Of a stretch of DNA of 33,271 nt, positions 1 through 33,271 are shown piece after piece. The notes beneath the pieces are model-generated. The model had not been told where the DNA came from. It saw only the letters and a list, made by a program, of their open reading frames with translations, and did no database searches. The number at the start of each line of letters is the position of its first letter. The first letter of the stretch is position 1. A program made the position numbers and the translations under genes. Origin of the DNA: Gammaproteobacteria bacterium (GTDB taxonomy: Bacteria; Pseudomonadota; Gammaproteobacteria; Pseudomonadales; Azotimanducaceae); contig JAPOVY010000023.1 in assembly GCA_026707905.1 (NCBI GenBank), forward strand, positions 1-33,271. The letters run 5' to 3'.

Positions 1-289
1 TCGCGATCGGGCGCATTTTTATATGTGGAATTTGCAGAAGATTATTTTCACAACCTGTATCTAACGTTGTATCGAGCATAAGTAATTGAATCATCTGCAT
101 AAATATGTTTAGAGAAGACTCTGGGTACGAGGGAATACCGTTTAAAGAACTCCCTCCGCTTGTAATCAGTTCGGTGTTTTGTCTATATAAATCGCCACTG
201 AACTATACATATGAACAGCATAAAACTCGCCCTGTCCAGATGGAATTGGTTCTTAAAATGTCGCCTCAATTTATGTATTCAAACAAGGC
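1..289. other. Leader region upstream of gatC
   Basis: No convincing gene is seen on either strand. The only open frame here overlaps gatC in another frame and has no recognisable family signature. The stretch is AT-rich, and the only element I can suggest is a promoter for gatCAB, listed separately. In some gammaproteobacteria mreB lies divergent from gatC, but no MreB N-terminal sequence is visible before the left edge. Confidence 0.5.
160..189 (+). promoter_or_regulatory. Candidate sigma-70 promoter for gatCAB
   Basis: A TTGTAA hexamer (160-165) and a TATATA hexamer (184-189) are separated by 18 bases, about 100 bases before the gatC start. The match is by eye and the local AT-richness makes chance matches likely. 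Confidence 0.3.
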
Positions 290-577
290 ATGGACGACGA
301 AACGATCGAGCGACTTCTGACCTTAAGCCAGCTGTCTCTTGATATAGAAGATCGGGAAAAGATTCGTCGCGATTTAGATGCGATCATCGGTTTCATCGAG
401 ATCATGGATCAAGTTAACACAGAAGAAGTTGAACCGCTCGCACACGCAGTTGACCTAGATCAACCATTACGGAAAGATCGTGCAGTAATAGATTTTGATA
501 GGGATGTATTCCAGTCAATTGCCCCAAAAACTGCTGATGGGTTCTATCTTGTCCCGAAAGTGCTGGATCAGAATTGA
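290..577 (+). CDS. gatC: Glutamyl/aspartyl-tRNA amidotransferase subunit C
   Basis: This is the small GatC subunit of the GatCAB amidotransferase, which converts Glu-tRNA(Gln) and Asp-tRNA(Asn) to the amide forms in the cytoplasm. GatC wraps around GatA and GatB and stabilises the complex. The protein has 95 residues, the usual length. It shows the N-terminal helix (ETIERLLTLSQLSLD), the central DLDAIIGFIEIMDQVNT segment and the typical VEPLAHA motif near residue 46. The ATG at 290 gives the usual family N-terminus, although I see no strong ribosome binding site. The stop overlaps the gatA start by four bases, so gatC, gatA and gatB are probably translationally coupled. Confidence 0.93.
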   Translation: MDDETIERLLTLSQLSLDIEDREKIRRDLDAIIGFIEIMDQVNTEEVEPLAHAVDLDQPLRKDRAVIDFDRDVFQSIAPKTADGFYLVPKVLDQN

Positions 578-2028
578 AGCCATTCATTGGAGTACAGGAA
601 CTTCGGAACGATCTACGGGCAAAGAAGTACAGCGCTGTAGAGCTAGCTCATTTTTATCTAGACTGCATTTCGGAGCTAAACGATTCGATTAATTGTTTCA
701 TAACCGTTGACGCCGATCGATGTCTGGATCGAGCAGCAGCGGCAGATAGACATTTAGCGGAATCAGATCCCCAACCGCTATGTGGTATCCCGATTGCTCA
801 CAAGGATTTGTTCTGTACCGCGGGTTTGCGTACGACATGTGCTTCGAACATGCTGGGGTCATTTATTGCTCCTTATGACTCGACAGTCGTCAAGCAGATA
901 GCGGAAGCCGGAGCAGTCACATTGGGAAAAACGAACATGGATGAGTTTGCCATGGGCTCGTCCAATGAAACGAGCTGGTTTGGCGTCGTTCGAAATCCGT
1001 GGAATCTCAGTCGTGTACCCGGTGGTTCTTCTGGCGGAGCCGCAGCTTCGGTATCGAGCGGAATGACGCCATTGGCCACCGGATCAGACACGGGTGGATC
1101 GATTCGCCAACCGGCTAGTCTGTGTGGGATAACTGGCTTAAAGCCAACATATGGGCGAGTGTCCCGCTTCGGAATGATTGCATTTGCTTCAAGTTTGGAC
1201 CAAGGGGGTCCTTTAGCCCATAGTGCCTCTGATGTGTATGAGTTACTAGCTGCGATGGAAGGTCACGATCCGCAGGACTCGACGTCCGCCGACATTGGGA
1301 AAACGGTGCTACCCGAAAGTGATCGATCGTTCGTGATCGGATATCCAGAATCGCTGTTCGATGATTTGGACAAGAACATCGCAGCATGCATCGAACGCGC
1401 GAGACAACAGTTCGAGGCGCTTGGTCACAGAATTGAGGTCGTTGAACTACCACATATTGATGCGGCGATTGCAGCGTATTACGTACTTTCGAGTGCGGAG
1501 GCTTCAACGAATCTGGCACGATACGATGGCGTGCGTTACGGACATCGAACTGACGTGTCCGAGGATTTGCTGGACATGTATTGTCGATCCCGTACTGAAG
1601 GTTTCGGTCTTGAAGTCAAACGGCGAATACTGACGGGTACCTACTCCCTGTCGGTGGGCTATTTCGATGCTTACTACCTTAAAGCCCAGAAAATTCGTCG
1701 GTTAGTACGCGATGGTTTTCTTTCAGCCTTCGAAAGTGTTGACATGATCTTAGCACCCGTTACGCCTAACACCGCATTTGAAATCAATTCACTGAAGGCC
1801 GATCCGGTGGAAATGTATAAGCAAGATCTTTACACGATTCCGGTTAGCCTTGCAGGATTGCCAGCGTTAGCCTTACCGTGCGGTTTCGTCGATGATTTAC
1901 CTGTCGGTATGCAACTGATCGGACCCCATTTCGCGGAAGGTGAAGTATTGGCAGGTGGAATGGCGTTTCAGGGCGAGACAGACTGGCACGAACACCACCC
2001 GAGCCTGGAGTCTGCTAGCACGTCGTGA
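574..2028 (+). CDS. gatA: Glutamyl/aspartyl-tRNA amidotransferase subunit A
   Basis: GatA is the amidase-signature subunit that hydrolyses glutamine and supplies ammonia through a channel to GatB. The protein is 484 residues, full length for the family. The Ser-cisSer-Lys triad can be read as Lys77 (in AHKD), Ser152 (in GGSSGG) and Ser176 (in DTGGSIRQP), with spacing matching characterised GatA proteins. Translation starts at a TTG that overlaps the gatC stop (TTGA). This is the first in-frame start after the upstream gene and gives the expected N-terminus. The stop overlaps the gatB GTG by four bases. No truncation or missing catalytic residue is seen. Confidence 0.95.
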   Translation: MKPFIGVQELRNDLRAKKYSAVELAHFYLDCISELNDSINCFITVDADRCLDRAAAADRHLAESDPQPLCGIPIAHKDLFCTAGLRTTCASNMLGSFIAPYDSTVVKQIAEAGAVTLGKTNMDEFAMGSSNETSWFGVVRNPWNLSRVPGGSSGGAAASVSSGMTPLATGSDTGGSIRQPASLCGITGLKPTYGRVSRFGMIAFASSLDQGGPLAHSASDVYELLAAMEGHDPQDSTSADIGKTVLPESDRSFVIGYPESLFDDLDKNIAACIERARQQFEALGHRIEVVELPHIDAAIAAYYVLSSAEASTNLARYDGVRYGHRTDVSEDLLDMYCRSRTEGFGLEVKRRILTGTYSLSVGYFDAYYLKAQKIRRLVRDGFLSAFESVDMILAPVTPNTAFEINSLKADPVEMYKQDLYTIPVSLAGLPALALPCGFVDDLPVGMQLIGPHFAEGEVLAGGMAFQGETDWHEHHPSLESASTS

Positions 2029-3464
2029 GTAGCAAATGGGAGCCAGTCGTCGGTATCGAGGTCCACGTTCAGTTAGCAACGAGATCAAAAATCTTCTCCA
2101 GTACATCGGTGGAGTTTGGCGCAGAGCCAAATAAGCGCGCCAATTTGATTGATGTAGCGATGCCCGGAGCGCTACCTGTCTTAAACGAAGAAGCAGTCAC
2201 GATGGCTGTGAAGTTTGGTCTGGCGATCGACGCAGAGATTGCGGAGAGATGCGTCTTCGATCGAAAGAACTATTTCTATCCCGACCTTCCGAAGGGCTAC
2301 CAGATCAGCCAGTTTGAATCGCCAATTGTCGGACGAGGACAACTCTCGGTATTTCGTGAGGATGGCTCTGTTCGACAGATTGGTATCACCCGTGCACACC
2401 TCGAGGAGGACGCGGGTAAATCAGTCCACGATCGGTTCTCTGAATCCACTGGTATTGATCTCAATCGTGCCGGAACACCTTTACTTGAGATTGTCACAGA
2501 GCCTGATATGAGATCAGCAGCGGAAGCGGCCGCGTGTTTCCGGCAGATTCACTCTTTAGTCAGTTGGCTAGGTATCTGTGATGGTAATCTCGCGGAAGGA
2601 TCGATGCGTTGCGATGCAAACGTTTCAGTGAGACGGGTTGGAGATACGTCGTTTGGTGAACGGACTGAGATCAAGAACATAAATTCGTTTAGGTTTGTAG
2701 AGCGTGCTCTAAATTACGAGATTGAGCGACAGATCGACATTCTTGAGGCAGGCGGTGAAGTCGTTCGAGAAACCCGTCACTATGATGCAGATCGCGATAT
2801 GACGTTGTCGATGCGCAGCAAGGAACTATCTGATGACTACCGCTACTTTCCAGATCCTGATCTATTGCCATTGCGTCTCTCTAGCGAATTCCTCGATCGC
2901 GTGCGTTCTACGATGCCTGAATTGCCTCAACAGAAGCTTGAGCGATTTATCACAGACTATTCGCTAGCGCAATCCGTAGCAGTTCGGCTAACTCGAGATT
3001 CCAACCTCGCGTCGTATTTCGAATCAACGATTGCGTCGGGTGCAGATCCACATCTCGCGGCAAATTGGTTACTTGGCGAAGTGGCAGCTGCTCTCAACAG
3101 AGAAGAGAAAGACTATACGGACACACCGGTCTCGTCAGCACAGCTGGCAGATTTGATTAAGAGAATACAGGATAAGACCCTGTCTTCAACGCTCGCAAAG
3201 GAAGTTCTTGAGCTCATTTGGACGTCTGACGATTCTGTAGACGACATCATCGAGCGTCAGGGGCTTCGTCAACTAGACGATGCCGACGAAGTACGTACCC
3301 TGGTCGAGCGCATCATTGTGGATCACCCGGATCAAGTCGAGCAGATCCGAAGCGGCGCGACAAAAGTAATGGGTTTTCTAGTGGGGCAGGTAATGAAGGC
3401 GTCCCAAGGCAAAGCAGACCCTAGGCAAGTAAGTGATTTATTAAAACGAATGCTAAACATATAA
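2025..3464 (+). CDS. gatB: Glutamyl/aspartyl-tRNA amidotransferase subunit B
   Basis: GatB binds the misacylated tRNA, activates its side-chain carboxylate with ATP and transfers the ammonia from GatA. At 479 residues the protein is full length. It begins with the family signature VGIEVHVQL, carries GTPLLEIVTEPD near residue 150 and ends in the YqeY-like helical tail (VMGFLVGQVMKASQGKADP). The start is a GTG overlapping the gatA stop (GTGA). A complete gatCAB implies that Gln-tRNA and/or Asn-tRNA is made by transamidation. Which one applies depends on whether glnS and asnS exist elsewhere in the genome. Confidence 0.95.
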   Translation: MSSKWEPVVGIEVHVQLATRSKIFSSTSVEFGAEPNKRANLIDVAMPGALPVLNEEAVTMAVKFGLAIDAEIAERCVFDRKNYFYPDLPKGYQISQFESPIVGRGQLSVFREDGSVRQIGITRAHLEEDAGKSVHDRFSESTGIDLNRAGTPLLEIVTEPDMRSAAEAAACFRQIHSLVSWLGICDGNLAEGSMRCDANVSVRRVGDTSFGERTEIKNINSFRFVERALNYEIERQIDILEAGGEVVRETRHYDADRDMTLSMRSKELSDDYRYFPDPDLLPLRLSSEFLDRVRSTMPELPQQKLERFITDYSLAQSVAVRLTRDSNLASYFESTIASGADPHLAANWLLGEVAAALNREEKDYTDTPVSSAQLADLIKRIQDKTLSSTLAKEVLELIWTSDDSVDDIIERQGLRQLDDADEVRTLVERIIVDHPDQVEQIRSGATKVMGFLVGQVMKASQGKADPRQVSDLLKRMLNI

Positions 3465-3483
3465 CATAAAATAATATGTTATA
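3460..3483. repeat. AT-rich inverted repeat over the gatB stop codon
   Basis: TATAACAT (3460-3467) is repeated in inverse as ATGTTATA (3476-3483) with an 8-base spacer. It has no U tract, so it is not a clear terminator. A second small inverted repeat, GTTATT/AATAAC, lies at 3503-3517. Either could be an operator for cysDN or just AT-rich sequence. Confidence 0.3.
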
Positions 3484-3548
3484 CGGATAAATAAATCGTG
3501 GCGTTATTTAGAATAACTCCTCCACTCGCTGATTGAGCGCATGAGGGG

Positions 3549-4460
3549 ATGAGCGCAGCATTCAAGCTGACACATCTTGAGCAGTTAGAAGCAGAGAGTA
3601 TCTACATCATGCGCGAGGTCGTGGCCGAGCGCGAGAATCCCGTATTGATGTACTCAATCGGAAAGGACTCTTCCGTTCTTTTGCATCTTGCGAAAAAAGC
3701 TTTCTATCCAGGAAAGCTGCCTTTTCCGTTACTTCACGTCGACACGACGTGGAAGTTCAAGGACATGATCGTGTTTCGGGACCGCCTTGCCGCGAAAGGT
3801 GAGTTTGATTTGATCGTGTACACGAATGAAGAGGGTAGAGATAGCGACGTAAATCCATTCGATTACGATGCGGATACGTATACGCAAATCATGAAGACAG
3901 ATGCCCTCAAGACGGCATTGGACAAGTACGAGTTTGATGCGGCTTTCGGTGGTGCACGGCGGGACGAAGAAAAGTCACGGGCTAAAGAACGCGTGTTTTC
4001 GCTTCGCGATAAGTACCACCAGTGGGATCCAAGCAATCAACGTCCAGAATTGTGGAATATCTATAACAGCAATATTCGCAAAGACGAAGAGATTCGAGTT
4101 TTTCCGCTTTCGAATTGGACTGAGCTCGACGTATGGCAATACATCTATCAGGAAGGTATCGAAATCGTTCCGCTTTATTTCGCACAGGAACGTCCTGTAG
4201 TGCGTAGGCGAGGAACGTGGATCATGGTAGACGATGAACGCATGCGTATTGAACCCAATGAAACTCCTGAAATGCGTATGGTGCGCTTCAGGACTTTGGG
4301 TTGTTACCCCCTTTCTGGCGCAATCGAATCGAGTGCGTCTACGCTACCTGAGATCATCCACGAAATGCTTGTCGCTGATACATCTGAACGGCAGGGACGA
4401 TTGATTGATCACGATACGGCAGCATCGATGGAGACTAAGAAGCAAGAAGGGTATTTCTAG
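3549..4460 (+). CDS. cysD: Sulfate adenylyltransferase subunit 2
   Basis: CysD is the catalytic subunit of heterodimeric ATP sulfurylase, which makes adenosine 5'-phosphosulfate from ATP and sulfate in the first step of assimilation. The protein has 303 residues, as expected. It carries the PP-loop SIGKDS at residues 36-41, the conserved [16 protein letters not shown] block near residue 135 and the family C-terminus KKQEGYF. The start at 3549 gives the standard N-terminus ([12 protein letters not shown]). A purine-rich GAGGGG abuts the start codon, closer than a typical ribosome binding site. cysN begins on the base after the stop, so the two form an operon. Confidence 0.96.
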
Positions 4461-5840
4461 ATGATGGGTCATCCCGCGCTCGCGGAATCTCAACTAAAGT
4501 TACCTCTTGCACGGGCATTGGAGCGCGACGTGCCAGACAACGAATACATCAATGACTACTTAGCGGAGAACGAACGAACGGAGTTGTTGAAGTTTCTGAC
4601 GTGTGGTAGCGTTGATGACGGCAAAAGCACCCTGATCGGTCGGCTGCTATACGACTCCAACAAGGTTTATGAAGATCATCTAAACGCACTTATCCGTGAT
4701 AGTCGACGCCTGGGTCACAGTAGCGATGAACTCGAATTCGCGTTGCTAGCTGATGGGTTAAAGGCGGAACAAGAACAAGGTATCACGATTGATGTCGCAT
4801 ACCGTTACTTCGCGACAAGCTCTCGGAAATACATCATCGCGGACTGCCCTGGTCATAGTCAATACACGAAGAACATGGCAACGGGTGCAAGCAATTGCGA
4901 ACTCGCAGTCATCCTGATCGATGCGCAAAACGGTGTGCTCGATCAGACACGTCGTCATTCACTTATCGTAGATTTGCTTGGGATTAGTCAGGTTGTCGTT
5001 GCAATTAACAAGATGGATCTGGTTGGTTACAACGAACAGATCTATGAACGCATTCGTGCGGAATACCTTGACTTTTCGAAGGATCTGGGGTTTGCACAGA
5101 CGTCATTCGTTCCAGTCGCAGCAAAGTTCGGCGAGAACGTAGTACAACACTCAACCAACATGGACTGGTACGCTGGCGATACCATCATCGAACTGCTTGA
5201 ACGAGCGCCCGTTAGCTCGGACCATGGTTTCGATCAATTCTGTATGACCGTGCAGCGAGTTCATCACCCGAGCGAGGACTTTCGCGGCTATTCGGGCACA
5301 ATTACCAAAGGCGTAATTCGTCCCGGAGATCGAGTTGTCGTTCTACCTTCCGGGCATGAAACACATGTGGAACGTATCGTAACCATGGATGGAGACTTAG
5401 AGACTGGTTTTGCGCCTCAGTCGATTACAGTAACCGTCACCGACCAACTCAGCATCAACCGGGGCGATACGTTGGTGTCGCCAGGCTATAAGCCAAACGT
5501 AAGCGATGCATTCTTAGCCAATGTCGTTTGGATGGCGGAGAAGCCGCTCAGGGCTAACAAGAGCTACCTATTTAAGATGGGTGCGCGCCAAGTTACTGGG
5601 CAGGTTTCCGAATTCGCGCATCGGCTCAATGTCAATACGCAAGCTCATGAGTTATGTGAACAGCTTGATGCGAATGAAATCGGGTTGGCACGTATTCAAC
5701 TCCAGCGACCTGTTGTATTCGAAGATTACGTCGACGACAGGACGATGGGCTCGTTTATCGTGATTGATCGGATTTCAAACGAGACAGTCGGTGCGGGCAT
5801 GATTTGTGACCAAGCGGAATCGGATCCAGGCTCGGATTAA
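4461..5840 (+). CDS. cysN: Sulfate adenylyltransferase subunit 1 (GTPase)
   Basis: CysN is the regulatory GTPase of ATP sulfurylase; its GTP hydrolysis drives adenosine phosphosulfate formation by CysD. The GTPase motifs are present: P-loop GSVDDGKST at residues 49-57, the effector segment with GITIDVAYRYF near 107, DCPGH at 128 and NKMD at 183. These are followed by the two EF-Tu-like beta-barrel domains. At 459 residues it is a stand-alone CysN and lacks the APS kinase (CysC) domain fused to it in many proteobacteria. The ATG at 4461 directly follows the cysD TAG, and a second ATG follows at 4464. Confidence 0.95.
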   Translation: MMGHPALAESQLKLPLARALERDVPDNEYINDYLAENERTELLKFLTCGSVDDGKSTLIGRLLYDSNKVYEDHLNALIRDSRRLGHSSDELEFALLADGLKAEQEQGITIDVAYRYFATSSRKYIIADCPGHSQYTKNMATGASNCELAVILIDAQNGVLDQTRRHSLIVDLLGISQVVVAINKMDLVGYNEQIYERIRAEYLDFSKDLGFAQTSFVPVAAKFGENVVQHSTNMDWYAGDTIIELLERAPVSSDHGFDQFCMTVQRVHHPSEDFRGYSGTITKGVIRPGDRVVVLPSGHETHVERIVTMDGDLETGFAPQSITVTVTDQLSINRGDTLVSPGYKPNVSDAFLANVVWMAEKPLRANKSYLFKMGARQVTGQVSEFAHRLNVNTQAHELCEQLDANEIGLARIQLQRPVVFEDYVDDRTMGSFIVIDRISNETVGAGMICDQAESDPGSD

Positions 5841-5877
5841 TCCGGACTCGTAATATCAACTAACCCCTAACGGAAGC

Positions 5878-5894
5878 CGCGACCGGTGGTCGCG
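5878..5894. terminator. Hairpin after cysN, possible terminator
   Basis: CGCGACC (5878-5884) and GGTCGCG (5888-5894) form a 7-bp GC-rich stem with a 3-base loop, 38 bases past the cysN stop. The following sequence lacks a clear U tract, so intrinsic termination would be weak. A perfect 12-base palindrome, CGGATTAATCCG, also spans the cysN stop codon at 5833-5844. Confidence 0.35.
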
Positions 5895-5939
5895 CGCGTG
5901 CCTATTCTTAGCGTCTAACGAAGTGGAAAGTAAGCAAAG

Positions 5940-6962
5940 GTGACTATCCAAACAGATTCAGTAATTGTTGGCGCGGGTCCGTGTGGTTTGTTTCAGGTGT
6001 TTGAATTGGGTTTACTCGGCCTGAACGCGCATGTGGTCGATGCATTGGACGTTATCGGAGGGCAGTGCGCTGAGCTGTATCCTGATAAGCCGATCTATGA
6101 CATACCGGGAATCCCAGTGTGTGACGCGCAAGAGCTCGTCGAAAAACTCAATGAACAGATTAAGCCGTTCAGTCCTCAGTTTCACTTGTCTCAGCAGGTA
6201 ACCAAGGTGGAACCGATTGACGAGTTGCTATTCTCGGTAGAAACTAGCGCCGGAACCCAATTTGAAACCAAGTCGGTAATCGTTGCGGGCGGCGTTGGTT
6301 CATTTGAGCCACAGCCGCTTCGTGTTGACGGCGTTGAAGCGTTGATCGACGATCAGGTTTTCTATCGCGTCAAAGATCCGTCCCGTTTTGAGAACCGCCG
6401 TTTGATTGTGTTAGGCGGTGGCGATTCGGCGTTTGATTGGACAAACGAGCTGGCTGAACGAGCCTCGAGCCTTACATTGATTCATCGGAGTGATCGTTTC
6501 AGAGCTGCTGATGCGTCCGTCGCGACCATGAGATCACTCGAAGCAGCTGGCAAGGTCTCTTTCCATATCGGGAACGTGACAGGAATAGAAATGGATGGTG
6601 ACGCGCTGCGGCAAGTCGTGGTTACTCACCCTGATAAGTCAATCTCTCATATGGACCTAGATGATCTACTCGTTTTCTTTGGTCTATCACCTAACCTTGG
6701 TCCGATCGCAGATTGGGGTCTGGAACTGGATCGAAAGCAGATTTCCGTCGATACCGAAAAGTTCGAGACGAATGTTCCGGGTATCTACGCGGTTGGTGAT
6801 ATCGCAACCTATCCAGGGAAGAAGAAACTCATCCTTTCCGGTTTTCACGAAGCCGCACTCGCTGCGTTTGCTATCAAAGCTCGAATCAATCCTGACGAGA
6901 AGGTCTACCTGCAGTACACAACGACTAGCCCGATCATGCACGAGCGTCTGGGGGTTAGCTAG
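5940..6962 (+). CDS. Ferredoxin--NADP+ reductase, thioredoxin reductase-like
   Basis: This is a flavoprotein of the TrxR-like (type 2, YumC-like) ferredoxin/flavodoxin-NADP+ reductase family, moving electrons between NADPH and ferredoxin in the cytoplasm. Visible motifs are the FAD-binding GAGPCG at residues 12-17, the GGQCAELYPDKPIYDIPG segment that replaces the start of the TrxR redox region, the NADP-binding GGGDSAFDW near 160 and AVGDIA near 285. No CxxC is present, which separates it from thioredoxin reductase. Length is 340 residues. The GTG start gives the normal N-terminus before the first beta strand. It follows cysDN after 99 bases. Ferredoxin reduction would suit a ferredoxin-dependent sulfite reductase, but that link is inferred. 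Confidence 0.85.
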   Translation: MTIQTDSVIVGAGPCGLFQVFELGLLGLNAHVVDALDVIGGQCAELYPDKPIYDIPGIPVCDAQELVEKLNEQIKPFSPQFHLSQQVTKVEPIDELLFSVETSAGTQFETKSVIVAGGVGSFEPQPLRVDGVEALIDDQVFYRVKDPSRFENRRLIVLGGGDSAFDWTNELAERASSLTLIHRSDRFRAADASVATMRSLEAAGKVSFHIGNVTGIEMDGDALRQVVVTHPDKSISHMDLDDLLVFFGLSPNLGPIADWGLELDRKQISVDTEKFETNVPGIYAVGDIATYPGKKKLILSGFHEAALAAFAIKARINPDEKVYLQYTTTSPIMHERLGVS

Positions 6963-7012
6963 TTTCAGCACGTCGATTCGTTGTTAATTCTCGCAAGCAA
7001 ATCACCGAGCTA

Positions 7013-8248
7013 GTGCGACGCTCGAGCCATGGATGCAATCGACGAGTCGTTTGCTTTCTCTACTTTCTTGTTCTTCTTATTTACATTCCAGCTCTTGCCA
7101 GCGCAGACGTTCAAATGAATTTGAGCAAACTCGAAACGCTGAAACCCGTCATGCAAGGCTGGATCGATTCCAAGACATTACCGAATGCAGCCGTATTGGT
7201 GTTATTTCGTGGTGAGAGTGTGTTTGAGCACCACGTTGGAACGCTCGATCTTGAGCTTGGCACGCCGGTGCAACCTGACTCACTTTACCGTATTTACTCG
7301 ATGACTAAGCCAGTCGCAGCCGTGGCGGCGATGAAATTGGTAGAGGAAGGTAAGTTATCTCTTGATGACCCCGTCGCAGAAGTATTACCGGAGTTCAGCG
7401 ACCTTGAGGTATTGGTCGGTGACGTAAAGATGCTGGCGAGCCCGATGACGTTACGCCATTTGTTGTCCCACAGTTCGGGTCTCACATACGGTTACTACGG
7501 TGACACCGCAATCGATCGTCTCTATCGCGAAGCAGGACTAATCGACGACTGGGACTACCTTGTACCAACAACACACGATCTCGTCGTTGGACTTGGCGAG
7601 TTGCCATTGTTGTTTCAGCCGGGTGAACGATTTCACTACAGCTTCGCGTCCGATGTGGTGAGTGAAATTGTGAAGCGTACTAGTGGTATGCGGTTCGATC
7701 ACTATCTGACACAAGCGCTTTGGCAACCATTAGGGATTGAAGACGCTTTCTTCGATGTACCTGAAAGTGAATTGGCGCGTTTCGGAACGAATCAATACCC
7801 CTTTCGAAATGGCGCGTTCCCAATTCAGGACACGCCGCGCGTCGACCCGGAGTTTCGTGACGTATCGTTCATATCCGGGGGCGGAGGATTGGTCATGTCG
7901 ATTCAAGACTTCGGCAAGTTCGCTCAGTCCATCTTGGATGGCTTTGAAGGTCGTGACAATGCCGTATTGCAGGAATCGACAATCGCGGAAATGTTGAAGA
8001 ATCAGCTAAACCATGAATCAGAACAATTCCAATATGGTCTTGGATTTGGCATTCGCAAACGCGTAGATCCTCTTGATCAAACGCGCGTGATCGACACTTA
8101 CTATTGGGGCGGTGCTGCCGGCACATCGTTTTGGATAGATCCCGACTACGGTCTGGTCGTCGTGTTCTTCACTCAACTCATTGGCGCACCAAATGAGCCA
8201 GCAAACGTACTAGCGACCACAATCTACGACGCAGTCGAGCGACTTTGA
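7013..8248 (+). CDS. Exported serine hydrolase of the beta-lactamase/EstB family
   Basis: The protein has 411 residues. It starts with basic residues, then a hydrophobic stretch at about 11-27 and ALASA near 27-31, which reads as a Sec signal peptide. The mature part is a class C beta-lactamase/penicillin-binding-protein-like hydrolase. The SxxK motif is SMTK at residues 96-99, a Tyr motif is YSF at 209-211, and YYWGGAAGT near the C-terminus matches the third motif (HGG/WGG) of EstB-like esterases. These features point to a carboxylesterase rather than a true beta-lactamase, and the substrate is unknown. The GTG at 7013 is the only start that keeps the signal peptide. It is probably periplasmic or lipid-facing and has no clear operon partner. 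Confidence 0.85.
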   Translation: MRRSSHGCNRRVVCFLYFLVLLIYIPALASADVQMNLSKLETLKPVMQGWIDSKTLPNAAVLVLFRGESVFEHHVGTLDLELGTPVQPDSLYRIYSMTKPVAAVAAMKLVEEGKLSLDDPVAEVLPEFSDLEVLVGDVKMLASPMTLRHLLSHSSGLTYGYYGDTAIDRLYREAGLIDDWDYLVPTTHDLVVGLGELPLLFQPGERFHYSFASDVVSEIVKRTSGMRFDHYLTQALWQPLGIEDAFFDVPESELARFGTNQYPFRNGAFPIQDTPRVDPEFRDVSFISGGGGLVMSIQDFGKFAQSILDGFEGRDNAVLQESTIAEMLKNQLNHESEQFQYGLGFGIRKRVDPLDQTRVIDTYYWGGAAGTSFWIDPDYGLVVVFFTQLIGAPNEPANVLATTIYDAVERL

Positions 8249-8343
8249 GTGCAGGAGCGCTGGCAACATATTGTTACGTCTCGCGAGAGCGCAACAACCG
8301 ATATCCGCTAAAATCATAGGTAGCCGATTGCAAAGAGGGAAGG

Positions 8344-8757
8344 ATGTCGGACGGACCATTGCCAGTTGTTAGTTACCTCAAGATGCCCGAAGGCGGGAAA
8401 CCCTACCTTGAAGGACATCGATGTGACGTATGCGGTGCGGTCTTTCTTGGCGAGCGTCGCCACTGTTCGAAGTGTGGTGCACGCGACTCGATGTCGACAT
8501 TCCAATTGTCAAATCGAGGTACCCTCTACTCGTACTCTATCGTTCATCGTTCTTTTCCTGGCAACGACGTGCCTTATATCTCGGCAATTGTCGATCTGGA
8601 AGGAGGCGGGACGATCAAGGGAAACTTAATCGGAATCGAAGCGGACCCGGAGAAGATCAGTTTCGGGATGCCGGTTGAAGTGATATTCGATGACGCGCTC
8701 GGTCGAAAGGATGGCGATGGAAACAGCTACCTTTCGTATTTTTTCAAACCTGCTTAG
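8344..8757 (+). CDS. Zinc-ribbon/OB-fold (DUF35) partner of the thiolase
   Basis: This 137-residue protein has a rubredoxin-like zinc ribbon with Cys27, Cys30, Cys41 and Cys44, followed by an OB-fold beta domain (GTLYSYSIVHRSF, then PYISAIVDLEGGG). The family (DUF35/DUF35_N) binds acyl-CoA or CoA and typically associates with a thiolase-superfamily enzyme encoded next to it. The adjacent downstream gene is such a thiolase, 13 bases away with GGAGAG between, so the pair should form a complex. The ATG at 8344 is preceded by AGGGAAGG, a good ribosome binding site. Confidence 0.88.
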   Translation: MSDGPLPVVSYLKMPEGGKPYLEGHRCDVCGAVFLGERRHCSKCGARDSMSTFQLSNRGTLYSYSIVHRSFPGNDVPYISAIVDLEGGGTIKGNLIGIEADPEKISFGMPVEVIFDDALGRKDGDGNSYLSYFFKPA

Positions 8758-8770
8758 CTAGGAGAGAGTA

Positions 8771-9916
8771 ATGGCAGACGCTTACGTAGTCGGCGTAGAC
8801 ATGATCAAGTTCGGTCGGTTCCCAGAAAAATCCGTACCTCAACTCGGCGCTGAAGCTGCGTTGCTCGCGCTGGATGACTGCGGATTGACCATCAAGGATA
8901 TGCAAGCGTTGTATTGTGGAAATCTCAACCAAGCGAGCGGCATGGTAGGCCAGCGCCTCTTGCAGGAGATTGGCCAAACGGGTATACCGGTTGTCAATGT
9001 TTCGAATGCGTGTGCCACAGGGGCAACAGCATTTCGCGAAGCATGGATGTCGGTGAAAGCAGATGTCTATGACATCGTGCTCGCTGTTGGTGTTGAACAG
9101 ATGGGTAAAGGTCTGCTCGGCGGCGGTGGCGGCTCGAAGGGAATTTCCAAAGAAGGGTTGCTGGGATCCGGTACGATGCCATCGGTTTTCGCTGAAGCCG
9201 GTTTAGAGCATACCCGAAATCACGGCACGACGTTTGAGCAATTCGCAAAGGTCTCGGTGAAGAATCATCACCACTCGACGATGAACGCGAAGGCGATGTA
9301 CCAGATCGAGACGCCACTCGAAGTAGTCATGAACGCCGAGATGATCTCGTATCCAAATACCAAACTGATGTGTTCGGTCAACGTCGATGGTTCAGCCGCA
9401 GCAGTGATCGCTTCGGAGCAAAAAGCCCGTGAACTTGGCCTGATGGATCGAGCGATTAAAGTTCGCGCATCAGTGCTGACTTCTGACCCTTGGCAAGAAC
9501 GCGATCTGGTAATGCCGGACGTGAATTCGTGTACGCGTATGGCGTCGAAATCGGCGTATGAGATGGCTGGTGTTGGGCCTGAAGACATTGATTTAGTTGA
9601 GCTACATGATTGTTTCGCAACCGCCGAGATTCTCCACTATGAGAACTTGGGACTTTGTGAGGAAGGCGAAGCGGGACGACTAATCGACGATGGCGACGTC
9701 GAGTTAGGCGGACGCATTCCAGTTAATGTCTCAGGTGGCTTACTTTCGAAGGGACACCCTCTGGGTGCAACAGGAATCGCGAACATCTATGAGGTGAGTA
9801 CCCATCTACGTGGCGAAGCGGGTCGCCGTCAAGTCGAAGATGCCAAAATCGGCTTAACACATGTGATTGGACTCGGTAGTGCATGTGGAATACACATTCT
9901 CGAGAAAGCTGCTTAA
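8771..9916 (+). CDS. Thiolase family protein (SCP2/lipid-transfer type)
   Basis: This is a thiolase-superfamily enzyme that acts on acyl-CoA carbon-carbon bonds, either cleaving beta-ketoacyl-CoA or condensing acyl units. The nucleophile is Cys81 in NVSNACATG. His280 lies in ELHDCFA, His329 in SKGHPLGATG, and a second active-site Cys is at 372 in GSACGIH. All are present, so it should be catalytically competent, unlike the Ltp2-type retro-aldolases that lack the nucleophile. At 381 residues it has the length of SCP2-type thiolases rather than biosynthetic acetyl-CoA acetyltransferases. It is co-transcribed with the DUF35 protein. The substrate cannot be told from sequence. Confidence 0.88.
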   Translation: MADAYVVGVDMIKFGRFPEKSVPQLGAEAALLALDDCGLTIKDMQALYCGNLNQASGMVGQRLLQEIGQTGIPVVNVSNACATGATAFREAWMSVKADVYDIVLAVGVEQMGKGLLGGGGGSKGISKEGLLGSGTMPSVFAEAGLEHTRNHGTTFEQFAKVSVKNHHHSTMNAKAMYQIETPLEVVMNAEMISYPNTKLMCSVNVDGSAAAVIASEQKARELGLMDRAIKVRASVLTSDPWQERDLVMPDVNSCTRMASKSAYEMAGVGPEDIDLVELHDCFATAEILHYENLGLCEEGEAGRLIDDGDVELGGRIPVNVSGGLLSKGHPLGATGIANIYEVSTHLRGEAGRRQVEDAKIGLTHVIGLGSACGIHILEKAA

Positions 9917-9996
9917 ACAAAGCTGGCAGGCTATTTGTTCGCCGATGAGTGATTGAACTTAACTTGCCGAAATCGTAAGTAGCTAGGTTGTTGTGG

Positions 9997-10028
9997 CGCC
10001 GCTCGTCGTTTGATGAGCGGCGTTTTTT
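9997..10028 (+). terminator. Intrinsic terminator of the DUF35-thiolase operon
   Basis: CGCCGCTC (9997-10004) pairs with GAGCGGCG (10015-10022), extended inward by G-U, U-A and C-G pairs to an 11-bp stem with a 4-base loop, and is followed at once by six T residues. It ends only 12 bases before the next start codon. Confidence 0.9.
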
Positions 10029-10039
10029 GTAGTGGTCGA

Positions 10040-10525
10040 ATGAAGATCGGTGTTGTTTGCGATACGCACAACAACGTAAAAAACGTACACAGAATCGTTG
10101 AGTTGTTCAACGAGGCGCAAGTGGATCGCGTGATCCACACCGGCGATATCACGAAAGGAACGACGCTCGACTTATTTAGTGCACTAGATTGCCCGTTATT
10201 TGGTGTTTTTGGGAATAACGACGTAGAGCGAGAGAGTTTAGCCGCGTCAGTTACGCGCCATCGCTTCGTATTCCAAGATCCGCCGTTGAGACTGCGTTGG
10301 TCCGGAAGGTCGATATTGGTCGTGCACGACCCGGCGGTGTTAGATCAGGTAGATGTAGGCGATTCAGAGCTGGTTTTACATGGACATACGCATTTGAGAC
10401 GAGAAGAGCGGACAGCTGAACGCTTGATCTTTAATCCTGGAGAGTGCGCTGGGCAGATGGTCGGCTTTAACACAATCGGTGTGGTAGACCTAACCAATCT
10501 CGAAGTTGAGCTACTGAAGTTTTAG
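10040..10525 (+). CDS. YfcE/MJ0936-family metallophosphoesterase
   Basis: This is a small calcineurin-like phosphoesterase of the YfcE/MJ0936 type, using two metal ions to hydrolyse phosphodiesters. All metal-ligand motifs are present: DTH at residues 8-10, HTGD ending at Asp36, GNND at 58-61, the VHD His at 96 and LHGHTH with His114, His116 and His118. Length is 161 residues, normal for the family. An in-frame TTG at 10010 lies inside the upstream terminator stem, so the ATG at 10040 is the better start and gives the usual MKIGVVCDTH N-terminus. There is no visible Shine-Dalgarno and little room for a leader, so a near-leaderless transcript or read-through are both possible. Confidence 0.87.
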   Translation: MKIGVVCDTHNNVKNVHRIVELFNEAQVDRVIHTGDITKGTTLDLFSALDCPLFGVFGNNDVERESLAASVTRHRFVFQDPPLRLRWSGRSILVVHDPAVLDQVDVGDSELVLHGHTHLRREERTAERLIFNPGECAGQMVGFNTIGVVDLTNLEVELLKF

Positions 10526-10563
10526 CAGTTTCGGAAATTGGATCTCGTCACATTTCCTGCGAC

Positions 10564-11304
10564 TTACGAATTGCCCATTTCTTCAGATAGATCTTGCAAG
10601 AAATCTCGGATACGCTCAGCGTTCTTGCCTAGGTCGGTCTGTCCGACCCGCGAAACTGAATGAAGGTCGACGGTCGCAGAGTCCCCAGCAGCGCTCTCTC
10701 GAACTCGAACGACGACATCATCCTTGTACCCAAACCAGAAGGTCGTCGCAGTTGCTTCGATCGTACCTTCTTGTTCGTTTTGTGCGACGATCTCCCATCC
10801 GCGTTCTCGCACCAACGCTAGTGCCGTCGCATACGCACTATCTTTGCTTGAGTTAAGGACCAGGGGTTGAATGTCGTCATATGCACCTTGGTGTAACTCT
10901 TTTTTGCGCTCGTCTAGCTCAACCGGGTTCGACATCTCGCCACGAAGATCGAGTATCGCTTGAGAGAACGCAGGCGGGTCGACGAGATCCGTAGAAATGT
11001 TGTGGGCGACCGGATGGGACGTTGATTTGTTGTATAGGATGGCAGCGTAACCAGCTAGACAGAAACAGATCACGAATGCGACGAACATTGTGAAGAGGCC
11101 GTACGGCTGTTTACGCAACACGGAGACGAACAAAGTTCCCACTGTAATTAACGCAACCAGTACGCTTAACGCAAATCCGACTAACACGAGCATGCTGCTC
11201 ACACCGAATGAAGTCACGCCGAACTTATGCAGCCAAGCGCCTCCGATAGCGAGTACAAGGCAAGTAAAAGCGCTATAGAGAAGAATCCGAACCCATGTCC
11301 GCAT
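10564..11304 (-). CDS. DUF1499 family membrane protein
   Basis: The protein has 246 residues. Three hydrophobic segments at roughly 5-24, 33-62 and 71-93 should anchor it in the inner membrane. The C-terminal part from about residue 103 is a DUF1499 domain: NISTDLVDPPAF, DDIQPLVL, then IEATATTFWFGYKDDVVVRV and VSRVGQTDLGKNAERIR. The biochemical role of DUF1499 is not established. It is on the minus strand, convergent with the phosphodiesterase gene (38 bases between the ends) and 80 bases downstream of rmuC, so it may share the rmuC transcript. Confidence 0.82.
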   Translation of the reverse strand: MRTWVRILLYSAFTCLVLAIGGAWLHKFGVTSFGVSSMLVLVGFALSVLVALITVGTLFVSVLRKQPYGLFTMFVAFVICFCLAGYAAILYNKSTSHPVAHNISTDLVDPPAFSQAILDLRGEMSNPVELDERKKELHQGAYDDIQPLVLNSSKDSAYATALALVRERGWEIVAQNEQEGTIEATATTFWFGYKDDVVVRVRESAAGDSATVDLHSVSRVGQTDLGKNAERIRDFLQDLSEEMGNS

Positions 11305-11384
11305 AGTTGAGTCTACTAGTCGATCAACGTTTTGAAGCGTCGATTATCTATTCTGGTAGTTTCGTTGACCGACTAAAAATGAAC

Positions 11385-12458
11385 TTATACTGATCTCGCA
11401 TTCGACGCTTGACCATTGCTCAACGCCTCGGCAGTAGAGTCATCAGAAACGAGTGTTTCAGTGTTCCCGCTTCGCATTTTCTGAACTCTCTCGTTGATCT
11501 TGCGGGAGGATGTCACGACCTCATCTGTTTTGTTCAAGACCGACGTTAGCCGTTTTTGGAAATCCTCAGTTCTTTGTTGAAGTCGTTCTGCATCTTTTGC
11601 GATTTCCGCAAGACCTTTTAACACTTCTTCAGCTGCTCGCTGAACGTTCATCGTATTCACAACCGATCGAATGGTGTTTAACGCAGCCATCAACGTTGAT
11701 GGTGAGACGATGTACACGCGTCGTTTGTGAGAGATATCCGTTACTGATGAGCTAGACGAGTAAATCTCTGCGAAGATCGCTTCGGAAGGCACAAACATCA
11801 AAGCGAACTCCGACGTAACGTCGGGAATGATGTATTTATCCGCAATGTCACCGATCAATCGCTTTATTTCTTTCTCAAACTGTTTTCGTGCATCGTGCTG
11901 ATCACTTGATGTTGAAGCATCAGTAATGTTTCTAAACAGCTCACTAGGAAACTTCGCATCAATTCCGATCGGACCCGGCGGGTCTGGGAGTTTCAGAAAA
12001 CAGTCGAACGTGACGTAACTCGTGTCACCTCTATCGACGCGATGTTGAAACTCATATAGCTCAACGGGCAACGCGGTCGTAACTATGTCCTTCAGTTGAC
12101 TCTCGCCAAATAGACCCCTTTTATTAGGGTTATCGAATATGCGTTTGACACCGGACACGCTTTCGTTCAGGTCGCTTACGCTCTTCTTAACACTGTCTTT
12201 AAACTCAGAAATCGCAACCAGTCTTTCGCGTACATTGGCTATTAATTCGGTGTTCTCTTTGCTTCGCACCGCCGCTTCCTCGCGTCCTTTGCTAAGACCT
12301 AAATCGAGCGCTTGTCGAAGCGTTTCGGCGTCCGATTTTTGCCGTTGATCCATGTCTTTGAGTGTTCGGACTAGATGGCTCCGTGTAGTCATCGTGAAGA
12401 CTAAGAGACCAATCGCTAATACTCCTCCCACGATCAGCACGATATATAGTGGATCCAT
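11385..12458 (-). CDS. rmuC: DNA recombination protein RmuC
   Basis: RmuC-family proteins limit rearrangement at inverted repeats and are thought to be membrane-tethered nuclease-fold proteins. The 357-residue product has a single N-terminal transmembrane helix (about 4-23), a predicted coiled coil over roughly 30-115 (ends near SVSGVKRIF) and the RmuC domain with RGLFGESQL near 120, IDAKFPSELF near 165, FALMFVPSEAIFAEI near 220 and YIVSPSTLMAALNTIRSV. It is somewhat shorter than E. coli RmuC, mainly in the coiled coil. AGAGGGA lies 7 bases before the ATG, a clear ribosome binding site. It diverges from glyS. Confidence 0.9.
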   Translation of the reverse strand: MDPLYIVLIVGGVLAIGLLVFTMTTRSHLVRTLKDMDQRQKSDAETLRQALDLGLSKGREEAAVRSKENTELIANVRERLVAISEFKDSVKKSVSDLNESVSGVKRIFDNPNKRGLFGESQLKDIVTTALPVELYEFQHRVDRGDTSYVTFDCFLKLPDPPGPIGIDAKFPSELFRNITDASTSSDQHDARKQFEKEIKRLIGDIADKYIIPDVTSEFALMFVPSEAIFAEIYSSSSSVTDISHKRRVYIVSPSTLMAALNTIRSVVNTMNVQRAAEEVLKGLAEIAKDAERLQQRTEDFQKRLTSVLNKTDEVVTSSRKINERVQKMRSGNTETLVSDDSTAEALSNGQASNARSV

Positions 12459-12536
12459 CAGTTATTCCCTCTAACAGCTCGCGAAATCTTAATTCCTTTC
12501 GTCAGCGTCACCAACTTTGAATGGTTCACTTTTGGC

Positions 12537-12565
12537 TTGGCTCGATCTACCGAGACATCTACAAT
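12537..12565 (+). promoter_or_regulatory. Candidate sigma-70 promoter for glyS
   Basis: TTGGCT (12537-12542) and TACAAT (12560-12565) are 17 bases apart, the optimal spacing, in the rmuC-glyS divergent region. Transcription would begin near 12572, giving a leader of about 48 bases to the TTG start. Confidence 0.5.
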
Positions 12566-12619
12566 TCTGCCGCCTTATGTGGGTGTATCCCGCGTCCTTT
12601 CTGATCTTCGAGCTGTTCC

Positions 12620-13981
12620 TTGACTGCACAAAACATGGATGAGCTTGTCGCACTGTGTAAGCGACGAGGCTTTCTATTCCAATCAAGTGAGATCTATGGT
12701 GGACTTCAAGGCGCCTACGATTACGGTCCGCTCGGTGTTGAACTAAAAAATAACCTAAAAGCCGCCTGGTGGTCGGCGATGGTGCACGAACGCGATGACG
12801 TTGAAGGTCTGGACGCGTCAATTCTCACGCATCGTTCGGTACTTCACTATTCAGGTCACGAAGAAACCTTTACGGATCCGCTCGTGGATTGTCGTGCCTG
12901 CAAAAAAAGGTCGCGCGCGGACCATATAGTCGATGGCAAATGTCCATACTGCGGTTCGACTTCTCTTACAGAACCTCGCCCTTTCAATCTGATGTTCAAG
13001 ACGTCGATCGGTCCCGTTGAGGATGGCGCCGACATCGCATATTTACGGCCGGAAACCGCCCAAGCGATATTTACGAACTTCAAGAACGTTTTGGATTCGA
13101 CGTCGCGACAGATGCCGTTTGGAATCGCTCAAATCGGGAAGGCATTCCGAAACGAGATTACACCTCGGAACTTTATTTTCCGTGTGCGTGAATTTGAGCA
13201 AATGGAGCTTGAGTTCTTTGTTCAACCTGGTACAGACGAAGCTTGGCATCAAACTTGGGTGGAGAATCGTCTCGCATGGTGGCGTGAACAGGGTGTAAAT
13301 TCGAATCACCTTTCGTGTTATGACGTACCGAAGGAGGAACTAGCACACTATTCAAAAGCGACCATCGACATCATGTACCGATTTCCACATGGCGTCGAAG
13401 AGCTCGAAGGTGTTGCCAATAGAACCGATTTCGATCTTGGTTCTCACACTAAACAACAGGGCGATCTAGACATACAAGCGCGCGTACAACCGAACACCGA
13501 TTCGACCGCGAAACTCGCACTGCAAGACAGAGAAACCAAGCAATGGATCGTTCCATACGTGATTGAACCGTCCGCAGGTGTTGATCGAGGCGTTCTCGCA
13601 GTATTGAACGAGGCGTACGCCGTTGAGCAGCTGGATGATGGAAAGGAACGTACTGTTCTGCGTCTACCCGCTCACCTAGCACCGATTAAAGCCGCAGTGA
13701 TACCACTCAAACGCAACCATGAGGAGATTGTGTCGAAGGCACAGTCAATCCGCAGTGACCTACAAAAACTAGGGCTGGGTCGCATTTTCTTTGAGAACAG
13801 CGGGAACATCGGAAAGAGCTACCGAAAACATGACGAAGTCGGTACGCCCTTCTGCCTGACGATTGATTTTGAAACGCTCGAAACAGATACAGTTACAGTT
13901 CGAGACCGTGATTCGATGACGCAGATTCGCATATCGACGGCGGAATTACCTGGTTATCTTGCAACCAATTTGAGCAGTTGA
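12620..13981 (+). CDS. glyS: Glycyl-tRNA synthetase, single-chain alpha2 type
   Basis: This class II synthetase charges tRNA(Gly). It is the homodimeric type also found in archaea, eukaryotes and some bacteria, not the alpha2beta2 GlyQ/GlyS heterotetramer usual in gammaproteobacteria. The 453-residue chain has the N-terminal [14 protein letters not shown] signature, a zinc-site candidate (Cys91, Cys94, Cys108, Cys111), motif 2 around [10 protein letters not shown], motif 3 at [11 protein letters not shown] and a C-terminal anticodon-binding domain ([12 protein letters not shown] onward). The first start is TTG at 12620. The ATG at 12635 (residue 6) is an equally good alternative, and neither has a strong ribosome binding site. 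The split tRNA gene follows 62 bases downstream on the same strand. Confidence 0.92.
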
Positions 13982-14043
13982 GCTCTTGTTGGATTGGATT
14001 ACCTAAGAAGGCTCTATTCGACATCTCTTAAACTTCCGACCAC

Positions 14044-14378
14044 GGGCCTATAGCTCAGTTGGTTAGAGCCGTGGACTCATCAGAATGGTGCGCTGCCGAT
14101 GCGAGTCGTCAGATGAACGGGATGAACTCAGGGAAACCTAAAGCCGGCAGCAGTTGGTTATGGCAATCCTGAGCCAAGCCGAGAGTACACTCTCGGAAGG
14201 TGCAGAGACTACCTGAGAACTGACCGTAAGGTCAAGTGTTCTTAATAACAGGCGTATGAGCGTCCCGCACCCTAGCTTAGGGTGGTGAGATAGTCCGCGC
14301 TGAGTGGAAACACTCAGATGTCCGCATTGCGGATCGTGAATCCATTGGTCCCAGGTTCGAGTCCTGGTGGGCCCACCA
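14044..14378 (+). tRNA. tRNA with CAU anticodon (probably tRNA-Ile2), split by a group I intron
   Basis: Exons at 14044-14080 and 14339-14378 join to a 77-nt tRNA with encoded CCA. The acceptor stem is GGGCCTA/TGGGCCC, the D stem GCTC/GAGC, the anticodon stem GTGGA/TCCAT with loop CTCATAA, and the T arm CCAGG-TTCGAGT-CCTGG, followed by discriminator A and CCA. The anticodon is CAU. The first acceptor pair is G-C, so it is not initiator tRNA. The overall sequence resembles tRNA-Ile2, in which C34 is changed to lysidine by TilS. Elongator tRNA-Met is the alternative. Position 26 is C, where a purine is normal. The gene is interrupted directly after the anticodon. Confidence 0.92.
14081..14338 (+). 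ncRNA. Self-splicing group I intron in the tRNA anticodon loop
   Basis: The 258-nt insert follows the anticodon U and ends in G (omega-G at 14338). A P1 helix can be drawn from exon CAU (14078-14080) and guide GTG (14088-14090) with the U-G pair at the splice site. Other helices are P3 118-124/261-267, P4 127-132/168-173, P5 142-145/156-159, P6 179-185/190-196, P7 207-211/291-295, P8 268-274/278-284 and P9 300-306/311-317 with a GAAA loop (numbers plus 14000). The core strings AAACCTAA, TATGGCAA, GAGCCAAGC and GCAGAGACTA match conserved elements of the Azoarcus tRNA-Ile intron. There is no internal ORF or homing endonuclease. An extra stem lies at 14212-14252. Confidence 0.93.
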
Positions 14379-14383
14379 ACGAA

Positions 14384-14413
14384 AACGGCGATGCTATGCA
14401 TCGCCGTTGTTTT
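14384..14413. terminator. Bidirectional terminator between the tRNA and sigma A
   Basis: AACGGCGATGC (14384-14394) pairs perfectly with GCATCGCCGTT (14398-14408) around a TAT loop. A TTTT run follows on the plus strand (14410-14413). On the minus strand the stem is followed by TTTTCGTT. It can end both the tRNA transcript and the convergent sigma A transcript. Confidence 0.85.
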
Positions 14414-14443
14414 ATGTACTACCGGTTTTACCGTTCGTCGGTG

Positions 14444-16405
14444 TCAACTCGCCAAAAGATCGAAACCGAAGTCTTTCAGTAGTGACCGAATTCGGTCTGA
14501 GTTACTAATGCGTCGCATAGCATTCGCCTCGATTTGTCGGATGCGTTCACGTGTCACGTCAAACTGCTTGCCTACTTCCTCTAACGTGTGGTCTTGATTC
14601 ATGCCGATGCCGAACCGCATACGAAGAACCTGACTTTCGCGTGGATCCATGTCGTCAAGCGTTTCTTTGATCGCGTCCGACAGGTTCTTGTGCGCGGTAT
14701 TGTCAACAGGTGACTGGGCGCTTGCATCTTCAATAAAGTCCCCAACAGTCGCGTCGCCGTCTTCACCTACCGGTTTTTCCATGGATAGCGGTTCTCGACC
14801 AATTTCCTGAACGCGCCGGACTTTTTCCTCGTTGATTTCCATTCGCTCAGAAAGCTCTTCGGGCGTAGGCTCCCTTCCCAGTTCCTGTGTCATTTGGCGC
14901 GTGATGCGATTGAGTTTGTTGATCGTTTCGATCATGTGAACCGGAACGCGAATCGTTCGAGCGTGATCAGCAATGGCTCGAGTAATCGCTTGTCTAATCC
15001 ACCACGTCGCATATGTTGAAAACTTGTATCCGCGACGGTATTCGAACTTGTCGACAGCTTTCATAAGGCCAAGGTTGCCTTCTTCGATGAGATCGAGGAA
15101 GTGAAGACCCCGATTAGTGTATTTTTTGGCGATCGACATCACCAACCGTAGATTCGCTTCGACCATGTCATTCTTGGCGAGGCTCTTTTCCTTAGCGCCA
15201 TTCCGAACTTGGTCGTGGATACCTCGAATCGTGGCGTACTTGAGACCCGGGTTTCGAGTGTGGGCGGGTATGGGTAGGGTTATTCCAGTTTTACGTTTTA
15301 GGATAGTTCGTGAATGTCGCTGATCTAGTTCTTCTTCTCGTATATATCTATGCGCTCTAAGAATTTCGACTTCATATTCGGTAAGTTTTCGGCTATATGG
15401 TTTGTCAGTTGAATGGCGTTTGTACCAACTGGTAGATGATTCCTTGCCACGAAATTCTTCCTTAAACTCGTCAATTGGCATGCGACAGCGGCGCACGATT
15501 TTCTCGAGTGCTCGCTCTTGCTCCCTTAAGTGTCGCCAAGAAGTCTCAGCGATTTGACAGACGTGATCGTGGTGGACAAGGGTAAATTTGAAGTATTTAA
15601 ATATCTGCGCCATATCGTCGAGCGCTTTGACGGCCTCCTTCGTCCGCCAATTGCGTTGCTTTGCTAGTATCTTGTGACACTTCGCATGGGCACGTTTCAA
15701 CTCATCGAATCGTTTTTTCGCTTCGTCAGGATCGGGTCCTTTACGTTTATTGTCCTTCGTTTCATCTTTTGGCGTGTTGGCGTCGATTTGTTGGGCTGGT
15801 TTAACAACTTCCATCGGGTTGAGATACCCGACTAACAGCTCTCCTAGTTTCTTGCGTTTCGTTACGTCCTCATAGACTTCCAGAACGTAATCCACGACCC
15901 CAGGAAATGCTGCCACTGCCTCGAGTTCTGCGCTAATACCGGCTTCGAGACGCTTCGCGATTTCGATTTCTTTCTCACGCGTCAATAGGCCGACTTTACC
16001 CATTTCACGCATATACATTCGCAGCGGGTCTGTAGTGCGTCCCGTCTGATTTTTCTCGATCGCCGTTAAGGCGGCGTTTAGTTGCTCTTCCTCTAATAAC
16101 TCGTCGTCGCTGGCGGAGGCTTCATTGCCTTGCAGTAGATCTTCTTCCGTCGGCGGCGACTCGAAGACCTTTATTCCGGCATCTTTTATGTCTGCGACGA
16201 ATTCTTCAAATACGACGCTAATGTCACTATCGTCGTCACCGACATCGATGAAATCGGTGATCTCCTCATACGTTACGTAGCCTTGCTCTCGGGCTTTCGC
16301 CAAGAACTCAATTGAGTCAGTAACAGAACGATCGATATCAGCGCGTGTTTCGATTGTTGCTTGCTGGGAATCTTGGAGTGAGTTAGCCCGGGCTTGCTTT
16401 GCCAT
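14444..16405 (-). CDS. rpoD: RNA polymerase sigma-70 factor, primary (RpoD) type; sigma A
   Basis: The protein has 653 residues and full primary-sigma architecture. Region 1.1 is at about 32-92 ([16 protein letters not shown]), region 1.2 at 124-155 ([12 protein letters not shown]), the non-conserved region at about 160-345, region 2 at 410-480 ([21 protein letters not shown]-type segment, [14 protein letters not shown]), region 3 at 485-560 with [12 protein letters not shown] and region 4 at 580-640 with [11 protein letters not shown]. All E. coli -10, extended -10 and -35 contact residues are kept. Oddities are a 24-residue basic insert at about 361-390 before region 2, and LIEEGN instead of LIQEGN in region 2.2. 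It is the last of four sigma genes. Its ATG has no visible Shine-Dalgarno. Sigma C competes for the name rpoD. Confidence 0.92.
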
Positions 16406-16790
16406 GCGTAGAAACGGTGTCGGAGAAGAGGCGCTATTTTAAGAATGAAAATCTCAAGATGTGTGGTGCGTTTTATGTGTACCAATTTGTAACAAAGTCG
16501 GCTTTATTTTCTACGGATGACGAATCTCTGAGAGGCTTAACTGGTCTGTCAGCCAAGCCATTGAAATATAGGAAAACAACACAATCAGATATAGCCGCTC
16601 GCTATCTTGAATTACGTCTGCTATGCAACGGATATTTGTAGATATCTGAATATTTGTTCAATAGGTAACAATGGTCTTAATATAAATTTTCAAATCCGCT
16701 GGTAGTCATGTAATTTACGTACATGTTAGTTGTATCGGATGATACATTGTGCTAATGCAATTGATCAAATTTCGTCTATTCCTAGACTTA
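16406..16790. other. Gene-free region between sigma B and sigma A
   Basis: This 385-base stretch is clearly more AT-rich than its neighbours and has no supportable ORF. It contains small inverted repeats, CATGTA/TACATG (16707-16725) and GTATC/GATAC (16732-16745), without U tracts. One candidate minus-strand promoter is listed separately. The length suggests that sigma A is transcribed from its own promoter here, with a long 5' leader. Confidence 0.5.
16739..16768 (-). promoter_or_regulatory. Candidate promoter for sigma A
   Basis: On the minus strand TTGATC (16763-16768) and TATCAT (16739-16744) are 18 bases apart. It lies just past the sigma B stop, about 330 bases before the sigma A start codon. 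The region is AT-rich, so this is only a suggestion. Confidence 0.22.
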
Positions 16791-18518
16791 CTACAGATAC
16801 GGTTCCAATAATGGTGTGTAGCGTGGCTGACGGAGTCGCCGAAGCGCTTTCACGGTGATTTGTCGAACACGATTACTTGAAATACCTAACTCGCGCGCGA
16901 TTTCTGTAGTTGACATATCTGATGTCCTACCAATTCCATAACGAAGTGACAGAATCTGTGTTTCACGAGTTGTCAGGTCCGCTAATGTCAACTCGACTGC
17001 GTCCCGTAATCCTTGTTCGAGCGCGATTTGCTCAGGCGAAGGTATGCTCTCACTTATTAGCGTGTCTACTAACGTCGTATCGTCTTCGTCGTTATTCGGC
17101 TCGTCGATAGAGATTGCGTTGTGCTCATACAGAACGACATCACGAATCTGTTGAACGCTCAATCCTGTTTCCGCAGCAAGCTCCCCTAGTTTCGGATCCC
17201 GTCCGAGAACCTGGGTCAAGCGCATTTTCGCGCGTCCGACATTACGAATGGCCTGCGTGAGGCTTGCGGGGAGCTTCACAGTGCGCCCGAATTCATTTAA
17301 CGCTTGCGTGATCGCTTGCCGAATCCACCAGGTTGCATACGTTGAGAACTTAAATCCACGAGTGTAGTCGTATTTCTCCGCTGCACGAATTAACCCAAGG
17401 TTGCCTTCCTGGATTAGATCAAGTAAGAGCGCACCATGATTGCTGTAGGTCTGTGCAACGCGCATGACCAACCGTAAATTGCCTGAAACGAGCGCGTTTT
17501 TGGCTGCGCGGAATCGCTGAATGGCGTTGTTAAGAAGCTGGTCGCGTTCAAGTAGCTCAACGTACGATAGGTCACACTGCTGTTCGATTTTTTGAAGTCT
17601 CTGACGTACATGTTCGAATACGTGCATGTGTGCGTTCAGGTTGGCTAGTACTTCATTTGACAGATCGTCGACTGTTTGTGTAAGTCGACGCGCTGTTAAA
17701 CGGGGCAGGAATTGTTCAACAAACTCAGGTTCCGACACGCCTGCTGTGAGGCAGATCGATCTAGCGCGTGACGTTGCACTTTCTACCGACCGCACCGCTT
17801 CTTTGAAAGTGTCAAGTAGAGACGTATAGTGGTTGGTAGCGAATTTGAAGAAGCGGAACGACTCTTCCAGTGCTGTTAGTTGCTTGTGAGTACGTTCGTT
17901 TCTGGGTTTGTGGAAGTACTCTGCTGACGCGCTTTCGAAAAGCCGAATACGCTTTCTAAGAAGCTCTTGGTCCATCGGATCCTCGCGTTCGCTGGTGTTG
18001 CCATTTGCTTCGGGTCGATCAACTTCCGGCAATTTCTCTACATGGTCGAGGAATCCTGCAAAGAGTCGGTTTAACTGGCCGTTTTTTATGTGTGAAGTAA
18101 TTAGCTCCTGACATTGCCTATTTACAGGTTTCACTGCTGCGATACAGACAAGGACTTCGCTCATCGCGTCGTTCATTGCCCGTGAATACGTTAGCTCCTC
18201 GTCCCTAGAGAGTAGGTCGAATTCGCCTACGTCCCGCATGTAAATCTGAGTGTTCTCTCGGATGGACCCTCGCTCGCGCTCTTCGATCTCCTCGACAATC
18301 TGGGCTTCTTGGTCGCGCTCGAAGTCGTATACATCGACACCGATCTCGATTAATCTGTGTGCGAGCTCGATGTACTGCTCGTCGTGTAAATCCGTATGCA
18401 AACGGGCGAACGCACAAACGTCGTTCATTGAGAGACGTCCGTCTTCAGCGACATACAGGCTTAAATGATCGACAGCCTGTTCAAAGGTCTTCATCTGAGA
18501 AGCGTTCCACTCCCGCAA
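16791..18518 (-). CDS. Divergent sigma-70 factor with RpoD architecture; sigma B
   Basis: The 575-residue protein has a region 1.1-like helical N-terminus (about 10-65), region 1.2 at 90-115 ([21 protein letters not shown]), a non-conserved region with the [11 protein letters not shown] motif near 221, region 2 at 345-410, region 3 and region 4. The core -10 segment [15 protein letters not shown] is intact. The extended -10 pair equivalent to E. coli His455/Glu458 is replaced (PASLTQ, residues 417-422). In region 4.2 the -35 contacts equivalent to Arg584/Glu585 are Ser548/Asn549 (ISSNRVRQI). It is therefore likely to read a changed promoter set. It lies between dnaG and sigma A. The start is TTG at 18518, with an ATG at 18494 as alternative. 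Confidence 0.87.
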
Positions 18519-18642
18519 CTGCTGCGTACTAGGTAAGACACGCGAATACGTTTCAATTTCTCGAATTATCCAACGGAATTTGTAGGAATTCGTTCATCAG
18601 CTGAAACAGATCTCATACTACGTTGGACCTATTGATGTCAGA

Positions 18643-20454
18643 CTATCGTGGTTGGGATGCGTCATCGTCGTCCGATAGACTGAGTAACTCAAGTTGCACT
18701 TGGCGCTCAATGTCACGCTGCTTTACAGTTAGAAAGGTCTCAACGCCGTCGACAAATTGATCCAGGATCTCTTGTGCGTTTCTTGCGGAGCTTGTGTTTG
18801 TTGCGTCGTAGATTTCTGCAAGGTAGCGGGCAAACCACGTATCGTCCTGAAAGAAGGCGATGAGACCGCTGATGTCCGTAAAGCCATGGTGGTCAATCGC
18901 CTGCCAGAGGCGCGTCAGTGGGTCGTTCTGAGCAACATCGACGAGTCGATGTAAGAGCGTGCGATAGTCGCCTAGACGGGTCCATATTTCGGGCGCACAT
19001 ATCAATTGACTGACGCGCCGACGTGTGTTTATCTCGTTGTAATAACGCTCCGATCGAGCGGTGCTAAGATCGTGTTCAACCTCCGATTCCTCGATTTCAC
19101 CTTCAAAGGGTGGAGGTCCGGCTGGTTCTTGGTTCATCGAATTCAGCGTTAGCAGCTGATCCATGTTCACTTCGTCCGGAAAGCATCGGGCTACCTCTTG
19201 CGCCAGAATCGTGCGAAAGGAGTCATGTTTGATTCCTTGTATCAACGATTTCGCGCGATCGACGAATCGTGCTTTCTGCTCAATACTGCTGAATGTGCGA
19301 TCTTTGGTTTCCAGCAGAGAATCAACGAAATAGTCAGCGACGTGTTGTGCGTTGTTGATGGACTCTTCGAATACAGCTGCTCCTTCGGATCGAACAAAGC
19401 TATCAGGATCTTCCCCCTCAGGTAGGAACATGAACTTGACGGTCTTTTCGTCGGTTAAAGCCGCGAGTGCGGCTTCGAGCGCTCTCTTGGCGGCGGTTCT
19501 TCCCGCATCGTCACCGTCGAAGCAGCAGATGACTTCATTCGTGAACCAGAACATTGTTCTGAAATGTACGTCGTTTGATGCAGTTCCGAGCGCTGCGACC
19601 GCGTATGGAATACCGTGTTGGGACAGAGCAATGACATCCATATATCCTTCTACGAGCAGTAGCTTCTCGGGACGTCGTTTGATGTTCAGCACTTCAAATA
19701 GACCGTAGAGTTCTCGGCCTTTTGAGAAGACCTTGGTTTGCTTCGTATTCAGATACTTTGGCTCGACATCATCGTCAAGTGTTCGACCTCCGAAACCAAC
19801 GACGTTACCGTCGCGATTACGGATCGGGAACATCAAGCGGTTGCGGAATCGATCGTAAACGGACTTGCGTTCGCGGTTTTCGACGAGTACATCTGCATCG
19901 ATCAACGTACGTACGTCAGTATCCACTAAGTGCTCTTTTAAGCTAGACCACGCGTTCGGCGCGAAACCTATTTGGTATTTTTCGATGACTGCTTGATTGA
20001 TGCCTCGGGAATTGAGGTATTGCTTGATCGCAGTATTACTACCGGCGCGTTCGAGATGGCGATTGAAAAAGAGGGCGCTCCGCTGAAGAACATCCAGAAG
20101 TGCGAGCTGCTCCTTCGTCGGTCCTCGTGAGCCGCGACGTTCCGGTAGCGGAACGCCGAGAAATTGTGCGACTTCCTTGACGGCATCAGGGAAGCTAGCG
20201 CCATTTTGTTCCATAAGAAAATTGAAAATCGAACCCTTTTTCTGGCAACCGAAACAATAAAAACTACCATCGTCGCGGATATACATCGATGGTTTGCTGT
20301 CCTTGTGAAAGGGACACAAAGCGCGATGTCGGTCGCCGCTTTTTTCGACTTTAAAGTAACGACTTAAGAACGCCGGTCCGTCAAGTCGGTTCGTTAGATC
20401 ACTCAGGAACTCGCGGTCAAACTGACCACGTTGATTTGTAGGAGACTCGACCAT
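18643..20454 (-). CDS. dnaG: DNA primase
   Basis: DnaG makes the RNA primers for replication and acts with the DnaB helicase. The 603-residue protein has the N-terminal zinc-binding domain (Cys47, His50, Cys67, Cys70 in CPFH and CFGC), the RNA polymerase domain with the TOPRIM glutamate Glu269 in LLVEGYMDVIAL and the acidic metal motif FDGDDAG at 312-318, then a helical helicase-binding C-terminus. The start gives a normal N-terminus. It follows rpsU by 105 bases, as in the conserved rpsU-dnaG-rpoD operon, but a divergent sigma gene (sigma B) comes next, 124 bases downstream, before the canonical sigma A. Confidence 0.96.
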   Translation of the reverse strand: MVESPTNQRGQFDREFLSDLTNRLDGPAFLSRYFKVEKSGDRHRALCPFHKDSKPSMYIRDDGSFYCFGCQKKGSIFNFLMEQNGASFPDAVKEVAQFLGVPLPERRGSRGPTKEQLALLDVLQRSALFFNRHLERAGSNTAIKQYLNSRGINQAVIEKYQIGFAPNAWSSLKEHLVDTDVRTLIDADVLVENRERKSVYDRFRNRLMFPIRNRDGNVVGFGGRTLDDDVEPKYLNTKQTKVFSKGRELYGLFEVLNIKRRPEKLLLVEGYMDVIALSQHGIPYAVAALGTASNDVHFRTMFWFTNEVICCFDGDDAGRTAAKRALEAALAALTDEKTVKFMFLPEGEDPDSFVRSEGAAVFEESINNAQHVADYFVDSLLETKDRTFSSIEQKARFVDRAKSLIQGIKHDSFRTILAQEVARCFPDEVNMDQLLTLNSMNQEPAGPPPFEGEIEESEVEHDLSTARSERYYNEINTRRRVSQLICAPEIWTRLGDYRTLLHRLVDVAQNDPLTRLWQAIDHHGFTDISGLIAFFQDDTWFARYLAEIYDATNTSSARNAQEILDQFVDGVETFLTVKQRDIERQVQLELLSLSDDDDASQPR

Positions 20455-20463
20455 CGCCCGCTA

Positions 20464-20492
20464 ACTATATAGCAGGTCAGTAGGTTTATTAA
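20464..20492 (-). promoter_or_regulatory. Candidate promoter directly before dnaG
   Basis: On the minus strand TTAATA (20487-20492) and TATAGT (20464-20469) are separated by 17 bases. Transcription would start only a few bases before the dnaG ATG, giving an almost leaderless mRNA. The -10 is a 5 of 6 match and the -35 a 4 of 6 match. Confidence 0.25.
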
Positions 20493-20559
20493 GACGTAAG
20501 TGAGCTAGATGAAGGGATCGGCGTACGCACCACTGCCGCTACGAATTTCGGTTAATTTA

Positions 20560-20775
20560 CTAATGGAGTCGTTCGAATCGACGTGCTTCTCTGCTAATTT
20601 TCTTCTGTAGTCTTTTCTTCGCCGCCGCTTCTTTGCGTTTACGTACGGTCGTAGGTTTTTCGTAGTACTCTCGACGACGTGCTTCCGACAATATCCCTGC
20701 TTTCTCGCACGCACGCTTAAATCGTCTCAACGCCAAGTCGAATGATTCGCTGTCTCGAACCTTAATTGAGGGCAT
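20560..20775 (-). CDS. rpsU: 30S ribosomal protein bS21
   Basis: This is the small basic ribosomal protein bS21, which sits near the 3' end of 16S rRNA and assists initiation. Its 71 residues match the family throughout: [20 protein letters not shown] at the start, a middle with [18 protein letters not shown], and a Lys/Arg-rich tail ending in RFERLH. It lies 48 bases after the sigma C stop and 105 bases before dnaG. Co-transcription with sigma C is therefore plausible, which differs from the usual arrangement where rpsU is the first gene of the operon. Confidence 0.97.
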
Positions 20776-20823
20776 CTACTGACTCAGAAATTCAGGGCGA
20801 GTAATTCTATGCAGGAAAGGTAG

Positions 20824-22758
20824 TTAGGTAAGGTGTATGAAGTCCTCAGCGAGCACGCGTGCGGCCAACGAATTCTGGATTCGTCGCATCGCGGTTGCCT
20901 CTATCTGACGAATACGTTCGCGGGTGACATCAAACTGTTTACCGACCTCTTCTAGTGTATGGTCTTGATTCATTCCGATACCGAAGCGCATACAAAGAAC
21001 TTGACGTTCGCGCGGATCTAGCTCATTAAGGATCACTTCGATCACGTCACGAAGATTCTCGTAGGCGGTAACGTCAATAGGCGTCTTCGTGTTGTTGTCT
21101 TCGATGAAATCGCCGACCGTTGCGTCGCCATCTTCACCGAGCGGCCGCTCCATCGATACTGGTTCGCGACCAATCTCTTGCACTCGTCTCACGCGATCGT
21201 CATTGATTTCCATCCGCTCCGCAAGTTCCTCTGAGTTAGGTTCGCGCCCTAGCTCTTGTGTCATTTGCCGAGTGACACGATTGAGCTTGTTGATCGTCTC
21301 GATCATGTGGACTGGAACACGGATCGTGCGAGCGTGGTCCGCAATCGATCGAGTGATCGCTTGACGAATCCACCAGGTCGCGTAAGTAGAGAACTTGAAG
21401 CCGCGCCGATATTCAAACTTATCGACTGCTTTCATCAAGCCTAAATTACCTTCTTCGATGAGATCAAGGAAGTGCAGCCCACGATTCGTGTATTTCTTCG
21501 CGATCGACATGACGAGACGGAGGTTGGCCTCGACCATGTTGTTTTTCGCGATGCTCCTCTTCTTCTGCCCGGCTCGTACGCGTTGATGAATTTCGGAAAT
21601 CGAGGCGTATGTCGTGTGATTGTGAGTAGTCGCTAGACGGCGGTCTCGTGGGACGGACGTCTTTCGTTTCATTGCGTTGACAGAGTATCTCTGATCGATC
21701 TCTTCTTCTCGAATGCACCGGTGAGCGCGCATTAGTTCTACTTCGTACTTCGCTAGGCGCTTACTGTATGAGTGATTGGCTTTGACATGGCGTTTCACCC
21801 ATGCGGATGATGACTCCTTCCCTTCGAATTCCTTCTGGAAAACCTCCAATGGCATTCGACAGCGTTTAATCAGTTTGCGTAGTTCGCGCTCCTGCTGACG
21901 TACTCGTTGCCACGAAGATTCCGCCATTTCGCACAGATGGTCATGGTGAGGCTGCGTGAACTTAAAGAACTTGAATACCCGAGCAACTGCTGTTAACGCT
22001 CTTACGGATTCCTCACTCCGCCAAGATTTCTGCGTAGCGATTACCTTTTGAGCTTTGCGATACGCTCTGCGGAGTCGAGTGAAGCGTTTCTTTGCTTCAG
22101 CGACGTCCGGTCCTTTGCGCTTATTCGTTTGGCTGGGATCCTTGGGTGTGTTCGCATCGATTTGTTTAGCCTGAGGCACATGTTCCATCGGATCAAGATA
22201 TCCAACCAGCAAATCCCCAAGTTTCTTGCGTTTGGTTACGTCGTCATATACGTTCAGAACGTACTCTACAACGCCCGGGAAAAAAGCTAACGCTTCAAGT
22301 TCATCGCTAATTCCGGCTTCCAGTCGACGCGCGATCTCGATTTCCTCATCACGTGTGAGTAGACCAACAGCACCCATCTCTCGCATATACATGCGCAGGG
22401 GATCAGTCGTACGACCGGTAACATTTTTCTCGATCGCGATAAGTGCTGCGCTGAGCTGCTCTTCTTCAAGTTCATCGTCATCGCTCGACGAAGGATCGTT
22501 GCCTTGAAGAAGATCCTCTTCAGTTGGAGGCGTTTCGAATACTCGTATGCCGGCATCTTTGATGTCTGCGACAAACTCTTCGAATATGAGACCGATGTCG
22601 CTGTCATCGTCGCCGACGTCAATAAAGTCGGTAATTTCCTCGTAAGTTACATAGCCCTGTTCGCGGGCTCGCTCAAGAAAAGTGATTAATTCGGTGGGTG
22701 CGTTGTCCTTGTTATCGAAAGAATTAGTTAGTTGTGAGTCAGTTTCGGGACTTGGCAT
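20824..22758 (-). CDS. RNA polymerase sigma-70 factor, primary (RpoD) type; sigma C
   Basis: This 644-residue second canonical sigma is closely related to sigma A along its whole length. It has the same region 1.1 ([16 protein letters not shown] at 34-49), region 1.2 ([12 protein letters not shown]), a non-conserved region with QIDANTPKD and NKRKGPD, region 2 at 400-470, [12 protein letters not shown] and [11 protein letters not shown]. The E. coli promoter-contact residues are kept, so its specificity should overlap that of sigma A. It also has the 24-residue insert before region 2, at about 351-384 and of different sequence, and LIEEGN in region 2.2. The extreme C-terminus differs from sigma A. 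It lies upstream of rpsU, an unusual place for an RpoD gene. Whether A or C is the housekeeping factor cannot be decided here. Confidence 0.9.
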
Positions 22759-23020
22759 TCGACCTGTGACGGGATGGTTACTCGACCACCCTCCTAATCG
22801 TTAACAAGTAGATCGCTACACTGGGCGCGTTAGCGAATATTAAAAGTGTATTCACAAAATTTGCGACGCACAATTGAATTGAAGCGATTTGTGATAACAA
22901 TGCTATCTATGCACCACGGACGAAATCGTTGGCGATACCTTTCTAGTTAATGATGCCGCTTGGCGAGACGTTGATGGTTTAGAAGTCAGTTAGTAGTACT
23001 TAAGAGTTTTCAACGTAATG
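22759..23020. other. Gene-free region upstream of sigma C
   Basis: The sigma D to sigma C gap is 317 bases (22759-23075), of which 23021-23055 is the sigma D terminator. The rest has no supportable gene. On the minus strand an AGGAGGG lies about 35 bases before the sigma C ATG, too far to act as its ribosome binding site, and no in-frame start lies near it. A candidate sigma C promoter is listed separately. Confidence 0.5.
22845..22873 (-). promoter_or_regulatory. Candidate promoter for sigma C
   Basis: On the minus strand TTGTGC (22868-22873) and TACACT (22845-22850) are 17 bases apart, about 85 bases before the sigma C start. The strong terminator after sigma D implies that a promoter must exist in this gap. 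Confidence 0.3.
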
Positions 23021-23055
23021 AAAAAGCCGGGTCCATTCATGAACGGACCCGGCTT
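23021..23055 (-). terminator. Intrinsic terminator of sigma D
   Basis: Read on the minus strand, AAGCCGGGTCC pairs perfectly with GGACCCGGCTT (plus-strand arms 23024-23034 and 23045-23055) and is followed by a U5 run. The loop contains TTCATGAA, which can extend the stem. It begins 20 bases past the sigma D stop and should separate sigma D transcription from sigma C. Confidence 0.92.
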
Positions 23056-23075
23056 CAGTTGGTTAACGAAATCGC

Positions 23076-24818
23076 TTAGCGCAAATATGGTTCAAGCGAT
23101 TTCGACATCGGACTGAGTCGAAGTTTCTTTAACGCTGACATGTGAATCTGGCGTACACGTTCGCGCGAAACATGCAACTCGTTCGCAATCTGCGTGAACG
23201 TCATCGCATCGTTCCGGTTGATACCAAAGTTCATCGCCATCACCATTTGTTCGCGCGCGTCAAGTACGGCAAGTGCTTTGCCTACCACTGATGGACGACT
23301 TTCGTCAACTGCTTGATCCTCAGGCGATCGGACGGATTCATCTGCGATCATGTTGCCGAAAGTTGTGCCGTCATCTTCGTCACCAACAGGCGTATCGAGA
23401 CCGCGAAGTTCTCGGGTGTAATTAAAGACGTCTCGCACTTGCTTCGCCGTCTTGTCAACACGGCTGCCGATTTCCTCCGCGGTTGGTTCTCGAAGAAGCT
23501 CTTGGGTCAACTGTCGTTGTGCACGATATACCTTTTTCATGTCTTGATTGACATTAGCCGGTAGTCGTACGGTTCGACCGTATTCTCCTAGAGCACGCGT
23601 AACTGCCTGACGAATCCACCAGGTCGCATACGTTGAGAACTTGAATCCTCGGGTATAGTCGAACTTTTCGATTGCCCGAATCAGACCGACATTCCCTTCT
23701 TGGATTAGGTCCTCTTCCTCAACGCCTCGATTCTTGAATTTCTGAGCGATCGACATGACAAGACGAAGGTTTCCTACCGCAAGTCCTTCGGTCGCGGCAT
23801 TCACCCGTGATTCACCTTTCTTCACACGACGGCTGATCTTTAGTAATTCCTCAGTGTTGTGACCAAGCTGCTTCTCGACCGCGCGAACCTGTGATCTCAA
23901 TTCTGAGATCTTGTTTGCGTGCAGCGCCAATGCGTCGCGAACTCGCTTCGGTTGCGAGGCAACCAATGTCATCCACCGACGCCCGGTGATGTTCGGTTCG
24001 AATTCGCTCTCGTATGCGTGCTTGGCAACACCGGCCATCCGCACGATTCTTCGTAACTTGGTGCGGGCGGACTCTAACGGAGCCATGCTCGTTCTGAACA
24101 GATGCACGAAATCGAGATAGTGCGGCATCGTAAACTTGAAGAAACCGAATGCATGCTCAAGCTCGTTTCGCGAATTGACGGTGCGTCTCTGTTTGGGTTG
24201 TGCGTAGTACGCATCCATCACTTTCGTAAACCGCTTGAATCGGGTTTTCGCTTGATGTAAATTCGGAGGCGTACCCTTGGTATCTCGAGGTGCGTTGCTT
24301 GCAACGACATTAATCTTCGGTAACTCATCTACGACATCCAGATAACCGGCGACAAAGCGGTCAAGACGTCCGGACTCGAAGTGCGCTTCGAATAGCGCGC
24401 GAGCTTGTTCAACGACGGGTTGGATGGTTGCTAGTGCCGATAGAACCTCGCTCATGCCGTGATTCCTTGCACGGGCTAACTCAAGTTCTTCATCACGGGA
24501 AAGAAGGTCTAGCTTTGACAACTCGCGCATGTAGATATGCACGTTGTCGCGAATACTGGCTTCCGCCTTTTGAAGATGCGCTTCGATTTCATCATCGGGT
24601 TCCGCGATCGCAAAACCGTCGGTCGCTAGGCGCGACAGTAGATCGTCGATTCTGGGATCGTCGATCGCGACTTCGCCGTTGAACAGATCAAGGATGTCCT
24701 GAATTGAAATCAGGTCTTCTGAATCTGGGCGGAGCCGTAACTCTTCAACGAGATCTTTGTAATCGATACCAGCGATCGCATCTTGATTTATCTGTTCTTT
24801 ACTGTAGTAAACGCTCAT
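23076..24818 (-). CDS. Divergent sigma-70 factor with RpoD architecture; sigma D
   Basis: The 580-residue protein has a region 1.1-like N-terminus (about 18-75), region 1.2 at 92-120 ([21 protein letters not shown]), a non-conserved region with [14 protein letters not shown] near 224, region 2 ([40 protein letters not shown] at 348-408), region 3 and region 4. Region 4.2 keeps VSRERVRQI, so -35 contacts look normal. The extended -10 positions equivalent to His455/Glu458 are Asn and Gln (PANVNQ, 420-425). It lacks the insert seen in sigmas A and C. It pairs best with sigma B by overall features. A good AAGGGA ribosome binding site precedes the ATG, and the gene ends at a strong terminator. Confidence 0.88.
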
Positions 24819-24951
24819 CGTTCTTCCCTTTGTCTTACTCTGTCGTCCATCACATTCGTGAATACATTGCCTACTTGGTTGCGCGTTAACTTCGAGATAG
24901 CCGACGCGACAATGCTTGATCTTTCAATGCAGCTTTCAGTGTGGTGCTTGC

Positions 24952-24999
24952 CTACCCTCCCAATTCCCGCGCAAACGCGGCATGACACGGGTAGTGTCA
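24952..24999 (-). promoter_or_regulatory. Structured leader of sigma D with mutually exclusive pairings
   Basis: TGACAC/GTGTCA (24983-24988 and 24994-24999) and CCGCG/CGCGG (24967-24971 and 24976-24980) can form two adjacent hairpins. Alternatively CTACCC (24952-24957) can pair with GGGTAG (24989-24994), opening the first hairpin. It lies 134-181 bases upstream of the sigma D start. No known riboswitch consensus is recognised. The structures were found by eye only. Confidence 0.35.
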
Positions 25000-25099
25000 C
25001 CGGTCTGATATAGCGTGCAGGTATACGCCACGTTTTGCGAAATCCAAAGTTTGAGTGCCCATGAGACACATGCGCGGCAAGAAAGTTCACAGTTTCTAC

Positions 25100-25144
25100 A
25101 AAAAAAAAGCCTCATATATCGCAGTCCGCCTTACTGGATATATG
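25100..25144 (-). terminator. Intrinsic terminator with U9 tail
   Basis: On the minus strand CATATATC pairs with GATATATG (plus-strand arms 25113-25120 and 25137-25144). An inner CAGT/ACTG stem (25122-25125 and 25133-25136) follows past a one-base bulge. AGGC and nine T residues (25100-25108 on the plus strand) complete it. Confidence 0.75.
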
Positions 25145-25219
25145 GGGTCGAAATCGTGAATTTCAATGCGCATCGATTAGCCAGATTACGCGAAATCAGC
25201 GTAATCGATCGTACCTCAC
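25100..25219 (-). ncRNA. Candidate small RNA or terminated leader upstream of sigma D
   Basis: On the minus strand a perfect extended -10 predicts transcription from about 25219. The transcript of about 120 nt would contain an 8-bp hairpin GATTACGC/GCGTAATC (25184-25191 and 25199-25206) and end at an intrinsic terminator with a U9 tail. No ORF with a start and ribosome binding site is apparent in it. If the terminator is bypassed, the RNA would continue about 280 nt into sigma D, so it could be either an independent small RNA or an attenuator. I do not recognise a known family. Confidence 0.5.
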
Positions 25220-25225
25220 GCTGTT

Positions 25226-25234
25226 ATTATAACA
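25226..25234 (-). promoter_or_regulatory. Perfect extended -10 promoter element
   Basis: The minus strand reads TGTTATAAT, which is a consensus TATAAT (25226-25231) preceded by the extended -10 TGN (25232-25234). No good -35 hexamer lies 16-18 bases upstream, as is common for extended -10 promoters. It is oriented toward the candidate small RNA and sigma D. Confidence 0.6.
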
Positions 25235-25339
25235 CAGGACTCCAGTGTGCGGCTAGTCGCATGGTATTTGCTAGTCGATTGGTCATGCATCGGTCACGTT
25301 CGTACGCGATCGATGCAACTGCAGCGTCCCGAATTACGA

Positions 25340-25361
25340 GTGCATAATTTTGATTACGCAC
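25340..25361. promoter_or_regulatory. Imperfect palindrome upstream of argC, possible operator
   Basis: GTGCATAAT (25340-25348) and ATTACGCAC (25353-25361) are inverted copies with one mismatch around a TTTG spacer, 75 bases before the argC start. Size and AT-rich centre resemble a regulator half-site pair such as an ARG box, but the sequence does not match the E. coli ArgR consensus closely. Confidence 0.35.
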
Positions 25362-25419
25362 ATACGTTGGCATTGTGCGATCATCTCGTTACCGTCAGAG
25401 CGCTCTTCACATAAGATTC

Positions 25420-25434
25420 GACCACGATGTGGTC
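25420..25434 (+). promoter_or_regulatory. Hairpin just before the argC start codon
   Basis: GACCAC (25420-25425) and GTGGTC (25429-25434) form a 6-bp stem with a GAT loop ending two bases before the ATG at 25437. It occupies the place of the ribosome binding site, and no Shine-Dalgarno is visible. It may lower initiation at this start. Confidence 0.35.
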
Positions 25435-25436
25435 AT

Positions 25437-26375
25437 ATGACTAGCCCCATGGGATTTAGAGTTTTTATCGACGGTCAAGAAGGTACGACCGGGCTCGAGA
25501 TTTACGAGCACCTTAGCGGTCGTGACGACATTTCGTTGGTTCCCGTCGACGATCGCTTTAGGAAGGATTCTGTATACAAGCGAGAACGGTACGAGGAGGC
25601 TGACGTCGTCATACTGTGTTTACCCGATTTGGCAGCTAGGGAAGCGGTTGAACTCATGCCAGGTGCGCGATTCTTAGACGCAAGCACAGCACACCGTACG
25701 GAGCAGAACTGGGTGTACGGTTTACCGGAATTAGCGACGCAATCCCGAATTTCGGTTTCTAATGCACAGTACGTTTCGAATCCCGGTTGCTACCCTACCG
25801 GTTTTCTGTTAGCGGTGAGACCGTTGGTCGATCAGGATATCGTGCCCGATTCACAACGTTTGCAGGTACATGCCGTCTCCGGGTATTCTGGTGGTGGTAA
25901 GAAACTCATTGCTCTATACGAAACTCAGCGGGAACGGCTGATGGACACCAGAATCTATGGTCTCAACCTCGAACACAAGCATCGTCCAGAAATGCAGTGT
26001 CATGCGGGTTTAGAACACGCACCTTTTTTCTCACCAGCGGTGGGTCCTTTTTATCGTGGCATGGTCGTCAAGTTCGCACTCTCCAAAACGGATGCAGCTA
26101 TGGTCAATGATGCTTGGAGCTCGAAATACGAGCATGAACCGTTTGTTCGAGTGTTACCGACAGGAGGCGGTGACATACTTGAAGATGGATTTCTAAGTGC
26201 TGAGCTATGCAACCATACAAATCGAGTCGATCTGCTCGTCTCCAGTAATGGTGAAGACGCCTTGGTTTGCGCGGTGTTGGACAACCTGGGCAAAGGTGCA
26301 GCGTCTGCGGCCGTGCAAAACCTAAATCTCATGCTGGGCATCGAGGAATCAACGGGTTTACGAGCGTTCGCATGA
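25437..26375 (+). CDS. argC: N-acetyl-gamma-glutamyl-phosphate reductase, type 2
   Basis: ArgC reduces N-acetylglutamyl phosphate to the semialdehyde with NADPH, the third step of arginine synthesis. The protein belongs to the shorter type 2 family. It starts with FIDGQEGTTGLEI, has the catalytic cysteine in NPGCYPTGFL (residue about 118), SGYSGGGKK near 147, and ends with a dimerisation domain. Length from ATG 25437 is 312 residues. The ATG at 25449 (MGFRVFIDGQ) gives an equally typical N-terminus, and in-frame codons further upstream lack family similarity. The stop overlaps the next gene (ATGA), indicating translational coupling to the aminotransferase. Confidence 0.92.
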   Translation: MTSPMGFRVFIDGQEGTTGLEIYEHLSGRDDISLVPVDDRFRKDSVYKRERYEEADVVILCLPDLAAREAVELMPGARFLDASTAHRTEQNWVYGLPELATQSRISVSNAQYVSNPGCYPTGFLLAVRPLVDQDIVPDSQRLQVHAVSGYSGGGKKLIALYETQRERLMDTRIYGLNLEHKHRPEMQCHAGLEHAPFFSPAVGPFYRGMVVKFALSKTDAAMVNDAWSSKYEHEPFVRVLPTGGGDILEDGFLSAELCNHTNRVDLLVSSNGEDALVCAVLDNLGKGAASAAVQNLNLMLGIEESTGLRAFA

Positions 26376-27619
26376 ATCTCGAGACACTAGAGCGTGAGTT
26401 TGCGTCGCTTACGGCTCGAAATCTATCGCTGAACTTAACGCGCGGCAAACCGAGTAGCGCACAGGTCGCGCTTTCCGACGCACTGGACGGCATTCTTCAT
26501 GGGGATTTCATCTGCGCGGATGGCATGGATGCCCGAAACTATGGTGGATTGCGTGGAATTCCCGAGTGTCGAGAACTCGGTTCCTACTTGACGGACTTTC
26601 CTGCAGAGCTTGTTTTCGCCGGTGGCAATTCCAGTCTCCAACTCATGTATCTGTTTCTCGAAACCATCGTTCACTACGGCTTGGCAGGAACAGAGTCTTT
26701 GAGAGGAAGATCGTGTAAAGCCATCTGTCCGGTGCCAGGTTACGATCGACACTTCGCAGCGACCGAACACCTTGGCGTAGAAATGGTTTGCGTTGACCTA
26801 CAAGATGATGGTCCGGACATGGACCAAGTCGAAGACCTGGTTTTGAACGATCCGACCACGTCGATCATGTGGTGCGTACCGAAACACTCGAACCCAACAG
26901 GATGTACCTATTCGCAAGCTGTCGTTGATCGCATCGCTAAGTTACCATCTCTTCGAGAGGAGTCGCATGCGAATCCGTTCTTCGTTTTGTGGGACAACGC
27001 GTATGCGGCACATGATTTCGGTGATGAACCCGTTCAATTGGCATCGATTCACGATCATGCGAAGGCTTCAGGGACACTAGACCGAGTCGCAGCTTTCGCA
27101 TCGACGTCAAAAATCACGCATGCGGGTGCTGGTGTTGCGTTCGTAGCAAGCAGTGAACGCGTTCTGAACGAGCTTGAAGCAAGATTGTCGGTGATGATCA
27201 TTGGATTCGACAAGGTCAATCAGCTTCGTCATGCCCGGTTTTTGCCGAACCGCACGAGTCTTGAAGAGCACATGAGAAAGCATGCGGCGATCGTACGCCC
27301 ATTGTTCGAAGCAACTGAAGGCGGACTACAAGAGCGGCTTGGAAATACAGGTCTTGCTACGTGGACTCAACCAACGGGAGGTTACTTCGTCTCTCTTGAC
27401 GTACCAAAAGGACTCGCCAAGAAAGTCGTAGCGTTGGCAGATTCAGCAGGTCTGCAGTTGACAGCTGCGGGAGCGACGTTCCCTTACGGAGAAGATCCGG
27501 AAGATGCGAACATCCGTATCGCGCCGACCTTCGCCAGCGTCGATGAGGTCGAAGCTGCAATGTCGATCGTTGGCTTGAGTGTTCAGTTGGCTGCGGCACG
27601 TCGCGAAGTGAGCACTTGA
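26372..27619 (+). CDS. AspT-type aspartate aminotransferase (PLP, fold type I)
   Basis: The 415-residue protein matches the class I aminotransferase branch typified by Corynebacterium AspT (Pfam Asp_aminotransf/MocR-like). Signatures are LNLTRGKPSS at 19-28, ARNYGGLRGIPE at 54-65, CPVPGYDRHF near 119, SNPTG near 173, LWDNAY with the PLP-binding Asp208, and the Schiff-base Lys247 in STSKITHAGAG. It should transfer amino groups between aspartate and 2-oxoglutarate. The ATG at 26372 overlaps the argC stop. A longer frame begins upstream inside argC but lacks family similarity there. Linkage to argC suggests supply of aspartate or another amino donor for arginine synthesis; a substitute acetylornithine aminotransferase role is less likely. 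Confidence 0.88.
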   Translation: MNLETLEREFASLTARNLSLNLTRGKPSSAQVALSDALDGILHGDFICADGMDARNYGGLRGIPECRELGSYLTDFPAELVFAGGNSSLQLMYLFLETIVHYGLAGTESLRGRSCKAICPVPGYDRHFAATEHLGVEMVCVDLQDDGPDMDQVEDLVLNDPTTSIMWCVPKHSNPTGCTYSQAVVDRIAKLPSLREESHANPFFVLWDNAYAAHDFGDEPVQLASIHDHAKASGTLDRVAAFASTSKITHAGAGVAFVASSERVLNELEARLSVMIIGFDKVNQLRHARFLPNRTSLEEHMRKHAAIVRPLFEATEGGLQERLGNTGLATWTQPTGGYFVSLDVPKGLAKKVVALADSAGLQLTAAGATFPYGEDPEDANIRIAPTFASVDEVEAAMSIVGLSVQLAAARREVST

Positions 27620-27662
27620 TCGGCTGGCGCGTCGAGTCCAACGACAAACGTTAAAGAGCTAA

Positions 27663-28847
27663 ATGGATCAAGCTGACGCGATGCCAGACTCAGAACTTCT
27701 GTCATTCGCTGAATTAGGGTTGCCGAAGAGCGTACAACGGGCGATTGATGAGCTCGACTTCACAACCTGCACGCCGGTGCAGAGTCAAGTACTCCCGTAT
27801 AGTCTTTCTCAATACGACGTTTGTGCTCAAGCTAACACAGGCACGGGCAAGACAGCAGCGTTTCTCACCACGATTCTGTCTCAGCATATCGAGTTTCCAC
27901 GTAATCGGGCGAATCCGATTGGATCGCCTCGTGCGCTGATCCTTGCGCCTACGCGGGAATTAACAATGCAGATCAAACAGGATATGAATGCACTGTGCAA
28001 GTACACAGAGATCAGCAGTCTGGCGGTAGTGGGTGGCAAGAGAATAAAAGAACAGCGCGATGTACTCACGAATCGACGAATAGATGTCGTCATCGCGACC
28101 CCGGGTCGGTTACTTGATTTCATGGGACAGGGGCTACTCGACTTAAGTCGCGTGGAAATTCTTGTTATCGATGAAGCGGACCGAATGTTGGATATGGGTT
28201 TCATTCCCGATGTTCGTCGTATCGTGCGACAGACACCGGAACGCCGCCGTCGTCAAACCATGTTCTTCAGTGCGACGTTCAATGATGATGTAAGGCGACT
28301 GATTGATCAGTGGATGTTTGAGCCAATCCGAGTTGAGATTCCGTCTGAATCGATCGCAGCGGATTCGATTGACCAACGCTTCTGGATCGTCGGTCGAGAC
28401 GACAAACGTCGAACCCTCTACGAATTTATGAAACAGTGCGACCCATCACGTACATTGATTTTCGTAAATCGCCGATCTGAAGTGAAGAAAGTGATGAAAT
28501 CACTTCAGAAGCGGAAGGTTCGTTGCGAAGGTCTATCAGGTGACATGCCACAGCGCAAGCGCACCGCGGCATTGAATCGTTTTAAAAACGGTGAGATTCG
28601 TCATATCGTCGCGACGGATGTCGCAGGTCGCGGTCTTCATGTCGAAGGCATCACCCACGTGGTGAACTTCGATCTACCTGACGTTGTTGAGGACTACGTG
28701 CACCGCATCGGACGTACGGGACGAGCTGGCGCTGAGGGTATCTCGATTAGCTTCGTGTCTGAGGCGGATGGATTTGTGCTGCCAGAGTTGGAGGCGCTGC
28801 TTGGGCACAAGGTAAACTGCACGCGACCTGACTACGAACTAAATTAA
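27663..28847 (+). CDS. RhlB-like DEAD-box RNA helicase
   Basis: This is an ATP-dependent RNA helicase of 394 residues. Motifs in order are the Q-motif region (FAELGLP, CTPVQSQ), motif I ANTGTGKT at about 58-65, PTRELTMQI, TPGRLLDF, DEADRML, SATF, then in domain 2 LIFVNRR, ATDVAGRGLH and HRIGRTGRAG. The C-terminal sequence after motif VI (ISISFVSEADGFVLPELEALLGHKV) resembles that of RhlB, the degradosome helicase, but the Arg-rich RhlB tail is missing. Binding to RNase E therefore cannot be assumed. AAAGAG precedes the ATG. It stands alone between argC-aspT and the nitrilase operon. Confidence 0.9.
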   Translation: MDQADAMPDSELLSFAELGLPKSVQRAIDELDFTTCTPVQSQVLPYSLSQYDVCAQANTGTGKTAAFLTTILSQHIEFPRNRANPIGSPRALILAPTRELTMQIKQDMNALCKYTEISSLAVVGGKRIKEQRDVLTNRRIDVVIATPGRLLDFMGQGLLDLSRVEILVIDEADRMLDMGFIPDVRRIVRQTPERRRRQTMFFSATFNDDVRRLIDQWMFEPIRVEIPSESIAADSIDQRFWIVGRDDKRRTLYEFMKQCDPSRTLIFVNRRSEVKKVMKSLQKRKVRCEGLSGDMPQRKRTAALNRFKNGEIRHIVATDVAGRGLHVEGITHVVNFDLPDVVEDYVHRIGRTGRAGAEGISISFVSEADGFVLPELEALLGHKVNCTRPDYELN

Positions 28848-28922
28848 CGCGACAGGAGCGTAGAGCCGTAACGCGACCATCGTTAAATTCGTACTTGGAC
28901 ACGACACTGCTAGAGATTCGTA

Positions 28923-29747
28923 ATGTCTGAGACGACCCGTGTAGGAATCGTGCAACTTTGCGCAACGGCCGACGTACCACGAAACTTGGCGACTACCGAA
29001 GAGCTGAGTCGACGAGCGGTTCAGGACGGTGCAGAGGTGGTTTGCTTACCGGAGGCGTTTGCTTATATCGGTTCTGACCGTGAACGATTGCCACTCTTAG
29101 AAGACCTTGACACGGGCGGTCCGATGCTCGAAAGTTGCAGGCGGATTGCTACTGACCATAAAGTCCATGTGATTGCGGGTGGCTTTCCAGAGAAAGCGCC
29201 CAATGACCGCGCGTACAACACTTGCCTTCATTTAGCGCCAGACGGTCACGTCGTAGCGGCTTATCGTAAGATCCATCTGTTTGACGTCGATTTACCAGAT
29301 GGTACGCGGATGCTGGAATCTAGGAATACGTCACCTGGCGATTCCGCGGTCGTTACAGAGATGCCTTTCGGAACGCTTGGTTTAACGGTTTGTTACGACG
29401 TGCGATTTCCAAGACTATATCAAGATTTAGTCGACAAAGGTGCTATCGCTCTTGCCGTGCCATCGGCATTTGTGAAGTCGACGGGGCGCGATCACTGGCA
29501 CGTGTTGTTGCGTTCGCGGGCCATCGAGTGTCAGTCTTATGTGATTGCACCGGCTCAATATGGCGATCACAATCATCGCAATCGGAAGTCATTCGGCCAT
29601 GCCATGATCGTCGATCCATGGGGTTTGGTCATTGCGGAATGCACTGAAGAGAAGGATGACCACATCGTCGCCGAAATTGACCCAAGGGAAGTAGAACGGG
29701 TTCGATCACAACTACCAAGTCTTAAGAATCGGGGTGCCTGGGTTTGA
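28923..29747 (+). CDS. Carbon-nitrogen hydrolase (Nit family)
   Basis: This 274-residue nitrilase-superfamily amidase has the Glu-Lys-Cys triad as Glu44 (CLPEAFAY), Lys116 (YRKIHLFDVD) and Cys157 (TVCYDVRFP). The RKIHLFD and CYDVRFPRLYQDL segments fit the Nit1/Nit2 branch. That branch includes deaminated-glutathione amidase and omega-amidase and commonly acts on alpha-keto-acid amides. Its product may clear by-products of transaminases; the exact substrate is not determined. It overlaps the next gene by four bases (TTGA) and starts an operon with the membrane protein and hisC. Confidence 0.9.
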   Translation: MSETTRVGIVQLCATADVPRNLATTEELSRRAVQDGAEVVCLPEAFAYIGSDRERLPLLEDLDTGGPMLESCRRIATDHKVHVIAGGFPEKAPNDRAYNTCLHLAPDGHVVAAYRKIHLFDVDLPDGTRMLESRNTSPGDSAVVTEMPFGTLGLTVCYDVRFPRLYQDLVDKGAIALAVPSAFVKSTGRDHWHVLLRSRAIECQSYVIAPAQYGDHNHRNRKSFGHAMIVDPWGLVIAECTEEKDDHIVAEIDPREVERVRSQLPSLKNRGAWV

Positions 29748-30784
29748 CTGAGATGTCACCGGGAATGAAATTCCTGGTCGCTACAGCTTGTTTGATCGTC
29801 ATTCTTGCAGGCTTAAAGCTCGCAGCCGTCATCGTTACACCTCTGCTACTTGCGGTCTTTATCGCTACGCTAGTTGCGGCACCAGTTGGTTGGCTTGTCG
29901 CGAAACGGGTACCGGCTCCGCTGGCGATCAGTCTCACATTGATCGTGTTGGTCCTCCTCGTAATAACGCTTGGCGCCATCGTTGTTGAGTCTGCTCAGCA
30001 GCTATACGCAAAGCAGCCGGAGTACGTGGCAAAACTCAACTCGATGCTTGAATCATGGGAACCTACACTGATTCAGCTCGGCTTACCGACCACTATCAGA
30101 CTTGAAGAGATTCTCAACGCCGCGACGATATGGTCGCTCGCGAGCCAAACACTTACTGGCGTTGGCAATCTCATTTCAAATAGTTTCTTAATCCTTCTAG
30201 TGTTCGTGCTGATCTTGATCGAGAGCGGCGCTCTGACGAAGAAGATGCGCAACCTCCTGAGCGCTACTGAATCGGACCGAACATGGCTCGACTCGTTTGC
30301 AACCAACATCCACCATTACATCGTTATCAAGACGATCCACAGCCTAGGTACAGGACTATTGATCGCTTTAGGTACCTGGTTACTTGGCGTCGACTTTCCG
30401 ATTCTGTGGGGATTGTTGGCGTTTATTTTGAATTACATTCCCAACATTGGGAGCATCATTGCAGCGTTACCTGCAGTCCTAGTCGCGTTGGTTCAACTCG
30501 GGATGGGAACGGCGCTTGGTGTGATCGTGCTCTTTGTGGGTGTCAACGTCCTAGTCGGTAGTTTCATCGAACCGAGGTTCATGGGCGAACGGCTAGGTTT
30601 GTCGACGTTGGTTGTTTTTCTTTCGTTGATTTTTTGGGGGTATATGTTTGGAACGGTGGGTATGTTGTTATCGGTGCCGATCACGATGACGATCAAGATC
30701 GCGGCGGAGGCAAATCCAAGCACTCGATGGCTCAGTGATTTACTCGGTAATACCGTCGGGGACGACGAAATCGAGGCGGAATGA
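29744..30784 (+). CDS. AI-2E family membrane transporter
   Basis: The 346-residue protein is an integral membrane protein of the AI-2E (UPF0118/PerM-like) family, named after the E. coli autoinducer-2 exporter TqsA but functionally diverse. Paired hydrophobic segments lie near the N-terminus (about 8-40), followed by one at 55-80, a soluble central helical part, then five or so segments. The family signature is in LLAFILNYIPNIGSIIAALP near 228 and in FVGVNVLVGSFIEPRFMG. The TTG at 29744 overlaps the nitrilase stop, and the ATG at 29753 is an alternative. Its stop overlaps the hisC ATG. The transported compound is unknown. Confidence 0.87.
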   Translation: MTEMSPGMKFLVATACLIVILAGLKLAAVIVTPLLLAVFIATLVAAPVGWLVAKRVPAPLAISLTLIVLVLLVITLGAIVVESAQQLYAKQPEYVAKLNSMLESWEPTLIQLGLPTTIRLEEILNAATIWSLASQTLTGVGNLISNSFLILLVFVLILIESGALTKKMRNLLSATESDRTWLDSFATNIHHYIVIKTIHSLGTGLLIALGTWLLGVDFPILWGLLAFILNYIPNIGSIIAALPAVLVALVQLGMGTALGVIVLFVGVNVLVGSFIEPRFMGERLGLSTLVVFLSLIFWGYMFGTVGMLLSVPITMTIKIAAEANPSTRWLSDLLGNTVGDDEIEAE

Positions 30785-31848
30785 GCTACTTAGCCGACCA
30801 TATTCAAGCGATGCGGGGCTACACGTATGGTGAGCAACCAAGCGACCTGTCGGTCGTGAAGTTGAACACGAACGAAAATCCATATCCACCGAGTCCAGTT
30901 GTCCGTGAAGTCCTGGCTAATCTTGATCTTGATGAACTGCGCCGGTATCCTGACGCCACGTCGTCGGCATTACGCGACCGGATTGCTGCGGAATATGGGC
31001 TAAGGTCAGAGCAAGTCCTCATCACGAACGGGGGCGACGAAGCGATTCGACTAGTTGCGACGGCATGCCTTACCCCCAATTCTGTGCTGATATCGACTGA
31101 ACCAGGTTACTCGCTATACCTGGTTATTGCTTCCGTGTTAAACGCACGTTACATACCTATGCAGCTGGGTCATGACTTCCGTCCCGATCCGACGGCGGCG
31201 AATAGATGTATTGCACAACATGCTCGACTCGTGTGCATTCCCAACCCTAACTCGCCGAGTGGTGTTCTGATGAGTGTGGATGAGGTCGACGCGTTCGCTG
31301 CTCAGTTTCCCGGTCCGCTCTTGATCGACGAAGCGTACGTGGACTTCGTTGAGCCGGATCTCAAGCACGATCTTGTTCCGTTGCTCTCAAATCATCGCAA
31401 TCTGCTTCTCCTTCGTACGTTTTCAAAGGGTTACTCGTTGGCTGGTGCACGCGTCGGTTATCTTCTTGGAGAAGAGTCGTTCATTAGCGCACTCTCAGAG
31501 AAGGTTCGTGACAGTTACAACGTCAACTGTGTATCGCAAGCGATGGCGTTAGCCGCATTCAGTGACATCGCGCATGCTCGCGAGACTTGGGACGCGGTGC
31601 GTACGGAACGTCAACGGTTGACTACGGCGCTAAGGAATGGCGGGTTCAATGTGCCCAATTCACAAGCGAATTTCGTACTCCCTCAACGCAACGATAGAAC
31701 AAGCATGAGCGCAACCTATGAGCGATTGCGTATGCGGAACATACTCGTCAGGTATTTCAAAACACCACGTCTACATGATCGACTAAGGGTCACCGTCGGG
31801 TCGAGTTCGGAAAACGACGCATTTTTGGAAGCGCTCTTCACTTGTTGA
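30781..31848 (+). CDS. hisC: Histidinol-phosphate aminotransferase
   Basis: HisC converts imidazole-acetol phosphate to histidinol phosphate in histidine synthesis. The 355-residue fold type I PLP enzyme shows LNTNENPYPPSP at 28-39, GGDEAIR at 84-90, PNPNSPSG at 154-161, the PLP-contacting Asp183 and Tyr186 in IDEAYVDF, and the Schiff-base Lys216 in RTFSKGYSLAGARVGY. The ATG overlaps the preceding stop, so it is probably translated with the transporter and nitrilase genes. HisC-like enzymes can also act on aromatic amino acids, but the residues here fit the histidine enzyme well. Confidence 0.92.
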   Translation: MSYLADHIQAMRGYTYGEQPSDLSVVKLNTNENPYPPSPVVREVLANLDLDELRRYPDATSSALRDRIAAEYGLRSEQVLITNGGDEAIRLVATACLTPNSVLISTEPGYSLYLVIASVLNARYIPMQLGHDFRPDPTAANRCIAQHARLVCIPNPNSPSGVLMSVDEVDAFAAQFPGPLLIDEAYVDFVEPDLKHDLVPLLSNHRNLLLLRTFSKGYSLAGARVGYLLGEESFISALSEKVRDSYNVNCVSQAMALAAFSDIAHARETWDAVRTERQRLTTALRNGGFNVPNSQANFVLPQRNDRTSMSATYERLRMRNILVRYFKTPRLHDRLRVTVGSSSENDAFLEALFTC

Positions 31849-31870
31849 TCGAGTTGCTTTTCGAGTTGAG

Positions 31871-31947
31871 AGCGATCTGACTTAGTAATTGGCGCGAGTT
31901 GGCTACGTAACCATGAATACACCGTGTAATCCAACCATTAGATCGCT
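31871..31947. repeat. Long imperfect hairpin downstream of hisC
   Basis: AGCGATCT (31871-31878) and AGATCGCT (31940-31947) are perfect inverse copies. Inside them GTTGG (31898-31902) pairs with CCAAC (31931-31935), and part of AATTGG (31887-31892) can pair with CATT (31936-31939). This gives a stem of about 77 nt in total with a 28-nt apical loop. There is no U tract. It may be an mRNA 3' structure. I checked for integron attC core motifs and found no correctly ordered pair. Confidence 0.4.
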
Positions 31948-32002
31948 CGCGTAACGAAACAAGGCGATTCAGGTTGGTCCATCACGCCGCATAGAAGGAT
32001 GC

Positions 32003-32021
32003 TGGGTCGACAAGCGACCCA
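32003..32021. terminator. Hairpin between convergent hisC and Clp-N-like gene
   Basis: TGGGTCG (32003-32009) and CGACCCA (32015-32021) form a perfect 7-bp stem with a 5-base loop, centred between the convergent genes. Neither strand has a proper U tract, so it would be a weak terminator or an RNA-stabilising stem. Confidence 0.4.
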
Positions 32022-32046
32022 ACATCTCTTAACCGAATGTGAGGCG

Positions 32047-32583
32047 TTACTTGCGGCCGGTGATCCGCCTCAATTCCTCGATCGCTGGCTCGCCGAACGG
32101 ATGCCAGTCCATTATTGGAACCATGAAGTGTCTTTCGTCGATCGCTACGTGATCGCGTTCAGCTTCACTCTTCGCTAAATCCAACATGCCGTGGGCTTCC
32201 GCCGTGACTCGTTGGAGAGGCAGTTCGTCGACCGGATTCTCAGTCGTCCTTGCTAGTTGGATTCGTTTGCCGACTTCGATGTATCGATTCAACGTACCCT
32301 TATCGAGATTTGATCCAAGCGCAACGAGTAAGTCCTCACGCCATTGAACGACATTCACACCAAGTTCGCGAAACCAGTCTTCGACGGGAGTACGCAATCG
32401 TAGAAATGCGAGTTGAATGCAGAAGTGATCGCACGCTTCGAATCCTTGATTCCGAGCTTCCGCTTCGGCTTTGGGTAAGAACGTGGTCAACCAAGGGTGT
32501 TGATTCACCCAAGCAGGCCAGAGTTCATGTTGCACGTGTGATGCAACGATCGTGGATTGGTTTTCGATTATTTGTGTACTCAT
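32047..32583 (-). CDS. Stand-alone protein with two Clp N-domain-like repeats
   Basis: The 178-residue reading from ATG 32583, which has AAGGA eight bases upstream, contains two similar helical repeats. The first is at about 37-90 (KAEAEARNQGFEACDHFCIQ and LGVNVVQWREDLLVALG). The second is at about 130-178 (LDLAKSEAERDHVAIDERHF and IEELRRITG). Both follow the Clp N-terminal (R) domain pattern of A-x-x-EA, a conserved His before a helix, and a closing xELG-like segment. No AAA+ ATPase domain is present, so it might be an adaptor-like or ligand-binding protein. This assignment is by pattern only. The frame continues upstream in a way that suggests a frameshift with the overlapping ORF at 32525-32683. 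Confidence 0.6.
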   Translation of the reverse strand: MSTQIIENQSTIVASHVQHELWPAWVNQHPWLTTFLPKAEAEARNQGFEACDHFCIQLAFLRLRTPVEDWFRELGVNVVQWREDLLVALGSNLDKGTLNRYIEVGKRIQLARTTENPVDELPLQRVTAEAHGMLDLAKSEAERDHVAIDERHFMVPIMDWHPFGEPAIEELRRITGRK

Positions 32584-32683
32584 CGGTGAGTCCTTCGCGA
32601 CGCGGAAATGTTGCTGTGTAGGCTTCACCCGTCTTGCGCATGCGAGCGCGAATCTGACGTTTGAGTGTCTTGTGAGCCGTCAT
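32525..32683 (-). CDS. Small ORF with strong ribosome binding site; probable true N-terminus of the Clp-N-like gene
   Basis: A near-perfect AGGAGGT sits five bases before ATG 32683 (a second ATG is at 32686). The 52-residue frame begins MTAHKTLKRQIRARMRKTGE and continues AYTAT before losing any recognisable pattern. The KRQIRARMRKTGEAYT stretch looks like the N-terminal tail of Clp-N-like proteins. The adjacent frame resumes with QQHFRVAKDS just where such a tail would continue. One indel near 32605-32625 would fuse both into one protein of about 210 residues. Otherwise it is a separate small peptide overlapping the next start. Confidence 0.5.
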   Translation of the reverse strand: MTAHKTLKRQIRARMRKTGEAYTATFPRREGLTDEYTNNRKPIHDRCITRAT

Positions 32684-32687
32684 CATT

Positions 32688-32825
32688 ACCTCCTACTGCT
32701 TAAGCACAGTCCCTCAGCGACCTGCTTAATGCAGGAGAACAATGACACTCCAAGGACGTAAGTCCCTTTTGCCTCGTAAGTGGTCTTGCCGAGGAAGACC
32801 GATGAGGTTACGCGCGAAGTTCGCG
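32688..32825 (-). promoter_or_regulatory. Structured 5' UTR of the Clp-N-like gene
   Basis: Between the extended -10 and the start lie four small hairpins, given as plus-strand positions: CGCGA/TCGCG (32813-32825), GGTCTT/AAGACC (32782-32800), GGAC/GTCC with a GTAA loop (32754-32765) and CCTGC/GCAGG (32721-32735). The predicted leader is about 140 nt. No known riboswitch is recognised. It could also hold elements for the divergent monooxygenase gene. Confidence 0.35.
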
Positions 32826-32832
32826 TGACTGA

Positions 32833-32841
32833 ATCATAACA
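32833..32841 (-). promoter_or_regulatory. Extended -10 promoter for the Clp-N-like gene
   Basis: The minus strand reads TGTTATGAT: a TATGAT -10 (32833-32838) with the extended -10 TGT (32839-32841). There is no clear -35. It is the same form as the TGTTATAAT element at 25226-25234. Transcription would begin near 32826. Confidence 0.45.
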
Positions 32842-32937
32842 GATGTGAAGCGTTGGCAGGAATGTTGAGACTGCTGCGTTAGGTACCATCTAGCATCTGT
32901 AGATTCGGTTGTTCTTCACCCACGTGTAGGAGTTAAT

Positions 32938-33271
32938 GTGAGTAAACCAGCTATTAGTCTTGCGGCCGTACCGGGACGAAGACTACGAACGCTTGAGCTT
33001 GTTGAGAGAATTGAAAACGGTGGGTTTTCTGGTATTTATGGACCCAGTATGTCGGATAGCTTAGCGCTTTGTACGGCACTAGCTTTTAAGACAAACAACA
33101 TCCAATTTGGCACGACCATTACGCCAATCTACACCCGTCAAGTGCAGGACTTTGCGCAAGTTACTAGCTTTATTCATGAGGTATCCGAAGGTAGATTTCG
33201 ATTTGGCATAGGTGTGAGTCACGAGACTCGTCCGGCTCAATGTGGACCGGGTAGCCGCTGGCCTGAACGCC
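32938..33271 (+). CDS. Luciferase-like (LLM class) flavin-dependent oxidoreductase, N-terminal fragment
   Basis: The first 111 codons of an LLM-class (bacterial luciferase/F420-type) oxidoreductase run off the right edge. The start is GTG at 32938, with TAGGAG seven bases upstream. Family features are SLAAVPGRR, the early helix (TLELVERIENGGFSGIYGP), FGTTITPIYTRQVQDFAQ and the nucleotide-pocket segment GRFRFGIGVSH at the end. Beyond that the translated frame loses the family pattern. The expected residues RLNV, PG and PLA appear in three different frames within 33233-33263, which suggests small indels near the sequence end. The cofactor (FMN or F420) cannot be determined. Confidence 0.75.
   Translation, partial: MSKPAISLAAVPGRRLRTLELVERIENGGFSGIYGPSMSDSLALCTALAFKTNNIQFGTTITPIYTRQVQDFAQVTSFIHEVSEGRFRFGIGVSHETRPAQCGPGSRWPER

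Follow-up and report, generated by a model that had tools for sequence, protein, structure and literature searches.

Four sigma factor genes at the rpsU-dnaG locus

In the window (the whole stretch of DNA that was analysed, 33,271 nucleotides), rpsU and dnaG are flanked on either side by a pair of sigma-70 genes, each consisting of a divergent RpoD-type factor and a canonical RpoD. This is explained best, and with moderate confidence, by an expansion of the primary sigma factor that is specific to this lineage and took place at the native locus, in which the pair was copied across rpsU-dnaG; S2 and S4 would then be primary factors, and S1 and S3 would be shifted in promoter recognition. The original observation of four sigma genes around rpsU-dnaG on one strand was confirmed as follows:

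S1 (earlier label sigma D), 23076..24818, minus strand, divergent RpoD-type sigma factor, 580 aa
S2 (earlier label sigma C), 20824..22758, minus strand, canonical RpoD, 644 aa
rpsU, 20560..20775, minus strand, ribosomal protein S21
dnaG, 18643..20454, minus strand, DNA primase
S3 (earlier label sigma B), 16791..18491, minus strand, divergent RpoD-type sigma factor, probably 566 aa
S4 (earlier label sigma A), 14444..16405, minus strand, canonical RpoD, 653 aa

The sigma factor lengths of 575–653 residues given before hold for the open reading frames, but not for the most probable S3 protein. Its frame opens at TTG 18518 (575 aa), and an alternative ATG lies at 18491 (566 aa). Methionine occurs at the position of this ATG in all five S3 N-termini that were aligned, and ATG 18491 is probably the true start.

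The arrangement is genuine and neither a product of chance nor of misassembly, because the same gene order, which was to be sought elsewhere, was encountered again in five further genomes of the genus and because the codons of S2 and S4 have diverged. The order S1-S2-rpsU-dnaG-S3-S4 is thus present in 6/18 genus genomes. Of the 432 sites at which S2 and S4 encode the same amino acid, Met and Trp being excluded, only 174 have an identical codon. Ten of the 18 genomes possess two RpoD-type genes after dnaG, and G004, a genome of the same genus, has a single pair in the order rpsU-dnaG-divergent-canonical. The form with a single rpoD is complete in 13 of 20 stretches from other genera and families. 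The bacteria carrying the cluster are uncultured marine gammaproteobacteria, probably sponge symbionts.

A check of the source genome (93% complete, 157 contigs) for another rpoD revealed none beyond the four. S1–S4 are its only Sigma70_r3 proteins; one RpoH (358.4 bits) and six further sigma matches in open frames of 185–482 aa were also detected.

Domain content and family membership

All four proteins passed the Pfam cut-offs for regions 1.2, 2, 3 and 4 and for the non-conserved region (NCR), as had been predicted. For Sigma70_ner (cut-off 29.7 bits) S1 scored 32.2 and S3 33 bits, i.e. both contain the long NCR between regions 1.2 and 2. A region 1.1-like segment, likewise predicted for all four, was detected by Pfam in S2 and S4 but gave no Pfam match in S1 or S3, where it is at best barely detectable by sequence. 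An HMM of this region, built from 43 outside RpoDs, yielded 43–49 bits for S2 and S4, 2.0–7.6 bits for S1 and 5.6–10.0 bits for S3 (best of 240 shuffled controls 7.5), and profile comparison gave a probability of 38% for region 1.1 in S1/S3. The AlphaFold model of S3 predicts a three-helix N-terminus, and its input alignment held canonical RpoDs.

The cut-off of the NCBIfam RpoD model NF004208 (555 bits) was exceeded by S2 (650.1) and S4 (648.7) and not reached by S1 (360.1) or S3 (309.4); for both of the latter this model is the top NCBIfam match. None of the four reached the cut-off for RpoS (TIGR02394, 378.7 bits; S1 251.1, S2 289.6, S3 215, S4 273.6) or for RpoH (TIGR02392, 323.1 bits; S1 132.9, S2 130.2, S3 109.6, S4 126.8). 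An RpoH identity is ruled out by these scores, the genome having its separate RpoH; the prediction that the four do not come from RpoH is also in line with the tree. MzaA, the sigma factor of the MZA anti-phage system, was ruled out as well (NF041931, cut-off 800 bits; 262.3–395.2 bits).

The common NCR motif noticed earlier (FxFFKFT-x-x-H-type) is real and compatible with RpoD ancestry. As F.[FY]FKF...H it was found in 19/24 cluster proteins of the six four-copy genomes, in 0/21 other copies of the genus and in 1/43 outside RpoDs, so that in this exact form it is all but restricted to the cluster; the NCR segment containing it occurs in a looser form in all 43 outside RpoDs. The motif is absent from the copies of G004, which are therefore a poor fit to a split of divergent and canonical genes predating G004.

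Origin of the pairs

S1 and S3 are sisters in three trees, as are S2 and S4, each with a support of at least 100/99. A group of S1 with S2, as expected if S1 had been born from S2 by tandem duplication, was rejected (p 2.5e-5). Both results support the predicted duplication of a divergent-canonical pair. One of the two copies of G004 is sister to the S1+S3 pair and the other to the S2+S4 pair; the tree program flags long branches, G004's among them. In the DnaG tree the six four-copy genomes group together (100/100) with G004 next (93/88), and a small tRNA-synthetase tree does not fix the place of G004. Since G004 has its single divergent and canonical pair after dnaG, the most likely event is a duplication of the pair to the far side of rpsU-dnaG.

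An RpoD rather than RpoS ancestry had been proposed for all four. The RpoD-type architecture and the scores of S2 and S4 agree with this, but for S1 and S3, which lie below both cut-offs, it is not fully supported. When RpoS was included in the tree, the divergent clade adjoined RpoS with weak support (63/53) in a long-branch setting, and a position of this clade outside the family was not rejected (p 0.306, quick tree). These observations would fit a non-local origin, in which S1, S3 and the divergent copy of G004 descend either from an older paralogue resembling RpoD or RpoS or from a sigma gene that was acquired horizontally and inserted next to dnaG; duplication jointly with the resident canonical rpoD would have followed. 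We regard such an origin as unlikely, though it is the strongest of the alternatives: in the tree without RpoS all copies of the genus form one clade (99/99), and S1 and S3 keep the NCR with the motif of S2 and S4, a longer N-terminus and their best match to NF004208. Separating S1 from S3 and placing it with RpoS was rejected (p 5e-4), a test that does not cover the whole divergent clade. A grouping of this clade with the other subclade was rejected neither for the first copies there (p 0.152) nor for the second ones (p 0.378), and the tests are compatible both with one duplication shared by the entire genus and with independent duplications in its two subclades. Judged by the retained NCR, the common locus, the tree without RpoS and the HMM ranking, RpoD ancestry of S1 and S3 is favoured, if not fully supported.

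Selection and promoter contacts

The window was compared with five genomes, and only pairs with unsaturated dS were counted. The dN/dS values were 0.030–0.051 for S1 (4/5 pairs), 0.013–0.020 for S2 (3/5), 0.058–0.078 for S3 (3/5), 0.011–0.024 for S4 (4/5) and 0.085–0.097 for dnaG (2/5). Strong purifying selection acts on each of the four sigma genes (dN/dS 0.01–0.08).

The promoter-contact residues of S2 and S4 are canonical, and these two proteins differ most in the NCR and at their ends. S1 retains R584, E585, R588 and Q589 and is changed in extended -10 residues, with H455N and E458Q fixed in 6/6 four-copy genomes. S3 is more altered: its substitutions R441Q, R451K, H455S, E458Q, R584S/A and E585N, likewise present in 6/6, touch -10, extended -10 and -35 contacts at six positions that are invariant among the 43 outside RpoDs. 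The melting aromatics Y430, W433 and W434 as well as D403, E407 and N409 are retained in 24/24 cluster proteins. At conserved sites of regions 2.1–2.2, S1 is changed at 17/39 and S3 at 18/39, so core binding may have changed as well.

The retained aromatics and most of the -10 contacts, together with purifying selection on every gene, could also mean that the four are equivalent primary factors, maintained for reasons of gene dosage or to control growth rate, and that the divergent copies evolve fast yet serve the same promoters. The substitutions fixed in S1 and S3 at otherwise invariant positions make this improbable. An assembly or binning artefact, which the fragmented source genome might suggest, or a set of decaying duplicates deserves practically no weight, as six genomes show the order, the longest contigs concerned being 1.4 Mb, 482 kb and 281 kb, the silent sites of S2 and S4 are far diverged, the frames are intact and dN/dS is low.

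Upstream elements

Upstream of S4, S3 and S1 the following sites were noted:

TAAAATAGCGCC, 16430..16441, minus strand, 25–36 bases upstream of S4, candidate -10 with a GC-rich discriminator
TTGGATAATTCG, 18562..18573, minus strand, partly conserved block upstream of S3
TTGGATTTCG, 25038..25047, minus strand, within the conserved 5' region upstream of S1

The candidate -10 of S4 reads TAAAAT in 5/6 four-copy genomes and TACAAT in G006. TAAAATNNCGCC had six matches in the source genome and none in the reversed control. Besides the match at S4, three lie 34–40 bases before open reading frames resembling, by eye, gatC, lpxC and nudC, one lies 126 bases before another frame and one before none. 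It therefore looks like an ordinary housekeeping promoter. TTGGAT..TTCG occurs upstream of both S1 and S3 and is a candidate for a dedicated promoter element.

RpoS and other regulators

RpoS above the cut-off was found in 0/18 genus genomes, compared to 25/40 other genomes searched. It was also absent in 13/19 genomes from other genera of the same family, so that loss of RpoS alone does not explain the gain of sigma genes. The anti-sigma factor Rsd was detected in 0/18 genus genomes, which is weakly informative because the same search was positive only in E. coli among 14 controls. One copy of 6S RNA was observed.

Proposed course of the expansion

According to the reading favoured here, the rpoD beside rpsU-dnaG would have been joined by a second, tandem gene within this genus. 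The two would have parted in one subclade, where one remained canonical and the other diverged, and a copy of this divergent and canonical pair would later have come to lie on the opposite side of rpsU-dnaG. S2 and S4 would both be primary factors that recognise the same promoters and are distinguished by dose, timing or the partners they contact. S1 and S3 may act on the same core RNA polymerase and steer it to altered promoters, S1 by a changed reading of the extended -10 and S3 by a changed reading of the -10, extended -10 and -35 elements. Like group 2 sigma factors, they would compete with S2 and S4 for core, and they may occupy the place left by RpoS. As far as sequences allow, the locus would thus have given rise to two redundant primary factors and two group-2-like, promoter-shifted ones, the latter possibly with RpoS-type roles.

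A bolder version is offered only tentatively, as its chances are well below even: a genus without detectable RpoS may have built RpoS-like regulators by repeated duplication of rpoD in the native operon, with earlier steps kept in G004 and the two-copy species. S3 would then form a holoenzyme for a class of promoters unlike that of RpoD, and the set would be wired into an operon that couples translation, replication and transcription.

Comparison with known systems

The primary sigma gene is usually seen as single-copy and slow-evolving, and rpoD is used as a phylogenetic marker; for this genus, typing by rpoD and the use of single-copy marker sets can go wrong. Group 2 sigma factors are RpoD-like in sequence and dispensable for growth. 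Their rise from rpoD is usually discussed via RpoS, which lacks a long NCR, as one ancient event.

RpoD paralogues are already known elsewhere, and no published report of the present arrangement was found in literature searches. The locus resembles the macromolecular synthesis operon rpsU-dnaG-rpoD in that a canonical RpoD gene lies on the same strand as rpsU and dnaG, but the number of sigma genes is four rather than one; two lie upstream of rpsU, and two are divergent. SigI and SigJ of Burkholderia and the second rpoD of B. xenovorans are RpoD-like paralogues with all RpoD domains and of unknown function (PMC2194791). They are likened here only as full-domain paralogues in a proteobacterium; the excerpt of that paper describes no cluster around dnaG, and B. 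cenocepacia also has rpoS (PMC2194791). Cupriavidus metallidurans likewise combines a canonical and a divergent factor, RpoD1 and RpoD2 (34% identity to E. coli RpoD), but on separate replicons, with no tandem or flanking arrangement described in the excerpt, and its authors consider RpoD2 to stem from another lineage (PMC2864759). Streptomyces has up to four RpoD-like factors per genome (HrdA, HrdB, HrdC and HrdD), one primary and the others of unclear role; these are Actinobacteria with only one group 1 factor, and no rpsU-dnaG cluster is described in the part of the source consulted (PMC5742136).

Functionally, S1 and S3 would correspond to RpoS, a duplicate of RpoD that draws on the same core enzyme. 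PMC7527412 derives it from a duplicated rpoD in which region 1.1 was lost. The RpoS proteins compared comprise 321–446 aa, whereas S1 and S3 comprise 566–580 aa, keep the NCR and score below the RpoS cut-off. Living relatives with one, two and four copies provide a natural series for the emergence of a group 2 sigma factor from rpoD.

Gene order and domain structure of the sigma cluster

The cluster of four sigma genes around rpsU and dnaG is real and conserved. The original prediction of the order sigma-sigma-rpsU-dnaG-sigma-sigma on a single strand was borne out, and the six genes are listed here in order of transcription.

23076-24818, minus strand: S1, divergent sigma factor (first)
20824-22758, minus strand: S2, canonical RpoD (second)
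20560-20775, minus strand: rpsU (third)
18643-20454, minus strand: dnaG (fourth)
16791-18518, minus strand: S3, divergent sigma factor, with an ATG within the open reading frame at 18491 (fifth)
14444-16405, minus strand: S4, canonical RpoD (sixth)

S1 to S4 all passed the Pfam cut-offs for region 1.2, the non-conserved region (NCR) and regions 2, 3 and 4. The earlier assignment of everything from a region 1.1-like part to region 4 to all four proteins thus holds from region 1.2 onwards, and Pfam region 1.1 was found only in S2 and S4. A region 1.1 HMM derived from 43 outside proteins gave 46-49 bits for S2 and 43-44 bits for S4; S1 reached 2.0-7.6 and S3 5.6-10.0 bits, compared to a best score of 7.5 among 240 shuffled sequences, and the profile comparison yielded a probability of 38%. 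The AlphaFold model of S3 (mean pLDDT 82), built on an alignment including canonical RpoDs, showed three helices in its N-terminal part (residues 3-17, 22-32 and 37-49), and in a Foldseek search with it the top-ranked entries were chains from structures of E. coli RNA polymerase sigma-70. A methionine occurs at the position of ATG 18491, the probable start of S3, in 5/5 aligned S3 N-termini. Against the NCBI RpoD model (cut-off 555 bits), S2 (650.1) and S4 (648.7) scored above and S1 (360.1) and S3 (309.4) below the cut-off; despite these low scores, it was the top-scoring NCBIfam model for S1 and S3.

Occurrence of the cluster

The search for recurrence covered 58 genomes, including all 18 of the genus. 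Four matches on one contig were detected in six of the 18 (G000, G001, G006, G010, G016, G017), and the order S1-S2-rpsU-dnaG-S3-S4 is common to the window and the stretches fetched from four-copy genomes. Ten genomes (G002, G004, G005, G007, G008, G009, G011, G012, G014, G015) showed rpsU-dnaG followed by two RpoD-type genes; G003 and G013, in which contig ends interrupt the locus, were left outside these counts. Wherever a stretch extends into the flanks, the locus lies between a class II tRNA synthetase gene and an aminotransferase gene, and it is therefore orthologous across the genomes. In G001, a four-copy genome, a TnpB-type transposase gene (OrfB_IS605, Cas12f1-like TNB domain; L062:8225-9100) lies inside the rpsU-dnaG gap. 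About 7 kb separate the two sigma genes of G005 and encode an HSP70-TPR protein, a UvrD-like helicase and a Schlafen AlbA_2 protein (L066:8691-14164), which looks like mobile or defence-like cargo. At the start of the window (290-3464), three consecutive genes, namely a 95-aa ORF assigned to gatC by eye, an amidase-family gene and GatB, suggest a gatCAB operon.

Among 20 stretches from other genera and families, 14 carried a single rpoD after dnaG (in 13 of them with rpsU also in the stretch), five a lone RpoD-like gene apart from dnaG, and one a sigma gene without a dnaG match. Stretches L043, L045, L049, L051 and L053, from other genera of the family, have such a lone gene, and four of the five group in a separate clade of the tree (100/100). 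In the order survey (293 genomes), two RpoD matches at E 1e-85 or better occurred in at least seven genomes, namely four of the genus and, outside it, G635, G590 and G018, the last with its second match on a separate contig. In the class survey (369 genomes, with one genus member sampled), S1 matches better than 1e-100 were, among the matches listed, confined to the window's genome, and two matches at 1e-60 occurred in at least six others (G068, G220, G255, G271, G355, G399). The counts of both surveys are lower bounds and other clusters are possible, since three or four candidates at most were scored per genome.

All four sigma genes showed lower dN/dS values than dnaG (0.085-0.097, 2/5 pairs), as calculated according to Nei-Gojobori between the window and the five other four-copy genomes for pairs with unsaturated dS only (S1 0.030-0.051, 4/5 pairs; S2 0.013-0.020, 3/5; S3 0.058-0.078, 3/5; S4 0.011-0.024, 4/5).

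Residues at the promoter contacts

S1 and S3 are RpoD-type sigma factors with changed promoter contacts, and S2 and S4 are canonical RpoDs. Residues are numbered as in E. coli sigma-70, anchored on Tyr430. The reference comprised 43 RpoD-type proteins from outside the genus, in which 16 of 17 named positions are at least 97% conserved (position 444, 91%). S2 and S4 have the consensus at 17/17 positions in all six genomes. Fixed changes in S1 are A444G, V454A, H455N, E458Q and E574T, with further changes at 562 and 573 and, in G006, at 440; R584, E585, R588 and Q589 are kept. S3 has the fixed changes R441Q, A444N, R451K, H455S, E458Q, L573T and E585N; it also carries R584S/A and differs from the consensus at 454 and 574. 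By textbook residue roles, a different reading of the extended -10 element is expected for S1, and of the -10, extended -10 and -35 elements for S3. Furthermore, conserved sites of the core-contacting regions 2.1-2.2 are changed (17/39 in S1, 18/39 in S3), which counts against a clean shift of promoter reading alone. D403, E407 and N409 are kept in 24/24 cluster proteins. The role assigned to the divergent pair is an inference.

Origin of the four copies

Most likely, the cluster arose when a divergent-canonical pair was duplicated. In three maximum-likelihood trees S1 and S3 were sisters, as were S2 and S4 (100/99 or better), and a grouping of S1 with S2 was rejected (p 2.5e-5); the duplicated sigma pair of the original prediction is thereby supported. 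In G004, the first copy after dnaG was sister to S1+S3 (100/97 to 100/99) and the second to S2+S4 (98/94 to 100/100). The G004 order rpsU-dnaG-divergent-canonical therefore looks like the state before copying, and a pair as in G004 would have been copied across rpsU-dnaG, giving the four-sigma order. The DnaG tree agrees, with the six four-copy genomes together (100/100), G004 next (93/88) and ten others in a separate clade (100/99); a small tRNA-synthetase tree (16 rows) left the position of G004 open. In that other clade, unlike in G004, the dnaG-adjacent copy of the two is better conserved than the second. The tandem pair may have arisen once or twice in the genus: joining the divergent clade with the first or with the second copies of the other subclade was not rejected (p 0.152 and 0.378, respectively). 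Where S2 and S4 agree in amino acid, they use the same codon at 174/432 sites (22-55% per block of about 40), which gives no indication of a recent copying or conversion event.

It is likely, but not proven, that S1 and S3 are of RpoD ancestry. All genus copies included in the tree without RpoS formed one clade (99/99). With RpoS included, the divergent clade (S1, S3 and the first G004 copy) stood beside RpoS with weak support (63/53), and its placement outside the family was not rejected in a quick tree (p 0.306); for all three maximum-likelihood trees the program warned of long branches meeting. Grouping S1, but not S3, with RpoS was rejected (p 5e-4). The NCR motif F.[FY]FKF...H, near E. 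coli position 256, occurs in 19/24 cluster proteins of both pairs and supports an RpoD-type NCR in S1 and S3. The argument that a shared motif implies an RpoD ancestor for all four is thus upheld as to the motif and falls short of proof as to ancestry. The motif was present in 1/43 outside RpoDs and 0/21 other genus copies, G004 included. With the split of the pairs preceding G004, as in the trees, its absence there would require loss or convergence; a wrong tree is another possible reading.

Transcription and the remaining sigma factors

Conserved upstream blocks were found in the six genomes before S1, S2, rpsU and S4, and weaker at S3, which makes several promoters in the cluster likely. 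Upstream of S4, the block TAAAATAGCGCC looks similar to sites that precede ordinary genes. In two genomes the S1-S2 gap (317 bases in the window) contains an opposite-strand flavin monooxygenase-like gene (L078:5803-7416 and L067:9044-10681, with a Pfam family for L078 only), and S1 is therefore probably not always co-transcribed with S2.

RpoS was above its cut-off in 0/18 genomes of the genus, 6/19 from other genera of the family and 19/21 from other families. Four genomes of the same family (G022, G025, G031, G035) have two RpoS-type matches each, at or just under the cut-off. In the window's genome (3.49 Mb, 157 contigs, 93% complete), no further region-3 sigma was found beyond the four cluster genes; one RpoH, one 6S RNA and six more region-2 matches in open frames of 185-482 aa were detected.

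Probable source organism and related systems

A stretch of 17,001 bases in G002 matches VYFT01000009.1 of Gammaproteobacteria bacterium SB0677_bin_6 at full identity, and RpoDs of the K189A clade and HTCC2089 records nest among those of the family. Two papers place a sponge symbiont clade in the Pseudomonadales family HTCC2089 (PMC8941161) and describe Nitrospira sp. SB0677 as matched by sponge reads (PMC12203066). From these links, it is likely that the window's organism belongs to that family and lives as a symbiont of sponges.

The literature searched, which leaves out most papers in subscription journals, yielded no description of an rpsU-dnaG locus surrounded by several rpoD genes. Related cases are the alternative primary factors of Burkholderia (PMC2194791), RpoD2 of Cupriavidus (PMC2864759), the Hrd proteins of Streptomyces (PMC5742136) and the origin of RpoS by duplication of rpoD (PMC7527412).
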